The translations under genes and the position numbers were made by a program. Shown piece by piece: positions 1 to 64,000 of a DNA stretch of 64,000 nt. How positions within the stretch are numbered: the first letter of the stretch is position 1; each line of letters opens with the position of its first letter. Source of the DNA: Flavobacteriales bacterium. Its GTDB lineage: Bacteria > Bacteroidota > Bacteroidia > Flavobacteriales_F > PHOS-HE28. The stretch lies in assembly GCA_019912395.1 (NCBI GenBank), contig JAIOIH010000024.1:1-64000 (forward strand). The letters run 5' to 3'. The notes under the pieces were generated by a model that saw only the letters and a list, made by a program, of their open reading frames with translations, did no database searches and was not told where the DNA came from.

Positions 1-1
1 G

Positions 2-289
2 AGCGCCCCCGCCAAGGAGGACGTGCAGGAGCAGCGCTTGGTGATCCATCCCAATCCATTCACGGACCACACCACCTTGAGCTACTACGTGCCCCAGGCG
101 GGCAAGGTGAGCCTGCAGGTGAGCACCAGCGATGGCAAACCCATGGGCACCTTGCGCGAGGAACAGGCAGAGGCCGGTGCGTTCACTTACGAGTGGAACA
201 CAAGCCGGTTGGCCTCTGGAACTTACTTCTGCACCTTGATGGTGGACGGGGCCGTGGTGGTGAAGCGTGCGGTGAAGGTGGCGCGCTGA
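2..289 (+). CDS. T9SS type A sorting domain protein, C-terminal part (5' partial)
   Basis: The reading frame is open from base 2 and ends in TGA at 287-289, so the gene begins before the window. The visible 95 residues are a typical type IX secretion C-terminal domain: an IHPNPF motif near the start, a beta-strand-rich middle (VSLQVSTSDGK), an ASGTYFCTL strand and a final basic VKRAVKVAR. Such domains direct cargo through the outer membrane and are then removed. The functional part of the cargo lies outside the window, so its role cannot be told. A hairpin terminator follows at 309-337. Confidence 0.9.
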   Translation, partial: SAPAKEDVQEQRLVIHPNPFTDHTTLSYYVPQAGKVSLQVSTSDGKPMGTLREEQAEAGAFTYEWNTSRLASGTYFCTLMVDGAVVVKRAVKVAR

Positions 290-308
290 GTATTTCGGCA
301 TTCAGATC

Positions 309-337
309 AAAAGGCCGTCCAGATCGGGCGGCCTTTT
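309..337. terminator. Hairpin terminator between convergent genes
   Basis: A perfect 9-bp stem (AAAAGGCCG / CGGCCTTTT) encloses an 11-nt loop and carries A and T runs at its outer ends. It lies 20 bp after the T9SS gene and 23 bp before the end of the opposing DUF5683 gene, so it can serve both directions. Confidence 0.8.
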
Positions 338-359
338 CCTAGGGGGTGAGGAGCTTCAC

Positions 360-926
360 TTACAAACGCATGGACAAGGATATTCCCAACGCCCCCTGCG
401 CCGCCATGTTCAAGGACGGACCCGCACGCACGGTGAGATCATCGCTTACATCAAAGCGCACGAAATAGGCGTCCACCGAGGCATCCACGATGTTCAGCGC
501 GTAGACCAGTCCAAAGGCCACGTAGCTCAAGTCGCGCCACCGGAGGTAGGTGTCCGCCACACTGCGCAACTGGTCACCGCTGTACTGGCCATTGAACTCG
601 TCCACCCGGTTGTTCACCACGTCCAGATACGCCGTCTTGTAGCGTTGGTACTCCTTGTTGTTGTCCTGGATGAACCAGTAGGATACCCCCAAGCCACCCA
701 GTACGATGGGCACTTTCCAGTACTTGCGGTTGTACACTTGGCCGGCACCCGGCAGGATGGCGGAATAGATGGTGGCGCGCACCGGTTGGTGGCGCGCCCG
801 CCAATCCAATACCACTGCAGTATCCCCCACGGTTGGTGCATTGTCCTCCGGCGTGGGGCCGTTCTGGGCCACGCATGCCCCGGAAAGGCCGAGTGCGAGC
901 AGGAGCGGAGCGATCGTTCGGTACAT
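360..926 (-). CDS. DUF5683 family protein
   Basis: A 188-residue protein with an N-terminal signal peptide (LLLALGLSGACVAQ). The DUF5683 core follows: a ATIYSAILPGAGQVYNRKYWK segment in which PGAGQ and YNRKYWK are the recognisable family signature, a hydrophobic VLGGLGVSYWF stretch, a YLRWRDLSYV helix and a NIVDASVDAYF helix. The family is common in Bacteroidota, probably in the envelope, and has no established biochemical role. ATG at 924-926 is the only start that places the signal peptide correctly. It is divergent from comEC, with 130 bp between them. Confidence 0.88.
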   Translation of the reverse strand: MYRTIAPLLLALGLSGACVAQNGPTPEDNAPTVGDTAVVLDWRARHQPVRATIYSAILPGAGQVYNRKYWKVPIVLGGLGVSYWFIQDNNKEYQRYKTAYLDVVNNRVDEFNGQYSGDQLRSVADTYLRWRDLSYVAFGLVYALNIVDASVDAYFVRFDVSDDLTVRAGPSLNMAAQGALGISLSMRL

Positions 927-985
927 GGTCGGGACAAAGATCGTTCGTCCCGTTGTTCAACGCGTCGATTTCCGCTTCCGGTCCT

Positions 986-999
986 ATCTTGTCCAAGAT
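986..999. promoter_or_regulatory. Small palindrome in the DUF5683/comEC divergent spacer
   Basis: ATCTTG-TC-CAAGAT is a perfect 6+6 inverted repeat with a 2-bp centre, lying between two divergent genes. It could be an operator or a short hairpin. A palindrome of this length can also occur by chance. Confidence 0.3.
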
Positions 1000-1056
1000 C
1001 AGTGCGGTTGATGGAGCCCGGCCGATTCCATGGCGCGGGCATGCTCTTGATGCAGG

Positions 1057-3111
1057 ATGCACGGCAGCGGTAACCTCACCAGCGCATTGATCCGCGCACC
1101 CTTGCTCCGGACGGCGCTGCCGTTCCTGGCGGGTTTGGTTTTGGGGCGCTGGATACCGCTCTCCTTGGGCATCGGTTGGGCACTCCTGCTAATGTGCTTT
1201 GCCTGCTGGGCATTTCTGGCCTTCCGCGCACAGGCATACCACACCCGCTGGGCTTCCGGCGTGGTACTGTCGGTACTGCTCGTCGCGTTCGGTGCGTTTT
1301 GGCAAGGCTTGCATACGGACAAAGGCCGCTCGGACCATGTGGAAAAGCTGGCGGCCAAGGCAACGGGCTGGGAGGTGGAAGTTACGGAGCTGGCCTCGGT
1401 CAAGGAGCGCTCCGTGCGGGCATGGACATCAGCCCGGGCAGCGATCATCGATGGGGAGGCCCGGCCTGCGAGCGGAGGCATGCTCGTAACGGTCCTCACG
1501 GACAGTACCCGTGGCGCATTGCAGCCGGGAACGCGGTTGATGCTGGCCAGCAGGGCGGAACCGATCGGGAAGGTGCCCGATCCAGGCGGCTTCGATCTGC
1601 GCCAATGGGCCGCTGGCCGCGGCGTGCAGCACGAGTGCTTTGCACCTTTGGAACGCTGGACGCTTTCGGGGAAGCCTTCCAGCGGGAAAGGCATTTTCGA
1701 GCTTGCACGGGAGCGCATCGCGGGCTGGCTGCTCGTATCGGGACTGCCGGACCGGGAGCGGGCCCTGGTGAAGGCGATCCTGTTGGGCATGCGCGATGAA
1801 CTGGACCGCGACCAGAACCAGGCCTTCGTTCGCAGCGGCACCATCCATGTGCTTGCGGTGAGCGGTACCCACGTGGGCATCATCTATGTGGCCGTGCTCT
1901 GGGCGCTGATCTTTTTGGGGAAGGGCAAGCAAGGCCGCCTGGTCCGCGGCGTGGTGGCCCTGCTCGCGCTCTGGGCCTACGCGGGCCTCACCGGTTTCTC
2001 CCCCTCCGTGCAGCGGGCCACTGTGATGTTCTCCCTCTTCACCGTGGCGGAAATGACCGGCTGGCGGTCGGAATCACTGAACAGCTTGGCTTGTGCCGCC
2101 GCCGTTCTGTTGCTGTGGGACCCGAACATGCTGGGGCAGCTCGGCTTTCAGCTCTCCTTCCTTGCCGTGCTGGGCATCGCCGTGTTCTATCGTCCGATCC
2201 ACTTGCTTTGGGCACCTCCGAACGCCGTGGCCCGTTTTTTCTGGTCGCTCATCGTGGTGAGCCTGTCGGCGCAAGCCTTCACCATCCCGCTCTGCCTGTA
2301 TATGTTCCAAGCGTTCCCCATGTGGTTCCTGCCGGCGAACATGGCCATTGTGGGCCTGGTCGGGATGGGTGTGTACGGGGGCATCGTCCTCCTCGCGGTC
2401 CATGCCGTTCCGGTGTTGGGACCGATCATTACCGCGTTGATGAAATGGCTCCTTTTACTGTTGGGTTTCCTCTCGGGATTCTTCGCGGGATTGCCCGGGG
2501 CCTATCCGGCCGTGCGGGTCGGGTTCTGGGGCATGGTGGGCCTTTATCTGCTGTTGGCCTGTTTTGCGATGTGGGTGATGCAGCGTCACAAATGGGCGCG
2601 ATCGGCAACCCTGGGAACCCTCGCGGTATTGCTCTTCGGGTGGGGATGGACCGCGCATCAACGGAATTCCCGGAGCAGCTTTGCGGTGTACACCAACCGC
2701 GAAGGGGTATCGGCCGGTTTCGTGCAAGGGCGTACCCTCCATGTCTTCAGTTCAGGTGGAAGTCCATGGACGGCGCGAAGCATCGAGGCGCACGCCCGAC
2801 AGGCCGGAGCCTATCGCGTGGAGCTGGCGGACCGTATTCCCCGTTGGGTGGAGGCCGGGGGCAGGCGATATGCCTTTCTCCCCGTGGAGCGCACCGCACA
2901 AGCGGCCCATTGGCCGTCCGCTCCCTCCACCATCATCCTGCACGGCCAAGGCTGGTTGGAGACCCGCACGCTGGAGGAGGAGGGCGGGGTTGAATGGGTG
3001 CTGAACGCGGACATGTCGGGCGGCCAGCGCGCGATGATGCGCCGATGGGCTGCCGCGAAGGACGCTCCGCTCTTCGACATGCTGCGGGCCGGAGCGTATG
3101 TTCGCCCCTGA
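1057..3111 (+). CDS. comEC: ComEC/Rec2 family DNA-uptake channel protein
   Basis: A 684-residue polytopic membrane protein. Residues 10-60 hold two membrane segments and the N-terminal DUF4131-like domain follows. The competence domain starts near residue 240 with a RERALVKAILLGMRDELD helix and the signature IHVLAVSGTHVGIIY, followed by at least six further membrane segments with conserved pieces such as GFSPSVQRATVM and LGFQLSFLAVLGI. In competent bacteria ComEC carries single-stranded DNA across the inner membrane. The C-terminal metallo-beta-lactamase nuclease domain found in Firmicutes ComEC is not evident; a short beta-rich tail stands in its place, as in many Bacteroidota homologues. 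The stop overlaps the next start (TGATG). Confidence 0.92.
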   Translation: MHGSGNLTSALIRAPLLRTALPFLAGLVLGRWIPLSLGIGWALLLMCFACWAFLAFRAQAYHTRWASGVVLSVLLVAFGAFWQGLHTDKGRSDHVEKLAAKATGWEVEVTELASVKERSVRAWTSARAAIIDGEARPASGGMLVTVLTDSTRGALQPGTRLMLASRAEPIGKVPDPGGFDLRQWAAGRGVQHECFAPLERWTLSGKPSSGKGIFELARERIAGWLLVSGLPDRERALVKAILLGMRDELDRDQNQAFVRSGTIHVLAVSGTHVGIIYVAVLWALIFLGKGKQGRLVRGVVALLALWAYAGLTGFSPSVQRATVMFSLFTVAEMTGWRSESLNSLACAAAVLLLWDPNMLGQLGFQLSFLAVLGIAVFYRPIHLLWAPPNAVARFFWSLIVVSLSAQAFTIPLCLYMFQAFPMWFLPANMAIVGLVGMGVYGGIVLLAVHAVPVLGPIITALMKWLLLLLGFLSGFFAGLPGAYPAVRVGFWGMVGLYLLLACFAMWVMQRHKWARSATLGTLAVLLFGWGWTAHQRNSRSSFAVYTNREGVSAGFVQGRTLHVFSSGGSPWTARSIEAHARQAGAYRVELADRIPRWVEAGGRRYAFLPVERTAQAAHWPSAPSTIILHGQGWLETRTLEEEGGVEWVLNADMSGGQRAMMRRWAAAKDAPLFDMLRAGAYVRP

Positions 3112-3473
3112 TGATCGTGGAGGGTATCCGTTGGAAGCGCGTGGAGGAGGGTAACCCGAAGGCCCTTGGAGAGGGTAGGCCGGTGCGTGTGAAGGTCGGC
3201 GGCAAGGCGATCTGTCTGGTGCGCCATGCGGGCAAGCTCCATGCCCTGCTGGACCGCTGCCCCCATCAAGGAAGCAGTTTCATGGGGGGCTGGTGCGAAG
3301 GGGGCGACCTCATTTGCCCGAGGCATCGCATGGGTTTCAACCTGGCCACGGGCCGCAGCCGCAGCGGGGGAATGGACAGTGCCGAGGTGTTCCCCGTGGA
3401 GGAACGCGCCGACGGCATCTTCATCGGGTTCGCGTATACCACGCTGAAGATCTTCGGCGTGGAGTTGTGGTGA
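3111..3473 (+). CDS. Rieske [2Fe-2S] protein
   Basis: A 120-residue protein starting at the ATG that shares one base with the comEC stop. The frame is open further upstream, but that part overlaps comEC. Rieske ligands are clear: Cys50 and His52 in CPHQG, and Cys69 and His72 in CPRHR, with the usual VRHAGKLHALLDR strand before them. It is a single-domain ferredoxin-like electron carrier of the kind found in dioxygenase or nitrite reductase small subunits. No partner oxygenase is nearby, so the redox partner is unknown. The overlap implies translational coupling with comEC, which is not an obvious functional pairing. Confidence 0.9.
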   Translation: MIVEGIRWKRVEEGNPKALGEGRPVRVKVGGKAICLVRHAGKLHALLDRCPHQGSSFMGGWCEGGDLICPRHRMGFNLATGRSRSGGMDSAEVFPVEERADGIFIGFAYTTLKIFGVELW

Positions 3474-3482
3474 AAAAAAACA

Positions 3483-3514
3483 GGACGCAGAGGCGCTGAG
3501 TCGCGGAGAAAGCC
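3483..3514 (+). repeat. Intergenic GCAGAG-type repeat, copy 1
   Basis: A 32-bp unit beginning GGACGCAGAGGCGC and ending CGCGGAGAAAGCC, repeated 77 bp downstream with only a few changes. It lies in the spacer between the Rieske gene and the MBL gene and encodes nothing recognisable. Confidence 0.7.
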
Positions 3515-3559
3515 ATCAGTTATGGGCCGGAGTGGCGCAGGGAATGCCGATGGAGAGGA

Positions 3560-3591
3560 GGACGCGGAGGCGCAGAGTCGCGGAGAATGCC
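3560..3591 (+). repeat. Intergenic GCAGAG-type repeat, copy 2
   Basis: Direct copy of the unit at 3483-3514 (GGACGCGGAGGCGC ... CGCGGAGAATGCC). A related sequence in the opposite orientation is seen at 48709-48788, so this is a dispersed intergenic family. Confidence 0.7.
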
Positions 3592-3715
3592 TTGGTTGAG
3601 GTGGTGCCTCTTTGATGAAGGGGTCTGGAAGAACTCCGCCGGATCTGCTCTTCTTCGCGCCTCAGCGTATCGGCGGCTTCACAAATGGGATCTCCCCTAC
3701 GATCCCGAACAGGTG

Positions 3716-4579
3716 CTAAAGGTCCTCCAACCTCAACGTTTCCTTCAGCCGGACCCCCTTTTCCGTGTGCTCCACCACTGCACATTCGGTAACCGGGTCG
3801 TGTTCGAAATAGAGGATCGAGCCCTTGTCCGCTGCGGCCTCCAGCACCAGTGCCTTCTCCTGCATGCTGAGCAGGGGGCGCGTGTCGTAGCTGATCACCC
3901 AGGGAATGGGAATGTGGTTCGCACTGGGGATCAGGTCCGCCATGTAGATCAGCGTGTGCCCCTTGTAGGCGATGTGCGGGATCATCATCGCGTCCGTGTG
4001 ACCGTTCACCAGCAGCACGTCGAAGCCCGGGAACAATTCACTGACATAGGGATTTCCCGTCGCGTCCTTCCGCTCCACGTCCACGAATTTCAACTGTCCA
4101 CTTTCCTGGATGGGAAGGATGTTCTCCTTCAGGAAGCTGGCTTTTTCCCTCGGGTTCGGCCGGGTGGCCCATTCCCAGTGGAACTTATTGCTCCAGTACG
4201 TGGCGTTCTTGAAGGCGGGAACGAGCTTTTCGCCTACGCGCTTGATGCTGCCGCCGCAATGGTCGAAGTGCAGGTGGGTGAGGAACACGTCGGTGATGTC
4301 CTCCGGGGTGAAGCCGTGCTTTTTCAGGGAACCCTCCAGCGTGGCATCCCCGTGCAGGTGATAATGCCCGAAGAATTTCGCGTCCTGCTTGGCCCCGATG
4401 CCATTGTCGATCAGGATCAGTCGGCCGTCCGTTTCCACCAGCAGGCAGCGCATGGCCCAGGTACACAAGTTGCGCTCATCCGCCGGATGCACTTTGCCCC
4501 AAAGCACTTTCGGAACCACGCCGAACATGGCTCCGCCATCCAGTTTGAAGTAGCCGGTATCGATCGTGTAGAGCTTCAT
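3716..4579 (-). CDS. MBL-fold metallo-hydrolase
   Basis: A 287-residue single-domain enzyme of the metallo-beta-lactamase fold. The metal-binding motif THLHFDHCGG gives His102, His104, Asp106 and His107. A downstream VNGHTDAMM and a late FEHD supply the remaining histidine ligands. The overall pattern (CLLVETDGRLILIDNG at residues 45-60, then the zinc motif and a lid with aromatic residues) resembles the lactonase-like branch that includes quorum-quenching AHL lactonases. The substrate cannot be told from sequence. The start ATG at 4577-4579 fits the family N-terminus (MKLYTIDTGYF). Monocistronic, no signal peptide, presumably cytoplasmic. Confidence 0.85.
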   Translation of the reverse strand: MKLYTIDTGYFKLDGGAMFGVVPKVLWGKVHPADERNLCTWAMRCLLVETDGRLILIDNGIGAKQDAKFFGHYHLHGDATLEGSLKKHGFTPEDITDVFLTHLHFDHCGGSIKRVGEKLVPAFKNATYWSNKFHWEWATRPNPREKASFLKENILPIQESGQLKFVDVERKDATGNPYVSELFPGFDVLLVNGHTDAMMIPHIAYKGHTLIYMADLIPSANHIPIPWVISYDTRPLLSMQEKALVLEAAADKGSILYFEHDPVTECAVVEHTEKGVRLKETLRLEDL

Positions 4580-4672
4580 GCGTTCGGGGCCATGCGTTGG
4601 GGCGTGGTGGCCGGCAAAGTTCGGTATTCGAAGTGGAGCGGTCCTTGGGGGCTGTTCGAGAACCCCCGGTGC

Positions 4673-5746
4673 CTATTCCGCTCGGCCCCCCAACCAGGAC
4701 TTCAGCACCCGCTCCAGGTCCCCATCCTCTTTCATGTCCAGCATTTCCACGTCCACGCGAGGCATGTAGGGCGAATGCATGCCAAAGGCGAACCCGTATC
4801 CTTGGGGCTGGTACCGGGCGGCCGATACGGCCATCTCCTTGTCGTGTTTATTGCGGAAGAAGTAGAGCAATTGGGGGCGGTCAAAGACGATGGCATCCAC
4901 GCGCTTGTCCTTCAACGCGGCATAGCAGGAATCCAGGTTGGCCGCCGGGATGGCCCGCCCTCCGTGATCGGTGACGAAATCCACGGCGGGCGATCCCTCC
5001 AGGACGGCCACGCGCTTGCCCGGTAATTTGTCCGCCGTATCGATCACCGTATGCCCGAGTCCGGTCAATGTGAGCGTACTGGCGATACCGGCCACCATGG
5101 AGGTGGCGAAGGCGATGGAGACCACCATCCAGCTTCCGGCGATAATGCGGCCGGCCAAGGTAACCGGCGCGATGTCCCCATAACCGGTGGTGCTCATTGT
5201 GACGATGGCGCACCACATGCCATTGCCGATGCCGCGGAGCGGGGCTCTCGGGAACTGTTCGGGGGAGGCCTTCCGTTCGGCCAGCCAGAGCAGTGTGCCC
5301 ACAATGGCCAGGACCAAGAGGAACACCGCCAAGGCATAGAGCAGTTTCACGTTCAGGAAAGGACGTATCCGGTCCCAGGCCCCCAGCTTGTCCTTGCGGG
5401 AAAGAATGGAAAGGCTGGACCGGAAGTAGGGTTGGGTGAGGTCCATCCGGGCCACCCGCTCCGAACTGATGCTCACGGGACCTACCACGGCATCCACTTC
5501 TCCGGCCATCAGGGCATCCAAGGCATCCGGTACGGAAGGATAGGAGCTTGTGGTGTAGCGCAGGTCCATCCGGTCGGCGACGTTATCCCAGATCTCCATG
5601 GAGATCCCGCTGATACCGCTGGTGACAAAGGGTGGAGTACCCGCCACGGCTACACGCAGCACCGCGGTGTCCGGGGAAACTGAAGCCAGCCCCGTGAAGG
5701 GCAAAAGAGAATAGGGCAAGAGGAGGACAAGTGATCGGAAGGTCAT
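4673..5746 (-). CDS. GluR0-like ligand-gated potassium channel (prokaryotic ionotropic receptor)
   Basis: A 357-residue protein from ATG 5746; the frame extends to 5974, but this start begins a proper signal peptide (MTFRSLVLLLPYSLLPFTG). Domain order: periplasmic-binding lobe 1 (about 29-130), membrane helix (133-156), pore loop with the potassium filter TTGYGD (186-191), second membrane helix (199-222), then binding lobe 2 (230-350). A binding domain split by a two-helix pore is the architecture of GluR0 and of eukaryotic glutamate receptors without the third helix. Arg97 and Asp289 sit where amino-acid receptors hold the ligand carboxylate and amino groups. Ligand and conductance are inferred. 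It stands alone. Confidence 0.9.
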   Translation of the reverse strand: MTFRSLVLLLPYSLLPFTGLASVSPDTAVLRVAVAGTPPFVTSGISGISMEIWDNVADRMDLRYTTSSYPSVPDALDALMAGEVDAVVGPVSISSERVARMDLTQPYFRSSLSILSRKDKLGAWDRIRPFLNVKLLYALAVFLLVLAIVGTLLWLAERKASPEQFPRAPLRGIGNGMWCAIVTMSTTGYGDIAPVTLAGRIIAGSWMVVSIAFATSMVAGIASTLTLTGLGHTVIDTADKLPGKRVAVLEGSPAVDFVTDHGGRAIPAANLDSCYAALKDKRVDAIVFDRPQLLYFFRNKHDKEMAVSAARYQPQGYGFAFGMHSPYMPRVDVEMLDMKEDGDLERVLKSWLGGRAE

Positions 5747-5835
5747 ACTGGCTAATGGAAAGGACGGGATGGAGCCTGCGCCATCAAATTGCCGGACGGG
5801 TCGGTCAACTCGCAGAGGCGTATCCGGCCATGCCG

Positions 5836-5843
5836 CAAATGTA
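5836..5843 (-). promoter_or_regulatory. -7 box (TACATTTG) for the channel gene
   Basis: A perfect Bacteroidota -7 element, TAnnTTTG, on the minus strand 90 bp before ATG 5746. Transcription would begin inside the upstream extension of the frame, which supports the shorter protein. No clear TTTG was seen at the usual spacing. Confidence 0.5.
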
Positions 5844-5894
5844 AAAACGAGGTGCCGAAGGGCGGGGAAGCGGCGGCTACCACGGACCTGTAAA

Positions 5895-5920
5895 TTGCAT
5901 TGATATGTTTTGTACTTTCG
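5895..5920 (+). promoter_or_regulatory. Probable rpsA promoter
   Basis: TACTTTCG at 5913-5920 matches seven of eight positions of the TAnnTTTG -7 box if the n positions are counted as matches. A TTG lies at 5895-5897, though with a shorter spacer than usual. The predicted start near 5926 would give a leader of about 97 nt. Confidence 0.4.
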
Positions 5921-5936
5921 CGGCCCCATTTCGGGA

Positions 5937-6020
5937 ACTGTCCGTGCAGCGGCACCGCGGGCCAACCCCAACAACCTCTTTCGGGCCGTGCCGCCCAGGC
6001 CCGCGATACAAACGGACAGT
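5937..6020 (+). promoter_or_regulatory. Nested inverted repeats in the rpsA leader
   Basis: ACTGTCCGT (5937-5945) is perfectly complementary to ACGGACAGT (6012-6020), which ends two bases before the rpsA ATG. Inside it CGCGGGCC (5956-5963) pairs with GGCCCGCG (5998-6005). An alternative partner for the 3' arm exists at 5982-5987 (CGGGCC), and GGCAC (5951-5955) can pair with GTGCC (5988-5992). The leader can therefore fold into two exclusive forms, one of which would constrain the start region. The pairings are seen directly; regulation is inferred. Confidence 0.5.
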
Positions 6021-6022
6021 AT

Positions 6023-7900
6023 ATGTCATCAGTGGAGAACAACAAGGTCGTATTTGCCGAACCCCCTGCCGATTTCGATTGGGAGGCCCTTGAAAGCACT
6101 GCACCCGCCGCCACGGCGGAACGGGCCAAGGTGGAAAAGGCCTACGAGGATACCCTCAGCAGCATTACCGAGAAGGAAGTGCTCATGGGTACCGTGGTGG
6201 GCATGAACAAGAAGGAGGCAGTGATCAACATCGGGTACAAGTCCGAGGGGGTAGTGCCCCTGAGCGAGTTCCGGTACAAGCCCGATCTGGCGATCGGCGA
6301 CAAGGTGGAGGTGTACATCGAGAAGCAGGAGGACAAGTCCGGCCAGATGATCATCTCCCACAAGACCGCCCGTGTCCACAATGCCTGGGGCAAGGTGAAC
6401 GCCGCCATGGAGACCAATGAGATCATCACGGGCCATGTGAAGTGCCGCACCAAGGGCGGCCTCATCGTGGACGTGTTCGGCATTGAGGCCTTCCTGCCCG
6501 GCAGCCAGATCGACGTGAAGCCCATCCGCGACTATGACCAGTACGTGGGCAAGAACATGGAGTTCAAGGTGGTGAAGATCAACCAGGAGTTCAAGAACGT
6601 GGTGGTCTCGCACAAGGCCTTGATCGAAGCGGAGATCGAAGCACAAAAGAAGCAGATCATCGGTGGCCTGGAGAAGGGCCAGGTACTGGAGGGAACCGTG
6701 AAGAACATTACCAGCTATGGCGTGTTCGTGGACCTCGGCGGCGTGGACGGGCTGGTACACATCACCGACCTCAGCTACGGCCGCGTGAGCCATCCCGAAG
6801 AGGTGGTGAAGCTGGACGAGAAGATCAACGTGGTGATCCTGGACTTCGACGACGAGAAGCGCCGCATCGCCCTAGGTCTCAAGCAGCTGAGCCCGCATCC
6901 CTGGGATTCCCTGGACCCCAACCTCAATGCTGGCGACAATGTTACCGGCAAGGTGATGGTGATCACCGATTACGGTGCGTTCGTGGAGGTGGCCCCCGGC
7001 GTGGAAGGCCTGCTGCACGTGAGCGAGATGAGCTGGAGCCAACACTTGCGCAGCCCGAAGGACTTCCTCAAGGAAGGCCAGGAAGTGCAGGTGCAGGTCC
7101 TCAACATCGACCGCGAGGAGCGCAAGATGAGCCTGGGCATGAAGCAGCTTGCCGCCGATCCATGGGAGGATATCGAGTTCAAGTATCCCGTCAATTCCCG
7201 CCACACTGCCAAGGTGCGCAACTTCACGCACTTCGGCATCTTCGCCGAACTGGAAGAGGGCGTGGACGGATTGATCCACATCAGCGACCTCAGCTGGACC
7301 AAGCGCGTGAAGCACCCCAGTGATTTCTGCAAGATCGGGGACGAAGTGGAAGTGCAGGTGCTGGAGGTGGACAAGGAGAACCGTCGCCTCAGCCTCGGCC
7401 ACAAGCAAGTGGAGGAGAATCCGTGGGAAGTGTTCGCCGATACCTTCAAGGTGGGCAGCACGCACGAGGGTACCATCACCAGCCGCACCGGCAGTACCTT
7501 CGTGGTGGCCCTGCCATACGGCGTGGAAGGCACCGTGGCCTTGAAGCACCTGAAGAAGGAGGACGGCAGCAAGGCGAACGTGGAGGACAAGCTTCCGTTC
7601 AAGGTGTTGGAGTTCAACTCCGAGGCGCGTCGCATCGTGCTCAGCCATACCCGCACCTTCGAGGAAGGTGAGGATCCCGTGGAAAGCGCACCGGCCAAGC
7701 GGGGGCGCAAGGGTTCCGATGATCATGGCGGAGGCCAAAGCCCCAGCGTGCGCAGCGTGAACGAGAAAGTGGAGAAGTCCACCCTCGGTGATCTCAGCGT
7801 GCTCAGCGACCTGAAGAGCGCCATGGAGACCACGGAGCGCACAAAACGCAAGTCCCGTCGCGACGAGGACGAGGACGACATGGACGACATGGAGGGCTGA
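6023..7900 (+). CDS. rpsA: 30S ribosomal protein S1
   Basis: A 625-residue protein with tandem S1 (OB-fold) RNA-binding domains. The first two degenerate repeats, which bind the ribosome, are followed by canonical ones: GVFVDLGGVDGLVHITDLSYG near residue 235 (GVFVDLGG and GLVHITDLS seen), GAFVEVAPGVEGLLHVSEMSW near 320, GIFAELEEGVDGLIHISDLSW near 405, and a weaker one near 490. The C-terminus is a charged low-complexity tail (RDEDEDDMDDMEG). The start is ATG 6023, since the frame upstream codes nothing family-like. No Shine-Dalgarno is present; a foldable leader is. S1 supports initiation on structured mRNAs. Confidence 0.97.
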   Translation: MSSVENNKVVFAEPPADFDWEALESTAPAATAERAKVEKAYEDTLSSITEKEVLMGTVVGMNKKEAVINIGYKSEGVVPLSEFRYKPDLAIGDKVEVYIEKQEDKSGQMIISHKTARVHNAWGKVNAAMETNEIITGHVKCRTKGGLIVDVFGIEAFLPGSQIDVKPIRDYDQYVGKNMEFKVVKINQEFKNVVVSHKALIEAEIEAQKKQIIGGLEKGQVLEGTVKNITSYGVFVDLGGVDGLVHITDLSYGRVSHPEEVVKLDEKINVVILDFDDEKRRIALGLKQLSPHPWDSLDPNLNAGDNVTGKVMVITDYGAFVEVAPGVEGLLHVSEMSWSQHLRSPKDFLKEGQEVQVQVLNIDREERKMSLGMKQLAADPWEDIEFKYPVNSRHTAKVRNFTHFGIFAELEEGVDGLIHISDLSWTKRVKHPSDFCKIGDEVEVQVLEVDKENRRLSLGHKQVEENPWEVFADTFKVGSTHEGTITSRTGSTFVVALPYGVEGTVALKHLKKEDGSKANVEDKLPFKVLEFNSEARRIVLSHTRTFEEGEDPVESAPAKRGRKGSDDHGGGQSPSVRSVNEKVEKSTLGDLSVLSDLKSAMETTERTKRKSRRDEDEDDMDDMEG

Positions 7901-7920
7901 TCCTCCGGGAACATCACGTG

Positions 7921-7948
7921 CGAAAGGCGGCCCCAGGGTCGCCTTTCG
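7921..7948 (+). terminator. Hairpin after rpsA
   Basis: CGAAAGGCG and CGCCTTTCG form a 9-bp perfect stem around a 10-nt loop, 20 bp after the rpsA stop. No T-run follows, so termination may be inefficient or the hairpin may stabilise the 3' end. Confidence 0.5.
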
Positions 7949-8033
7949 TGCTGTGCGGAGGTAATTGCCCACTTCCCGGATCCGCTGTTCCTCCGCTTCA
8001 TACACCACTGCTTCAATTATCTTCCCCGCCGCT

Positions 8034-8567
8034 ATGTGGAGCTCCATTTCCCTCGGTATTCTCAAGCTCGCAGGCTGGCGCGTGATCGACCGACGGCCCG
8101 CTGACCTGGGCAGCGCGATCTACTTGGTGGTACCGCATACCAGCAACTGGGACTTCCTCGTGGGGCTTTTGGCTCGCAGCGGCAGAAAGATCAAGGCCAA
8201 TTATTTGGCGAAGAAATCCCTGTTCGACTCCCCTTTGGGCTGGCTATTCAGGGCGTTGGGAGGTTTCCCGGTGGACCGCTCCAAGAGCACCAACATCACG
8301 GACCAGGTCGTGGAATACTTCAATACGGTGCCGGGTTTTTCCATTGCCATTACGCCTGAGGGCACACGCTCAAAAGTGGATGCATGGAAGACCGGTTTTT
8401 GGCGCATCGCCCACAAGGCCAAGGTACCCTTGGTGCTTACTTCCTTCGATTACAGCCGCAAGGAGGTCGTGCTCAGCGAGCCGTACCACGTGGGGGACGA
8501 CATGGAAACCGACATCGCCGCGCTGACGGAGTACTTCAAGCCATTTGTCGGGAAAAACCCGAATTGA
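8034..8567 (+). CDS. PlsC-like glycerolphosphate acyltransferase family protein
   Basis: A 177-residue protein from ATG 8034; the frame is open upstream, but this start gives the usual short N-terminus. The catalytic HX4D motif is HTSNWD (His35, Asp40), and the substrate-phosphate motif appears as ITPEGTRSK. A FRALGGFPVDRS segment between them is the family's second block. Proteins of this size usually acylate lysophospholipid-like substrates at the inner membrane face. Compact members without long membrane anchors are common in Bacteroidota and their acceptor is not established. It follows rpsA on the same strand by 133 bp. Confidence 0.85.
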   Translation: MWSSISLGILKLAGWRVIDRRPADLGSAIYLVVPHTSNWDFLVGLLARSGRKIKANYLAKKSLFDSPLGWLFRALGGFPVDRSKSTNITDQVVEYFNTVPGFSIAITPEGTRSKVDAWKTGFWRIAHKAKVPLVLTSFDYSRKEVVLSEPYHVGDDMETDIAALTEYFKPFVGKNPN

Positions 8568-8619
8568 GGCAAGAGGGGGGAGATCGGCCCCGTTCTTGGA
8601 GCGGAACACCTGACCAAAC

Positions 8620-9150
8620 ATGCCCATGCGCCATTCCCTGTTCATCCTTTTCGCGATCATCGCACCTGTTCTATGCGCCCAGGCGGTGTTCCCTGAAATG
8701 GAGGGTGAGACCACGGACGGTACCACGGTTTCCCTGCCGCTCCATTCCGCCGAAGGCTATACGATCGTGGCCTTGGCGTACGGGAAAAAGGCGGAACCCC
8801 TCTTGGAAACCTGGTATGGCCCGGCCTACTCCCGGTTAATTGCGAAGAACGGCCTCTTTGCAAGTACCTACCATGCGGAGCTGTTCCTGGTGCCCATTTT
8901 TGTCGGCTTGAACAGGTCCGCGTACGGTACCAGCATGAACAGACTGCGGAAAGCGGTGGACCCGGAGATCGCACGGCGCGTGCTCTTCGTGAAGGACGAC
9001 GTGAAGGACCTGATCAACATCTTGGGGATGACGAACAAGGACATCCCGTACTTCTTCGTCCTGGACAAGGACGGACGCATTCTGGAGCATGTTTCCGGTC
9101 CTTATTCCGTGGACCGCCTCGATGCGCTGGAAGCCCCCATGCTGAACTGA
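8620..9150 (+). CDS. Exported thioredoxin-fold-like protein without CXXC
   Basis: A 176-residue protein with a signal peptide (residues 1-22, ending VLCAQA). The order of elements looks like a thioredoxin-like fold: a FPEMEGETTDGTTVSL entry, a TIVALAYGKKAEPLLETWYG strand and helix where redox proteins would carry CXXC, then IPYFFVLDKDGRILEHVSG, which has the cis-proline-like turn. No CXXC is present, so an oxidoreductase role is unlikely. Mitochondrial ATP10 and YtfJ-type proteins share this general look, but the similarity is weak. A second ATG six bases downstream (8626) is an equally good start. Confidence 0.5.
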   Translation: MPMRHSLFILFAIIAPVLCAQAVFPEMEGETTDGTTVSLPLHSAEGYTIVALAYGKKAEPLLETWYGPAYSRLIAKNGLFASTYHAELFLVPIFVGLNRSAYGTSMNRLRKAVDPEIARRVLFVKDDVKDLINILGMTNKDIPYFFVLDKDGRILEHVSGPYSVDRLDALEAPMLN

Positions 9151-9166
9151 CCTCTTTCGCAAGCCT

Positions 9167-9174
9167 TACATTCG
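9167..9174 (+). promoter_or_regulatory. -7 box (TACATTCG) for the cyclophilin gene
   Basis: A seven-of-eight match to TAnnTTTG, 18 bp before ATG 9193, implying a very short leader. Confidence 0.4.
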
Positions 9175-9192
9175 CACCCTTCAAAAAAGACC

Positions 9193-9884
<692 letters not shown>

Positions 9885-9888
<4 letters not shown>

Positions 9889-11189
9889 CGCCTGCGCCCA
9901 CCACCTCCGGGCCTGCCACCACCGGGCCTGCCACCACCGGAACTTCCGCCGCGTTTCCCGCCACCACCGGGACCGCGGCGGTTTCCGTTGGAGGAACTAC
10001 GCTTCACGCCCTCGGCGCGGTATTCGGGTCCTTCGCCGAACCCTGTTGGCAAGGATACCTTTTCCACCGGGTAGCCGATCAATTGCTCGATCTTCCCGAA
10101 CTCGCGCATGTCCTTCTCGCTCACGAAGGTGATCGCCTGGCCCTTCTTGGATGCCCGGGCGGTGCGCCCCACGCGGTGTACATAATCCTCGGGGTCCTGC
10201 GGTACGTCGTAGTTGATGATCAGGTCGATGTCATCGATGTCGATGCCCCGGCTCACCACGTTGGTGCCCACGAGTATGCGGAGTTTGCGGTTGCGGAAGT
10301 CCAGCATCACTTGTTCGCGTTCGCTCTGCTCCAGGTCGCTGTGCATGGCTTGGGCGTTGAAGCCGCGCTTGTGCAGGTGGCGTGCGAGGTTCTTCACCTC
10401 GACCTTGCGCCCGGCGAAGATGATGATGCTGGAGGCCTCATTGGTCTTGAGGATATGCTCCATCACCGGGGCCTTTTGGGGTTCGTGTATCACGAACGCC
10501 TCCTGCTTCACGCCTTCTGCGGGCTTGCTCAGGGCAATGCTGATCTCCACGGGATCATGGAGGATGTTCTTGGCCAGCTCTCGGATGGGAGGGGCCATGG
10601 TGGCGCTGAACATCATCGTTTGCCGTTCCTTGGGAAGGAACTTGATGATGCGGTTGATGTCGTCGATGAAGCCCATGTCCATCATCCGGTCGGCCTCGTC
10701 CAGTACCAGGAACTCCAGGCCGTCGATGGCGACATAGCCCAGGTTGAGGTGGCTGAGCAACTTGCCCGGCGTGGCCACGATCACCTCCGTGCCTCCGCTC
10801 AGGGCGGCCTTCTGTTGATCGAACGAGGCACCGTCGCTTCCTCCGTACACGGGCATCGAGGTGATGGGGGTGAAGTAGGCGATCGCCTGCATCTGCTGAT
10901 CGATCTGCAGGGCCAATTCGCGTGTAGGCACCACCACGAGCGCTCGGATGGATCCTTCCACCTTGGGCTTGTAGCCGAAGATCACCTCGATGAGCGGGAG
11001 CAGGAAGGCCGCTGTTTTTCCCGTCCCGGTCTGTGCGCAGGCGATCAGGTCACGCCCGTCCAATGCGGCGGGTATCGCATGGGCCTGGATGGGAGTGGGA
11101 GTGCGGATGCCCATGGCATCCAGACCTTGAAGTAGGCCGGGGTCGAGGCCGAGTGCGGTGAAATCGGTGACCGGTGCTGTTGTGTCCAA
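9885..11189 (-). CDS. DEAD-box RNA helicase, RhlE type
   Basis: A 434-residue helicase with all core motifs in order: Q motif (GIRTPTPIQ), motif [12 protein letters not shown], Ia PTRELALQ, motif II DEAD, motif III SAT, and in domain 2 the HRVGRTAR arginine-finger motif. The C-terminal 40 residues are a Gly/Arg-rich RGG-like tail ([17 protein letters not shown]), an RNA-binding extension usual for RhlE-like proteins in ribosome assembly or cold adaptation. No in-frame ATG lies in a sensible place, so a TTG start at 11189 is proposed; the next Met is residue 26, inside the Q motif region. Confidence 0.93.
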
Positions 11190-11228
11190 CGTGATGTTCG
11201 AAAATATGCCGATGCGGCGGTTGAGGCG

Positions 11229-11236
11229 CGAATGTA
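11229..11236 (-). promoter_or_regulatory. -7 box (TACATTCG) for the RhlE-type helicase
   Basis: Minus-strand TACATTCG, one mismatch to TAnnTTTG, about 40 bp before the proposed TTG start. A second weaker candidate, TATTTTCG, lies closer to the start. Confidence 0.35.
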
Positions 11237-11257
11237 GGTATCCGCACGCGCACCTGC

Positions 11258-13081
11258 TCAGGAGGCTTTACGCATGGCTGCTGATGCCCCTTGCTCGAAC
11301 GTGTATTGGAACGCGGTGACCTCGCCCTTCAGCAGAAGGATGGACCCACCGAGGGCACGGGCCCATGCCAAGACCAGCTCGGCACCCAATGAACTGTTGT
11401 TCAAGGCCTCCGCGTTGATGGCGCCCGCCTCATCCAGATAGAGCAGTTCGCATTGGTGTTGCCCCAGATGACGAAGACCCACGGAGATGGTACGGGGTTT
11501 CTTGCCTGTCACTTCATGCTCCAAGCTGACACGTATCAGCTCACTGAACAAGAGGCTCAGGGGCAAGAGGTGGTCAAGAGCGACCTCGTCATCAACCTTG
11601 ATGTCCATCTGAACGGTTCCCTGAAGGCCGCGTTCGCGGACCAAGTGGTCGGCCAAGGCTGTAAAATGGGCCTTAAGCTGCAGGATGCCCAACTCGTCCG
11701 CCTGCCCCAGGTGCTTGTTGATCAGGTTCAGCGTTCCGATCCTGGACTGCAGTTGCCCGAGCGTTTTGGCCACGTTCGTGTCCGTGGTATGCCTGGCCTG
11801 GGTCTTCACCAGGATCTCCACCATGCGGATCTCGTCAATGCTAGGCCGCGATCGGCTCGTCAACTCCTCCCGGTTCTCCGAAGCTCGCACCAATGCTTGC
11901 GAGAGCTGTTGGATCTCGCGCTCCAGTTCGGAGGTCTTGCTTTCAGCTTCCTTGGCACGGTCGGTGATCAGCCTGTTCTTGAACCGTGTTCGGCGAACGG
12001 ACGAAAGCTCCCGCCTGCGCAGCAGAACGAGAAGAAGAAGCCCCACGGAAAGCCCGGCGCTGAGGAACAAGGACCAGCGGGTCTTGGTCTTCTCCCGCAG
12101 GAGTTGGTCTGCCGCTGCCTGGTTGTTCGATCGCAGCGTGGCCATGTCCTCGTCCTTGGCCCGCAATCCGTACAATAGCTGGATCCGGGCTGCCCGTTCC
12201 GCCTTGGTGGCGGAGAACAGGGAATCCTTGGTCCTGCTTTCCACTCTTTCGTAATGCAATGCGCTCCGGAGATCACCCATGCCCTCGTGGATCCCGGCCA
12301 GAAGGCCGTACAGTTCCGGGGAGGAGGTAGGGGCCGTCGGGGTGAGGTCCATGGCCTCCTCGAAGGCAGAGCGGGCCGCACTCCAATTGGCGATGTCCAT
12401 GTTCGCCTTCGCCAATGCGAACAGGAGCCTCGCGGTTTCCTTTTTATCCTCGAGCATGTCCCGATTGCGCAAGGCCAAGTGAAGCAGGGACAGTGCGTCC
12501 ACGGGCCGCCCTTGCGCGGTGAGGCATTCCCCTTGACGGCAGAGCACCTGCGCTTCCCCGGCCCCGTTACGTTCCTGTTTGAAGGCGGCCAGGTTCGCTT
12601 CGCTCTGATGTTTGAATTCACGGTAGCGCTTCGACTCGAGCAGGAGGTCCAGAAGTTCCATCGAGGCTCTTTGCTCCAACTCACGGTCGCCGGTGGTCTT
12701 CAGGATCAATACCCTCCGTTTCCCGGCTGCCACCGCCCCTGAAAGATCACCCGCACGACGTGCCACAATGGAGAGCGACCGCCAATCATGGGCCATGGCG
12801 AACCGGTCATCGGAAAGCCCACTGATCCGTACCACGCGAAGGCAGGTGTTCATGGCCGAATCGATCGCCCCATATTGGATCTGGAGGTCGCGCAGGCTAC
12901 GCAGGCTTTTCAGCAATTGGTCGTTGCGTCCGGTCCTTTCCGCCACGAAGCTCTCCGCGCGAAGCTGTGTGAGCTTCGCCGCCGGGTCGAGGCCGGGGTC
13001 GGACGATGGGGAGGCATGGGCCATGTCGCTGGTGCCGATGAGAAGGACGAACACCACCGATGGAATGAGGACGGATCGCAT
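11258..13081 (-). CDS. TPR sensor with degenerate histidine-kinase module
   Basis: A 607-residue protein from ATG 13081: signal peptide (1-24), TPR-like helices (about 40-320), one membrane segment (about 333-354), a coiled linker, then a HisKA_2/HATPase-like region (about 400-600). The dimerisation helix aligns after VEILVKTQARH (near 425), but the HHRVKNN block that supplies the phospho-acceptor histidine is replaced by RSRPSIDEI. The N box reads SELIRVSLEHE, without the magnesium-binding Asn, and the DNGxG box reads DEAGA. The GAELVLAWARALGGS helix is kept. Kinase activity therefore looks lost; a binding or scaffold role is inferred. No response regulator gene is adjacent. Confidence 0.75.
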   Translation of the reverse strand: MRSVLIPSVVFVLLIGTSDMAHASPSSDPGLDPAAKLTQLRAESFVAERTGRNDQLLKSLRSLRDLQIQYGAIDSAMNTCLRVVRISGLSDDRFAMAHDWRSLSIVARRAGDLSGAVAAGKRRVLILKTTGDRELEQRASMELLDLLLESKRYREFKHQSEANLAAFKQERNGAGEAQVLCRQGECLTAQGRPVDALSLLHLALRNRDMLEDKKETARLLFALAKANMDIANWSAARSAFEEAMDLTPTAPTSSPELYGLLAGIHEGMGDLRSALHYERVESRTKDSLFSATKAERAARIQLLYGLRAKDEDMATLRSNNQAAADQLLREKTKTRWSLFLSAGLSVGLLLLVLLRRRELSSVRRTRFKNRLITDRAKEAESKTSELEREIQQLSQALVRASENREELTSRSRPSIDEIRMVEILVKTQARHTTDTNVAKTLGQLQSRIGTLNLINKHLGQADELGILQLKAHFTALADHLVRERGLQGTVQMDIKVDDEVALDHLLPLSLLFSELIRVSLEHEVTGKKPRTISVGLRHLGQHQCELLYLDEAGAINAEALNNSSLGAELVLAWARALGGSILLLKGEVTAFQYTFEQGASAAMRKAS

Positions 13082-13263
13082 GATGGGCGTTCTACGTGCT
13101 TCGGAACCGAGGGTTGCAGCTTTCCAAGGATGCCCGCCAATACGGTTCAATGGCGGACCTGAAAGGCCAAGACCGTGTAAGTTGCACAGGGCAACAGGGG
13201 CGATGGACATCCATTGATATGGTCATCACCCTGCACAGCATCATTCGATCGCAGGAGAGGTGC

Positions 13264-13271
13264 TATCTTTC
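13264..13271 (+). promoter_or_regulatory. -7-like box (TATCTTTC) before the large T9SS gene
   Basis: A seven-of-eight match to TAnnTTTG, 32 bp before ATG 13303. The rest of the 221-bp divergent spacer shows no other clear signal. Confidence 0.35.
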
Positions 13272-13302
13272 CCACGTCAAAAAGAGCCAAACAAACCATT
13301 TG

Positions 13303-16300
13303 ATGAACACACGCCTACTCCTGAAGACATCGGCATTGGCCGCACTAACCTTCCTTCTCGGGACGGAACTAAGGGCCCAGGGTTGCACCAACGCGCTCGC
13401 GGACCCGTTCCCAACGACCGTGCCCGATCCCATGGGAGCGGTCACGACCATCAGCACCTGCTCCTACTTGGAGGAGTATTCCGACATCGCACCCGTGGCG
13501 GCCGGAGGAAGCTATGAGTTCACCGTTTCGGGAGGCGGCTACATCACCATCCATCAAGGGACCTTTGACGGCCCCGTGATCGCATACGGATACTCACCCG
13601 TGGTGGCCACGGCCACGGCTTCGGATACGCTCTTTGCGCACTGGACCGTGGACTCCCTGTGTACAACCACCACGGGATGCCAGACCACGACAGTTCAGTT
13701 CCTGCTGGACTGCACACCACCCACCGCAACGGTCGTCGCGGTGGACGATTGTCCGAACAACCAATTCTCCCTGATCGTTGACGTGACTGACCTGGGTGAC
13801 GGCACGAGCGTTGACCTGTTGTCCTATGTAGGCACAAGCGTGTTGGTCATGCCCGAATTGCAGGTCGGCACCTACACCGTGGGGCCGTACACGGTGGGTG
13901 ATGTGGTGAACTTGACCGTGGCACACAGCAGCGATTCCCTTTGCAACGTCCATTTCAACGGCTTGGTCTCCGAGAACACCTGTCCCACGATCATACAATG
14001 CGGTGGTGCCCCGCTTGACCAGACCTACTGTTATATCAACAACGATGCGAATTCTTGGCACTGGCAATCATCCGGCGGAGAAGCCTTGATCCTCATCTTC
14101 TCAGCGGGATCGATCGAATCGGCCAGCTATGACCATTTACAGATCTGGGATGGCCCCGACAACACCGGAGTACCCCTCTTTGAACACGTCGGAGCTGCGG
14201 AGAACTTGGCGGGTATCCAAGTGGTGGGTGCCAGTGGCCACATTTACATGGAGAACAGCTCCGATGGTTCGGTTAGCTGTCAGAGCGGCTCACAGGACGA
14301 ATGGGTATGGCAGGTGGGCTGCTTGGATTGCACCCCGGCCGTAGCCACCTACAACGTTGTCACCGATTGTGATAATTATCAGTTCACCGTGGAAGTACAC
14401 ATCACTGAACTGGGAAGTGATGGTACCCTGGACATCATTGCGGACAGCTTGGGCACGGTGCTCGCCACCGCAACGGACACGGGCGTTTACACGGTGGGGC
14501 CCTTTACGGCCAACATCCCCGTTCAGATCACCTTGCTCAACAGTGACAACATTCTCTGCAGTGTGTATTCCGCTGAACTGGTGAACCCCTTGTGTACCAC
14601 ACCTGTGGTCTGTGGCGGCGCACCATTGGATGGGAGCTATTGCTACCCCGACAACGATGCCCATGCGTGGCGTTGGCAATCAACCACAGGTGATGCCTTG
14701 ATCATGATCTTTTCGGCCGGGTCCATCGCATCGAGCACCGGAGACAATATCCGGCTCTATGACGGCCCGGACAACCTTTCGCCATTGCTTTATGAGAATC
14801 CTACTGGTACCACCCAGCTTGCCGGGATACAGGTGATCGCGCCTTCCGGCCAGATCTACATGGAGAACAGCTCGAATGCCTCCAATAGTTGCGCGAGCGG
14901 CGCACAAACCGAATGGGTGTGGCAAGTAGGCTGTTTGGATTGCACCGGTGCATCAGCTACCTATACGGTTGTTACCGACTGTGACAACTTCAATTTCAGC
15001 GTGGATGTGGACATTACCGATATCGGTAGTGGAGCCGATGCAACGATCACCAATAATGGCGGTGCCAACCCCGTGACGGTGACAACCCCTGGCGTGTACA
15101 CGGTAGGGCCTTTCACGGCGAACATCCCCGTGATAGTTACTGTAGAAAACCCTGATAACGCCCTTTGCAACGTTTCCTCCAGTCCGCTGGTGAACCCGTT
15201 GTGTCCCACGCCCGTGCCATGCGGTGGCGCTCCATTGGATGATACCTATTGCTATACCAACAACGATTCTCATGCCTGGCATTGGGAATCCACCACTGGA
15301 GATGCCCTGATCATGATCTTCTCGGCTGGTACCATTGAATCGGCCACGTTCGACCAAATTCGGATCTATGATGGTCCTGACAATCTTTCTCCATTACTGT
15401 ACGTGAATCCGACAGGCAGCACCACTCAGTTGGCAGGCTTGCAGGTCATCGCGCCTTCCGGCCATATTTTCATGGAGATCAGTTCCGAAGGTTCAGTGAG
15501 CTGCCAGAGTTCTACCACCTACCTGCCATGGGTATGGCAAGTAGGCTGCTTGGATTGCAGCGGGGCTACCGCCACATACACCGTTGTTACCGATTGCGAC
15601 AACTTTGAGTTCAGCGTGGAGGTGGACATTACCGATATCGGTAGTGGGGCCGATGCGACGATCACCAACAATGGGGGCGCCGATTCCTTAACGGTTACCA
15701 CACCTGGTGTATACACGGTGGGACCGTTCACGGCGAACATCCCGGTGGTCGTGACCGTGCAGAACCCCGATAACGTCCTCTGCAACGTTTCTTCCGCCAC
15801 CTTGGTGAACCCCTTGTGCCCCACGGTGATCCAGTGCGGCGGGGCCACCTTGGAGGAGACGTACTGCTACATCAACAACGACAACCATGTTTGGCACTGG
15901 CAATCATCCGGCGGTCAGCCTTTGGCACTCCAGTTCTCAGCCGGTACGCTGGAATCGGCAACCTTCGACCACCTGACCATCTATGACGGGCCCGATGCCA
16001 ATTCCGATACCCTCTTCAACCATGTGGGGCCGGCCGAGGACCTCACGGGCCTATTGGTCATCTCCACTGGTTCGCACATCTACATGACCAACTCCTCGGA
16101 CGGCTCGGTTAGTTGTGCGAGTGGTTCCCAAACGGAATGGGAGTGGGAGATAGGTTGCTTGGACTGCACGAACCCGGGAGCTACGTTCAGCATCGTGGAG
16201 GACTGCATCCACCACGCCTTCTCGGTTGCGGTCAATGTGGATTCCCTTGGCAGCGGCGCTTTTGTACGGGTCGCCAACACCCTCTCCACCGATACGCTCA

Positions 16301-17043
16301 CCAACGTACCAGCGGGCATCACCATTGTGGGACCTTTCCCGATGGACAGCGTGGTCACGTTGACCGTGATGAACGAGACCAACAACCTGTGCCGCATCTA
16401 CAGCCCGGAATTCACTGCCGCTTCCACGGCCTGCGTGGATACGGTCTGCGCTGCAACGGCGTATGATTACTGCTACAGCAATACGGACACCGCTTGGTTC
16501 GCCTACCAAGGGATGGCGGGCGTTCCGTTGACCATCGAATTCCTTTGGGGACAACTGCTTGCGGATGACTTCGTGCAGATATTCGATGGATGGGACCCTG
16601 CAACTTCTCCATTGCTCTGGCAGGGCAACTTGAACGGGAACCTGTCCGGATGGGCCGTGAACACGTTGAACAACAACGGCCAATTGCTGATGCGCGTGGT
16701 GTCCAATTCCGCCTACTCGTGTGCAACCGGGGAAGCCTTCCCACCCTTGCACTGGGTGGTGCAATGCGGTGCAGTGGGGGTGAGCGAGATCGCGTCAAGC
16801 GGCTTCTCCATGTACCCGAACCCCACTACCGGTGAGCTTTCCCTGCAACTGCCATCGATCGCCCGCGGTGCGGCCGATCTGCGCGTGGTGGACCTGTCCG
16901 GTCGTACCGTGCATCACGAAACCTTCAGCACCAACGGAGGCGTGAACACCTTCGACCTGAAAGGACTCCAGGGCGGCAACTACGTGGTGACGATCACCAC
17001 CAACGATTGGGTGAAGTCCCAGCGCCTGCAGATCATCCATTGA
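13303..17043 (+). CDS. Large T9SS-secreted protein with alternating CUB-like and Ig-like repeats
   Basis: A 1246-residue protein from ATG 13303 with a 26-residue signal peptide. After a unique N-terminal region come alternating modules. Ig/FN3-like units of about 100 residues begin VVxDCDNxxF and end NPLCP. CUB-like units begin CGGAPLDxTYCY, contain FSAGSIES and a YDGPDN strand, and end WVWQVGCLDC. Four CUB-like units are close copies and a fifth is diverged. Paired cysteines suggest disulfides. The C-terminus is a T9SS sorting domain (MYPNPTTGELSLQL ... SQRLQIIH). CUB domains bind proteins or glycans, so an adhesin or surface matrix role is inferred. A strong terminator follows. Confidence 0.9.
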   Translation: MNTRLLLKTSALAALTFLLGTELRAQGCTNALADPFPTTVPDPMGAVTTISTCSYLEEYSDIAPVAAGGSYEFTVSGGGYITIHQGTFDGPVIAYGYSPVVATATASDTLFAHWTVDSLCTTTTGCQTTTVQFLLDCTPPTATVVAVDDCPNNQFSLIVDVTDLGDGTSVDLLSYVGTSVLVMPELQVGTYTVGPYTVGDVVNLTVAHSSDSLCNVHFNGLVSENTCPTIIQCGGAPLDQTYCYINNDANSWHWQSSGGEALILIFSAGSIESASYDHLQIWDGPDNTGVPLFEHVGAAENLAGIQVVGASGHIYMENSSDGSVSCQSGSQDEWVWQVGCLDCTPAVATYNVVTDCDNYQFTVEVHITELGSDGTLDIIADSLGTVLATATDTGVYTVGPFTANIPVQITLLNSDNILCSVYSAELVNPLCTTPVVCGGAPLDGSYCYPDNDAHAWRWQSTTGDALIMIFSAGSIASSTGDNIRLYDGPDNLSPLLYENPTGTTQLAGIQVIAPSGQIYMENSSNASNSCASGAQTEWVWQVGCLDCTGASATYTVVTDCDNFNFSVDVDITDIGSGADATITNNGGANPVTVTTPGVYTVGPFTANIPVIVTVENPDNALCNVSSSPLVNPLCPTPVPCGGAPLDDTYCYTNNDSHAWHWESTTGDALIMIFSAGTIESATFDQIRIYDGPDNLSPLLYVNPTGSTTQLAGLQVIAPSGHIFMEISSEGSVSCQSSTTYLPWVWQVGCLDCSGATATYTVVTDCDNFEFSVEVDITDIGSGADATITNNGGADSLTVTTPGVYTVGPFTANIPVVVTVQNPDNVLCNVSSATLVNPLCPTVIQCGGATLEETYCYINNDNHVWHWQSSGGQPLALQFSAGTLESATFDHLTIYDGPDANSDTLFNHVGPAEDLTGLLVISTGSHIYMTNSSDGSVSCASGSQTEWEWEIGCLDCTNPGATFSIVEDCIHHAFSVAVNVDSLGSGAFVRVANTLSTDTLTNVPAGITIVGPFPMDSVVTLTVMNETNNLCRIYSPEFTAASTACVDTVCAATAYDYCYSNTDTAWFAYQGMAGVPLTIEFLWGQLLADDFVQIFDGWDPATSPLLWQGNLNGNLSGWAVNTLNNNGQLLMRVVSNSAYSCATGEAFPPLHWVVQCGAVGVSEIASSGFSMYPNPTTGELSLQLPSIARGAADLRVVDLSGRTVHHETFSTNGGVNTFDLKGLQGGNYVVTITTNDWVKSQRLQIIH
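13998..16170 (+). repeat. Tandem coding repeats of about 612 bp
   Basis: Repeat starts (TGCGGTGGTGCC-like) fall near 13999, 14611, 15221 and 15835, a period of 610-614 bp. Each covers one CUB-like plus one Ig-like module. The tracts near 15010 and 15624 are almost identical at DNA level, which points to recent duplication or conversion. Confidence 0.85.
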
Positions 17044-17059
17044 TCCAACTGACCTTCAG

Positions 17060-17089
17060 GAAAAGCCCCCGAGCGATCGGGGGCTTTTC
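17060..17089. terminator. Strong hairpin terminator after the CUB-repeat gene
   Basis: A perfect 13-bp stem (GAAAAGCCCCCGA / TCGGGGGCTTTTC) closes a GCGA tetraloop and ends in a short T/C run, 17 bp after the stop codon. Confidence 0.9.
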
Positions 17090-17369
17090 TTCGTTAAGGA
17101 GGCTTCCTCCACATGCCATCCAAGGTCCGAGGGTCGCTCGGGGGGGCGCACATGGCACGGGGTCCGTTCGCTGTCCGTTTATGTGCCGCGAACAACACAG
17201 GCCGAACAGTTTGGAAGGTCGTGCATGATGACCGGGCCCGAGCTTGCGACATACGGGGTCAGTCCGGACCAGGGGACACCGCTGGTCCATGCGATCCCGA
17301 CAACGGCACGATGATGTGCAGGGGATGGTCTACCCGAATGGTCTCGTGGATCGAGAATACGGCAACATC
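17090..17369. other. Intergenic stretch without recognisable gene
   Basis: About 280 bp between the terminator and the stop of the META gene, which is convergent. Short open frames exist on both strands but none starts or reads like a conserved protein, and no tRNA or RNase P-like core was recognised. Confidence 0.5.
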
Positions 17370-17807
17370 CTACTTCTCACGGCGCAACACAGCGCGTTCC
17401 CGGTCACCCGAGAGCACCAGTTGGTCCCCCTTGAGGGCATAGGTGTGCGCGGTGTTCAGTGCCTCTAAGAAGCTGTTCTCCACCTGTTGGGTCTCCACGC
17501 AGTACATCCGCGTGGAAGCCAAGCCGGGGAAACTGATCGAATCCCCCCAGATCTTCACCGTGCCAAACATGCGGTTGCAACCCCCGAAGCCTACGAGGTT
17601 CTCCCCGGTACTGTCAATGCTGATATAGGGCGTTTCCACCCCTTCGGGCATGTTCACTTCAGCGCCGTCCAAGGAGAGCAGGACCCATTTGCCCTGGGCC
17701 GAACCGATAGCGGCTCCATCCTTGGCGGACTTCTTATCCGAGCATGTATTGGCGCTCAGGACCAGACCCAGTGCCAGGACCGCGAGAGGGAAGTGCAGCT
17801 TTTTCAT
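17370..17807 (-). CDS. META domain (HslJ-like) probable lipoprotein
   Basis: A 145-residue protein. Residues 1-22 form a signal peptide ending SANTCSDKK; the Cys suggests a lipoprotein, though ANTC is a poor lipobox. The META domain covers about 37-140: GKWVLLSLDG, a PYISIDSTGENLVGFGGCNRMFG block with the conserved GCN, ISFPGLASTRMYC and a final LVLSGDRERAVL. The two conserved cysteines (GGCN and MYC) are present. META/HslJ proteins are envelope-associated and linked to stress in other bacteria; the molecular role is unknown. It lies 51 bp after dnaN in the same direction and may be co-transcribed with it. Confidence 0.88.
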   Translation of the reverse strand: MKKLHFPLAVLALGLVLSANTCSDKKSAKDGAAIGSAQGKWVLLSLDGAEVNMPEGVETPYISIDSTGENLVGFGGCNRMFGTVKIWGDSISFPGLASTRMYCVETQQVENSFLEALNTAHTYALKGDQLVLSGDRERAVLRREK

Positions 17808-17858
17808 GTGTGTCGGAAAGCAAAAGGCTTGCCGGAAACTTGGATCCTGAACAGGTTC

Positions 17859-18980
17859 TTAGTTGTTCAACATCACCGGCATCACGAGCATCAGCACATC
17901 CTCACCATGCTCACTGCCTCCGCTGGGAAGCAGGATGCCCGCTCGGTTGGGCGCGCTCATTTCCATGATCACGTGCTCGCTGTCCAAGTTCGTGAGCATG
18001 TCCATGAGGAAACGGGAGTTGAATCCGATCGTCATGTCCTCGCCTTCGTAGCTGCAGGTGAGCATCTCCTTCGCCTCATTGGCGAAATCGAGGTCTTCGG
18101 CGCTCACCGCCAATTGACTGCCGGTGATGTTGAGGCGCACCTGATGGGTGGTCTTGTTGCTGAAGAGGGCCACCCGGCGGATGCAGTTGAGGAAGCTCTG
18201 CCTGTCGATGGTGAGCTTGTTCGGGTTCTGCTTGGGGATCACCGCCTCGTAGTTCGGGTATTTGCCATCGATCAAACGGCAGACCAGGCGCACGTTGTCA
18301 AAAGTGAACGCCGCATTGTTCTCATTGAAGTCCACGCTCACTTCGGCATTGGTGACCGAAAGGGAGTTCTTCAAGAGTGTCAGGGGCTTCTTGGGGACAA
18401 TGAAGCTGGTGGCCTTGGGCGAGTTGATGTCGCTGCGGGTGTAACGCACCAGTTTGTGCGCATCGGTGGCCACGAAGCGCACGGCTTCGTCGGACAGCTC
18501 GAAGAAGATGCCGCTCATCACCGGGCGGAGGTCGTCGTTGCCCGTGGCGAAGAGGGTCTTGTTGATGGCCGTGGCCAGCGTGCCGGCAGGAATGGTGATG
18601 TTGGTGGGCTCCTCCAGTACCGGGCTCTTGGGGAATTCCGCACCGGCGAACCCGGTCATCTTGTAGTTCCCCTGGTCGCTGCTGATCTCAATGCCGAAAT
18701 GCTTGCCGTCCACGCTGAAGGTGAGGGGCTGCTCCGGAAAGGCCTTCAGGGTGTCCAGAAGAAGCTTGGCGGGGATGGCCACGCTGCCTTTGTCCTTTGC
18801 TTCCACGGGCATCGTGGCGGTAATGGTGGTCTCCAGGTCGCTGGCCGTCACCGTTAGCTTCTTGTTGTCGATCTCGAAGAGGAAGTTGTCAAGGATAGGC
18901 AGGGTGTTGCTGCTGGCGAGCACGCCTTGGAGGCTTTGCAGTTGCTTGAGCAAGGCACTGCTGGAGACAATGAATTTCAT
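17859..18980 (-). CDS. dnaN: DNA polymerase III beta sliding clamp
   Basis: A 373-residue protein of normal clamp length. The start MKFIVSSSALLKQLQSLQGVL at 18980 is the typical beginning; an in-frame ATG farther upstream (to 19043) adds a basic stretch not seen in clamps. Typical pieces follow: LLDTLKAFPEQPL, the GAEFPKSP segment at the end of domain 1, LFATGNDDLRPVMSGI, FIVPKKPLTLLKN, DGKYPNYEAVIP in domain 3 and the C-terminal MLVMPVMLNN. The clamp tethers polymerase and mismatch-repair proteins to DNA. A perfect -7 box and two DnaA-like boxes lie upstream. Confidence 0.97.
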   Translation of the reverse strand: MKFIVSSSALLKQLQSLQGVLASSNTLPILDNFLFEIDNKKLTVTASDLETTITATMPVEAKDKGSVAIPAKLLLDTLKAFPEQPLTFSVDGKHFGIEISSDQGNYKMTGFAGAEFPKSPVLEEPTNITIPAGTLATAINKTLFATGNDDLRPVMSGIFFELSDEAVRFVATDAHKLVRYTRSDINSPKATSFIVPKKPLTLLKNSLSVTNAEVSVDFNENNAAFTFDNVRLVCRLIDGKYPNYEAVIPKQNPNKLTIDRQSFLNCIRRVALFSNKTTHQVRLNITGSQLAVSAEDLDFANEAKEMLTCSYEGEDMTIGFNSRFLMDMLTNLDSEHVIMEMSAPNRAGILLPSGGSEHGEDVLMLVMPVMLNN

Positions 18981-19040
18981 CGAGATGGTGTTCTTTTTTC
19001 GGTTTTGACGGGCCTTCACGGGCAGGCGCGTCATGGGCGG

Positions 19041-19048
19041 CAAATATA
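19041..19048 (-). promoter_or_regulatory. -7 box (TATATTTG) for dnaN
   Basis: A perfect TAnnTTTG match on the minus strand 60 bp before the dnaN start. The DnaA-like boxes lie just upstream of it. Confidence 0.5.
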
Positions 19049-19077
19049 TCCGTGCCGGGGTCTGTATCGACCGCGTG

Positions 19078-19106
19078 TTATCAACAGCGGCGGGGCTTTA
19101 TCCACA
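19078..19106. promoter_or_regulatory. Two DnaA-box-like sites upstream of dnaN
   Basis: TTATCCACA at 19098-19106 is a perfect consensus DnaA box, and TTATCAACA at 19078-19086 differs at one base. They share orientation and are 20 bp apart start to start, about two helical turns, placing them on the same face. They sit 30-60 bp upstream of the dnaN -7 box. No AT-rich unwinding region is evident, so control of dnaN is more likely than an origin. Confidence 0.5.
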
Positions 19107-19151
19107 TTCCTCCACGCTCCGCAACGGCACCTTCCGGGCTGCGTTCCCGAC

Positions 19152-20171
19152 CTAGGGCCATTCCTGCGGCATCAGCGAGCCCAGCGGGCGGGTGATCCGG
19201 TCCCACCAGTAGCGCTGCACCACCACCAGGGCCGTATCATTCACCAGTGCGTACATCCGGTCCCTGTCCTCGGTGAGAGGGACGAAATTCAGGTCCTTTT
19301 CATCCGGTCGCGGGTTCTTGCGCCAGAAGGGGATGCGTTGCACGCCATGGGTGCTGGTGATGGTGAGGACGTACCAGGGCGTGGAATGCAGTACCGAATC
19401 GCGGACCGCCGGCGCCAAGCCCCGCTCGAAGCCCTCGAAGCTTCCGGCGCGCAGCGCCAACATCAGGTCCTGCACACGGGCCGTGTCCATCGGCATTGCT
19501 TTTCCATGAATGTCATAAAGGGTCAGGTCCTCGCCACCTCCGTAGGTCAGGGTGAAGCCTTCCTCCGTGGAAGCGGGAATTTCCACCTGCACCTTGCTCA
19601 CCTCCGAGAGCTTCGGGTAGTAGGTGACCCGGCTGCTTCGCCATTCATCGATGTCCGTATGGAAGCGGGTGTTGAGCACGCCTGTAAAGGCGGCCATCCC
19701 CATTTGAAAGGGAACGCTGCTGCGCCCTTTGCCCGGGATCTCCAACACCATGTACGTCCCGTAATGGTCGGCGCTGGAGCCGCCCACCCACCAGATCTTC
19801 GCGGGCTTGCTCCCGCCTTGGTAGATCTCCACCTTCTTGGCCGTGCCCGCCATCACGCGGAGCACGCTCGGTTCCATGCTCTTGGGCACTGGCGAGCGAA
19901 GCTCCACCAGCTTGAACGTCCTCAGCAACAGGTTAACGTGGAAATCCTTGGCGGGTAACCCATTGACGGTCCAGCCATCGGGGGTTCGGCGCAGGTCGGC
20001 GGTGCCTCCGGTCTTTTCGGCGATGAAGATGCGGTCCACCGCTGCGGTGTCGGCCACGGTGAAATCGGTGAGCGGTCCTGCCAGGGTGCTTTCGGTATTG
20101 TTCTTCCAGAGCCACCAGGCCACCAGGGACAGGATCACCAGAAGAAGGATGGGAAGCCAACGTTTCTTCAT
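19152..20171 (-). CDS. DUF4340 domain protein
   Basis: A 339-residue protein with one N-terminal membrane anchor (WLPILLLVILSLVAWWLW). The DUF4340 region follows (about 35-200) with DFTVADTAAVDRIFI, a RTPDGWTVNG strand and SKPAKIWWVGG. A second similar beta-rich half ends near residue 290. The family is found beside gliding-type and nitrous-oxide-type ABC exporters and is probably periplasmic. Its start overlaps the gldG stop by four bases, so it is the third gene of the gldF-gldG operon here. No enzymatic motif is visible. Confidence 0.85.
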   Translation of the reverse strand: MKKRWLPILLLVILSLVAWWLWKNNTESTLAGPLTDFTVADTAAVDRIFIAEKTGGTADLRRTPDGWTVNGLPAKDFHVNLLLRTFKLVELRSPVPKSMEPSVLRVMAGTAKKVEIYQGGSKPAKIWWVGGSSADHYGTYMVLEIPGKGRSSVPFQMGMAAFTGVLNTRFHTDIDEWRSSRVTYYPKLSEVSKVQVEIPASTEEGFTLTYGGGEDLTLYDIHGKAMPMDTARVQDLMLALRAGSFEGFERGLAPAVRDSVLHSTPWYVLTITSTHGVQRIPFWRKNPRPDEKDLNFVPLTEDRDRMYALVNDTALVVVQRYWWDRITRPLGSLMPQEWP

Positions 20172-21913
20172 CGAACACGCGCATAGCGCCGCTTGCGCAG
20201 CAGATAAAATACGGCACCCCCGAGCAGGCCGATGATGATGGGAAGCACGACGTTGGCCGCTTGTATCCGGGCGCGGTCCGCTTCAATGAAATGGGGGTCA
20301 AGCTGATGCAGGTTGATGGCCCGCGAGCGGATGCTGATGAGGCTTTTGTCGTCCAGCAGGTAGTTCATCGCATTGATAAAGAACTCCCTGTTCCCGAAGA
20401 TCTTGGCCCGCGCCGCCTTTTCATAGCCCAAGGGAAAGTAGGTACCCTTTTCACGGTCCACCGGATTGGCGATCGCATCCCCGTCACTGATCACGATCTG
20501 CGCCGTGGGGCGGCTCCATTCGCGGAAGCCGATGGATCGCAGCACGCTGTCCGGCATGGATAACCGGTCGGCGAAGGCGGAGCGGAATTTCCCCTGGGTG
20601 AGCACCGCCACGGGACGGTACGGCGTGTTGTTCCGTTCCAGGCCCAGGTCCATGTCCACCACGGCCAAGCTCACGCGCACCGGGTTCCGCAGTACGCGGG
20701 TGTAGCGCGAGGTGGTGAGGAGGATGGTGCTGTGCGCACTGTCCAGTCCGATGGTGTCGATGCTGCTGGCCAGTTTCAGATGTACTGGATCGATGTTGGA
20801 GACGATGGGATGATCGATGGAGGCCAGCACCAGCGGCTCGAAAGGGAAGGGGAGGGTCTCCAGTTTCGGCTGCTCCCCGTATGGACGGGTGTAGATCTGG
20901 ATGGGTGCGCACTGCTTGTCCAGCAGCAGGTCCTTGTTGATGCGCACGCCGTAGGCGAAGAGCAGATTATCGATGCCCAGGTCCAGCGGCGTGGCCATGG
21001 AGAACTGGTTGGTGCGCAGGCTGTCCAGATGCGGGTCCATCGCGTCCACGGCCCAGAGCACCTTGCCGCCGTTCATCACGAACTGGTCGAGGATGAAGCG
21101 GTCCTTTTCGGCGAAGTTGCTGTCGGGCTTCGCGATGATGACCGCATCGAAATTGTTGATGCGGAAGTTCACCCCATCGGGCTTCTCGCTGAGCGCGTCG
21201 ATCTTGCCGGCCAAGCGCACCCGGCTTACATCGTACTGCTCGTTCAGCGCATCGGTGAGGTCCTGCACGGCCAGCTTCCCCAGTTCGCCCTGCCCTTCGA
21301 TGAAGGCCACGCGTGCCCGGTACGGGCTGGTGATCTGGCGGATGGCACTGGCCATTTCGTACTCCAGGTTGTTGATGGAACTGTTCACCATCTGTGCGTC
21401 CGTGGCGCGCAACTGTGATTTCAGGAGTTGCATCGGCATGGTCTTGCCCTTGTACGTGATCAAGGCACCGGGCCATACGATCACCTCGCTCTGCGAGCCC
21501 TTTTCCCGCGTGCGAATGCTGGTGTATTGCAGCCCCTCCGATTGCAATTGCTGGTAGACCTTGTTCCTCGTCCCCTCGTCCAGACTGGCGCTGGGGTCCG
21601 TAAACTCGTACTGGAGCTGTTCCGGGTTCCGCACCCGCATCTCGTCCAGCAGGTCGCGCAGGCTGCTGCTCAGTCGCTGGAGGTCCGCCGGGAGCTCACC
21701 GCTCAGGTACACCTTCACGAAAACCACATCCTTCAGGCTGTCCACCAGGTTCTTCGTGGCAGGCGTGAGGGTATAGCGCTTCTCGCTGGTGAGGTCGGCG
21801 CGTACGCGAATGAAGGAGCCGATGAAAAGAACCAGTAGCACGCAGGCGATACCGATGCCCAACTCCAGGAGCCCGGCCGCTTTTCGGGTGCTATGCTTGG
21901 TGAACTTCATCAC
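20168..21913 (-). CDS. gldG: Gliding motility ABC transporter auxiliary protein GldG
   Basis: A 581-residue protein anchored by N- and C-terminal membrane helices (GIGIACVLLVLFIGSFI near 18-36; VLPIIIGLLGGAVFYLL near 553-572). Between them lies the periplasmic ABC-auxiliary domain: LTSEKRYTLTPATKNLVDSL, VKVYLSGELPADLQRL, and a RVAFIEGQGELG strand as in GldG/DUF7088-type proteins. GldG acts with the permease GldF and ATPase GldA in gliding and T9SS function in Flavobacterium. GldA is not in this window. The start overlaps the gldF stop by four bases. Confidence 0.95.
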   Translation of the reverse strand: MMKFTKHSTRKAAGLLELGIGIACVLLVLFIGSFIRVRADLTSEKRYTLTPATKNLVDSLKDVVFVKVYLSGELPADLQRLSSSLRDLLDEMRVRNPEQLQYEFTDPSASLDEGTRNKVYQQLQSEGLQYTSIRTREKGSQSEVIVWPGALITYKGKTMPMQLLKSQLRATDAQMVNSSINNLEYEMASAIRQITSPYRARVAFIEGQGELGKLAVQDLTDALNEQYDVSRVRLAGKIDALSEKPDGVNFRINNFDAVIIAKPDSNFAEKDRFILDQFVMNGGKVLWAVDAMDPHLDSLRTNQFSMATPLDLGIDNLLFAYGVRINKDLLLDKQCAPIQIYTRPYGEQPKLETLPFPFEPLVLASIDHPIVSNIDPVHLKLASSIDTIGLDSAHSTILLTTSRYTRVLRNPVRVSLAVVDMDLGLERNNTPYRPVAVLTQGKFRSAFADRLSMPDSVLRSIGFREWSRPTAQIVISDGDAIANPVDREKGTYFPLGYEKAARAKIFGNREFFINAMNYLLDDKSLISIRSRAINLHQLDPHFIEADRARIQAANVVLPIIIGLLGGAVFYLLRKRRYARVR

Positions 21914-22635
21914 CAGGTACGGCTTTGGACAACGGTTCGTGTGGCCAAGAGGAAGATGGCGTCCACACCAAGGAAGTAAAGAACGTCGCGGAGGTCGATC
22001 ACCCCGCGGCTCATGCTGTCATAGTGCTGCTGGATGCCCAGCCCCTTGATCGGACCTTCCATTGCACCGAATGCGTTGAAGTCGGCGATCAGATCAAAGC
22101 CCACGTAAACGATGAAGCACAGGAAGACCGCGATCAGGAAGGCCACGATCTGGCTTTCGGTGAGCGAGCTGGCGAAGATGCCGATGGCGGTGAATGTGGA
22201 GGCCAGGAAGAACAGGCCGATGTAACTGCCCCGGATGCCGCCGCTATCGATGTTCCACGCGGGCACGGCCATGCTGCCAATGCTGTACCAGTACACCAGC
22301 GTGGGCACCAACGCCAGCACCACCAGCACCACGGCGGCGAGATATTTCGCCAGCACGAGCCGCAGTTCGCTAATGGGCTTGGTGAGCAGCAACTCGATGG
22401 TGCCGGTGCGCCGCTCCTCGCTGAAACTGCGCATGGTGATGGCAGGCACCAGGAAGAGGAACACCCATGGGGCAATGTGGAAGAGCACGCCCAGGTCGGC
22501 ATAACCGCTGTCGAGGATGTTTCCGGGGAAGACCCAGAGGAAAAGGCCGGTAAGGAGCAGGAAGACCACGATGACGATGTGGCCGATCAGTGATCCCAGA
22601 AAGCCTTGTATTTCCTTGCCGATCAATGCGCGCAT
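21910..22635 (-). CDS. gldF: Gliding motility ABC transporter permease GldF
   Basis: A 241-residue ABC-2 type permease with six hydrophobic segments. It has the family start MRALIGKEIQGFLGSLIGH and the conserved loop MRSFSEERRTGTIELLLTKP, which faces the ATPase. GIFASSLTESQIVAFL and the late YFLGVDAIFLL helices complete the fold. It is the first gene of a gldF-gldG-DUF4340 operon with four-base overlaps. Upstream, a -7-like TACCTTCG lies about 48 bp before the ATG. Confidence 0.95.
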   Translation of the reverse strand: MRALIGKEIQGFLGSLIGHIVIVVFLLLTGLFLWVFPGNILDSGYADLGVLFHIAPWVFLFLVPAITMRSFSEERRTGTIELLLTKPISELRLVLAKYLAAVVLVVLALVPTLVYWYSIGSMAVPAWNIDSGGIRGSYIGLFFLASTFTAIGIFASSLTESQIVAFLIAVFLCFIVYVGFDLIADFNAFGAMEGPIKGLGIQQHYDSMSRGVIDLRDVLYFLGVDAIFLLATRTVVQSRTW

Positions 22636-22682
22636 GCTCCTCTTGCAACCAAGGCCGTAAAGGTGGGGCCGGATGCGGGGGC

Positions 22683-22690
22683 CGAAGGTA
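22683..22690 (-). promoter_or_regulatory. -7-like box (TACCTTCG) for the gldF operon
   Basis: A minus-strand seven-of-eight match to TAnnTTTG, 48 bp before the gldF start. Confidence 0.35.
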
Positions 22691-22796
22691 GCATCACCCT
22701 ACGGGCAAGGCATGCCCTTCACGAGCAACGGTAAAGGCCATTGGAAAAGTTTATGAAGTCCGCGCAGATCGCCCTTGAGCCGTGATCGCGATGGGC

Positions 22797-23672
22797 TCAG
22801 AACTGAATGGTCGTCTTCCGCTGCTTCCGCTTGGGTTTCTTGGGGATCTTGGTGGCGTCCGTATCGCAATAGTTCTTCTTGATGAACGCAGCATCCCTGT
22901 CCCCCAGGCGCATGCTTCGTCTCCAGTCCGCACAGGCCCTCTCCTTGTCGCCGAGGTTGTAGTAGCTGTCGGCACGGTAGTAGTAGGCGGCGGCCAGCTC
23001 GGTGGTGTCGATGGCGATCACCTCGGTGAATTTCGGGATGGCATCCTCGTACCGCTTGTCCTCATAGAGCAGGACGGCCAGGCTCATCAATCCGCCCGGT
23101 ATCGAGGGCTTCATGCTCAGGGCCGCCGTGATCTCCTCCACGCCTGCCTTTTCATCGTAGCGGGCACCTTTGATCACACCCGAGAGATAAAGGGCCTCGG
23201 GAAATCCGGGATTGAGGTCCAGTGCCTTGCGGACACTTTTCAGTGCGGCCTCCTGGTCGCCTCCCTGGTAGAGCGCCCAGCCCCGGTTGTACCAGGCATC
23301 GGCATCGTTGGCGTCCAGCGCCAACGCCTTGTCGGCGTCACGAAGTCCCCCTCTGGCGTTGCCTTCGGTGATGTGCAGCGCGCTGCGGCTGACGTAGAGG
23401 CGGGGGTCGGTGTTGTCGAGCTTCTCGGAGCTTCGATAGTCCTCCATGGCCGCATCATACTCACGCTGATGTTGGTGGATGTCGCCACGGAGTTTGAATG
23501 CCTCGGCCAATGCGGGGTCCAAGGCAATGGCTTGGTCCACTTTCACCAAGGCGCTGTCCAAGTGCCCGGCTTCATATTCGGCGGAGGCGGCAACCATGCA
23601 GGTTCGGGCATCTCCCTGCGCGAAAGCAGGTCCAACGGCCAGTAGCAGGACGAGTGAGGCTGGTATTTTCAT
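22797..23672 (-). CDS. Tetratricopeptide repeat protein, exported
   Basis: A 291-residue protein from ATG 23672 with a signal peptide (MKIPASLVLLLAVGPAFAQ). At least six TPR units follow, for example EYEAGHLDSALVKVDQAIAL, DANDADAWYNRGWALYQGG and AAAYYYRADSYYNLGDKERA. The C-terminus is short and basic (KKPKRKQRKTT). TPR arrays bind protein partners; nothing points to which. Its ATG overlaps the TGA of the preceding ABM gene, so it is the last gene of the SAM hydrolase operon. Confidence 0.88.
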   Translation of the reverse strand: MKIPASLVLLLAVGPAFAQGDARTCMVAASAEYEAGHLDSALVKVDQAIALDPALAEAFKLRGDIHQHQREYDAAMEDYRSSEKLDNTDPRLYVSRSALHITEGNARGGLRDADKALALDANDADAWYNRGWALYQGGDQEAALKSVRKALDLNPGFPEALYLSGVIKGARYDEKAGVEEITAALSMKPSIPGGLMSLAVLLYEDKRYEDAIPKFTEVIAIDTTELAAAYYYRADSYYNLGDKERACADWRRSMRLGDRDAAFIKKNYCDTDATKIPKKPKRKQRKTTIQF

Positions 23673-24001
23673 GTGTCGGGGGATGCCGGTTTCCCGGCGT
23701 TCACGGCGTTCATCCGGTGCTCTCTGTGCAATGTCCATGCCTCTGCCCGGGCAGCGAAGAGCGATCGCACCTCGGGCCACACGTCCGCGAAGGTGGAGGA
23801 CGTCCGGTAAGCTTCAAGGTCTTCGGGAGAATCCCATTCACTGCGGGTGAAGAAGATACCCGGCTCCAAGGTGTCGTGCAGCAATTCCAGCTTGCGACAA
23901 CCGGGGAAGGCGATGATCCGATGCCGCCAGCCCTCGAACAGTTCCTGGAAACGCCCCACCTCTTCCGGTCGGAAGTTCATTTTTACGAGACGGACGATCA
24001 T
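23669..24001 (-). CDS. Antibiotic biosynthesis monooxygenase (ABM) domain protein
   Basis: A 110-residue protein with the dimeric ferredoxin-like ABM fold: a MIVRLVKMNFRPEEVGRFQE strand and helix, FPGCRKLELLHD, FFTRSEWDSPEDLEAYRTS and the SSTFADVWPEVRSLF helix. The pattern is typical of heme-degrading or quinol-type ABM proteins, but it has no diagnostic substrate residue. Both ends overlap neighbours by four bases (ATGA), which implies strict co-expression between the SAM hydrolase and the TPR protein. Confidence 0.85.
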   Translation of the reverse strand: MIVRLVKMNFRPEEVGRFQELFEGWRHRIIAFPGCRKLELLHDTLEPGIFFTRSEWDSPEDLEAYRTSSTFADVWPEVRSLFAARAEAWTLHREHRMNAVNAGKPASPDT

Positions 24002-24825
24002 GGAAACACCGGGGTTCGGCTGGGCACGGCATCGAGCTCCAAGCGTACAACGGAGGTAACGTTCAACCCCAGAAGTTGGGATGCACCGCCCCCTGCACCC
24101 GTAACGCCCTTGTTCACGGCGATCTCCAGATATCCGGAGTCGCCGAAGAAGGCTACCCGCTCGCCGGGGGGCACTTCGGAGTAGGTCTTGTGGATCCTCT
24201 TGATGTCGTTCATGGTACGGCCCACCGAAATGCGGAAGTCCCGATGCTTCACCACGGACAGGAAGAGTTCCTTCGTGATGTTGGTCACCACGTTGCCGTA
24301 ATGGTCCACATGGATCACTTCGCCCTTGATGGTATTGTCCATTACCACCGGCCTCACATTGGTCTGTTCGCGCACGGACGTGAGCTTGCGGCCCAGCGCC
24401 CCCACGATGCCTCCGCGGGCCAGGTGGCAGGCCGCCTTCACAAATATGTTCTTGGTCGGAAAGGCCAGATGATCGGTGTCCAGCTTCAGGGTCAGCTCAA
24501 AAAGTTCATCGGGCTTCCCATCGAACAGCAACGAGAAGATGCCATTGTCCGCACCGATGAAATAGTGGCCCTTGTAGGAGGCCACCACGTGGGGTGTTTG
24601 CCCATCGGCCTCGGGGTTGACACCAATGATGTGGATGGTCCCCTTGGGGAATTCATGCCACGCATTGCGCAGCACGAAGGCCGCGTGCATGTTGTTGAAG
24701 GGCGCGATGCTATGGCTGATATCCACGATCACGGCGTTCTCCAACTGCGTGTGGATGGCCCCCTTCACGGCAGCCACGTAGTGGTCGCGCGTGCCCATAT
24801 CGGAGATCAGGGTGATGATGGCCAT
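23998..24825 (-). CDS. SAM hydrolase / SAM-dependent halogenase family (DUF62)
   Basis: A 275-residue protein of the SAM hydroxide adenosyltransferase family: ITLISDMGTRDHYVAAVKG at the N-terminus with the nucleoside-binding Asp, VDISHSIAPFN, GVNPEADG, a GHYFIGADNGIFSLL block and the C-terminal domain GEVIHVDHYGNVVTNI and GDSGYLEIAVNKG. True halogenases carry an extended loop that is not obvious here. Most bacterial members hydrolyse SAM to adenosine and methionine. It is the first gene of a three-gene operon and is divergent from phoH. Confidence 0.88.
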   Translation of the reverse strand: MAIITLISDMGTRDHYVAAVKGAIHTQLENAVIVDISHSIAPFNNMHAAFVLRNAWHEFPKGTIHIIGVNPEADGQTPHVVASYKGHYFIGADNGIFSLLFDGKPDELFELTLKLDTDHLAFPTKNIFVKAACHLARGGIVGALGRKLTSVREQTNVRPVVMDNTIKGEVIHVDHYGNVVTNITKELFLSVVKHRDFRISVGRTMNDIKRIHKTYSEVPPGERVAFFGDSGYLEIAVNKGVTGAGGGASQLLGLNVTSVVRLELDAVPSRTPVFP

Positions 24826-24865
24826 AATACGTTGGGAACAATTTGCCGGATTACCTTCGACCGGT

Positions 24866-24873
24866 CAAATTTA
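24866..24873 (-). promoter_or_regulatory. -7 box (TAAATTTG) for the SAM hydrolase operon
   Basis: A perfect TAnnTTTG on the minus strand 40 bp before ATG 24825. A plus-strand TACCTTCG at 24852-24859 could serve phoH in the same 92-bp divergent spacer. Confidence 0.5.
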
Positions 24874-24917
24874 ACCGCCTGATCCCAACCAAGCCGATCA
24901 GGCCCCATACTATTCCC

Positions 24918-25895
24918 TTGAGCGAACGCACCATCCACATCACGGCCGTCGATCCGGTGACCGTGCTCGGCCCCAATGATCAGAACCTTCGGGCCATCCG
25001 GGAGATCTTCCCCAAGTTGAACCTGATAGCGCGGGGCGATGAGATCCATGTGATCGGGCCCGGGGAACAGGTCGAGGTGTTCCTGGAACGCTTTGAGCAG
25101 CTCCAGCGCCATGTGGTGAAGTACAACGAACTGCCCCGCAAGGTGCTGGACGAGATCATGGCCAGCGGGGATGGGGAAAACCCCGCATCCGGGGAAGAGG
25201 AAAGCGGCGTGATCGTGCATGGCAATGCCGGCCTGCGCGTAAAGGCGCGTACACGGAACCAGCAACGATTGGTGGACGCCGTGGCCACCAACGACATGGT
25301 GTTCGCCGTGGGGCCTGCTGGTACGGGCAAGACCTACACCGCAGTGGCCATGGCCGTTCGTGCGCTCAAGGAACGACAGGTGCGCCGCATCATTCTTACG
25401 CGGCCCGCGGTGGAAGCGGGGGAGAACCTGGGCTTCCTCCCCGGCGATCTCCGTGAAAAGCTGGACCCCTACCTGCAGCCGCTCTACGATGCGCTCAAGG
25501 ACATGGTGCCACCACAAAAACTGGTGGAATATCTGGAGATCGGAGTGATCCAGATCGCCCCGCTCGCCTTCATGCGGGGGCGTACGCTCGACCATGCCTT
25601 CGTGATCCTGGATGAAGCGCAGAATGCCAGCCTGCCCCAGCTCAAGATGTTCCTCACCCGCATGGGGCGCGATGCCAAGTTCCTGATCACCGGTGATACC
25701 ACTCAAGTGGACCTGCCCGTCCGGGTGCGCTCCGGCCTGGTGCCCGCCGTGGAACATCTGCGTGATGTGAAGGGCATTGCCGTGGTTGAACTCGACGAAA
25801 AGGACGTGATCCGCCATGAACTGGTAACCCGGGTGATCGCCGCATTCAAGGATATTGAGGAGAACCGGCCACCGGTTCGGAAAGCTGAAAGCTGA
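24918..25895 (+). CDS. PhoH family ATPase
   Basis: A 325-residue protein. A TTG start at 24918 gives the family beginning SERTIHITAVDPVTVLG; no ATG lies nearby, and the longer frame from 24843 would overlap the divergent promoters. An N-terminal KH-like nucleic-acid domain (to about 100) precedes the P-loop domain: Walker A GPAGTGKTYTAV, the RPAVEAGENLGFLPGD block, LAFMRGRTLDHAFVILDEAQN with Walker B, and FLITGDTTQVDLP. PhoH proteins are RNA-linked ATPases, some fused to endoribonucleases; this one has no such fusion. purC follows 97 bp later. Confidence 0.93.
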   Translation: MSERTIHITAVDPVTVLGPNDQNLRAIREIFPKLNLIARGDEIHVIGPGEQVEVFLERFEQLQRHVVKYNELPRKVLDEIMASGDGENPASGEEESGVIVHGNAGLRVKARTRNQQRLVDAVATNDMVFAVGPAGTGKTYTAVAMAVRALKERQVRRIILTRPAVEAGENLGFLPGDLREKLDPYLQPLYDALKDMVPPQKLVEYLEIGVIQIAPLAFMRGRTLDHAFVILDEAQNASLPQLKMFLTRMGRDAKFLITGDTTQVDLPVRVRSGLVPAVEHLRDVKGIAVVELDEKDVIRHELVTRVIAAFKDIEENRPPVRKAES

Positions 25896-25960
25896 AACGG
25901 GGCAAGAGCGCTGCGTCGCCGGTCACCGAACACCGATTTTTGTTCGCAACACGATCATCC

Positions 25961-25984
25961 GCTAATTGGCAAATCAGCTAATCA
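25961..25984 (+). repeat. AGCTAATC-type intergenic repeat
   Basis: GCTAATTGGCAAATCAGCTAATCA lies in the phoH-purC spacer. Similar CAGCTAATC words appear at 29649-29676 and at the end of 60961-61005. They are always outside or at the very end of genes. Confidence 0.55.
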
Positions 25985-25992
25985 CCTGTTCG

Positions 25993-26937
25993 ATGTCCAA
26001 CACCCTCATGCGTTCCCATTTGGACCTGCCCGGCATTGCGGAGGTCTATCACGGCAAGGTTCGCGACGTGTATCACCTCACCGATGGACGCACCATCCTT
26101 GTTGCCACGGACCGCATCAGCGCATTCGATGTGGTGTTGCCGCGCGGCATCCCGCACAAGGGCCAGGTGCTCAGTCAGCTCAGCTGGAAGATGCTGCAGG
26201 CCACCGCGCACATCGCACCGAACTGGGCTCTGGCTTCGCCCGATCCCAATGTGGTGGTTGGCCACCGCTGCGATACCGTGAAAGTGGAGATGGTAGTGCG
26301 CGGTTACCTGGCGGGCCATGCCTGGCGCACCTATCAGCAAGGTGAGCGCATGCTCTGCGGAGCTCCGATGCCTGAGGGTTTGAAGGAGAACGATGCCTTT
26401 CCAGCACCGTTGATCACGCCCAGTACCAAGGCGGATGTGGGCCACGATGAGGATATTTCCCCGAAGGAGATCCTGGAACGTGGCCTTTGCACACCGGAGG
26501 AGTGGGAGACCATGAGCCGGTACGCCTTGGCGCTGTTCGCTGAAGGAAGCCGCATCGCGAATGAGCGCGGCCTGATCCTGGTGGATACGAAGTACGAGTT
26601 CGGACGCACTGCGGATGGCCGCATCCTGCTGATCGACGAGGTACATACGCCGGACAGCTCGCGCTATTTCCACCTCGAAGGCTACGCGGAACGCCAAGCG
26701 AAGGGCGAGCGGCAGAAGCAACTGAGCAAGGAGTTCGTGCGGGAATGGCTGATCGCAAACCACTTCATGGGGAAGGAAGGCCAGCAGGTCCCCGACATGG
26801 ACGATGCCTTCGTGCAAAGCGTTACCAACCGTTACGTGGAACTCTTCGAGCGGATCACCGGAGACCAGTTCGTCCCGGCGGACACCGCGGATATCAACCG
26901 ACGGATGCAGCGAGCCTTGAGTGATTGGCTGAAGTAG
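25993..26937 (+). CDS. purC: SAICAR synthase (phosphoribosylaminoimidazole-succinocarboxamide synthase)
   Basis: A 314-residue enzyme of purine synthesis that joins aspartate to CAIR using ATP. It has YHGKVRDVYHL as the ATP-binding entry, TDRISAFDVVLPRGIP (the two family signature blocks), VEMVVRGYLAGHAW, PLITPSTKADVGHDEDIS and the late LILVDTKYEFGRT and IDEVHTPDSSRYF blocks. The length fits the long PurC form found in Bacteroidota and eukaryote-like enzymes. The start at 25993 precedes MSNTLMRSHLDLPGI; a longer frame to 25966 would run through the AGCTAATC repeat. Confidence 0.97.
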   Translation: MSNTLMRSHLDLPGIAEVYHGKVRDVYHLTDGRTILVATDRISAFDVVLPRGIPHKGQVLSQLSWKMLQATAHIAPNWALASPDPNVVVGHRCDTVKVEMVVRGYLAGHAWRTYQQGERMLCGAPMPEGLKENDAFPAPLITPSTKADVGHDEDISPKEILERGLCTPEEWETMSRYALALFAEGSRIANERGLILVDTKYEFGRTADGRILLIDEVHTPDSSRYFHLEGYAERQAKGERQKQLSKEFVREWLIANHFMGKEGQQVPDMDDAFVQSVTNRYVELFERITGDQFVPADTADINRRMQRALSDWLK

Positions 26938-27001
26938 AACGCGTCGTTGGAGAACGGCATCCAGTCCTTGGAGGACATTTGACTACCGATCTTGATCATG
27001 C

Positions 27002-27727
27002 TCACTGCGTTGCCACGGTGACCAGCAGCGGGCTTTCGAAGATGCTCGCCGGTGAGATCACCACCTCGTCCAACGGGATCTGCTTGCCGTACCGTGCTTT
27101 GAGCTTTTCCGCAACAGCGGGGTCGGACAGGTCGAACTCGCGAAGCTGCTGCAATTGCCCGATCTCCAGTCCTGTGGCCTGGTGATAGGCTTTCCAGATC
27201 AACTCGGAGCAGTAAATACGCTCATCGCTCCAATCGAAATGCAGATCGTAGTCTTTTCCCAGGAATTGCTCACCGGCATCCTTTACCGCCCTGAGGGCTT
27301 GATCGGAGAGGGGAGGGTCAACCCGGGTGCGCTTCACCACGTAGTGCCTGCCCTCACCGCGAGCGATCCAATTCACCAGCGGTGTCCACTGCACGGGTTG
27401 CACCGCCTCCAGCACGTACCATTCACGCCGCCCGGTATCCGCTTGGAATACCATTCCGCAATGGCTGTACGTTGAACGGGTGGCCAGTTGGATGGCCTTG
27501 CTTTGGCCCGACAAGGAAGATTGGAAGATGAGGTCGCCGTTCCGGAGCTCCTTCAGCAAGGCTCGTTGCGCTTTTCCGGCTTTGGCGCGCTCCAGCCGTT
27601 GCTCCGGCAGATAGTAGACGTTGACACCCCAGAGCACCGCCAATACGGCGAGTACGCCCACAATGGTGAAGGCAAGGCGTTCGCGCTTTCTCGGCGCCAT
27701 GTTCCTGATCACCGGCTGGATCGCCAT
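27002..27727 (-). CDS. YiiX-type permuted papain-fold cysteine hydrolase
   Basis: A 241-residue protein with an N-terminal membrane anchor (about 19-40) and a permuted NlpC/P60 domain outside. LRNGDLIFQSSLSGQSKAIQ opens the domain; the YSHCGMVF block contains the proposed His; and RIYCSELIWKAYHQ carries the catalytic Cys in the YCSEL motif typical of YiiX/YebB proteins. Members act on amide bonds, possibly in peptidoglycan or lipid-linked substrates. A second ATG (27700, MAPRKRERL) is a plausible start too. Confidence 0.85.
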   Translation of the reverse strand: MAIQPVIRNMAPRKRERLAFTIVGVLAVLAVLWGVNVYYLPEQRLERAKAGKAQRALLKELRNGDLIFQSSLSGQSKAIQLATRSTYSHCGMVFQADTGRREWYVLEAVQPVQWTPLVNWIARGEGRHYVVKRTRVDPPLSDQALRAVKDAGEQFLGKDYDLHFDWSDERIYCSELIWKAYHQATGLEIGQLQQLREFDLSDPAVAEKLKARYGKQIPLDEVVISPASIFESPLLVTVATQ

Positions 27728-27759
27728 GCTCGGTCCGTTCGCATCGGTGAAATCAAACG

Positions 27760-28290
27760 CTATTCAGCGCCGAGCCTGTCCTTCAGCACGTTCGCCAGAT
27801 CTTCCAGCAAGGCCTTTTTGTAATCGTCCTTTTCAGATGCAACGGCCTTCTTCAAGCTGGCCAATCCTTTTCGGGCGGCCTTTTCAGGGAGCAGCTCCTG
27901 ATTCTCGATCACGGTGAGCGCCTCAAAGGTCTCCTCCGCATCGCCTTCCACCGCGATCTGCACCAAGCGTTCGGTGTAGGGCCGGGCATCCAGTCCGGCG
28001 TTCCAGAATGCGGCGATGGCGGTCTTCCGCACGTCGAGCAGTTCAGGTACATCCAGCGCACGGCCCAGTTCGGCTGCTGCGTCCTTTGCCTTCACTTCAT
28101 AAAGGAGGCCCTGGATCCGGCGTTGGCGGTCCGGGTCGGATGTGGAGGCCAAGGCGTGCAGCAGCGGGAAGATGGAACTCGCGTCCCCCTTTTCATGGAT
28201 CACGGCCAAGGCATCCAGGGCTTTTGCATCGTCTTCGCTCAGCAGGGCCGCGAACGCCTTGCTCATGGTGAGCGCCTTCTTTTCGGTCAT
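27760..28290 (-). CDS. HEAT-repeat-like alpha-helical protein
   Basis: A 176-residue, largely helical, acidic protein from ATG 28290. Paired helices such as ALLSEDDAKALDALAVIHEKG, PLLHALASTSDPDRQRRIQG and LDVRKTAIAAFWNAGL have the length and hydrophobic pattern of HEAT/armadillo units. No signal peptide is present, so it is probably cytoplasmic. A -7 box lies so close that the mRNA may be leaderless. YiiX follows 32 bp later on the same strand. The family is common in Flavobacteriales and has no established role that I recognise. Confidence 0.7.
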   Translation of the reverse strand: MTEKKALTMSKAFAALLSEDDAKALDALAVIHEKGDASSIFPLLHALASTSDPDRQRRIQGLLYEVKAKDAAAELGRALDVPELLDVRKTAIAAFWNAGLDARPYTERLVQIAVEGDAEETFEALTVIENQELLPEKAARKGLASLKKAVASEKDDYKKALLEDLANVLKDRLGAE

Positions 28291-28294
28291 GCTG

Positions 28295-28302
28295 CAAAGG
28301 TA
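28295..28302 (-). promoter_or_regulatory. -7 box (TACCTTTG) adjacent to a start codon
   Basis: A perfect TAnnTTTG ending four bases before ATG 28290. With the usual spacing, transcription would begin at or within a base or two of the ATG, suggesting a leaderless mRNA. Confidence 0.5.
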
Positions 28303-28417
28303 GAAGACGGAATGGTCAGCTTCCATGGGCATCTACCCGCCCGGATCGATGGCTGCGCGCCCCTTGATGAATACGGGACGCGTACCAATGGTTACGCAGG
28401 GCGAACTTTGTACCACC

Positions 28418-29464
28418 ATGTCCGATATCAAAGCATACGCCGCCGAGAGCGCCACTTCCCCCCTGAAACCGACGATCATAGAACGCCGCGATCCCGGATC
28501 GCATGATGTGGCCATCGACATCGCCTTCTGCGGGGTCTGCCACTCGGACCTGCACGCCGTGCGCAACGATTGGGGAGGCACGCGCTATCCGATCGTTCCC
28601 GGGCACGAGATCACGGGCACCGTGACCGCCGTGGGCAGCAAAGTGAGCCGCTGGAAGGTCGGCCAAACGGTGGGCGTGGGCTGCATGGTCAATAGCTGCA
28701 GGACCTGCGAAGCCTGCCAGGAACACGAAGAGCAATTCTGCGAAAAAGGCATGACCGCCACGTACAATTCCATCGACAAGCACGGCGACGGCACCGTGAC
28801 CAAGGGCGGCTATTCCACCCACATCGTGGTACCCGAGGATTTCGTGCTGCGCATTCCCGAAGGCATGCCGTTGGACCGCACGGCCCCCCTGCTCTGTGCA
28901 GGCATCACCACTTACTCGCCCTTGCATCGCCATGGGGTGAAGGCCGGCGACAAGGTGGGCATCGTGGGCCTCGGCGGCCTGGGCCATATGGGCGTGAAGA
29001 TCGCCAAGGCGATGGGTGCACACGTCACCATGATCAGCCATTCCGCGAGCAAGCAAGCCGATGCCGAGCGATTGGGTGCCGATGATTTCCTGCTTACCAA
29101 GGAGGAGAATGTGTTCAAGAGGAATGCCAAGCGGTTCGACTTCATCCTGGATACCGTTTCCGCAGCCCACGATTACAATGCCTATCTGGGCATGTTGGGC
29201 CGGGGAGGCACGATGGTTCTTGTGGGCCTGCCGGAGGCATCACCGATAGCAGCCGGATCATTGATCCATCGGCGCCGCCAGCTAGCTGGTTCACTTATCG
29301 GTGGCATCAAGGAAACCCAGGAGATGTTGGATTTCTGCGCGAGGCACAACGTGCTCAGCGACATCGAACTGATTCCCATGGACCGGATCAACACCGCATA
29401 CGAGCGCATGCTGAAGAGCGATGTGCGCTACCGCTTCGTGATCGATATGAAGTCGTTGGGGTAG
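28418..29464 (+). CDS. Zinc-dependent NAD(P) alcohol dehydrogenase (cinnamyl-alcohol/YahK type)
   Basis: A 348-residue medium-chain dehydrogenase from ATG 28418. Catalytic-zinc ligands lie in FCGVCHSDLHAVRND and GHEITGTVTAVG; four structural-zinc cysteines occur in NSCRTCEACQEHEEQFC. The Rossmann motif is VGLGGLGHMGVKIAKAMG, followed by ISHSASKQADAERLGADDFL. The ISHSASK stretch at the end of the second strand suggests NADPH preference, as in YahK-like aldehyde reductases. It would reduce aldehydes to alcohols; the physiological substrate is unknown. Monocistronic. Confidence 0.92.
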   Translation: MSDIKAYAAESATSPLKPTIIERRDPGSHDVAIDIAFCGVCHSDLHAVRNDWGGTRYPIVPGHEITGTVTAVGSKVSRWKVGQTVGVGCMVNSCRTCEACQEHEEQFCEKGMTATYNSIDKHGDGTVTKGGYSTHIVVPEDFVLRIPEGMPLDRTAPLLCAGITTYSPLHRHGVKAGDKVGIVGLGGLGHMGVKIAKAMGAHVTMISHSASKQADAERLGADDFLLTKEENVFKRNAKRFDFILDTVSAAHDYNAYLGMLGRGGTMVLVGLPEASPIAAGSLIHRRRQLAGSLIGGIKETQEMLDFCARHNVLSDIELIPMDRINTAYERMLKSDVRYRFVIDMKSLG

Positions 29465-29648
29465 GATCGAGCAACCAATGAATGCTTCATGAACCACTGG
29501 AGGATGGGCCAGTTCAACGTCCTTTCAGCGCAGGGTCCGCTATGTATCGCAGATCCTGATCGGCGAGACCCTGCGGAAGAATGAAATTGCCGTGAAGCAA
29601 AGAGGATGGCGATGAGTCCAGTACACGGACGACTTCGCTACGCCCGCC

Positions 29649-29676
29649 ATCAGCTAATCGCCGGATCAGCCAATCC
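29649..29676 (+). repeat. AGCTAATC-type intergenic repeat
   Basis: ATCAGCTAATCGCC followed by GGATCAGCCAATCC, two near-copies of one word in tandem, directly before the ppsA stop. The rest of the 218-bp spacer between the dehydrogenase and ppsA shows no gene. Confidence 0.55.
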
Positions 29677-29682
29677 ACTTTC

Positions 29683-32139
29683 CTAGGCATCCGCCTTCAC
29701 CACCTTCTTCGCCGCGATCGTTTTCTCCACTTCCGCGATCGCCCGTTTCGTCTTCAGCAAGCTGTCCGGGGTTACGCTGATGGAATCGATGCCCAGCTCC
29801 ACCAGGAACTGCGCGAAGTCCGGGAAATCACTGGGGCCTTGGCCGCAAATACCCACTTTGGTGCCGGTGCGCTTGGCGGAATCGATCAGCATCTTCAGCA
29901 TGCGCTTCACGGCCGGGTTGCGCTCGTCATAGAGATGGCTTACCAGCGCACTGTCGCGGTCCAGGCCGAGGGTGAGCTGGGTGAGGTCGTTGCTGCCGAT
30001 GGAGAAGCCATCGATGTGCTCACTGAACTCCTCAGCCATGAGGATGTTGCTGGGGATCTCCGCCATGAGGAAGAGTTCCAAGCCCTCCTTGCCGCGCTCC
30101 AGCCCGTATTCCTTCATCACGGCGGCAACGCTATGCAGCTCTTCCACGGTGCGGCAGAAAGGCACCATGACCACTACGTTCTTCAGGCCCATTTTTTCAC
30201 GCACGCGGCGGATGGCCTTGCACTCCAGCCCGAAGGCTTCCTTGTACGCTTCGCTGTAGTAGCGACTGGCGCCGCGCCAGCCGATCATGGGGTTCTCCTC
30301 GGTCGGCTCGAAGTGCTCGCCGCCCAACAGGTTCTTGTATTCGTTGCTCTTGAAGTCGCTGAAGCGCACGATCACCTTATTGGGGAAGAAGGCGCTGGCG
30401 ATCTTGGCGATGCCGTAGCTCAGCTTTTTCACGAAGAAGGTCTCCTCGTCCTCGTAACCGTTGATCAGGTAGCTGATCTTGCCGCTGAGGGCCACATCGC
30501 CGAGTTCCTTGTGCTGCAGGAGCGCGAGGGGGTGCGCTTGGATGTAATTGTTGATGATGAACTCCTCGCGCGCCAGGCCCACGCCCGCATTGGGCAAGCC
30601 GCTGAACTTGAAGGCGAGGTCCGGGCTGGCCACGTTGAGCATGATCGGCGTCTTCGTTTCCGGCATGTCGGCCAGCATCGTTTCCTCCACGTTGCTGGGG
30701 ATGATCCCGTGATAAATGATGCCGGTGTCGCCCTCGCAGCAGCTCACGGTCACTTCCATGCCGGTGTCCAGCAGGTCGGTGGCATCGCCGCAACCCACGA
30801 TGGCAGGGACCCCCATTTCTCGCGCCACGATCGCCGCGTGGCAGGTGCGCCCGCCCTTGTTGGTGATGATGGCACTGGCCTTTTTCATGATCGGCTCCCA
30901 GTCCGGGTCGGTCATGTCCGTGACGAGCACGTCGCCTTGTTGGAAATCCTTGCCATCGCCATCGCCGCCGCGCCCGTCCAGGCTGAAGAGGATCCTCGCC
31001 TTGCCCGCGCCCACGCGGTCGCCTATGGCGATGCCGCGCGTCACCTCCTTGACATCATCGGGCTTGTCGATCTTGTATTCCACCACGCGGTCCGTGGCCT
31101 TCCGGCTGTGGATGGTCTCCGGTCGTGCCTGCACGATGAACAGCTCCTTGGAGAGCCCGTCCACAGCCCATTCCACGTCCATCGGGCACCATTGGCCCTT
31201 TTTATCGCTGTAGTACTTTTCAATGGCTGCCACGCTGCGCGCGATCTCCAGCGCCTCGGCATCCGTGATGCAGAAGCGGTTGCGCTGGGCACGCTCGACG
31301 GGGATGATCGACGTGGGCTTTCCGGGCTCGCCACCATACACCATCTTACGGTCCTTGTTGCCGAGCTTCTTCTCGATGATGGGCGAGAACCCCTCTGCCA
31401 GCGTGGGCTTGAAGATCAGCCATTCGTCGGGGCTCACCGCCCCCTGCACCACCATTTCGCCCAAGCCGTAGCTGCCGTTGATCAACACCACGTCCTTGAA
31501 GCCGCTTTCGGTGTCCAGACTGAAGGCCACGCCACTGCTGCCCACGTCGGAGCGCACCATTTTCTGGACGCCCACGCTCAGCCCCACCTGGAAATGATCG
31601 TAACCCCGGCTCTCGCGGTACACGATGGCGCGATCGGTGAACAGCGATGCAAAGCAGTTCCGCACTGCGGCGATCAGGTCCTGATGCCCGCGGATGTTGA
31701 GGAAGGTCTCCTGCTGTCCGGCAAATGAAGCATCCGGCAGGTCTTCCGCCGTGGCGCTGGAACGTACGGCCACATCGGTGGCTTCCTGGCCGTACTTCTG
31801 AGACATCTCGTCATAGCGTTGCATGATGCCCTTCCAGATCTCCTCCGGGAATTTCCCGTTCTTGATCAGCGTGCGCACGGCCAAACCGGTGCGGCGGATG
31901 TTCTCCACGTCATCCACGTTCAAGCCTGCCACGATATCGCGGATCTTCTGGTCCAGTACGTTGTGGGCGATGAAGGCCTCGTAGCTCGCCACGGTCACGA
32001 CGAAGCCGCCGGGTACCTGCACACCAAGCTTTCCGAGGTTTTGGATCATCTCCCCGAGGCTGGCATTCTTGCCGCCCACGGTGGGGATGTCGCTGAGTTC
32101 GACTTCGTGGAGCCACTTGAGGAAGGGGGGATGTGACAT
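29683..32139 (-). CDS. ppsA: Phosphoenolpyruvate synthase
   Basis: An 818-residue enzyme from ATG 32139. The N-terminal ATP-grasp PEP/pyruvate-binding domain (WLHEVELSDIPTVGGKNASLG, VRSSATAEDLPDASFAGQQ) is followed by the swivelling phosphohistidine domain with GGRTCHAAIVARE, and by the C-terminal PEP-utilising barrel with IGSNDLTQLTLGLDRDS and the Cys-containing CGQGPSDFPDF. It converts pyruvate, ATP and water to PEP, AMP and phosphate for gluconeogenesis. An upstream frame extension to 32202 lacks family sequence. No regulator of the DUF299 type is nearby. Confidence 0.97.
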   Translation of the reverse strand: MSHPPFLKWLHEVELSDIPTVGGKNASLGEMIQNLGKLGVQVPGGFVVTVASYEAFIAHNVLDQKIRDIVAGLNVDDVENIRRTGLAVRTLIKNGKFPEEIWKGIMQRYDEMSQKYGQEATDVAVRSSATAEDLPDASFAGQQETFLNIRGHQDLIAAVRNCFASLFTDRAIVYRESRGYDHFQVGLSVGVQKMVRSDVGSSGVAFSLDTESGFKDVVLINGSYGLGEMVVQGAVSPDEWLIFKPTLAEGFSPIIEKKLGNKDRKMVYGGEPGKPTSIIPVERAQRNRFCITDAEALEIARSVAAIEKYYSDKKGQWCPMDVEWAVDGLSKELFIVQARPETIHSRKATDRVVEYKIDKPDDVKEVTRGIAIGDRVGAGKARILFSLDGRGGDGDGKDFQQGDVLVTDMTDPDWEPIMKKASAIITNKGGRTCHAAIVAREMGVPAIVGCGDATDLLDTGMEVTVSCCEGDTGIIYHGIIPSNVEETMLADMPETKTPIMLNVASPDLAFKFSGLPNAGVGLAREEFIINNYIQAHPLALLQHKELGDVALSGKISYLINGYEDEETFFVKKLSYGIAKIASAFFPNKVIVRFSDFKSNEYKNLLGGEHFEPTEENPMIGWRGASRYYSEAYKEAFGLECKAIRRVREKMGLKNVVVMVPFCRTVEELHSVAAVMKEYGLERGKEGLELFLMAEIPSNILMAEEFSEHIDGFSIGSNDLTQLTLGLDRDSALVSHLYDERNPAVKRMLKMLIDSAKRTGTKVGICGQGPSDFPDFAQFLVELGIDSISVTPDSLLKTKRAIAEVEKTIAAKKVVKADA

Positions 32140-32307
32140 GCTTTGCGGTATGACGGGAGGATGGGGGACTTTCAACGCTGTATCGTGCTGAAAGTTGATC
32201 AAATTTTTGCATCAAGCCACGTTTTTGTCCGGATATTCGTCACTCCGCTAGTTGCTCGCTCTCCGCGATCCACTCCGTGATCCGGCCAAACCCGCGAAAC
32301 CATCCCC

Positions 32308-34293
32308 ATGAAGAAAACACTCCTCCTTTTGCTTTGCTCCGCTGGAATTACGGTCGCCAAGGCCCAGAACACCTGCGCCACGGCCCTGCCCATCGTCCCC
32401 GGAACGTACGCGGTCAATTACGTGGCCGGGTCCGAGGTGCCGTTGCCGATCTGCTCGCAGTATGGTCCGGGGGCCACGATGGGAGCGTGGTTCAGTTATA
32501 CCTCGGCCTTGGACACGGCAGTGACCGTCAGCACGGAGGCCAGCGGCCTCGATACCCGGTTCCATGTGTACACCGGAGGATGCGGTGCGTTGCAATGCCA
32601 TGCTGGCGATGACGACAGTGGAGCCGGGCTTACCTCATTGGCCTCCTTCAACGTCACCGCTGGGGTCACCTACATCATCGCTTTTGACAATAAATGGAAC
32701 TCCGCTTCCTTCAACTTTACCTTATCCGAGGTGATGCCGGAGATTGTGATACCGCCCGCTGAAGGCACGGTGACCTTCACTACAATGGGGCTGCCAGGCA
32801 TTTCCGGTACCACCTTTGCCGCAGTGGACATGAACGGCGACTTCCTGGACGATGTGGTCTCGGTCACCAGCTCCAACATCAATATTCTCCGGCAGATGCC
32901 CGGCGACGATTGGGAGGTCCACAACTACTTCACCGGCGTTGTGCAACATCCGGCATCCTGGAGCCTGGCCGCCGGAGATATCGACGGGAACGGGTTCAAT
33001 GATCTGCAGTACGGGCAAAATGGCGGCGTGACCTTCATGCTGGCCAATGCGACCGGGACGGGATACATCGAGCAAAGCCCGCCCGGCTACATCTTTAGCC
33101 AGCGGGGCAACATGGTCGACATCAACAACGACGGGAACCTCGATGCGTTCATGTGCCACGATGTGGATGCCAATGTTGCCTTCATGAACGATGGCACGGG
33201 CACACTTTCCTTCCAGCAAGGGCAGTTCGGCACCACCTGCGGGAACTACGGCAGCATCTGGGTGGACTACGACAACGACGGCGATATGGACCTCTTCGTG
33301 GCCAAGTGCGGCTGCGACCCGGTGGACATCCTCATGCGCAACAACGGCGACGGGACGTTCACGAGCGTGGCTGCTGCACTGGGCTTCGCGGACAATCACC
33401 AAAGCTGGTCCAGCGCGTGGGGCGACTTCGACAACGACGGGGACATGGACGCGCTGGTGGGTTCCAGTTCCAGCAGCTACCACAAGCTGATGCGCAACAA
33501 CGGTGATGGCACCTTCACCAACATCACCGCCGGCTCGGGCTTCGACGGCTTTGGCGGCCAGAGCATCGAATGGAACACCCGCGACTTCAATAATGACGGA
33601 TACTTGGACATCATCGGTGGCGGAGCCATCATGTACAACAATGGCGACTTCACCTTCTCGCCGGACGACACCGCCCCGTACAACGGCCCCATCGGGGACC
33701 TCAACAACGACGGCTTCCTGGACATCATCAACGGCAGCACTGCCAAGATGAACCAGGGCAACGACAACCATTGGCTCACGGTGAACCTCGTGGGGACGGT
33801 GAGCAACCGCAACGGCATCGGTGCCCGTGTGCGGGTGACCAGTGCGCTGGGTTCCCAGATACGGGAGATCCGCAGCGGCGACGGCTTCAAGTACATGAGC
33901 AGCCTGAATGCCCATTTCGGCCTGGGCAGTGACTCCACCATCGCGCAAGTGCGTGTACAATGGCCATCCGGCATCGTCGATATTGTTTCCGAGCCGTTGG
34001 TGGATGGATCCATCACCATACGGGAAGGCGAAACGCTCTCGACCGGGATCAGCAACAACACCGATGAGCCAAGCTTCGGGGTATTCCCGAATCCGGTGCG
34101 TGACGTGCTTGCAGTATCCGGCCCGGACATGCGCAACAGCCCTTACTCGATCATGGACGTAACCGGCAAGAGCGTCATGGCCGGGCATCTCAGCAACTCC
34201 AAGGTGGATGTTTCCGGGTTGACGGAAGGGTTGTACGTGATCATCATCCAGGCCGACGGAGGGCGCGCGCAGCAACGTTTTGTCAAGCAATAG
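32308..34293 (+). CDS. FG-GAP/VCBS and UnbV domain protein, T9SS cargo
   Basis: A 661-residue secreted protein. It has a signal peptide (1-20, ending TVAKAQ) and an N-terminal beta-sandwich (about 21-145). Seven FG-GAP/VCBS units follow with calcium-loop motifs such as DINNDGNLDAF, DYDNDGDMDLF, DFDNDGDMDAL and DLNNDGFLDII, probably a beta-propeller. An ASPIC/UnbV domain comes next (NRNGIGARVRV, REIRSGDGFKYMSS, VRVQWPSGIVD). The T9SS sorting domain is FGVFPNPVRDVL to the end, with QRFVKQ. Calcium-dependent surface adhesion or ligand binding is inferred. Confidence 0.93.
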   Translation: MKKTLLLLLCSAGITVAKAQNTCATALPIVPGTYAVNYVAGSEVPLPICSQYGPGATMGAWFSYTSALDTAVTVSTEASGLDTRFHVYTGGCGALQCHAGDDDSGAGLTSLASFNVTAGVTYIIAFDNKWNSASFNFTLSEVMPEIVIPPAEGTVTFTTMGLPGISGTTFAAVDMNGDFLDDVVSVTSSNINILRQMPGDDWEVHNYFTGVVQHPASWSLAAGDIDGNGFNDLQYGQNGGVTFMLANATGTGYIEQSPPGYIFSQRGNMVDINNDGNLDAFMCHDVDANVAFMNDGTGTLSFQQGQFGTTCGNYGSIWVDYDNDGDMDLFVAKCGCDPVDILMRNNGDGTFTSVAAALGFADNHQSWSSAWGDFDNDGDMDALVGSSSSSYHKLMRNNGDGTFTNITAGSGFDGFGGQSIEWNTRDFNNDGYLDIIGGGAIMYNNGDFTFSPDDTAPYNGPIGDLNNDGFLDIINGSTAKMNQGNDNHWLTVNLVGTVSNRNGIGARVRVTSALGSQIREIRSGDGFKYMSSLNAHFGLGSDSTIAQVRVQWPSGIVDIVSEPLVDGSITIREGETLSTGISNNTDEPSFGVFPNPVRDVLAVSGPDMRNSPYSIMDVTGKSVMAGHLSNSKVDVSGLTEGLYVIIIQADGGRAQQRFVKQ

Positions 34294-34310
34294 GGGGCCG
34301 ATCCGGTTCC

Positions 34311-34348
34311 AAGGAACGAGCCCGGACACGTCCGGGCTCGTTCCTTTT
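34311..34348. terminator. Strong bidirectional hairpin terminator
   Basis: A perfect 16-bp stem (AAGGAACGAGCCCGGA paired with its complement at 34331-34346) with a four-base loop and T/A runs on both sides, between convergent genes. Confidence 0.92.
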
Positions 34349-34400
34349 CGTCGGATGCTCCACGCGAACAAGCGCTCGACACGCCTGTACCGGGGTCGGT

Positions 34401-35735
34401 TCAAAGCATCCCCCGGGCCTTGATCTCCAAGTACTTGTTCATCACGTTCACGCTCAGCTGCTCCGGCGCGGTAAGGATGGTGAGCACGCCGTTGCGCTCG
34501 AGTTCCTTGGCGATCAGTTCCTTCTCGTTGATGAACTTGGTGGTGATGGCCTTGACGTACACGTCCATGGTGCTGCGGTCCGGACGCTGGAGCAGCTGGT
34601 CGAGCTCGGTGTTGCGGAAGATCACCACGGCCACCAAGTGCGCGCGTGCCAGCAATTGCAGGTAGGGCAGTTGGCGGCGCATCGCCGAAAGGCTTTCGTA
34701 GTTGGTGTACATCACCAGCAGGCTGCGCTGCGATATCGTGCGTTTCACGCGGGGGAAGAGGGCTTCCATGTCGGTCTCGGCGAAGTCCGTCGCTTGCGCA
34801 TGGAGCAGCTCCATCACGCGGTGCATGCATCCCTTGTCGCGAGCGGGCGGAAGCACGTTGTGGACAACATTGCTGTACGTGATCACGCCGGCCTTGTCGT
34901 CCTTTTTGATGGCGATGTCGCTGAGCACGAGCGCGGCATTGATGGCGCGGTCCAGCAGGCTCAGGCCGCCAAAGGGCATCTTCATGGTGCGTCCCGTATC
35001 GATCAGCGAAACGATCTGCTGGGCCTTTTCGTCCTGGTACTGGTTCACCATCAACTTGGCCCGGCGCGCGGTGGCCTTCCAGTTCACGGTGCGCCGGTCG
35101 TCACCGGGGATGTACTCGCGGATCTGCTCGAACTCGGAGCGCTGGGCACTGCGCCGCACCTTGCGCACCCCGGCCATGCTGTAGGGGTCCGCCAAGGCCA
35201 TCAGTTCATACTTCCGCAGGTGGATATAGCTCGGGTACACGGCGATCTCGCGCCCTTGTTCCTGCTTGTAGCGCCGTTCCGCCAAGCCGAGCCTCGTTCG
35301 TACCAGCACGTTGATCGCACCGTACGCGTAGACGCCGCGCATGAGCGGCCGCACCATGTAGGTGAGCTGCGCCGTACCCCGGGGCCCGATGTCGCGGTGC
35401 AGGTGCAGGCCGCGCTCCTGCAATTGCACGGGCAATTCGTCCAGCACGCGCACGCTGATGGGAACGGGGTAGCGGCTGCGCACTTCCACCGTTACGGGGT
35501 TCTCATCCCCGTTGCTCCATTTGGCAAACGTGTGCCGCGCGGCCTGTACGCCCTCCTTCACGCTATGGAGCCGCACGATGTCCAACAGCGTGCCCACCAC
35601 CAACAAGCTGAGGACAACCAGGGCTGTCGGCAGCAACACTGGAAAGAGGTACGCCAATACGAAGAGGCCCACGGCGGCCCACCCGATGCCGAAAAAGCGC
35701 CGGGTCAAAAAGAGCGATCGGAAAAAGCTTTTCAC
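34401..35735 (-). CDS. DUF58 domain protein
   Basis: A 444-residue protein starting at a GTG whose bases overlap the moxR TGA (GTGA). Two membrane helices (about 10-55) precede a beta-rich region and the DUF58 core with GVRKVRRSAQRSEFEQIREY and IPGDDRRTVNWKATARR (the family signature), followed by a vWA-like fold (IVSLIDTGRTM) with a partial MIDAS motif. DUF58 proteins pair with MoxR AAA ATPases in metal- or cofactor-insertion chaperone systems. The frame runs on upstream inside moxR, but that part is not the gene. Confidence 0.92.
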   Translation of the reverse strand: MKSFFRSLFLTRRFFGIGWAAVGLFVLAYLFPVLLPTALVVLSLLVVGTLLDIVRLHSVKEGVQAARHTFAKWSNGDENPVTVEVRSRYPVPISVRVLDELPVQLQERGLHLHRDIGPRGTAQLTYMVRPLMRGVYAYGAINVLVRTRLGLAERRYKQEQGREIAVYPSYIHLRKYELMALADPYSMAGVRKVRRSAQRSEFEQIREYIPGDDRRTVNWKATARRAKLMVNQYQDEKAQQIVSLIDTGRTMKMPFGGLSLLDRAINAALVLSDIAIKKDDKAGVITYSNVVHNVLPPARDKGCMHRVMELLHAQATDFAETDMEALFPRVKRTISQRSLLVMYTNYESLSAMRRQLPYLQLLARAHLVAVVIFRNTELDQLLQRPDRSTMDVYVKAITTKFINEKELIAKELERNGVLTILTAPEQLSVNVMNKYLEIKARGML

Positions 35736-36718
35736 CGCGGTACGGGCACTTTGGCAATGATCTGCGCGATGGCCTCGTCCGGTCGCAGGCCTTCCATTTC
35801 TCGCTCCGGGGTGAGCAGGATGCGGTGGCGGAGCACGGCGGGCAGCACCTGCTGGATATCCTCCGGGATGGTGAAGTCGCGGCCCTGTACGGCTGCCACG
35901 GCCTTGGCGGCACGCTGCACGGCCAGGCTGGCGCGTGGCGAGGCCCCCAGCATCAAGGTACCATCGTTGCGCGTGGCATGGGAGATCTCCGCGATGTAGC
36001 GCACCAGTTTGGCATCGCACTTCACCTGGAACACCAATGCCCGCAACCGGACCAGTTCTTCCGGCGTGATCACGGGTTTGATCTGGTCGACCTCCAAGCG
36101 GTGCAGGCCCTCCTGTGCCCGCAGCAGCAGTTGTTCCTCCTCTTCCACGCTGGGGTGCCCCATGTCGATCTTGAAGAGGAAGCGGTCCAACTGGGCTTCC
36201 GGCAGGCGATACGTGCCTTCGTGCTCGATCGGGTTCTGCGTGGCCACGATCATGAACGGCACGCCGGCGGGGTGCGTCACGCCGTCCACGGTCACCTGCC
36301 GCTCCTCCATCACTTCAAAGAGCGCGCTCTGCGTCTTGGCCGGTGCGCGGTTGATCTCGTCCACCAGCACGATGTTGCTGAAGATCGGGCCTTGCTTGAA
36401 GATGAAGGCGTTGGTGCGTGGATCGAAGATGCTGGTGCCGATCACGTCGCTGGGCATCAGGTCCGGAGTGAACTGGATCCTGCTGAAGCCGGTGGCCACG
36501 GTGCGGGCCAGCAGTTTGGCGGCCAAGGTCTTGGCCACGCCCGGCATGCCTTCGATCAGCACATGGCCATCGCTGAGCAGCGCGATGATCAGCTGGTCGA
36601 TCACGGCATCCTGGCCGATGAGCACGCGCTGGACCTCGGTGCGTATGCGCTCGGCCGCTTCGCGCAGTTCGGCCAACGGGAGGGCGGGGGAGTATCCGGA
36701 GGTGTTTTCTTCTTCCAT
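35732..36718 (-). CDS. MoxR-type AAA+ ATPase
   Basis: A 328-residue AAA+ protein from ATG 36718. Walker A is GMPGVAKTLAAK, Walker B IVLVDEINRAP, sensor 1 IVATQNPIEHEGTYRLPEAQLDRF (ATQNP and RLPEAQLDRF seen) and sensor 2 LGASPRASLAV. The frame is open farther upstream to 36823, but that extension would translate the palindromic repeat, so the shorter start is chosen. MoxR ATPases act with vWA/DUF58 partners as chaperones. Operon position is between DUF4350 and DUF58. Confidence 0.95.
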   Translation of the reverse strand: MEEENTSGYSPALPLAELREAAERIRTEVQRVLIGQDAVIDQLIIALLSDGHVLIEGMPGVAKTLAAKLLARTVATGFSRIQFTPDLMPSDVIGTSIFDPRTNAFIFKQGPIFSNIVLVDEINRAPAKTQSALFEVMEERQVTVDGVTHPAGVPFMIVATQNPIEHEGTYRLPEAQLDRFLFKIDMGHPSVEEEEQLLLRAQEGLHRLEVDQIKPVITPEELVRLRALVFQVKCDAKLVRYIAEISHATRNDGTLMLGASPRASLAVQRAAKAVAAVQGRDFTIPEDIQQVLPAVLRHRILLTPEREMEGLRPDEAIAQIIAKVPVPR

Positions 36719-36729
36719 GTTGTTGGGGA

Positions 36730-36747
36730 GATGCATGCATCGCCCAT
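36730..36747. repeat. Partial copy of the palindromic element
   Basis: GATGCATGCATCGCCCAT repeats the centre and right arm of the 40-bp palindrome 71 bp away, in the same intergenic spacer. Confidence 0.7.
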
Positions 36748-36786
36748 GCTTTTGGGGTGGTTGAGGTGCGTTGGGGCAAGGGCATG

Positions 36787-36826
36787 GGCGTGGTATGGGC
36801 GATGCATGCATCGCCCATACCACGCC
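36787..36826. repeat. 40-bp perfect palindrome, REP-like
   Basis: Each 20-base arm is the exact reverse complement of the other, with the centre GATGCATGCATC and outer arms GGCGTGGTATGGGC. The element ends one base before the DUF4350 stop codon and lies in the only sizeable gap of the operon. It resembles REP elements with GGGCGAT...ATCGCCC arms. It could form a cruciform or a very stable RNA hairpin upstream of moxR. Confidence 0.9.
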
Positions 36827-38053
36827 TCACAGCCTGCTCCGCAAGTTGCTCAGGGTTTTGTTCAGGGTTAGCAGTTGTTCTTCGCTGACGTGTTCGGTGC
36901 CGGTATAGTATTCCATCAGGCGGTCGGCGTGTTGCAGTTCCTCTTCGCTGATGCCGGTGCGCAAGGCGATCTCCCGGATCCCTTCAGGGTCCCAGGCCGT
37001 GTGTTGCAGGCGCAGTTTCCTCCGGACTTCATCCTTGAACTGGACCACGAGCTTACGCGCAATGTCCGCATGGTCGCCGCGGAAGTAGTAGAGCCTGCCG
37101 ATGGTATCGGCGAAGTCCCGGCTGGTGTTGCGCGGTGGGTCCACGATCGGGATGGCCCGTTGGCGGCGGCGTGCATATACCAGTACCGTGAGCATCAGCA
37201 GTGCGATCACTGTCCAGTAGGCCCATTTCAGTGCGGGCTGGGCCAGGATGTAGCGCAGCGGCGTGCTCGCGCCGGAACGCCCCACCTTCTGGAATTCGTC
37301 CCACAGCACCGGTCGGTCCGGCAGCAGGCTGAAGGCTGCTTCCATAAAGCCCCGCCCTTCATCCTTCAGCAGGTAGTAGTCGGTGAAGCCAAGCGGTACG
37401 CTGCAGAGGTAGATCCAGCCTTTGCCGTGGCGCATCCGGAGCAGCACGGGTTTTTCGCGCTGGTTCACGGCCAATACCTGCATGCTGTCTTCCTGAAGAT
37501 CCTTCAGGTAGTTGTCGAATCCGCCACGCGCAAAGTGGAAGGGACCGGAATGCAGCAGGGGCCAGCCGGTGAAGCGCACCAGGTCGGTATCTCCGCGAAG
37601 GATCTGCTGCATCCCGCTTAGTGTCAGGCTGTCGGGCTTCTCCCAGAGATAGCCGCTGTTGAATTGCAGTGTGTCGCTGACAAGTCCGTAAAAGTTCTCT
37701 GCGGCGATGAACGCATCATCACCGGTCTCCACCATCAGCAGCAGGTGCCGCAGGTCCAGCTCGTCCGGTGCGAACTGGCCATTGATGAAGATGTGGTTCA
37801 CGCGGGGCGCGGTACTGTCCAGGGCCAGGCGCTCCTGCGCGGTGCCATAGATGGGTTGGCGCACGGTGCTGATGCCTTGCGGGAAGAGGTCGCCGAGCCG
37901 ATCGTAGGTGAGGCCGCAGGCGTACGGATCGGTCTTGTAGCGCGTATAGCTCGGTTGCCAGTTGATCGGGCGCGGCGCGAGGGCGTCCAATACAAGGATC
38001 AACACCACCAAGGCCACGGTGGCGGCGAGTATGGTCTTTTCCGCGCGGCTCAT
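36827..38053 (-). CDS. DUF4350 domain membrane protein
   Basis: A 408-residue protein from ATG 38053. One N-terminal helix (TILAATVALVVLILVLDAL) leads to an exported DUF4350 domain (about 30-260), which has a class-I glutamine-amidotransferase-like Rossmann pattern but no obvious catalytic Cys. A second helix (about 275-295, WTVIALLMLTVLVYA) is followed by a basic helical cytoplasmic tail. The start overlaps the DUF4129 stop (ATGA). In MoxR operons it is a constant member with no known biochemical role. Confidence 0.88.
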   Translation of the reverse strand: MSRAEKTILAATVALVVLILVLDALAPRPINWQPSYTRYKTDPYACGLTYDRLGDLFPQGISTVRQPIYGTAQERLALDSTAPRVNHIFINGQFAPDELDLRHLLLMVETGDDAFIAAENFYGLVSDTLQFNSGYLWEKPDSLTLSGMQQILRGDTDLVRFTGWPLLHSGPFHFARGGFDNYLKDLQEDSMQVLAVNQREKPVLLRMRHGKGWIYLCSVPLGFTDYYLLKDEGRGFMEAAFSLLPDRPVLWDEFQKVGRSGASTPLRYILAQPALKWAYWTVIALLMLTVLVYARRRQRAIPIVDPPRNTSRDFADTIGRLYYFRGDHADIARKLVVQFKDEVRRKLRLQHTAWDPEGIREIALRTGISEEELQHADRLMEYYTGTEHVSEEQLLTLNKTLSNLRSRL

Positions 38054-38925
38054 GGGGCTTGCCGGATCGGTGTGTGGAAGCTGCTGAACGTCGGTGCGAG
38101 CTTCCGGTAGCGCGCTTCGTCCATGGGGGCATCTCCGTACCAGGCCCACTTGAAGAGGAAGCTGAGCTCACCGAAGTGTGCGCGTTCAGCGGGATCCCGT
38201 AGCTGGCGCAGGTAGTCGCGGTCGGTGCTCCGCGGTTGGAATTCGATGCTGCCATCGTCCATCAAGCGCCGCAACACCTTCAGGTATTGGAAGCGGAGGG
38301 CACTGCGCCAATCGCCGCTGTGCTCGGCCTTGGCCAACAGGTGGTCCAGGTCCAATTGCTGGATGTTCTCTTCCACCTCGGTCACTTGCCTCGCCTTTTC
38401 GGCCTCCGGGGTGAAGACGCCATGGAACAGTCGTTTCCGCAGGAAGAAGAGCAGGAAGATCACAGCCCCGATCAGGATGCCCCAATGCAGATTGCTGAAT
38501 ACCCAAGATCCCGCCTTGCTGCCGAAAAGCTCCCTGAGCCAGCGCCCCAGCCAGTTCTTGATGCGTTCCCACCACAGCATCTCCACGTGCAGCTCCCGAT
38601 CATAGTCGTACTGCGGATCGGCTTGGAGCTGATGGATCGCGGCCGCGTCGAACTGGACGGAGCGCACGGCCACGGTGTCGATGCCGTCTGCACGCAGGTC
38701 TTCCTTCGTCCCCGTGCTGTCGTTGTCCACCACTTCCGATACCGCCTGCACGATCGCGGCGGCATGCTCCTTCGCGGCAGTGTGCCCGGCCGGGTCCTGC
38801 GCACCCGGGGCGGAACAAGCAGCAGCCCAAGGCAGCGCAAGAAGAAGGACCGGTAGAAGGCGGCGCACGTAGATCGATGCTTGCGGGTCGCGCTCAGGCC
38901 GTTGGCCGGGCCGTGTTGAGGTCAT
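38050..38925 (-). CDS. DUF4129 domain protein
   Basis: A 291-residue protein. A hydrophobic N-terminal segment (about 22-38, LLPVLLLALPWAAACS) looks like a signal or lipoprotein signal; a membrane helix lies near 148-162. The C-terminal DUF4129 region contains SGDWRSALRFQYLKVLRRLMDDG, RDYLRQLRDPAERAHFGELSF and FKWAWYGDAPMDE. DUF4129 is also found at the C-terminus of transglutaminase proteins. The proposed ATG lies 32 bases inside the preceding gene; a GTG at 38865, just before the hydrophobic segment, is an alternative. Confidence 0.88.
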   Translation of the reverse strand: MTSTRPGQRPERDPQASIYVRRLLPVLLLALPWAAACSAPGAQDPAGHTAAKEHAAAIVQAVSEVVDNDSTGTKEDLRADGIDTVAVRSVQFDAAAIHQLQADPQYDYDRELHVEMLWWERIKNWLGRWLRELFGSKAGSWVFSNLHWGILIGAVIFLLFFLRKRLFHGVFTPEAEKARQVTEVEENIQQLDLDHLLAKAEHSGDWRSALRFQYLKVLRRLMDDGSIEFQPRSTDRDYLRQLRDPAERAHFGELSFLFKWAWYGDAPMDEARYRKLAPTFSSFHTPIRQAP

Positions 38926-39787
38926 CGACCCGCTGCAGCAGGCCGCGTCCTTCCTTCTCCTCGATCAGTGAAAGTGCATGCAGGCCGATGGGCACGTGGA
39001 GCAGCGGTTGGAAGATCACGTTCACCACGCCGCCCAGCACCATCATCAGCGTCATTAACCAACCCATGCGCTCACCCATGGCCGCAGGGTCGTCCATGCT
39101 CCCGATCCCGCTCATGGCCCCGAGCCCGGTAAGGAGCATGAAGGGCAGGTAGATGATGTAGCTGATGAAGCCGATCAGCATGGCGAGCACGATCACCAGG
39201 CTGAAGGTCATCCACCAGCGTCCCTTGATCACCTTGAACGAACGCCCGATGGAGTCCCCGATATCCGTGCGTTCAAAGGCATGCAAGGGGAAGGCCATGG
39301 TGAAGACGATGGCGAGCCAAATGCCCGGTATGATGAACAGGACCATGCCGAACGTGGCGATGATCCCCGCCAAAAAGCCGATGACGAAGTAGGAGACCAA
39401 TTGGCCCCTCACCACCTTCCAGAGTTCACCCATGCCGGGTGTTTGCCCTTTGTTCTCCATGTAGTACCGCATGAACTCATAGATGATCGCGTAGAGGAGC
39501 AACATGGAGAGTGCCATCAGTACATAACCGAGGAACATGCTGCCCATGCTGCCCATCATGCCGGTCATCATCAGCTCCTGGTTGCCGGCAAGGGCATTCC
39601 CGTAGAAACTGCGGAAGAAGCTGCCGAAGAGCACGGAGGCCAGCAAATAAATGGGCAGGCAAATGAAGAACAAGGGGCGGTACAGCGCTTTCCAGTTCTG
39701 GCGGACGAACTGGAACCCGGTGCTGATCACGGCGCTGAAATCACGCTGCTGGCGTAGTTCGATGTAGTCTGTGGGTGTGTTCGACAT
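38894..39787 (-). CDS. Polytopic membrane protein of the moxR operon
   Basis: A 297-residue integral membrane protein with about six helices. The N-terminus RDFSAVISTGFQFVRQNWKA followed by helices resembles the glycerophosphoryl-diester phosphodiesterase membrane-domain and DUF4013/DUF975-like families. GMVLFIIPGIWLAIVFTMAFP is the best-conserved-looking stretch. The gene lies between spoIIM and DUF4129 and overlaps both. It has no catalytic motif. The conserved neighbours suggest a membrane complex with SpoIIM. Confidence 0.75.
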   Translation of the reverse strand: MSNTPTDYIELRQQRDFSAVISTGFQFVRQNWKALYRPLFFICLPIYLLASVLFGSFFRSFYGNALAGNQELMMTGMMGSMGSMFLGYVLMALSMLLLYAIIYEFMRYYMENKGQTPGMGELWKVVRGQLVSYFVIGFLAGIIATFGMVLFIIPGIWLAIVFTMAFPLHAFERTDIGDSIGRSFKVIKGRWWMTFSLVIVLAMLIGFISYIIYLPFMLLTGLGAMSGIGSMDDPAAMGERMGWLMTLMMVLGGVVNVIFQPLLHVPIGLHALSLIEEKEGRGLLQRVDDLNTARPTA

Positions 39788-40727
39788 GGTAGGGGTATAT
39801 GATGAAGTAGCCGATGATGAAGGCGAGACTGCCGCCGATGATGGCGATGTTCAGCGCGGGCGGCATGGTGGCGCTGCGCCGGGTGATGAAGGATTCGATG
39901 AAGCCGGCCAGGATGAAGCAGGGCACCAGGCCGATGATGATCTTCACCCCGTTCAATGCACCGCGCCGGAAGCTGGCCAGTCGCGTGTAGGTGCCGGGGA
40001 AGAGGATGCTGTTGCCCATCACGATGCCCGCCGCCCCGGCGATCACGATGCAGCTGATCTCGATGGTGCCGTGGAGCCAGATGCTCAGCAGGCTTTCCTG
40101 AAGCACCCCCTGTTCGAACATGAAGTACTGGAAGGCCCCGAGCATGATACCGTTCTGGACCAGGATCAGCCAGGTGCCGTAGCTCAGCAACACGCCCATG
40201 GCGAAGGCATAAAAGGAGACCATGATGTTGTTGAAGGTGATGGCGAAGAACATGTCCACCATCGGGGAGCTGCCGTACACTGCCATGGGCTTGCCTTCCT
40301 TGATGTTCTCCAAGGTCATGTTCACATAGCCGTCGCCCATGATCAGGCGGGTGAAGGTGGAGTCGAAGCGTGCGCTCAAGCCTCCGATGATCACGGCCAC
40401 GAGGAAGACCCCGGCCGAGATGGCCAGTTGCTTGCGCGTGGCGGCCATCAGCAGGGGCAGCTCGGTCTTCCAGAAGGAAGCGAAACGGCCCATGCCCGTG
40501 CGCTGGTTCCGGTAGATGTGCCGGTGCATCCCGGCGGCCAAGGTGTTGAGGTAGGCCGTTACCTGCGCCCCGGGGTAGAAGGTGCGCGCATAACTGAGGT
40601 CGTCGTTCAGCTCGATGTAGAGGGCGCTCGTCTCGTCCGGCGTGATGTCCGTGCCGCGCCCGGCCACCAACTGCTCCAGCCGTTGCCATTTGCCACTGTT
40701 CCGTTTTACGAAGGCTGCTTCACGCAT
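39741..40727 (-). CDS. SpoIIM family membrane protein
   Basis: A 328-residue protein. A soluble helical N-terminus (KWQRLEQLVAG, ELNDDLSYARTFYPGAQ) precedes five or six membrane helices with the SpoIIM-type block FAITFNNIMVSFYAFAMGVLLSYGT in pieces (FNNI, GVLLSYG) and SIWLHGTIEISCIVIAGAAG. In spore formers SpoIIM helps septal peptidoglycan dissolution; in non-sporing Bacteroidota it is always tied to RDD and MoxR genes. Its 3' end overlaps the next gene by 47 bases. First gene of the operon. Confidence 0.92.
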   Translation of the reverse strand: MREAAFVKRNSGKWQRLEQLVAGRGTDITPDETSALYIELNDDLSYARTFYPGAQVTAYLNTLAAGMHRHIYRNQRTGMGRFASFWKTELPLLMAATRKQLAISAGVFLVAVIIGGLSARFDSTFTRLIMGDGYVNMTLENIKEGKPMAVYGSSPMVDMFFAITFNNIMVSFYAFAMGVLLSYGTWLILVQNGIMLGAFQYFMFEQGVLQESLLSIWLHGTIEISCIVIAGAAGIVMGNSILFPGTYTRLASFRRGALNGVKIIIGLVPCFILAGFIESFITRRSATMPPALNIAIIGGSLAFIIGYFIIYPYHVEHTHRLHRTTPAA

Positions 40728-40744
40728 GGGTCATCCGGCTACAG

Positions 40745-40752
40745 CAAACATA
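40745..40752 (-). promoter_or_regulatory. -7 box (TATGTTTG) for the spoIIM-moxR operon
   Basis: A perfect TAnnTTTG on the minus strand 17 bp before the spoIIM ATG, in a 58-bp divergent spacer shared with the RDD gene. Confidence 0.5.
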
Positions 40753-40785
40753 GCATTCCCGCGCTACGCTATTTTGCGGCGCGGC

Positions 40786-41484
40786 ATGGAAACAGTACAC
40801 ATCGAGACCAGCCAGAACGTCTCGCTTCATTATGAAGTGGCCACCATCGTGGACCGTGGCTTGGCCGTGGTGATCGACTGGCTCTTGCTGGCCGGGTACA
40901 GCATCGCCTTGATCATGCTGATGGAGAAGCTCGATGTGCGGATGCCCGGCTGGGTCCAATTGCTGTTCATCGGCGTGCCGTGGACCTTCTACCACCTGGT
41001 CAGTGAGCTGCTGATGGATGGCCAAAGCCTGGGCAAGCGGGCGCGCAACATCAAGGTAGCCCGGTTGGATGGCGGGCAGCCCGGCCCGGGGCATTACCTG
41101 CTGCGCTGGATGCTCCGCCTGATCGATGCGCTGTTCTTCCTCGGGGCGGTGGTGATCCTCTTCAACGGCAAGGGACAGCGCTTGGGCGACATCGCGGCGG
41201 GCACCACGGTGATCTCGCTCAAGCAACGCTTCTCCCTGGCCGACACCTTGCTGGCGGACGTTCCGGAAGGTCATCAGGTGGAATTCCGCGAGGCTGCGCG
41301 GCTCACCGATGCCCACGCCCGCCTGATCAAGGAAGTCTTGGGCAACTCCAGCAGGGCCAGGCCCGCGGCCATACAAAAGCTCGCGGGGCGCTTCCAGCAG
41401 GAACTCTCCGTGGGCGTGGTCCAGGACCCGGAGCGATTCCTGCGGACGCTGCTCGCGGACTACCTGCACCTCACCGGGCAATAG
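40786..41484 (+). CDS. RDD family membrane protein
   Basis: A 232-residue protein from ATG 40786. The RDD domain (about 15-145) has the Arg-Asp pair in TIVDRGLAVVIDWLLL, the LLMDGQSLGKRARNIKVARLDG loop and LRWMLRLIDALFF. Three membrane helices are visible, followed by a soluble helical tail of about 90 residues. Some RDD proteins are linked to sodium/proton exchange or osmotic stress, but the function in MoxR clusters is unknown. Divergent from spoIIM and the only cluster member on the plus strand. The frame upstream of this ATG overlaps spoIIM. Confidence 0.92.
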   Translation: METVHIETSQNVSLHYEVATIVDRGLAVVIDWLLLAGYSIALIMLMEKLDVRMPGWVQLLFIGVPWTFYHLVSELLMDGQSLGKRARNIKVARLDGGQPGPGHYLLRWMLRLIDALFFLGAVVILFNGKGQRLGDIAAGTTVISLKQRFSLADTLLADVPEGHQVEFREAARLTDAHARLIKEVLGNSSRARPAAIQKLAGRFQQELSVGVVQDPERFLRTLLADYLHLTGQ

Positions 41485-41504
41485 GTCCGGCCGATCCGCC
41501 ACGC

Positions 41505-42137
41505 TCAAGCCCTTCGGAACACCAGGTTCACCAGCAGCCGGTCCACCTGTACCTCCATTAGCCGGCCACCCACGTAGAGGTAGCGGTTGCGGTCGTTGTT
41601 GGGCAGGGTCAGTTCGTACACCCCGGGGCCCGTGCGCACCAGAGGGCATGCCTGCATCACGCTTTCCACCAGGACGGACGATTGCCCCAGGGGCTCTTCG
41701 TAGAACATCCGGGAGGTGGTCCATTCATTGGTGCGGGGCAGTAGGAACGGAGCCGCCGGGTGTACGTAGGCTATGCTTCGGCCTCCATGGGTGTACATCT
41801 CACTGGAGTCCCGCATGTTCCCGTTCAGCTGCAGGGTGGACCGGCAGGAGGTGAGGATGCCCCCGGAGTATTCGGCGCCCAACCGCGTCCGCACCACCTG
41901 CTTCCAGATCACGTTCAGCTCGGCGTGGGAGGTGATGAGGTAGGAGGTGGACCCTGCGCTTATCGATCGCGAGGTGAAGATGTTCCCGACCTTATCACCA
42001 CTTCTAAAGATTTCGAACTTGAAGTCCTGTGCCGATACGGCCATCGAGGCCATCAGCAGCAATGCCGTGAGCAAGGGACGGGCCTGCGGTCTTAGCGTCG
42101 GAGCAGGGGGAGGAGGAAGCGGCACTGTACGGTACAT
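41505..42137 (-). CDS. Exported DUF6134-like protein
   Basis: A 210-residue protein with a signal peptide ending in MAVSAQ (about residue 36), preceded by an unusual proline-rich start (VPLPPPPAPTLRP). The mature part is beta-rich: FKFEIFRSGDKVGNIFTSR, YLITSHAELNVIWKQVVRTRLGAEY in pieces, a PLGQSSVLVES helix and a terminal GGRLMEVQVDRLLVNLVF strand. This pattern matches my memory of DUF6134 proteins in Bacteroidota, which have no known role. It lies 15 bp downstream of the methyltransferase gene and is probably co-transcribed. A shorter start after the proline run is possible. Confidence 0.6.
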   Translation of the reverse strand: MYRTVPLPPPPAPTLRPQARPLLTALLLMASMAVSAQDFKFEIFRSGDKVGNIFTSRSISAGSTSYLITSHAELNVIWKQVVRTRLGAEYSGGILTSCRSTLQLNGNMRDSSEMYTHGGRSIAYVHPAAPFLLPRTNEWTTSRMFYEEPLGQSSVLVESVMQACPLVRTGPGVYELTLPNNDRNRYLYVGGRLMEVQVDRLLVNLVFRRA

Positions 42138-42152
42138 GGCGGGTAGCGCAAG

Positions 42153-42737
42153 TTAGCCCGCTTTCACCGCGCACATCCAGAGTTCGCGACCGGCTCGCGG
42201 TGCGATCGAGTTATGGCAGCGGGCCAACGAAAAGTCCGCGAAAATCGGACTGAAAAGACTCCGATATTCCGTTTCATCTCCACCGAATGGAGGATGGTCC
42301 ATGTTCAATGGGTCGTCGAAGAGCACCCCCACTAGCATCCCGCCGGGGTTGAGCAGTTCGTGCATCCGTTCCACATAGCGCGGACGCAGCTTCGGGTCCA
42401 AGGCGCAGAAGAAGGTCTGCTCGATGATGAGGTCGTAGCGGCCCGCATGGGTGAAGAAATCCGCCACGTGCAAGAGGTCCTTGGGGAAATCCGGACAGCG
42501 CCGGAGCAGGTCGGCGAACGGGGCACCGGTGAGGTCGACCACATGTACATGCCGAAAGCCGAGCCGGTGCAGGTATTCCGCCTCGTAGGAGCGGCCACCG
42601 CCGGGGATCATGATCTGCAGGTCCTTGTCGGTGAGCTGGTCGAAATAGGTCTTCAGCGGCGTGCTCACGGTACCGAGGTCCCAGCGGGTGTCGCCCGTGG
42701 CGTAGCGTTCCCCCCAAAAGTCAGCGTTCAATTCCAT
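42153..42737 (-). CDS. SAM-dependent methyltransferase, TPMT-like
   Basis: A 194-residue class I methyltransferase from ATG 42737. The N-terminus FWGERYATGDTRWDLGTVS is typical of thiopurine/thiol methyltransferase-like enzymes. The SAM motif I is altered to IMIPGGGRSYEAEYLHRLG, then VVDLTGAP (acidic residue for the ribose), YDLIIEQTFFCALDP and GGMLVGVLFDDP. Family members methylate thiols, halides or tellurite-type substrates; here the substrate is unknown. The longer frame to 42983 overlaps the universal stress gene region and is rejected. Confidence 0.88.
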   Translation of the reverse strand: MELNADFWGERYATGDTRWDLGTVSTPLKTYFDQLTDKDLQIMIPGGGRSYEAEYLHRLGFRHVHVVDLTGAPFADLLRRCPDFPKDLLHVADFFTHAGRYDLIIEQTFFCALDPKLRPRYVERMHELLNPGGMLVGVLFDDPLNMDHPPFGGDETEYRSLFSPIFADFSLARCHNSIAPRAGRELWMCAVKAG

Positions 42738-42822
42738 GGGGCGAAGATCGTGCAGGCTGGTTGTCCCCTGTCCTATGCTTGAGTGGCAGGAGCATGGGAC
42801 AGGCACAGTCTCCGACCCACCC

Positions 42823-43614
42823 TCAGTGCGCGCACAGCACCGGGATCCCCGGTTCGTTCGTGAGCAAACGCTCCTTCTCCGCATCGGCGATGTAGCGATA
42901 CTCATCGGAGGCCACGGACATGATGGCGATGCAACCGGCGCCCACGCGCTGGGCATATTCAATGGTGGGCCACGAAAAACCAACGGAAAACCCTTTGCTG
43001 GCCTCCTCCACCTGCTTAAAGGGAACAGCTTCCGCAGTGAGCCGTTCCGCCATGTGCGCCTTGTTCCGCTCCAGCTCCTCGCTGGCCTTCTCGCCGGGAC
43101 GGATCAGCTGATAAATATGGACCGTACTTCCGAAGCTCTTGGCCAGCAGACAAACGGCGTCCAACAGCCGATCGATCTCCGCGTGGGCGGCAACGGGCAT
43201 CACGATCGTGCCAAAATCATTGGTGCGAGGGCTTTGCTTTTGCACCACCAGGCTTGGGATCGCCACCTTCCGCACCAGCTTGATGATGTCGGTACCGAAA
43301 AGTGATTGCCGCAGCCCGCGGATGCCGTGCGTGGAACAGACCATCAACGAATGTCCCGCCCGGCTCTCCTCGGTGATCTCGTGCATGAACTCACCTTCAC
43401 GGATGTGCATCACCACGGGAGCCTGTGACACCAACGCGCGTTGGTTCTCCAGTTCCGCCTTCGCCTTGGCGGAATGATCGGCTTTCTTCTCCTTGTTGTC
43501 CATCACGTGCAACAGCGAGATGGAACTGCTGAGGCGCGTCGCAATGATCTCCGCATAGGTTACGCCTTGCATGGCCGTTGCCGACAGGTCCGTGGGACAT
43601 AGGATGTTGTTCAT
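42823..43614 (-). CDS. Universal stress protein, tandem Usp domains
   Basis: A 263-residue protein made of two Usp folds. Domain 1 starts NNILCPTDLSATAMQGVTYA and has CSTHGIRGLRQSLFGTDIIKLVRKVAIPSLVV, a version of the GxxGxxxxxxGS region that departs from the ATP-binding consensus. Domain 2 starts FGTIVMPVAAHAEIDRLLDAV and ends IPVLCAH. Tandem Usp proteins respond to starvation or redox stress. Cytoplasmic; it lies 85 bp upstream of the methyltransferase in the same direction. Confidence 0.93.
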   Translation of the reverse strand: MNNILCPTDLSATAMQGVTYAEIIATRLSSSISLLHVMDNKEKKADHSAKAKAELENQRALVSQAPVVMHIREGEFMHEITEESRAGHSLMVCSTHGIRGLRQSLFGTDIIKLVRKVAIPSLVVQKQSPRTNDFGTIVMPVAAHAEIDRLLDAVCLLAKSFGSTVHIYQLIRPGEKASEELERNKAHMAERLTAEAVPFKQVEEASKGFSVGFSWPTIEYAQRVGAGCIAIMSVASDEYRYIADAEKERLLTNEPGIPVLCAH

Positions 43615-43783
43615 GGTCGGTGGATCTAAAAGCCACGATAAAGGTAGGCCAGCCCGTTCAGGTTAATGGGATCGCGGGGCAAAATACCGGTTAATGGGTA
43701 GTGCAGGCGTAGCGTGGAAAACTTGCTTGATGTTCCGAAATGTGATCGGCCCGCGCCCGGTACCTTGCCCGCTTCCGATCGCC

Positions 43784-45637
43784 ATGGAATACGTCAGCCC
43801 AACTTCCTTCCCCTCGGTGGTGGAAGGCCCCGATGCCAGCCCGCTCCAGCTGCTCGAAAAGCACTTCGGGTACAAGAGCTTCCGCCCGCAGCAGCAAGAG
43901 GTGATCGAGCATGTGCTCGGCGGCCAAGATGCCGTGGTGCTAATGCCCACCGGCGGAGGCAAGAGCCTCTGCTACCAAGTGCCCGCGCTCGCGCTCAGCG
44001 GCCTCACCGTGGTGCTCTCGCCGCTGATCGCACTGATGAAGGACCAGGTGCAGGCCCTTCAGGCCAATGGCATCGCCGCCGCCTTTCTCAACAGCACGCT
44101 CAGCTTTTCCGAGGAACAGGCCATCGAGGCCCAGTTGCGCAGCGGCGCGATGAAGCTGCTCTACGTCTCGCCGGAACGCTTGCTTTCGCAGAACTTCCTG
44201 GATCGCGTGGCGGAATGGAACCCCGTGCTTTTTGCCATTGACGAGGCACATTGCATCAGCAGTTGGGGACATGCCTTCCGCCCTGAGTACAAGCGGCTGG
44301 ACATTCTGAAAAAGGTCTTTCCAAAGGTCCCGCTGATCGCCCTCACCGCCACGGCCGATAAGACGGTGCGCGGCGACATTGCGCAGCACCTCGGTATGCG
44401 CGACGAGCGCCTCTTTACCTCCAGTTTCGATAGGCCCAACCTATCCCTGGCCGTGCTGCCGGGGCAGAACCGCTGGGCCATGCTCCAGCGCATCATGGCG
44501 CGCCACGCGGGCGAGTGCGGCATCATCTACTGCAGCAGCCGCAAGGGCACGGAGAAGCTTGCCGCGCAGCTCCAAGGCATCGGTGTCCGCGCGGAGCACT
44601 ACCACGCCCGCATGGACGCCGCCGACCGTGACCGCGTGCAGGATTCCTTCATCCAAGGCCACACTCACGTGGTCTGTGCCACCATCGCTTTCGGCATGGG
44701 CATCGACAAGGGCGACGTGCGCTTCGTGATCCACTGGAACATGCCCGGAACGCTGGAGGGCTATTACCAGGAGATCGGCCGCGCAGGCCGGGACGGTGCG
44801 CCCGCCGAGACCATCCTCTTTTACAGCTACGCGGACGTGCAGACGCACATGCACTTCATGGAAGAGGTGGAAGATGCACAGTACAAGGCCATCATGGGCG
44901 CCAAGCTGGACCGCATGAAGGAGTTCGCCGAGGCGCAGGTCTGCCGCCGCATCGTGCTGCTCAGCTACTTCAGCGAGGAGGTGGTGAAGCCCTGCGGAAA
45001 CTGTGACGTCTGCAAGGACCCGCCGAAGTATTTCGAGGGCACGCTGCTCGCGCAGAAGGCACTGTCCGCCATGTTCCGCTGCCACCAGCGCATTGGCATG
45101 AGCGTGCTGGTGGACGTGCTGAAGGGCACGCACAGCACGGAAGTGCAGCAGCAGGGCCTTAGCCAAGTGAAAACCTTCGGCCTGGGCGCGGACGTCAGCG
45201 CGTTCGCCTGGGTGATGTTCATCCAGCAGTTCCTCCAGCAGGGCCTGATCGAGATCGACTACATCGATCGCTACCACCTGAAGATCACACCGCTCGGCCA
45301 CCGCGTGCTGAAGGGTGAACACCCCGTGCGCTTGGTGACGCCGGAAACGATCAAGGAACGCCAAGAGCGCACCCGCAAGGCCAAACTGCCAGCGCCCACG
45401 CACGTGGCACCGGAAAGCGCGGACCTGCTCAGCCAGCTCAAGGCCCTGCGCCTCACCATTTCCAGGGAGATCGCCAAGCCCGCCTTCGTCGTCTTCAGCG
45501 ATGCTACCTTGATCGACATGGCCACCAAGAAGCCGCGCAACGTCCATGAATTCCGCTTGGTGAACGGGGTAGGGGACCACAAGACGAAGCAGTACGCGGA
45601 AAAGTTTTTGGCGTTGATCGGAGAGTACGTGGGATGA
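43784..45637 (+). CDS. recQ: ATP-dependent DNA helicase RecQ (with HRDC)
   Basis: A 617-residue helicase from ATG 43784. Motif 0 YKSFRPQQQEVIEHVLGG, motif I MPTGGGKSLCYQ, DEAH in IDEAHCISSWGHAFRPEY, motif V FGMGIDKGDVRFVIHWNMP in pieces and motif VI QEIGRAGRDG are present. The zinc domain has CRRIVLL and CGNCDVC cysteines, and a winged-helix and an HRDC domain (LLSQLKALRLTISREIAKPA) complete the full RecQ layout. It unwinds recombination intermediates. A second, shorter RecQ lies at 55763-57550. Confidence 0.96.
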   Translation: MEYVSPTSFPSVVEGPDASPLQLLEKHFGYKSFRPQQQEVIEHVLGGQDAVVLMPTGGGKSLCYQVPALALSGLTVVLSPLIALMKDQVQALQANGIAAAFLNSTLSFSEEQAIEAQLRSGAMKLLYVSPERLLSQNFLDRVAEWNPVLFAIDEAHCISSWGHAFRPEYKRLDILKKVFPKVPLIALTATADKTVRGDIAQHLGMRDERLFTSSFDRPNLSLAVLPGQNRWAMLQRIMARHAGECGIIYCSSRKGTEKLAAQLQGIGVRAEHYHARMDAADRDRVQDSFIQGHTHVVCATIAFGMGIDKGDVRFVIHWNMPGTLEGYYQEIGRAGRDGAPAETILFYSYADVQTHMHFMEEVEDAQYKAIMGAKLDRMKEFAEAQVCRRIVLLSYFSEEVVKPCGNCDVCKDPPKYFEGTLLAQKALSAMFRCHQRIGMSVLVDVLKGTHSTEVQQQGLSQVKTFGLGADVSAFAWVMFIQQFLQQGLIEIDYIDRYHLKITPLGHRVLKGEHPVRLVTPETIKERQERTRKAKLPAPTHVAPESADLLSQLKALRLTISREIAKPAFVVFSDATLIDMATKKPRNVHEFRLVNGVGDHKTKQYAEKFLALIGEYVG

Positions 45638-45660
45638 TGCCCTAACGTGATCGCGAGCTG

Positions 45661-45720
45661 GCCTGCCGCAGGCACGGGAGGATTTGCGAAGAAGCGATCT
45701 CGCAGCGGTGCCAGCGAGAC
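45661..45720. repeat. Short inverted repeats after recQ
   Basis: GCCTG-CCG-CAGGC (45661-45673) and CTCGC ... GCGAG (around 45699-45718) form two small hairpins in the spacer before the VOC gene. No T-run follows. It may be a decayed REP-like element. Confidence 0.35.
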
Positions 45721-45852
45721 GGAGTCCCCACGGAGATCCAAGTCCGGCCTTCAGCCTTGCATCCCCGACGCACGGGCTACCCGCATTGGATGCATTCAGG
45801 CACTACCTTCACTTTTCACCTGCCAAAACACAAAAGTGCCGATCTTCGAACC

Positions 45853-46536
45853 ATGACCGCACATATCCACACCCCTACACCCGATCTCGCTAAAAGCATC
45901 GATTTCTATGAGCGATCGGGATTCACCAGGGTCACCAAAGCTGGACCCACGTTTTTCAGCGACGGTGAGCTGGTCATTCAAGTGAACGCGGAGCGTACCG
46001 CGCGGGCAGGCATGGCGTTGTACGGCAAGCCATGGGCCGAGGTGATCCCTGCATTGGGCACCCCCGTACATGCTTGTCCGGGTGGTCATGTGTGTGCTGA
46101 CCCGAACGGCGTTTGGACCTACTTGATGGATGGAGATCCACCTGCGATCGGCCCTTCCGCTGATCCGAATACGATACTGGGCGAGTGCAAGGGTCTTTCG
46201 ATCGAGACCACGGACATGGCGCTCACCCTTCAGTTCTGGACCGCACTCGGTTTCACCATCAGCATGGGCACGGCGGAAAGCGGTTGGTTGGTGCTCTCGG
46301 CGGAAGGCTGTCCGGGTGTGAGCATCATGAAGGCGATGATGTGTCCCCACCTGTTCTTCAACCCGTCGCTCACCTACTTCAATGGCAAGGAAGGAAATCC
46401 GGTGGTGATCGAGTACGTGCGCAAGGCGGGCATTCCCATCACCGAGGAGGTCACGCACTTCTACAAGGAGGGCAAAGTGGACAACAGCATCATCCGAGAT
46501 TCGGGCGGCTTGGGCTTCTTCACGTTCAATGATTGA
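45853..46536 (+). CDS. VOC (glyoxalase/bleomycin resistance-like) protein, two modules
   Basis: A 227-residue protein from ATG 45853. The first module begins HIHTPTPDLAKSIDFYERSGF and ends GGHVCADPNGVWTYLMDG; the second begins LSIETTDMALTLQFWTALGF and ends near VVIEYVRKAGI. Each is one beta-alpha-beta-beta-beta unit, so the protein could form one complete metal site by itself. Usual ligands (His in HIHTPTP, Glu in VVIEY) are present at suitable places. Substrate unknown. The frame upstream to 45757 has no family sequence. Confidence 0.85.
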   Translation: MTAHIHTPTPDLAKSIDFYERSGFTRVTKAGPTFFSDGELVIQVNAERTARAGMALYGKPWAEVIPALGTPVHACPGGHVCADPNGVWTYLMDGDPPAIGPSADPNTILGECKGLSIETTDMALTLQFWTALGFTISMGTAESGWLVLSAEGCPGVSIMKAMMCPHLFFNPSLTYFNGKEGNPVVIEYVRKAGIPITEEVTHFYKEGKVDNSIIRDSGGLGFFTFND

Positions 46537-46871
46537 CCCGTACTGGCGCGAGACTTTCGTCTTCGGAATTGCACGCTCCAACGGGTGGGTGTCTTGTGCC
46601 ACTGAAGCATTGGGACCTCGTCTCCGCTCGTGTTCGTTCGCCTTTCCGCTGAACTGGATACGGGGCCGGATCGGGGCCGGGTATCGTACTCGTGACATGC
46701 GAACGCTCGCTTAGCGCGCATCGCGCTCGATGCTTGGCCGCGACCGCTCACCATCCCCCGAATTGGGGTTGTGCCCCAGCGTTCCAACTTCTTCCTTTGA
46801 TGCTCTGCTCGTTGTCCCGATCCGGACCGTGGCAGTTGACAGCATCCTTCAACACCATGCAACCATCACCC
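46537..46871. other. Intergenic stretch of 335 bp without recognised gene
   Basis: The spacer before the YCF48-type gene holds several short CG-rich inverted words (for example around 46700-46735) but no conserved frame and no recognisable tRNA. A TTGACA-like word lies at about 46836. Nothing further can be supported. Confidence 0.5.
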
Positions 46872-48077
46872 ATGAAGACAGCTCTCACCTTTCTCGCCCT
46901 GTTCCTTGGGGTCAACTTGAGCTGCCTTGCGCAGTCCTGGACCGAGCTTTCCACCGGCATCTCCACGCCGCTGCGCGATGTGTTCTTCATCACCGAAGGC
47001 AGGGGATGGGCCGTGGGGGACCAAGGGGTGATACTCACCTCCGCCGATGGGGGCGATAGCTGGACACCACAGGTCTCCAACGTATCGGGCGTAACGCTCC
47101 GCTCCGTATTCTTTACCTCCGAGGCCGATGGCTGGATCGTGGGCAGTTCAAATACCATACTGAGCTCCACGGATGGTGGTAGCACGTGGAACACGATTTC
47201 CACCGGGGGCACCAGCCCAGCGTTCAACGATGTCTTTTTCACATCGCCCTCCACCGGCTACATCGTCGGTGTAAATGGCACTGCGGGCTTCAGTAAGCGC
47301 ACCACCAACGGCGGTGCTTCATGGGCCACCACCACTGTGAGCGGCCCGTTGGAATCAGTTCATTTCACATCGGACATCCAGGGTTGGGCATGTGGTCGCT
47401 TGGGCGTGATCTTCCATACCACCAACGGGATGAATTGGACACAGCAGGTGGCCCCGGGACCCAACATCACTTACAACCTGAACACCATTTTCATGGTATC
47501 GGAAACGGAGGGTTGGGCCTGTGGGGATCCAACCACCCTCAAGCACACGGTGGATGGCGGTACCACATGGACGGGCGTAGCCTCGGGTACCAATGCCGGA
47601 AAGACCGGCCTCTACTTCAGCAGCGATGGATCGGGCTGGGCCACCACCACGGCATCCCTGGGCGGGGGGCAACCCATCCGCCGCACCACCGACGGCGTAA
47701 CATGGACCGCGGAACCACTGACGCTTCCCACCATTCACAACCTGTTCTTCCTCCACGACACCTTGGGCTGGACCGTGGGGGACTATGGCAGCATGATGCG
47801 CTACGGCACACCCTCCATTCCGGCCGGTATTGCGCAGGAGCAGGAGCGGGATGCCATCAGCATGCACCCCAACCCGGTCGCGGACATCTTGACGATCACC
47901 AGTGCCCGTGCCATCCGTTCCGCCGCCGTGTACGATGCTACCGGTCAATTGGTCCTGTTCCGGAACGGCCCGGTCGCGGCGCTTGATGTGAGCCGCTTGG
48001 CACGGGGCAGGTACACCCTTTCGCTCAGCCTGCTCGGCGGTGGCTCCCTGCGTGTGGAGCAGTTCGTGAAGGAGTAG
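46872..48077 (+). CDS. YCF48/BNR-repeat beta-propeller protein, T9SS cargo
   Basis: A 401-residue secreted protein from ATG 46872 (an ATG 15 bases earlier is in frame too). The signal peptide ends near SCLAQ. Six or so Asp-box-like motifs follow at regular spacing, for example SADGGDSWT, STDGGSTWN, TTNGGASWA, TVDGGTTWT and TTDGVTWT, each after a GWAVG/GWACG strand, which fits a beta-propeller of the YCF48 or sialidase-like type. The T9SS sorting domain starts SMHPNPVADILTITS and ends VEQFVKE. Catalytic sialidase residues are not evident. Confidence 0.9.
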   Translation: MKTALTFLALFLGVNLSCLAQSWTELSTGISTPLRDVFFITEGRGWAVGDQGVILTSADGGDSWTPQVSNVSGVTLRSVFFTSEADGWIVGSSNTILSSTDGGSTWNTISTGGTSPAFNDVFFTSPSTGYIVGVNGTAGFSKRTTNGGASWATTTVSGPLESVHFTSDIQGWACGRLGVIFHTTNGMNWTQQVAPGPNITYNLNTIFMVSETEGWACGDPTTLKHTVDGGTTWTGVASGTNAGKTGLYFSSDGSGWATTTASLGGGQPIRRTTDGVTWTAEPLTLPTIHNLFFLHDTLGWTVGDYGSMMRYGTPSIPAGIAQEQERDAISMHPNPVADILTITSARAIRSAAVYDATGQLVLFRNGPVAALDVSRLARGRYTLSLSLLGGGSLRVEQFVKE

Positions 48078-48173
48078 GGCGCATTGGCCCCGAACGGTGG
48101 CGGGCGCACTTGCGGCATGATGAGCTGCGGTCCCGGGTATAATTTCGACCGCTCCCCGCATATCCTTCACTCC

Positions 48174-48614
48174 ATGAGTTCTTCCATGTCCTTCAAACTC
48201 TTCGCGATCTCGCTCGTTCCGATCGTTGTGGCATGCACCTCACCGGTGTTCACGTCGGCGGACAACGCCGCGATCCGTTTCGGGATGCAACAGCAGGAGG
48301 AGGCATGGAACCGGGGCGACATCCCGGGCTTCATGGCGGCCTATGCCGACAGCATCTGCTTCATCGGCATGGCGGTGCGGACCTGCGGCAAGGCCCTGGT
48401 GACCGCCCGCTATGAAAAGCGCTACCCGGACCGGGAGTCGATGGGGCGATTGGACTTCGATCAAGTGGAGATCCTCGGCGCGGGCGCGGACCATGCCTGG
48501 TGTACCGGTACTTGGCGTTTGCTCCGTACAAGCGATACGCTCTCCGGCGGCTTCAGCCTGTTCTGGATGCGCACGCCTGAAGGGTGGAGGATCTTGCGCG
48601 ACCATACGTATTGA
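48174..48614 (+). CDS. SnoaL/DUF4440-like (NTF2 fold) lipoprotein
   Basis: A 146-residue protein from ATG 48174. The signal ends in the lipobox-like VVAC (about residue 19). The NTF2-like cone follows: IRFGMQQQEEAWNRGDIPGFMAAYADSICFIG in pieces (QQEEAWNRGDIPGFM is the family's first helix block), RTCGKALVTARYEKRYPD, a LDFDQVEILGAGADHAWCTG strand and a final FSLFWMRTPEGWRILRDHTY. DUF4440 proteins include bound-ligand and enzyme types; no function can be assigned. Confidence 0.85.
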   Translation: MSSSMSFKLFAISLVPIVVACTSPVFTSADNAAIRFGMQQQEEAWNRGDIPGFMAAYADSICFIGMAVRTCGKALVTARYEKRYPDRESMGRLDFDQVEILGAGADHAWCTGTWRLLRTSDTLSGGFSLFWMRTPEGWRILRDHTY

Positions 48615-48651
48615 GGGGGCTGTAGTTCCGGTCGGATCAACGGAGGAGGAT

Positions 48652-48681
48652 GATCAGCCGATGAGCTGATCAGCTGATGAT
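48652..48681. repeat. GATCAGC-type intergenic repeat with palindromic core
   Basis: GATCAGCCGATGAGCTGATC followed by AGCTGATGAT. GATCAGC and its complement GCTGATC alternate, giving a hairpin. The words resemble those at 60961-61005. Confidence 0.5.
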
Positions 48682-48708
48682 GCCTTGGACGTGTTCATCT
48701 CAACCCGG

Positions 48709-48788
48709 TTCCTTTCGTTGCGTCCGTTGCGGTCAATACCTTTCAGCGTTGCGTTCCCTTTGCGCTCTTTGCGTCTTGGCGGTCCAGC
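48709..48788 (-). repeat. TTTGCG-type intergenic repeat
   Basis: A run of related words (TTGCGTCCGTTGCGGTCAA, then CTTTGCGCTCTTTGCGTC and TTGGCGGTCC). The reverse complement reads ACGCAAAGAGCGCAAAG, the same family as the GACGCAGAGGCGCAGAG copies at 3483-3591. Confidence 0.6.
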
Positions 48789-48818
48789 ATTCCCCTCACC
48801 CGCATCTATCTTGCGCCC

Positions 48819-49430
48819 ATGTCGATCACGCTGATCATTATCGCGGTTACCGTACTGGTCTCCATGGCCGCATTGAACAACCGCGCCTTGTTCGAGAACC
48901 TGCTGTTCCAGCCCTTCGTGATGCACGAGAGGAAGGATTGGTACCGCTTCATCTCACATGGCTTCATACACGGCAGCATCATGCACTTGCTGGTGAACAT
49001 GTACGTGTTGTGGATGTTCGGCACGGCGGTGGAGGACGCGTATGGCCAACTCACCGGAAAAGACCCGATGTTGCCCTACCTTATCCTCTACTTGGGCGGC
49101 ATCGTGCTCAGCTCGCTGCCCGGCTATTTCAAGCACCGCCAAAATCCCAACTACCGGGCGGTGGGTGCTTCCGGTGCCACATCGGCGGTGGTGTTCTCCT
49201 TCATCCTGCTGCACCCGGACACCAAGCTGATGCTCATCTTCCTGCCCATTCCCATGGCGGCATGGATCTTCGGCGGGCTTTACTTGGCATACGAGTGGTA
49301 CATGAGCAAGCGCGGACAGGGCAACATCGCGCATGACGCCCACTACTTCGGCGCACTCTACGGCATTGCCTTCACCGCCTTGCTCGGCCCGCACGTGGTG
49401 AGCCACTTTCTTGATGTGGTCGGTTTCTGA
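48819..49430 (+). CDS. Rhomboid family intramembrane serine protease
   Basis: A 203-residue six-helix membrane protein. The catalytic serine is Ser118 in GASGA and the histidine is probably His176 in HDAHYFGALYG. The L1/TM2 motif appears as WYRFISHGFIHGSIMHLLVNM in pieces (WYRFISHGF, HLLVNM). Rhomboids cut membrane-anchored substrates. It is the minimal six-helix bacterial type without extra domains. The GmhB-like phosphatase begins one base after its stop, so the two are probably co-transcribed. Confidence 0.95.
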   Translation: MSITLIIIAVTVLVSMAALNNRALFENLLFQPFVMHERKDWYRFISHGFIHGSIMHLLVNMYVLWMFGTAVEDAYGQLTGKDPMLPYLILYLGGIVLSSLPGYFKHRQNPNYRAVGASGATSAVVFSFILLHPDTKLMLIFLPIPMAAWIFGGLYLAYEWYMSKRGQGNIAHDAHYFGALYGIAFTALLGPHVVSHFLDVVGF

Positions 49431-49431
49431 G

Positions 49432-49929
49432 ATGAAGGAGGGGAGAGCTGCACTTTTCCTTGATCGCGACGGAGTGATCAATCGCGAGCGCGGTACACAT
49501 ACGTGGAAGCTGGAGGACTTCGAGATCCTCCCGGGCGTGGCCGAAGCAGTGAAGGCTGCACACGATGCAGGGTTCCTTGTGATCGTGATCACCAACCAGA
49601 GCGGGATCGGGCTGGGGCTTTACGACCATGCGGACGTAGAGCGTTTGCATCGTTATCTTCACCGGCAACTCGCCCTGCAAGGCACACAATTGGACGCCGT
49701 GTACTACTGCCCTCATCACCCTTCCCAAGGCCGATGCCTTTGCCGCAAGCCGGGCAGCCTGCTCCTGGAGCGTGCCGTGGCCCGGTTCGGTATCGATCCC
49801 TCCCGATCCTTGATGGTGGGTGATCGGCAACGCGACGTGGACGCCGCCAACAGTGCGGGTATTCGGGGGGTGCTGGTGCCGCCGGACCAGCTCTTGATGC
49901 CCATGTTGAAAATGGAGGGTGTGATCTGA
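49432..49929 (+). CDS. gmhB: HAD phosphatase, GmhB-like (heptose-1,7-bisphosphate 7-phosphatase)
   Basis: A 165-residue HAD enzyme from ATG 49432. The nucleophile motif is FLDRDGVIN (Asp11, Asp13), motif II VIVITNQSGIG, and motif IV MVGDRQRDVDAA. The zinc-binding loop characteristic of GmhB is present as YYCPHHPSQGRCLCRKP with three cysteines and a histidine. GmhB removes the 7-phosphate of a heptose bisphosphate on the way to ADP-heptose; histidinol-phosphatase is the closest alternative and uses the same fold. The stop overlaps the next start (TGATG). Confidence 0.85.
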   Translation: MKEGRAALFLDRDGVINRERGTHTWKLEDFEILPGVAEAVKAAHDAGFLVIVITNQSGIGLGLYDHADVERLHRYLHRQLALQGTQLDAVYYCPHHPSQGRCLCRKPGSLLLERAVARFGIDPSRSLMVGDRQRDVDAANSAGIRGVLVPPDQLLMPMLKMEGVI

Positions 49930-50771
49930 TGGGAGCCTATGTGAACTTGAACGGGAAGCTCCTGCCGGCGGACGGGCCGGTGATATCATTGGATAATCGG
50001 GCGTTCCATTACGGGGATGGCGTGTTCGAAACGATCCGTATCGTTCGCGGACGGGCCTGTTTTCTGGATGCCCATTGGGTGCGCCTGATGCAGGGGCTCA
50101 AGGTGCTGCGGATCGACATGCCCAAGGACCTCGGCCAAGACCGCTTGGAGGAGGCGATCACCGAGCTTGTCGAACGGAACGAAATGCCCAATGCGCGTTG
50201 CCGCCTCACCGTGTTCCGTGATTCGGCGGGCTACTTCAGGCCGGAGCGCAACGCGGGGGCGTTCACGCTGGAGTTGTTCCCCGTGGAGCGCGACCTCTAT
50301 ATCCTCAACGAGCGCGGCCATACCGTGGACCTCTATCCGGAAATGCGCAAGCCGGTGAACCTGCTCTCGGTCCACAAGACCTTGGACTCGCAGCTCTATG
50401 TGATGGCGAGCCTCTGGAGCATCGAGCACCATCTGGACAATTGCCTGTTGCAGAACGATCGCGGCAACATCATCGAGAGCAGCTCGGGCAACATCTTCAT
50501 CGTGAGCAACGGCGTACTGTATACACCACCGCTCACCGATGGCTGCCTGGGCGGGATCATGCGGATGCAGGTGATCAACATCGCGCTGGAGAACGGCATC
50601 AAGGTGTACGAGAGCTCCTTGAACCCGCAGAACCTGCTGGTGGCGGATGAACTCTTCTTCACCAATGCCGCAACCGGGGTGCAATGGGTGGGAGCCTATC
50701 GCACCAAGCGCTATGGTCATCGCATGGCGTTGCGCTTGCAGGACCTGTTGGTGAAGAAGGTGCTTGGTTAG
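49929..50771 (+). CDS. Class IV PLP aminotransferase (PabC/D-amino acid type)
   Basis: A 280-residue fold-type IV enzyme. SLDNRAFHYGDGVFETIRI is the N-terminal block, the PLP lysine lies in VHKTLDSQLYVMA, and GNIIESSSGNIFIVSNGVLYTPPLTDGCLGGIMR (GNIIESSSGNIF and TPPLTDGCLGGI seen) is the family signature. Members include branched-chain and D-alanine aminotransferases and aminodeoxychorismate lyase; the window already has a clear ilvE, so this one may act as PabC or on D-amino acids. It overlaps gmhB by one base, and its stop overlaps the convergent yqgE stop by four. Confidence 0.85.
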   Translation: MGAYVNLNGKLLPADGPVISLDNRAFHYGDGVFETIRIVRGRACFLDAHWVRLMQGLKVLRIDMPKDLGQDRLEEAITELVERNEMPNARCRLTVFRDSAGYFRPERNAGAFTLELFPVERDLYILNERGHTVDLYPEMRKPVNLLSVHKTLDSQLYVMASLWSIEHHLDNCLLQNDRGNIIESSSGNIFIVSNGVLYTPPLTDGCLGGIMRMQVINIALENGIKVYESSLNPQNLLVADELFFTNAATGVQWVGAYRTKRYGHRMALRLQDLLVKKVLG

Positions 50772-51355
50772 TTGAGCGAAGGGTCCTCCGGAAAATTCGC
50801 GAGCGGTGCAAAGGCGGGTCCCATGGACCGCAAGGTGTCCGCCCACAGATCGGAGGGGCCTGCCTGCATCACCAGGCGTTTGTTGGCGGGATGTACCAAC
50901 CACGAGCGTTGTTCGATCTCCCGCTGCAATTGATCTTCCTCCCATCCGCTGTAGCCTACGAAAAAGCGGACGTGCCGGGCCAGCTTGGGGGCCGCGGAAA
51001 GAATGGAACGCAACTGCTCGTAGTCGCCACCCATGTGGATGTCGTTCACCACGTGCAAGCTTCCCTCGATGCGCGGGGCGAGGGTGTGCAGATAGAAGAG
51101 GTTGCTGCTTTGCACGGGGCCACCGATGCCTACCGGCGACGGAACGGTCGGCATGTCCTCCATCAGGTCGGCCACGCCCATGTCGATCGGGCGATTGAGA
51201 ACGAGGCCGAACGAACCCTCGTCATCATGCGTGCATAGCAGCACTACCGTCCGTCGGAAATACGGGTCGGCGAGATAGGGGCCGCTCACCAGCAGGGTGC
51301 CACGTTGGGGTGGCAAAGGATTCTCGGGATCGAGTTCGAGCGGATCGTGGGCCAT
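50768..51355 (-). CDS. YqgE/AlgH family protein
   Basis: A 195-residue protein from ATG 51355. The family start is GTLLVSGPYLADPYFRRTVVLLCTHDDEGSFGLVLNRP in pieces (GTLLVSGPYL, RTVVLLC, GLVLNRP), then GIGGPVQSSNLFYLH, and VRFFVGYSGWEEDQLQREI. The role of the family is unknown despite wide conservation; AlgH was named from a Pseudomonas regulatory locus. The long frame upstream to 52096 is antisense to pdxH and is rejected. Convergent with the aminotransferase. Confidence 0.93.
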   Translation of the reverse strand: MAHDPLELDPENPLPPQRGTLLVSGPYLADPYFRRTVVLLCTHDDEGSFGLVLNRPIDMGVADLMEDMPTVPSPVGIGGPVQSSNLFYLHTLAPRIEGSLHVVNDIHMGGDYEQLRSILSAAPKLARHVRFFVGYSGWEEDQLQREIEQRSWLVHPANKRLVMQAGPSDLWADTLRSMGPAFAPLANFPEDPSLN

Positions 51356-51402
51356 GAGTGACGGATTAAAAGTAAGCGATCCGGCGGTGATGGTCCAGCC
51401 GA

Positions 51403-51410
51403 TAACTTCG
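51403..51410 (+). promoter_or_regulatory. -7-like box (TAACTTCG) for pdxH
   Basis: A seven-of-eight match to TAnnTTTG, 26 bp before ATG 51437, in the 81-bp divergent spacer with yqgE. Confidence 0.4.
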
Positions 51411-51436
51411 CCGTCACGGAAAAGAAACAAGAGAGC

Positions 51437-52081
51437 ATGAGCGAGGAACGGAAAATTCAAGGGAGGTCGGAGTATGGTAAGGCGTCCCTTTCGGAAGAGG
51501 ATGCGGGCATGGATCCCATGAAGCTTTTCCTGGCGTGGCTGGATGAAGCGGAACGCACCGGCCAGCCGGAGCACAATACGATGATGCTCTCCACCGTGGG
51601 CAGTATGAGCATCAGTTGCAGGGTGGTGCTCCTGCGCCAGGCGGATGATCGCGGCTTCGTGTTCTATACCAACTACAACAGTCGCAAGGCGATGGACCTG
51701 GAACGTGATCCGCGCGCCGCGCTCACCTTTTTCTGGCCGGCACTGGAGCGTCAGGTACGCGTGGAGGGCAGGACGGTGAAGGTTCCCGCGGAGGAGAGTG
51801 ATGCCTACTTCGCCAGCCGTCCGCGCGAAAGCCGGATCGGTGCATGGAGCAGTGACCAAAGCCGAGTGGTGGAGGATCGCGCGACCATGGACGAGCGTTT
51901 TCGGAGATGGAGCGAACGCTTCGAGGGAAAGGAAGTTCCTCGCCCTGAACATTGGGGAGGGTTCCTGGTGCGTCCGGTGCGCATCGAGCTGTGGCAAGGA
52001 CGCGAGAACCGGTTGCACGACCGGTTCGCCTATGAGCGCTTCCAGGATGGAAGTTGGCAGCGCATGCGGCTGCAGCCGTGA
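51437..52081 (+). CDS. pdxH: Pyridoxamine 5'-phosphate oxidase
   Basis: A 214-residue FMN enzyme. It has PMKLFLAWLDEAERTG, MMLSTVGSMSISCRVVLLRQADDRGFVFYTNYNSRKA in pieces (VVLLRQADDRGFVFYTNYNS seen), RDPRAALTFFWPALERQVRVEG, RPRESRIGAWSSDQSRV and the C-terminal FLVRPVRIELWQGRENRLHDR, which ends the PLP-binding site. It forms pyridoxal 5'-phosphate. PLP-dependent class IV aminotransferases lie nearby, but the linkage is not an operon. A terminator follows at 52136. Confidence 0.96.
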   Translation: MSEERKIQGRSEYGKASLSEEDAGMDPMKLFLAWLDEAERTGQPEHNTMMLSTVGSMSISCRVVLLRQADDRGFVFYTNYNSRKAMDLERDPRAALTFFWPALERQVRVEGRTVKVPAEESDAYFASRPRESRIGAWSSDQSRVVEDRATMDERFRRWSERFEGKEVPRPEHWGGFLVRPVRIELWQGRENRLHDRFAYERFQDGSWQRMRLQP

Positions 52082-52135
52082 TCCTTTCGCCCGCATCGCC
52101 CATGTGAAGACGGAAGGGGTACCCCCGGAATGCAG

Positions 52136-52163
52136 AAGACCCCCGATCTCTCGGGGGTCTTTG
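52136..52163. terminator. Hairpin terminator between pdxH and the THX-like gene
   Basis: A perfect 11-bp stem (AAGACCCCCGA / TCGGGGGTCTT) with a TCTC loop and a following TT, between convergent genes. Confidence 0.88.
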
Positions 52164-52183
52164 CTTCTGTAGCGCTGTGCCGC

Positions 52184-52498
52184 TTACTTCTTCTTGGCCG
52201 CAGCCTTCTTCTTCGGTGCGGCCTTCTTGGCAGCAGCCTTCTTCTTCGGTGCAGCTTTCTTGGCAGCAGGCTTCTTGGCTGCGGCCTTTTTAGCGGCTGC
52301 CTTCTTCGGCGCTGCCTTTTTAGCGGCTACCTTTTTCTTCGGCGCTGCCTTCTTCTTCGGCGCTGCCTTTTTCTTTGGCGCTGCCTTCTTGGCCGCGGCC
52401 TTCTTGGCAGCTGCTACCGTGCGCTTGGCAGGACGAGCCTTGCCTTTGCTGCCAGCGGTACGCTTACCCTTCTTCGTCTTCATATCACCTTTACCCAT
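52184..52498 (-). CDS. 30S ribosomal protein THX-like N-terminus with histone H1-like Lys/Ala tail
   Basis: A 104-residue, extremely basic protein. Residues 1-25 (MGKGDMKTKKGKRTAGSKGK, then ARPAK) match Thermus ribosomal protein Thx at about 14 of 25 positions, including MGKGD, Thr8, GK at 11-12, Gly16, GK at 19-20 and RP at 22-23. The remaining 80 residues consist almost wholly of KKAAPKKKAA-type repeats, as in histone H1 tails and AlgP/HC2-like proteins. Thx itself has fewer than 30 residues and stabilises the 30S head. The tail could bind rRNA or DNA. The composition is repetitive at DNA level too. Confidence 0.75.
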   Translation of the reverse strand: MGKGDMKTKKGKRTAGSKGKARPAKRTVAAAKKAAAKKAAPKKKAAPKKKAAPKKKVAAKKAAPKKAAAKKAAAKKPAAKKAAPKKKAAAKKAAPKKKAAAKKK

Positions 52499-52523
52499 TG
52501 TCTGGAGTGTTTAGGATTTGATC

Positions 52524-52531
52524 CAAATCTA
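52524..52531 (-). promoter_or_regulatory. -7 box (TAGATTTG) for the THX-like gene
   Basis: A perfect TAnnTTTG on the minus strand 25 bp before ATG 52498. Confidence 0.5.
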
Positions 52532-52961
52532 TCCGCAACCTGTAACGCGCACAGTGTCGTGTCGGTTTCATTTCTCCACGCTTAACTGTTGAGAACCACG
52601 ACGAAGATCGGCGGGATAGGACGGTGCAGGAAGTGGGTGCGATGAATGATCATTCGCTGCAAGCCACGCGAATGCTGGGGTCTTTGATGTGTTGGATGCG
52701 AAGTGCGATCCGATCCCGATGGAGTTCGATGGTGTGGACGACACACGAAATGATTGCACCATTCGATGCCGATCACTTGAAAAAAAGATGCGATCGGCGA
52801 CTCGCATGCAACATACCGAACAGCGAACGGGATGATCACGAGATGCGATCCGCTCGGCGCAACACCGTTCGGATGGCATGTGGCGAATGCCGCTCACTTG
52901 TTCCTTGCAGCGAACGAGTGAAGGCATTCCTGATGTGGACGATCGTCGTTCCTCCTTGCGC
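52532..52961. other. Unexplained non-coding stretch of about 430 bp
   Basis: No frame reads like a conserved protein. The sequence is visibly richer in A and T than its surroundings and crowded with GATCG, GCGATC and CGAATG-type words. Hairpins include CATTCGC/GCGAATG (52651-52674) and GCCGATC/GATCGGC (52768-52798) around a run of seven A. RNase P, tmRNA and SRP RNA cores were looked for by eye and not found. It lies between trmH and the THX-like gene, both on the minus strand. Confidence 0.5.
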
Positions 52962-53654
52962 TTACGATACGGAGGGATCTTGTGCTTCCTGGTCGAAGCG
53001 CGCTTCGAGTTGTTGCGCGGAACGTACTGTCCTTCGCGCCCACGAAAGCTTGAGCGCATCGCGTTCCTGTTCGCTCAGGCGCCATTGTACATCGCTGTTG
53101 CGCAAGCGCTGCATCACGGTATAGAGCACAATGGCCGCGGATACGGAAATGTTGTAGCTCTCCGTGAAACCGTGCATCGGTATGCGAAGAAAGGTATCGG
53201 CATGTGCCATCATCCCCTCGCTCAGTCCGGTGAGCTCGGTGCCGAAGCAGAAGGCCATGGGCGTATCCAACGGGATCGATTCCGGCGTTACGCTATCCGC
53301 TGTGGGCGATGTTGCCACGATGCGATAGCCCTTCGCCCTCAAGGCTGAAGCACAGGTCGCCGCATTGTCCCTTTCGCGATCGCGGTAGCGGATCATGTCG
53401 GTCCACTTGGATGATCCGAGCGTGACGTCCGGGTTCACCGTGTAGGTGTTCCGGTTCTCGATGATGTGCAGGTCCTGCACGCCGAGCAGTTCGGCGGTGC
53501 GCACCACGGCACTGGCGTTGTGCGGTTGGAAGATGTCCTCCAGCACCACGGTAACATGCCGTGTCCGCTCGTGCGCGATGCGCTCGAAAAGTTCCCGCTT
53601 GTTATCCGTAATGAACGGAGCGAGCTGGGCATAGCGTTCGGCATCGGTGACCAT
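52962..53654 (-). CDS. trmH: TrmH-type tRNA (guanosine-18-2'-O)-methyltransferase
   Basis: A 230-residue SpoU-family enzyme. Motif 1 is ITVVLEDIFQPHNASAVVRTAE-like (VVLEDIFQPHNASAVVRT seen, with the catalytic Arg), motif 2 FCFGTELTGLSEGMMAHADTF in pieces (FGTELTGLSEG), and motif 3 IPMHGFTESYNISVSAAIVLY in pieces (IPMHGFTESYNISVSAA). The three form the trefoil-knot SAM site. A basic C-terminus aids tRNA binding. It would methylate ribose of G18 in the D-loop. The HU gene lies upstream with its own terminator between them. Confidence 0.93.
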   Translation of the reverse strand: MVTDAERYAQLAPFITDNKRELFERIAHERTRHVTVVLEDIFQPHNASAVVRTAELLGVQDLHIIENRNTYTVNPDVTLGSSKWTDMIRYRDRERDNAATCASALRAKGYRIVATSPTADSVTPESIPLDTPMAFCFGTELTGLSEGMMAHADTFLRIPMHGFTESYNISVSAAIVLYTVMQRLRNSDVQWRLSEQERDALKLSWARRTVRSAQQLEARFDQEAQDPSVS

Positions 53655-53677
53655 GGAGTGCGTGTGTGATGATGTGG

Positions 53678-53713
53678 GTACAAAAGAAAAGGTCCCCCAC
53701 GAATGGAGGACCT
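53678..53713 (-). terminator. Terminator of the HU gene
   Basis: On the minus strand AGGTCC (pairing with GGACCT) forms a hairpin of about eight pairs with a small bulge, followed by TTTTCTTTTG. It lies 20 bp after the HU stop. Confidence 0.75.
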
Positions 53714-53732
53714 GATCTTAAATGGGTGTTCC

Positions 53733-54011
53733 TTATTTCACCTTCTTGCTCAAGTCCGCACCGGCCTTGAACTTCACCACTTTCTTGGCAGCGATCTTGA
53801 TCTCCTTGCCGGTCTGTGGGTTGCGGCCTTTGCGGGCTGCACGCTTGGTGATGCTGAAGGTGCCGAAGCCAACGAGGGCAACACGCTCACCTTTCTTCAA
53901 TGCCTTCGTGGTGTTGTTCACGAAAGCGTCCAGGGCACGCTTGGCGTCCGCCTTGGAGATCTTCGCCTCAGCGGCGATCGACTCGATCAATTCTGCTTTG
54001 TTCAGTCCCAT
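53733..54011 (-). CDS. hup: HU family DNA-binding protein
   Basis: A 92-residue protein of normal HU length. It begins [20 protein letters not shown] and continues [38 protein letters not shown] with the turn before the arms, and the DNA-binding arm [12 protein letters not shown], ending [20 protein letters not shown] bends and compacts DNA as a dimer. A canonical Bacteroidota promoter lies upstream and a hairpin terminator downstream, so it is a single-gene unit, probably strongly expressed. Confidence 0.96.
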
Positions 54012-54049
54012 GTTCGTTTGGTTTAGGGTGTTTGTTTGAGAACTCGTCG

Positions 54050-54079
54050 CAAATGTATCCGCAAAGCCCCTGCTGTCAA
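54050..54079 (-). promoter_or_regulatory. Canonical Bacteroidota promoter of the HU gene
   Basis: On the minus strand TTG (54079-54077), a 19-bp spacer and TACATTTG (54057-54050) match the TTTG-N19-TAnnTTTG consensus with one base off. The ATG lies 39 bp downstream. Confidence 0.75.
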
Positions 54080-54234
54080 GGGTTTGCGAGGGGACAAGCG
54101 GAAAATGTTGAAAAATGGGGGTGTTTGTTCATAAGTCGCCCGCATTTCTACTGATACCAAGGGTTTCGCTGCCCGCGAGGAAGTCCTTTGTGGCATATCC
54201 GGAACGAACACCTCCGCGGAACTTTCTCCGTGGC

Positions 54235-55188
54235 CTACCCCAAGGTGATGCTTGACCGGCGCTGTAACCCCCGTAGGAAGGAAGCGCTGTCCATGGGGCG
54301 CTTGCCCTGCATCTGCACCTCCAGAGCTTCGATCGCACCGGTGCCGCAATGGACCAACAGGCGATCAGCCTTGATGGTGACACTGCCTGCGGTTCCATGC
54401 TTGAGCCCGGGCACGGGGGTCGCCGCCAGGATCTTGAACTGGCGGTCGGCCCGTCCTTCCTCCTTCCAGAGCGTCCAGGCACCGGGAATAGGGGACAGGC
54501 CGCGGATGTGGTCATGCACCCGTTGCGCTGGTTGCGTCCAATCGATCCGGCAGTTCTCCGGCGTAAGCTTTGGGGCATCATGTGCGTTATCGCCCACGAA
54601 CTCGGCTTGTGGGATCGGCTCGATGGAATCGTCGAGGATGTTCTTCACGGTGTGGACCAGAAGTTCGCCACCGATGATCATCATGCGGTCGTGCAGGGCA
54701 CCGGCATTCTCCGCTGGTCCGATCTCAACCACTTCGCGCAGGAGGATGTCCCCCGTGTCGATCGTGTCGTTGATGAAGAAGGTGGTGAGGCCGGTACGCA
54801 ACTCACCGTTCATCACCGCCCAGTTGATGGGCGCGGCACCCCGGTAGTTCGGCAGCAACGATGCGTGCAGGTTCACCGTGCCCCTTCGGGGTTTGCCCCA
54901 AACAGTGGCCGGGAGCATGCGGAATGCGACCACTACATATAAGGATGCATCCAGCTTATCCAGTTGAGCATGGAACTCCGGGTCCTTCAATCTCTCGGGT
55001 TGCAGGATGGGCAGGCCCAATTCCAGGGCGCGCAACTTCACGGCGCTCATGCGCAGTTGCTGCCCCCGGCCAGCGGGACGGTCCGGAGCCGTTACCACCG
55101 CCGCTACGTCCAGCTTGGCCGCTATCAATGCGTTGAGCGATGCAACGGCAAAGGCGGGTGTGCCCATGAAAAGGATACGCTTGTTCAT
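54235..55188 (-). CDS. fmt: Methionyl-tRNA formyltransferase
   Basis: A 317-residue enzyme. The N-terminal formyltransferase domain has RILFMGTPAFAVASLNALI, VVTAPDRPAGRGQQL, the signature HASLLPNYRGAAPINWAVMNGE in pieces (HASLLPNYRGAAPI) and FFINDTIDTGDILL with the catalytic Asp. The C-terminal OB-like tRNA-binding domain ends near AGSVTIKADRLLVHCG and QGKRPMDSASFLRG. It formylates initiator Met-tRNA. Its start overlaps the stop of the glycosylase gene (ATGA); it is the last gene of recQ-mpg-fmt. Confidence 0.96.
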   Translation of the reverse strand: MNKRILFMGTPAFAVASLNALIAAKLDVAAVVTAPDRPAGRGQQLRMSAVKLRALELGLPILQPERLKDPEFHAQLDKLDASLYVVVAFRMLPATVWGKPRRGTVNLHASLLPNYRGAAPINWAVMNGELRTGLTTFFINDTIDTGDILLREVVEIGPAENAGALHDRMMIIGGELLVHTVKNILDDSIEPIPQAEFVGDNAHDAPKLTPENCRIDWTQPAQRVHDHIRGLSPIPGAWTLWKEEGRADRQFKILAATPVPGLKHGTAGSVTIKADRLLVHCGTGAIEALEVQMQGKRPMDSASFLRGLQRRSSITLG

Positions 55189-55766
55189 TGAAGGATCCGT
55201 GGATGAAAATGAAAGCGATAGGGAAGAAGGGCATCCTCGCCGGCGTAGTCCACGCCGATGCGCGGACCGGTGATGACCGCATTGCCCGGTATGGTGATGT
55301 TCCGGTTCTCGATGGTGATCAAACCATCCATCAGGTCGGTCCCTGTGTGCAGGGTACGAATGCCGAGTGCCTGCGTAAGGGTGCCGGGGCCGTCCGTGGT
55401 GAGCAGCTTGGTCTTGCGTCGCCGGAGCATCGTGTCGGTCCCCTCCAGGGGATGGATCGCACGGACCAGGATGGCATGAGCGGTACCGGGCTCGTTGGTG
55501 ACGATATTGAAGAGATGATGGATGCCATAGCAGAGGTAGACATACGCAACACCGGGTTCTCCGTACATCACCTTGTTCCGCGGGGTCACCTTGCCTCCAT
55601 AGGCGTGCGAGGCCCTGTCCAGCGCACCCAGGTAGGCCTCGGTCTCGGTGATGATGCCCGAGGTGATCGTGCCGTCAAAACGGGTTGCCAGCACTTTTCC
55701 CAGGAGCTCGCGCGCTATGGCCACCGCATCGGGGCGGGCGTAGAAGGACCTTGGCAGACTGTTCAT
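55185..55766 (-). CDS. 3-methyladenine DNA glycosylase (AAG/MPG type)
   Basis: A 193-residue enzyme of the alkyladenine glycosylase fold: FYARPDAVAIARELLGKVLATRF, TEAYLGALDRASHAYGGKVTPRNKVMYG in pieces (ETEAYLG with the catalytic Glu and DRASHAYGG), GVAYVYLCYGIHHLFNIV, a GPGTLTQALGI block with the AAG-specific Gly/Pro, and a RIGVDYAGEDALLPYRFHF end. It excises alkylated bases. It is coupled to recQ upstream and fmt downstream by four-base overlaps, a repair-linked operon. Confidence 0.94.
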   Translation of the reverse strand: MNSLPRSFYARPDAVAIARELLGKVLATRFDGTITSGIITETEAYLGALDRASHAYGGKVTPRNKVMYGEPGVAYVYLCYGIHHLFNIVTNEPGTAHAILVRAIHPLEGTDTMLRRRKTKLLTTDGPGTLTQALGIRTLHTGTDLMDGLITIENRNITIPGNAVITGPRIGVDYAGEDALLPYRFHFHPRILQ

Positions 55767-57550
55767 CGATCGTTCGGTTGCGCGATGGTCCGTCCCTCAT
55801 CCCTGATCCAACGCGGGGATGGTTCCTCCACCCTGCTCGATCCCTGTGCGGCCTTGCAGTTGTCGCATTTGCCGCAGGGCTGCACTGCGGCCTCCCCGAA
55901 ATAGCGAAGCACGGCGGATTCGCGGCACGCTCGTTCGTGGAAAGTGAACTGGATCATGGCCTCCATGCGCGAACGGGCGCGTTCCTCACGTGCTTGCAAG
56001 GCCTGCTTGTCCAGTGTCATGGTCGCTGCATCGGCTCGCGGGGTGAGCAGGGTAAGCGTGGGTGAATCGTTGCGGGGCCGGTAGAAGAGCACGTTGTTGC
56101 GGGCCTGTTCGCGCAGCAGGTTGCGCACATGGGATACGGACTTGCCGAGGTGCTTGGCCAACTGTTCCTCGTCGATGATCGACGGTTCTTCGAATAGCCC
56201 GCCGTACATCCGTAGCAAGGCTTCCAGCAAGGGCCCGGCACGGCCATCGGAAATGCGCAGTCCGTGGATGGTGGCTCCATCCGCGCGCATCAGCACGCGC
56301 GAGGGCGAACGGGCACTCTCAGACAGGGCGATCCGGCCATCGAGCTCCAGTGCTTTCAGGGCGCTGTTCACCTTGGCCGTGGGCAGGGTGGACCGGCGGG
56401 CCAGCTCGGCCAGGTCCAGTTCGTACGCTTCGAATTCACCGGAACCCAATGCGATGCGGTGCTGATCGGCGAAGGCCTGCCAGGTCCGCCTTACCTCGTT
56501 GAGCGTGGGGAAGGAGGCTTCCATCTTTTCACGCATCTTGTCCGCATCCGAGGCGTGCGCCAAGAGGAAGGCATGGGAAGCTGTTCCATCCCGCCCGGCC
56601 CGTCCGGCCTCCTGATAGTAGCTCTCCATGTCCGGCGGTGGTTCCATGTGTACCACTGCACGCACGTCGGCCTTGTCGATGCCCATGCCGAAGGCGTTGG
56701 TGGCGGCAACGAAGCGGATGGTGCCTGTGGACCACTGCTGTTGTACCCGGTCGCGATCCTCGAAGGAAAGGCCCGCGTGATAGGCCTCCGCGCTGATGCC
56801 GTGCTGCTTCAGGTACTGCGCTATGCGCACCGTGCCCCTCCGATCGCGCAGGTATACGATCCCGCTTCCCTTCACGTGCGCGGCAATGCGTAGCAGCCGT
56901 CCGAGCTTGTCCTCGCCACGGCTCACCCAGAACGTGAGCTCCGGCCTGCGAAAGGAACCCCGGATCTCATTCGGCTTCCGGAAGGCGAGCCGCACCATGA
57001 TGTCCTTGGCCACCTCCGGCGTGGCGGAAGCGGTGAGCGCCAGCACCGGAACGTTCGGATGAACTTCGCGCAAGCTGCCGATCAATAGATAGGCCGGCCG
57101 GAAGTCATATCCCCACTGGCTGATGCAATGCGCCTCATCCACCGCGATCAACCCCACCGGCATCCGCGGAAGGCGCGCCTTGAACAGTTCCGATCCGAGC
57201 CGCTCGGGCGAAACGTAGAGGAAGTCCAGCTTGCCGAGGGCCGCGCTGTCCAACGCATTATCGATCTCCACATGGCCCATGCCGCTGGTAACGGCCACTG
57301 CGCGCACGCCGCTTCGCTTCAGCCGCTCCACTTGGTCCTTCATCAAGGCGATCAACGGGGAAACCACGATGCATAGCTTCCCCAGGGCCAACCCAGGTAC
57401 TTGAAAGCAGAGGCTCTTGCCGCCGCCGGTGGGCATCAGCGCCAAGGTGTCCGCACCGCCCAATACCGAGCGCACCACCTCCTCCTGCATTGGACGGAAG
57501 CTCGTGTAACCCCATACTTCGCGGAGCACATCGTGAATATCGCGCGGCAT
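55763..57550 (-). CDS. Second RecQ-like DNA helicase, no HRDC
   Basis: A 595-residue helicase from ATG 57550 (a GTG two codons earlier is possible). All motifs are present: YTSFRPMQEEVV, MPTGGGKSLCFQ, VDEAHCISQWGYDFRPAY, FGMGIDKADVRAVVH and QEAGRAGRDG. A diverged winged-helix part follows. Near the C-terminus zinc cysteines lie in RACRESAVLRYFG and CGKCDNC, placed after the winged helix rather than before it as in the other RecQ. There is no HRDC domain. The gene heads an operon with mpg and fmt and has a promoter matching the consensus. Confidence 0.92.
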   Translation of the reverse strand: MPRDIHDVLREVWGYTSFRPMQEEVVRSVLGGADTLALMPTGGGKSLCFQVPGLALGKLCIVVSPLIALMKDQVERLKRSGVRAVAVTSGMGHVEIDNALDSAALGKLDFLYVSPERLGSELFKARLPRMPVGLIAVDEAHCISQWGYDFRPAYLLIGSLREVHPNVPVLALTASATPEVAKDIMVRLAFRKPNEIRGSFRRPELTFWVSRGEDKLGRLLRIAAHVKGSGIVYLRDRRGTVRIAQYLKQHGISAEAYHAGLSFEDRDRVQQQWSTGTIRFVAATNAFGMGIDKADVRAVVHMEPPPDMESYYQEAGRAGRDGTASHAFLLAHASDADKMREKMEASFPTLNEVRRTWQAFADQHRIALGSGEFEAYELDLAELARRSTLPTAKVNSALKALELDGRIALSESARSPSRVLMRADGATIHGLRISDGRAGPLLEALLRMYGGLFEEPSIIDEEQLAKHLGKSVSHVRNLLREQARNNVLFYRPRNDSPTLTLLTPRADAATMTLDKQALQAREERARSRMEAMIQFTFHERACRESAVLRYFGEAAVQPCGKCDNCKAAQGSSRVEEPSPRWIRDEGRTIAQPNDR

Positions 57551-57558
57551 TGTCACTA

Positions 57559-57589
57559 CAAGGATACGGGTCAGCGCGTTCAGCCCAAA
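57559..57589 (-). promoter_or_regulatory. Bacteroidota promoter of the recQ-mpg-fmt operon
   Basis: On the minus strand TTTG (57589-57586), an exact 19-bp spacer and TATCCTTG (57566-57559), one mismatch to TAnnTTTG. The ATG follows nine bases later. Confidence 0.65.
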
Positions 57590-57603
57590 CCCGCTTCAAG
57601 GGT

Positions 57604-57611
57604 TACATTTG
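57604..57611 (+). promoter_or_regulatory. -7 box (TACATTTG) for ilvE
   Basis: A perfect TAnnTTTG 12 bp before ATG 57624, implying a very short leader. It sits back to back with the recQ promoter. Confidence 0.5.
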
Positions 57612-57623
57612 GGCACAAACATC

Positions 57624-58700
57624 ATGGCCATGATAAGTACAGCACCAGAGATGGATATCAAGCGCATCGAACGATCACGCCTGCCCGAGACCGATCTTGA
57701 GAACCTCAAATTCGGCCGCGTCTTTACCGACCACATGTTCCTGATGGACCATGTGGATGGCGCGTGGCAACGCCCCCAGATCATGCCCTTCGGGGATCTG
57801 GAGCTGAGCCCGGCCACGCTGGTGCTGCATTACGCCCAGACCATCTTTGAGGGGATGAAGGCCTATCGGAACGAGAAGGGGGAAGTGGCCTTGTTCCGCC
57901 CACAGGCGAACATCGCCCGGATGAACCGGAGCGCCAACAGGATGTGCATGCCGGAGCTTCCGGAGGATGTTTTCCTGGAGGGCCTGAAGGAGTTGGTGCG
58001 GATGGACGGGGAATGGCTGCCCGAAGGCAAGGACGCGGCGCTCTATATCCGCCCCTTCATGTTCGCAAGCGATGAGTACATCGGCGTTAAGCCCAGCGAC
58101 GGCTATCGGTTCATGATCTTCATGAGCCCGGTGCGCGGGTACTATCAGGAACCCCTGCGCGTGCGGATGGAACTGAAGTACAGCCGTGCATTTCCCGGTG
58201 GTACGGGCGAAGTGAAGTGCGGTGGCAATTATGCCGGCGGGCTCTATCCCTCCAAGATGGGCCAGGATGCCGGTTACCACCAGCTGCTCTGGACCGATGC
58301 CATGGAGCACAAGTACATTGAGGAGAGCGGCACCATGAACGTCTTCTTCATCATCGATGGGGTGCTTACCACGCCCAGCCTGGATGGAACGATCCTTCCC
58401 GGTATCACCCGCGACAGCATCCTTGCGCTTGCGCGTGGGAAGGGAATGCGCGTGGAGGAACGGAAGGTGACCGTGGATGAGGTGGTCACCGGCATTCGCA
58501 GTGGCAAGGTGAGCGCCGCCTTCGGTGCCGGTACCGCCGTTACGATCGCGCCGATCCGGGTGGTGGGCTATAAGGGCGAGGACCTCCATCTGCCCGAGCT
58601 GCAGGCGGACAGTGAAGTGCTGGTCATCGGGAAGTTGCTCGATGATATCCGTCGCGGTCGCGTTGCGGACACTCATGGCTGGGTGGTCCGGGCTTCGTGA
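57624..58700 (+). CDS. ilvE: Branched-chain amino acid aminotransferase
   Basis: A 358-residue fold-type IV PLP enzyme from ATG 57624; a second Met two codons on is possible. FGRVFTDHMFLMDH is the usual N-terminal part, LHYAQTIFEGMKAYR the signature block, GGNYAGGLYPSKMGQ the PLP region, EESGTMNVFFIIDGVLTTP the following strand and GTILPGITRDSILALA the phosphate-binding turn. It interconverts Leu, Ile and Val with their keto acids. Its stop overlaps a GTG start of the next gene (GTGA). Confidence 0.95.
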   Translation: MAMISTAPEMDIKRIERSRLPETDLENLKFGRVFTDHMFLMDHVDGAWQRPQIMPFGDLELSPATLVLHYAQTIFEGMKAYRNEKGEVALFRPQANIARMNRSANRMCMPELPEDVFLEGLKELVRMDGEWLPEGKDAALYIRPFMFASDEYIGVKPSDGYRFMIFMSPVRGYYQEPLRVRMELKYSRAFPGGTGEVKCGGNYAGGLYPSKMGQDAGYHQLLWTDAMEHKYIEESGTMNVFFIIDGVLTTPSLDGTILPGITRDSILALARGKGMRVEERKVTVDEVVTGIRSGKVSAAFGAGTAVTIAPIRVVGYKGEDLHLPELQADSEVLVIGKLLDDIRRGRVADTHGWVVRAS

Positions 58701-59473
58701 ACGCATCAGTTTACCTGCGGCGATCGGTGATGCCCTCCACAGGTTCGCGACCGGAGCACGGGCAACGGCCTTGGCGATCGGTGCTGCCTTGGATCACCGC
58801 CTTTGCGGTGGCAATGGGTTTCCTCGAATCCGCGGTGGTGGTGTATCTGCGGGCCATCTATTATCCGGAGGGTTTCGCGTTCCCGCTGGTCCCGATGGAC
58901 CCGGCGCTTGTGATCACCGAGCTGCTTCGCGAGTTCGCCACGCTGGTGATGCTCTTGGCCCCGGGGGCGATGCTGGCGCGTGGGCGCATGGAACGGTTCG
59001 CCTGGTTCTGTTGGGCCTTTGCCGTGTGGGACCTCTTCTACTACGTCTTCCTGAAGCTGCTGTTGGGCTGGCCGGAGAGCTTCCTCACGTGGGACGTCCT
59101 CTTTCTGCTCCCCACCGTTTGGGTGGGGCCGGTGCTGGCGCCCTGCATGGTCTCCTTGGGCATGCTCATGCTTGCCGCATTGATCCTGCACGGCCGCGAA
59201 GTGAAGCCGGGGTACGGCCCGACCCGCTGGCAATGGGTCATGTTGTTGACTGCCGGATCGATCATGCTGTACACCTTCATGGAAGAACCCGTCCGCTACT
59301 TGGGATCGCTTCCAGCGGATAGCGCCATGGGCGGCTCCGCGATGAACTTGCTGCAACACTATGTGCCCGAGGCCTTCCTGTGGCCGCTTTTCCTGTTCGC
59401 ATGCGCCTTGGCCAGCGGAGCGTTGTTGGCCATGCTCCGTGATCTGCACCGATCCCGTCACAGGGTCCGCTAA
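58697..59473 (+). CDS. Conserved-looking membrane protein coupled to ilvE
   Basis: A 258-residue protein starting at GTG 58697, sharing four bases with the ilvE stop. Six or seven membrane helices are visible, separated by motifs that look conserved for function: GFLESAVVVYLRAIYYPEG near residue 42, ELLREFATLVMLLAPG near 76, FAVWDLFYYVFLKLLLGWPE near 108 and PTVWVGPVLAPC. Acidic and aromatic residues inside helices suggest a transporter or membrane enzyme. I do not recognise a named family. Context with ilvE may be only transcriptional. Confidence 0.75.
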   Translation: MNASVYLRRSVMPSTGSRPEHGQRPWRSVLPWITAFAVAMGFLESAVVVYLRAIYYPEGFAFPLVPMDPALVITELLREFATLVMLLAPGAMLARGRMERFAWFCWAFAVWDLFYYVFLKLLLGWPESFLTWDVLFLLPTVWVGPVLAPCMVSLGMLMLAALILHGREVKPGYGPTRWQWVMLLTAGSIMLYTFMEEPVRYLGSLPADSAMGGSAMNLLQHYVPEAFLWPLFLFACALASGALLAMLRDLHRSRHRVR

Positions 59474-59568
59474 GTGCCGGAGGTATGTGTTGGCGTGACC
59501 CAGCGGGACTCAGAATCTGCAATGGGACCTTGTGCAATTGATGGGTGCATCGCATCTTTCCGAAGAAG

Positions 59569-60924
59569 ATGGTGCGTTGCTTGGCGAGAGCTGTTCCTGT
59601 TGTCGTCCTTGTCCTGTTCGGGCAGGTTGAAGCTGCTGCGCAACAAAGCGAACGGGAAGTGCAAGTGTTGGACAGCTTGAGCGAGCATCCGGTACCGGAC
59701 GTGGAGATCACCGTGAACGGCATGCCGCAAGGCTCCACCGACCGGGAGGGCAAGGCACAGTTGCGATGGCACGGCGGGGCTTCCGCGACCGTACGGTTCG
59801 CGCATGTGAGCTATCGGCCGCTGGAAGTACGCATCCCGGAGGCATCGCGGGAAGAAGGGCCATGGATGGTACACATCGTTCCGCGCGACATTCATCTCAT
59901 GCCGATCACGGTGGGCCGGGCCGAACCGGAGATCATCTACCAACGTCCTGACCTGCACGCTGCCGACCTGCTGATCAACGATGAGGGGCTGTGGGTGCTG
60001 GCATACGAGCATCCGCGCATGTTGCGCGCCGAGGGTGATGCAAGCAAGGAGATCCTGCGTGATGTGCGGTTGGTGCTGCTGGATACGGCGTACCATGAGG
60101 TGGCCTCCTGCCCCGTTCCGGAGGACGTGTTCGGGTTGCGGCACGACCTGCGGAACGCTGTGGTGATCGAAGGCACGCGGCATGCGTTCGGTGTGGGGCA
60201 CATCGGCGATGACCTTGTACTGGCCCCGTTCGGTCTGGAGGAATTGCGGCATGCGGTGCTCCCATGGACGGACACCATACCCCACTGGATCGTGGGCTCG
60301 AACGCCAATGCCAGCTATCCCGCATTGGACCACCTCGCCTTCGATCCATTGAATGACAGCACGCGAAAGATCTGCTCGGTGGTGGACACCTTCATGATGG
60401 ACCTCTTCCGCAGCGAGTACAAATACCTGAAAGGGCCCGAGAAGGTAGCGGCAATGAACTTGGCCGCAGATCTGGGCGTGGAGAAGGAAGTGGTGGCCGG
60501 CTACATGACCAGCTTCAGTCGCAACGTCTGGTACAAGCCCTTGTATGCGCCCCTGTTCGTTGTGGGCGATACGTTGCTCGTATTCGACCACGTGCGCTGG
60601 CGCATCCGGAAGTTCGATCGTTCCTTTGAAGGGGCAGGGGAGGTGGCCTTGCCCTATCAGGCCAAGTCCGAGGGACGCTACTGGTCGGGCAACTTGCTCC
60701 AGGACCGCGCGACCCAACAGGTCCATGCCGTTTTCCAACGCAACGGCACGGTCTGGCTCCGCTCCATCGATCCGGTCACCGGCGCGTTGGGCGGTCCCTT
60801 CCGCTTGGCGAACAGCTATCCGGAGCGCGTGCAGGTGCATGCCGGGAGGGTCTACTACATCTGGCGACCGTACGGCTCGTTGCAGAAGCGGACGGTTTAT
60901 CGGGAGCAAATGGAACGCAGATGA
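59569..60924 (+). CDS. Exported protein with carboxypeptidase-regulatory-like domain
   Basis: A 451-residue protein from ATG 59569. Signal peptide 1-27 (ending EAAAQQ). Residues about 30-110 form a CarboxypepD_reg-like beta-sandwich (VQVLDSLSEHPVPDVEITVNG, VRFAHVSYRPLEVRIPE). The rest is beta-rich with repeated strands such as LLINDEGLWVLAYEHPRMLR and DTLLVFDHVRWRIRKFD, possibly a six-bladed propeller. No T9SS domain is present; the end (REQMERR) is encoded inside an intergenic-type repeat. Periplasmic or outer-membrane location is inferred. Confidence 0.7.
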   Translation: MVRCLARAVPVVVLVLFGQVEAAAQQSEREVQVLDSLSEHPVPDVEITVNGMPQGSTDREGKAQLRWHGGASATVRFAHVSYRPLEVRIPEASREEGPWMVHIVPRDIHLMPITVGRAEPEIIYQRPDLHAADLLINDEGLWVLAYEHPRMLRAEGDASKEILRDVRLVLLDTAYHEVASCPVPEDVFGLRHDLRNAVVIEGTRHAFGVGHIGDDLVLAPFGLEELRHAVLPWTDTIPHWIVGSNANASYPALDHLAFDPLNDSTRKICSVVDTFMMDLFRSEYKYLKGPEKVAAMNLAADLGVEKEVVAGYMTSFSRNVWYKPLYAPLFVVGDTLLVFDHVRWRIRKFDRSFEGAGEVALPYQAKSEGRYWSGNLLQDRATQQVHAVFQRNGTVWLRSIDPVTGALGGPFRLANSYPERVQVHAGRVYYIWRPYGSLQKRTVYREQMERR

Positions 60925-60957
60925 CGCTGATCGGACTGATGTACGCGGATCTCAAAA
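60911..60957 (+). repeat. GCAGATGACGC-type repeat overlapping the gene end
   Basis: GGAACGCAGATGACGCTGAT followed by CGGACTGATGTACGCGGATC contains related words in tandem. The stop codon of the preceding gene lies within it, so its last residues derive from the repeat. Confidence 0.5.
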
Positions 60958-60960
60958 ATT

Positions 60961-60999
60961 GCTGATCGCTGATTCGCAATCAGCAATTCAGCGATCAGC
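60961..60999. repeat. GATCAGC-type hairpin between convergent genes
   Basis: GCTGATCGCTGA (60961-60972) pairs perfectly with TCAGCGATCAGC (60988-60999). A smaller alternative stem, GCTGATT/AATCAGC, lies inside. The element ends at the sixA stop and may act as a terminator in either direction. Confidence 0.65.
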
Positions 61000-61484
61000 T
61001 AATCCTTCTTCGGAGTATCCCACCAGGCCATGGTACCTGTACCGGTCACCACCTCCTGCCAACTCTCCACTTGGAGGTCGATGCGAACGATGGCACAGGT
61101 GGGCAGATCGCCGAGCCGACCGTCGGCAAGGTGTTCCACCAACTCGCTCAGTCCGGGATTGTGACCGAAGATCATCACATGGTTCGCCGTGTCCGGAAGC
61201 TTCCCGATGATCGACATCAGCGTGCGAACATCAGCGAGGTAGATGCCCTGCTCCTCCTGTACGGCCGCATTCCCCAGTTCCCCGGCAAAGAAGCGGGCAG
61301 TGGAAATGGCACGGTTCGCAGGGCTGCTCACCAAGAGGTCCACCGCTTCATTCCGGGCCGAAAAGAGCCGGGCCATCTTGGGCGCATCATGCAGGCCGCG
61401 CTCGTTCAATGGTCTGTCGAAATCGCGCATGCCAACGTCAGCCCAAGAGCTCTTGGCGTGGCGCACGATGTACAAGGTCCGCAT
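60999..61484 (-). CDS. SixA-type histidine phosphatase
   Basis: A 161-residue protein of the phosphoglycerate-mutase fold. The catalytic RHG-like motif is IVRHAKSSWAD (His9), followed by FDRPLNERGLHDAPKMA, LLVSSPANRAISTARFF and VMIFGHNPGLSELVEHL with the second catalytic His. SixA removes phosphate from the histidine-phosphotransfer domain of ArcB or from the nitrogen PTS protein in E. coli; the target here is unknown. A gene of unknown function lies 19 bp upstream on the same strand. Confidence 0.93.
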   Translation of the reverse strand: MRTLYIVRHAKSSWADVGMRDFDRPLNERGLHDAPKMARLFSARNEAVDLLVSSPANRAISTARFFAGELGNAAVQEEQGIYLADVRTLMSIIGKLPDTANHVMIFGHNPGLSELVEHLADGRLGDLPTCAIVRIDLQVESWQEVVTGTGTMAWWDTPKKD

Positions 61485-61503
61485 GTGGCAGGGCGGGTTG
61501 TTC

Positions 61504-61947
61504 TCACTTTTTGATGAAATCCTTCAAGCCTCCGATGATCGAGAACAGCAGGGCATTGGGGTCGTTGCTCACCAACAGGGGCACCTGCACGGCCTGGGCA
61601 TCACTGAACTGCGTTTTGCTGGCCATGCCTTTGCTCAGGTGCAAGTGCAGGCTCTTCGGGTAGGTGCCGGTGAAAAGCAGGTCCACCACGGCACCGCCTC
61701 TTATGCGCAGTTCATAGCGCGGGTAGTGGCTCACGGGGTCGTTCCACGAGGTGATCTCGTCGAGGACATGGCCTTCCTTGCGGAGGTCCTCCTTCCATTC
61801 GTCCATGACGTAATACAGCACGTCCTCCACGAAGACCTCCGGGTCCGTCGGTAAGAGCAGCTGCTGGTGGTCGAGCGGTGCCAAGAGCCTGGCCTGTGTT
61901 TGGCGCAGGGCGATCAGCATCTCGTCCAGTTGGGAAGTAAAGGTCAT
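61504..61947 (-). CDS. Protein of unknown function in sixA operon
   Basis: A 147-residue protein. The N-terminal half is helical (SQLDEMLIALRQTQARLLAPLD), with an acidic EVFVEDVLYYVMDEWKEDL stretch; the second half is beta-rich (YELRIRGGAVVDLLFTGTYPKSLHLHL) and ends FSIIGGLKDFIKK. No signal peptide, no membrane helix and no catalytic motif was seen. Reading frame, spacing and codon usage look like a real gene. Located just upstream of sixA, so co-transcription is likely. Confidence 0.75.
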   Translation of the reverse strand: MTFTSQLDEMLIALRQTQARLLAPLDHQQLLLPTDPEVFVEDVLYYVMDEWKEDLRKEGHVLDEITSWNDPVSHYPRYELRIRGGAVVDLLFTGTYPKSLHLHLSKGMASKTQFSDAQAVQVPLLVSNDPNALLFSIIGGLKDFIKK

Positions 61948-62049
61948 TTTGCGTCGTCTCTGATGGGACGCAAACTACTCGCGCAAGGCACGCGGGGAGG
62001 ACTCCCGCAGGACGGGTTATGCACGATCAATGAACGATCACGCCTGTGC

Positions 62050-62169
62050 TCAGTTGCACTGGCCGAGCAGCGCATATATGATGATGAACACCACCACGGT
62101 GCTGAGGCAACCGCCGCCGAGCTTCTTGGCGCCATAGCCGGCGATGATGGTCTTGAAGAAGCTGTTCAT
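62050..62169 (-). CDS. 39-residue small membrane protein
   Basis: A short frame from ATG 62169 to TGA 62050-62052. The protein begins MNSFFKTIIAGYGAKKLGGG and continues with CLSTVVVFIIIYALLGQCN, so a Gly/Lys segment precedes one membrane helix. The GYGAKKLGGGC core looks conserved-like, and similar tiny proteins occur in Bacteroidota in my memory, with no known function. It lies between clpB and the unknown gene of the sixA operon, all on the minus strand. No other frame in this 328-bp gap is convincing. Confidence 0.7.
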   Translation of the reverse strand: MNSFFKTIIAGYGAKKLGGGCLSTVVVFIIIYALLGQCN

Positions 62170-62275
62170 GGGATTCGCTGTGGTGTTGAAAGTGACAACA
62201 AGATAGGCTGAAACCTGCTCGGAGGACACGGGGCATCTCCGAACGCGTGATCAGCGTTCCGTCCCTGGAACTCCG

Positions 62276-64000
62276 CTACTCAGCCGCCGTAGCCTTGGTG
62301 GAGGTGTCCTTCTTCCTCGGCTTTCTCTTCTCCTCGCCGTCCACGTTCACTTCATCTTCCAGCGGCTTGCGGAAGACGATCTGACCGTCGAAGACATCGA
62401 TCACCATCGGCGTGTTCGGCTCCACCTTGCCCTCGATGATCCAACGGCTCAGCTCGTTCAGCAGTTCCCGCTGGATCATGCGCTTGATGGGGCGGGCCCC
62501 ATACTGCGGGTCATAGCCAAGGTGTGCGATGTGGTCCACCAGTTCCTCGCTCGGCGTCAACAGCATGTCGCGGTCGGCGAGCTTGGCCATCAAGGCATCC
62601 AGCTGGAGCTTCACGATCTCGCGCACATTGGCCCGGCTCAGCGGCTCGAACATGACCACCTCGTCCACGCGGTTCAGGAACTCGGGGCGAACGCTTTGCT
62701 TCAGGCGCTCCATCACCTGGTCGCGCGTTTTATCGAGGACTTCCTGATGGTTCTTCTCGTCGATCTTCTCGTAGTTCTCCTGAATGATCTCCGAACCGAT
62801 GTTCGAGGTCATGATGATGATGGTGTTCTTGAAGTTCACCGTGCGCCCTTTGTTGTCCGTCAGGCGGCCGTCGTCCAGCACCTGCAGCAGCACGTTCCAC
62901 ACGTCGGGGTGCGCTTTTTCGATCTCGTCCAACAGCACCACGCTGTACGGCTTGCGGCGTACGGCCTCGGTGAGCTGGCCACCTTCCTCATAGCCGATGT
63001 AGCCCGGAGGGGCACCCACGAGGCGGCTCGTGCTGTGGCGTTCCTGGTACTCGCTCATGTCGATCCGGGTCATGGCGTGCTCGTCGTTGAAGAGCACTTC
63101 GCTGAGCGCCTTGGCCAGTTCCGTTTTGCCCACGCCCGTGGTGCCGAGGAAGATGAAGGAGCCGATGGGCCGCTTCTCGTCGCCCATGCCCGCACGGCTG
63201 CGGCGCACGGCGTCGGCCACGGCGCGCACGGCATGGTCCTGCCCCACCACGCGCTTGTGCAGTTCGTCCTCGAGGGTGATCAGCTTCATGCGCTCGGCCT
63301 CCAACATGCGCGTAACGGGCACGCCGGTCCAGCGGCTCACCACGGCGGCGATCTCCTCCACGTCCACTTCCTCCTTGATCATCTTCGAGGTGGTCTGCAG
63401 CTCGGCGAGGTCCGCTTTCGCCTTCGCGAGCTGGTCCTCCACTTCCTTCATGCGACCGTATCGGATCTCCGCCACTTTTTCGTAGTTGCCTTCGCGCTCG
63501 GCCTGCGCTGCGTCGAACTTCAATTGCTCACCGAGGTCCTTGGCCTCGTTGATCTTTTCCACCAGGCCGCGCTCGTGTTCCCAGCGGGCCTTCAGCGCAT
63601 CGCGCTTATTCGTCAGCTCCGCGATCTCCTTGTTCAGCTCTTCCAATTGCCCTTGGTCACCCTCACGCTTGATCGCCTCGCGCTCGATCTCCAGCTGCAT
63701 CACGCGGCGGTCCACCTCGTCCAGTTCCTCGGGCTTGGAGTTGATCTCCATGCGCAGTTTGCTCGCGGCCTCGTCAATGAGGTCGATGGCCTTGTCCGGC
63801 AGAAAGCGGTCGCTGATGTAGCGCGTGCTCAGTTCCACGGCGGCGATGATCGCGGCATCCTTGATCATCACCTTGTGGTGGCTCTCGTACTTCTCCTTCA
63901 GGCCGCGCAGGATGCTGATGGCGTCCTCGCGGGAGGGTTCGTCGATCATCACCTTCTGGAAGCGCCGCTCAAGGGCCTTGTCCTTCTCGAAGAATTTCTG
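62276..64000 (-). CDS. clpB: ATP-dependent chaperone ClpB, C-terminal part (5' partial)
   Basis: The frame is open to base 64000, so the N-terminal domains lie beyond the window. The visible 574 residues cover the end of AAA domain 1 (FEKDKALERRFQKV, DEPSREDAISILRGLKEKYE), the middle coiled-coil propeller (LEIEREAIKREGDQGQLEEL onward), and AAA domain 2 with Walker A GTTGVGKTELAKALSE, GAPPGYIGYEEGGQLTEAVR, Walker B VVLLDEIEKAH and sensor-2 GYDPQYGARPIKRMIQRELLN. A charged C-terminal tail (EEKRKPRKKDTS) follows. The M-domain identifies ClpB rather than ClpC. It disaggregates proteins with DnaK. Confidence 0.96.
   Translation of the reverse strand, partial: QKFFEKDKALERRFQKVMIDEPSREDAISILRGLKEKYESHHKVMIKDAAIIAAVELSTRYISDRFLPDKAIDLIDEAASKLRMEINSKPEELDEVDRRVMQLEIEREAIKREGDQGQLEELNKEIAELTNKRDALKARWEHERGLVEKINEAKDLGEQLKFDAAQAEREGNYEKVAEIRYGRMKEVEDQLAKAKADLAELQTTSKMIKEEVDVEEIAAVVSRWTGVPVTRMLEAERMKLITLEDELHKRVVGQDHAVRAVADAVRRSRAGMGDEKRPIGSFIFLGTTGVGKTELAKALSEVLFNDEHAMTRIDMSEYQERHSTSRLVGAPPGYIGYEEGGQLTEAVRRKPYSVVLLDEIEKAHPDVWNVLLQVLDDGRLTDNKGRTVNFKNTIIIMTSNIGSEIIQENYEKIDEKNHQEVLDKTRDQVMERLKQSVRPEFLNRVDEVVMFEPLSRANVREIVKLQLDALMAKLADRDMLLTPSEELVDHIAHLGYDPQYGARPIKRMIQRELLNELSRWIIEGKVEPNTPMVIDVFDGQIVFRKPLEDEVNVDGEEKRKPRKKDTSTKATAAE

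Follow-up and report, generated by a model that had tools for sequence, protein, structure and literature searches.

A gene for a predicted GluR0-type ligand-gated potassium channel with a TTGYGD filter in a Flavobacteriales genome

The gene and its upstream region

In the window, the whole stretch of 64,000 nucleotides of Flavobacteriales DNA that was analysed, translation of positions 4673–5746 gave one unbroken open reading frame for 357 amino acids, which runs on the minus strand from position 5746 to position 4673. On the plus strand of 4673–5746 the frame is interrupted by stop codons, and a plus-strand reading of this segment was rejected for that reason. An earlier sequence-only reading had proposed a complete gene here without naming a strand; the uninterrupted frame from ATG to stop agrees with this and places the gene on the minus strand. 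The neighbouring genes encode a metallo-beta-lactamase-fold (MBL-fold) hydrolase, a Rieske protein, a ComEC-like competence protein and ribosomal protein S1. The features of the gene are collected in Table 1.

Table 1. Features of the channel gene and its upstream region (positions in the window)
Feature	Position	Strand	Basis
Bacteroidota-type −7 box (TAnnTTTG), TACATTTG, starting 97 nt upstream of the ATG	5836–5843	−	pattern match; upstream regions of same-genus copies
Complete gene for a predicted GluR0-type ligand-gated K+ channel, 357 aa	4673–5746	−	ATG at 5746, stop at 4673–4675; sequence, Pfam, PDB matches, alignment, structure
Signal-peptide-like N-terminal segment, residues 1–26	5669–5746	−	sequence, low pLDDT, region identities
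S1 half of ligand-binding domain, residues 27–125, with P90, S92 and R97 of the alpha-carboxylate site	5372–5668	−	Pfam, PDB alignment, conservation, structure comparison
R97, predicted contact to ligand alpha-carboxylate	5456–5458	−	at least 90% conserved; aligns with GluR0 Arg
M1 transmembrane helix, residues 133–157	5276–5350	−	DSSP of model
Pore helix and re-entrant loop, residues 169–191	5174–5242	−	Pfam, conservation, model
K+ selectivity filter TTGYGD, residues 186–191, T187 for the usual V	5174–5191	−	alignments
M3 pore-lining helix, residues 197–229, containing ATSMVAGIASTLTLTGL	5060–5158	−	alignment, DSSP of model
S2 half of ligand-binding domain, residues 230–354, with G251-S252-P253, D289 and Y317	4685–5059	−	Pfam, PDB alignment, structure comparison
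D289, predicted contact to ligand alpha-amino group	4880–4882	−	at least 90% conserved; aligns with GluR0 Asp

The −7 box that had been cited in support of the gene is indeed present, although its pattern occurs in the window at chance frequency (8 found, 8.0 expected). The pattern lies within 300 nt upstream of four of the six same-genus copies, which is above the rate seen in the window; A+T-rich spacers could explain part of this excess. Scans for sigma-70-type promoters and for intrinsic terminators found nothing.

Domain layout and predicted structure

The Pfam profile SBP_bac_3, a family-3 solute-binding domain, spans residues 30–353 of the protein and is interrupted by the pore domain, which matches Ion_trans_2 (residues 153–225) and Lig_chan (residues 142–239). 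The binding domain split by a two-helix pore, as it had been read from the letters alone, is borne out by these matches and by the structural model. At the N-terminus a hydrophobic stretch preceded by a basic residue can be recognized by eye, and pLDDT is low over residues 1–26 of the model. The protein has two transmembrane helices and a re-entrant P-loop, and the chain ends after S2; both the M4 helix and the amino-terminal domain of eukaryotic-type iGluRs are absent. The segment ATSMVAGIASTLTLTGL in M3 presumably occupies the position of the iGluR gate motif SYTANLAAF.

The best NCBIfam matches are to GlnH and related binding proteins, which would fit the amino-acid-binding protein of an ABC transporter mistaken for a channel. 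However, the match reaches 81.8 bits against a family cut-off of 303, and a two-helix K+ pore with GYGD breaks the domain. This annotation was rejected on the domain order, with the pore inserted, and on scores far under the family cut-offs, and its probability is practically negligible.

The AlphaFold2 monomer model, built with 62 aligned relatives, has a mean pLDDT of 91.3 and a pTM of 0.80. M1, the pore helix (residues 169–185) and M3 separate one half of the binding domain from the other, so that a split periplasmic-binding domain is present in the predicted fold. VIA-align ranks the Synechocystis GluR0 core with L-glutamate first (1ii5; Z 30.3, rmsd 1.7 Å over 217 residues) and the Nostoc GluR0 core second (2pyy; Z 29.9), with glutamine-binding proteins (GlnH structures) just below. 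The top Foldseek chain is an AMPA receptor LBD-TMD, aligned along the entire model (E 7.6e-22), followed by 1ii5. By sequence, the best PDB relatives are 2pyy (E 1.3e-27) and then 1iit/1ii5 (E 1.8e-25), all of them GluR0 ligand-binding cores. The assignment as a ligand-gated K+ channel of the GluR0 type, made earlier from the sequence, is supported: GluR0 is matched in fold, in domain order, in the filter and in both contacts to an alpha-amino acid.

Ligand site

R97 and D289 had been taken to suggest an amino-acid-like ligand. Both are placed correctly, align with the Arg and Asp of GluR0 and are at least 90% conserved in two alignments of 19 and 62 relatives, which reach down to 24–25% identity. 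In the same alignments GYGD is invariant, so neither the filter nor the binding residues lack conservation among homologues. Alignment with GluR0 and AMPA receptors indicates that P90, S92, R97 and D289 retain the contacts to an alpha-amino acid, with the AMPA receptor equivalents being those that we take to correspond to these four residues. The segment contacting the ligand side chain reads G251-S252-P253 here, D-T-T in GluR0 and G-S-T in the AMPA type. As the alpha-amino-acid contacts are kept and the side-chain segment is GSP, the ligand is likely to be an alpha-amino acid, for which glutamate is just one candidate; glutamate itself is not assured because the side-chain pocket differs from that of GluR0 (GSP against DTT).

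That a GluR0-like channel of the same architecture binds another alpha-amino acid or a related compound (for example glutamine, serine or a hydrophobic one) comes close to an even chance. This is a sub-case of the periplasmic amino-acid-gated channel proposed below, and the two probabilities are not to be added. The four retained residues combined with the replacement of both D-T-T and G-S-T by G-S-P speak for such a ligand, as do the glutamine-binding GlnH as the top family profile and the rank of the GlnH structures directly under GluR0; the order of profiles among family-3 binding proteins does not, however, determine the ligand. In one same-genus orthologue (L005, minus strand, 1489–2568), His stands at the R97 position and G-A-A at the side-chain contact while the pore is intact, and the ligand site of this copy has apparently changed.

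Selectivity filter

The filter, T186-T187-G188-Y189-G190-D191, carries Thr at a position that is Val or Ile in most K+ channels and in nearly all relatives. It had been described as a textbook TTGYGD; the sequence and its nature as a K+ filter stand, and "textbook" is slightly too strong, as T187 takes the place of the usual V/I in what is a V-to-T variant of TVGYGD. Thr at the second filter position is found in eleven rows of the tree, this gene included, which form one Bacteroidota branch (SH-aLRT 96). All other rows with an intact filter have TVGYGD, in a scan that admitted only V or T at this position and that other variants would escape.

Owing to the Thr, the protein might be a ligand-gated cation channel without strong K+ selectivity. 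The presence of T187 in all rows of the clade and of V in nearly all other relatives fits this possibility, which we nevertheless regard as quite improbable: GYGD is invariant, and the plant channels KAT1 and KAT2, which a review takes up in its section about plant Kv channels of high K+ selectivity, have a native TTGYG filter (PMC8644596). Thus, K+ selectivity stays the default expectation for this channel. It is rather unlikely that the Bacteroidota clade with the Thr filter forms a functionally distinct branch of the prokaryotic iGluRs, in which permeation or gating would be altered and the ligand would be other than glutamate. Literature searches brought up no direct match for TTGYGD, for GluR0 Arg117 or for Bacteroidetes members, and the TTGYGD clade is not mentioned in main-text passages of Ger et al. 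2010 (PMC2950845).

Two further sequences were observed. In the same phylum, L049 (genome G334; minus strand, open frame from base 1255 of the reverse complement) has the S1-M1-P-M3-S2 layout with AIMFIGSSDGYPQ in place of TMTTVGYGD, and from its sequence is possibly a filter-less or non-K+ prokaryotic iGluR. The copy of Cyclobacterium qasimii (L056:3887–5004), which belongs to the TTGYGD clade, consists of two overlapping frames split in M1, the result of either a frameshift or an error in sequencing.

Selection and history of the locus

Comparison with the nearest same-genus copy (73–74% identity) gave a dN of 0.20 and a dS of 1.5, showing strong purifying selection on this copy. Among five same-genus relatives the pore segment is 81–96% identical and the signal-peptide-like segment (residues 1–26) only 19–35%. 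The observation is far beyond chance, given these dN and dS values and homologues over many phyla.

In four same-genus relatives the gene adjoins the MBL-fold gene, and in two of these four rpsA is also within reach. The MBL gene and rpsA are adjacent, with the channel gene absent between them, in the same-genus genomes G002, G004 and G017, and G002 has its channel copy elsewhere in the genome; this empty site is seen in the same-genus loci L138, L139 and L143. This indicates that the gene has been gained, lost or moved. Its absence from most same-genus genomes, of which seven out of 45 possess it, makes it dispensable. The operon was also considered as a clue to the ligand and set aside: the MBL gene was found in 37 of 39 relatives, channel present or not, so the neighbourhood says nothing on the ligand.

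In the same-genus orthologue L003 (2020–2030), TAG replaces the W178 codon in the pore and the rest is open and conserved; this copy may be a pseudogene or, the assemblies being multi-contig, an assembly error. A decaying or non-functional receptor gene retained by chance could be suspected from the patchy occurrence in the genus, the three empty sites, the TAG in L003 and the lost ligand Arg in L005. Against this, the copy studied here is intact, its filter, R97 and D289 are all in place, and both the substitution rates and the pore identities in relatives argue for a maintained gene, so that decay is very improbable.

Distribution and phylogeny

Of 395 genomes sampled from the phylum, 31 contain a relative at E < 1e-20. 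Scanning GTDB species genomes by the filter pattern gave at least 437 confirmed relatives, which may include some pore-only matches. The best 80 of these were retrieved, and nearly all of the 80 carry S1 and S2 besides the pore. Among them are members of Bacteroidota, Chlorobiota, Pseudomonadota, Myxococcota, Thermodesulfobacteriota, Spirochaetota, Verrucomicrobiota, Planctomycetota and Gemmatimonadota, and one ANME-2 archaeon bin. Such receptors had been called rare in bacteria. Considering the counts in phylum and genus and the spread over many phyla, this is overstated and "patchy" is the right word; Ger et al. 2010 already gave 12 "Group 1" channels (PMC2950845).

In the tree of ligand domains, one larger branch unites Synechocystis GluR0 with the clade of this gene and two Myxococcota/deltaproteobacterial sequences; the exact joint has weak support. 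The same-class and same-genus rows group with named Flavobacteriaceae, which points to class Bacteroidia for the genome of the window. The sequence from the ANME-2 bin (L096:3959–5020) encodes a GluR0-like channel whose filter is TVGYGD and lies on a possibly archaeal contig of 214 kb, flanked by MMPL exporter and ADH genes; Ger et al. 2010 reported none in archaea (PMC2950845).

Proposed mechanism

The gene product belongs to the GluR0, or prokaryotic "Group 1" iGluR, family. Experiments on GluR0 have established that its topology is inverted, that it mediates K+ uptake in E. coli and that both soluble halves are needed (PMC13099474). Together with homology, this precedent makes a periplasmic amino-acid-gated K+ channel the most likely function, and we consider it highly probable that the protein is an inner-membrane homotetramer of this kind. 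By analogy with GluR0, its topology, tetrameric state, ligand gating and K+ selectivity would be the same. We propose that the putative signal sequence directs S1 into the periplasm, that M1 and M3 span the inner membrane with the P-loop entering from the cytoplasm as an inverted K+ pore, and that S2 lies back in the periplasm, where it would complete the clamshell binding domain. R97, S92 and the P90 backbone would bind a periplasmic alpha-amino acid at its carboxylate and amino group, and D289 at its amino group. The bound ligand would close the clamshell, pull on M3 and thereby open the K+-selective pore. Such a channel may serve in fast K+ flux or in a volume or membrane-potential response to amino acids or salt outside the cell.

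Comparison with known channels

The GluR0 family was described in cyanobacteria 25 years ago. Its members join an amino-acid sensor to a K+-channel pore, like a minimal brain glutamate receptor, and serve as the usual model of the fusion in which a bacterial binding protein was joined to a K+ pore to give the receptors of animal synapses. Few of them, mostly cyanobacterial, have been studied.

GluR0 of Synechocystis sp. PCC 6803 (slr1257; cores 1ii5, 1iit and 1iiw) shares with the present protein the S1-M1-P-M3-S2 order, the GYG filter, the Arg and Asp ligand contacts, the fold and the side of the ligand-domain tree; the signal-peptide-like N-terminus would correspond to the signal sequence of GluR0. 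The ligand domains are only 32% identical, the side-chain contact is DTT instead of GSP, and the GluR0 filter presumably has V at the position of T187. The Nostoc punctiforme GluR0 core, the best PDB match by E-value, is about 31% identical in the ligand domain and branches outside the clade of this gene and Synechocystis GluR0. AMPA, NMDA and plant GLR receptors have the LBD, the M1-P-M3 core and the position of the M3 motif in common with this protein, which differs from them in having a K+-type filter and neither amino-terminal domain nor M4. A glutamate-type binding domain flanking two transmembrane helices and a K+ filter, with conserved Arg and Asp, defines "Group 1" in Ger et al. 2010 (PMC2950845), and all of these are found here. 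Plant KAT1 and KAT2 share the TTGYG filter; unlike this protein they are voltage-gated, have no ligand-binding domain and carry the pore in the opposite orientation.

The gene and its relatives extend the GluR0 side of the family to Bacteroidota and Myxococcota. They add material to a known family and leave its picture unchanged, and the clade-specific filter change is a modest one. As a natural V-to-T change in one clade, it can be directly compared with GluR0 and KAT1.
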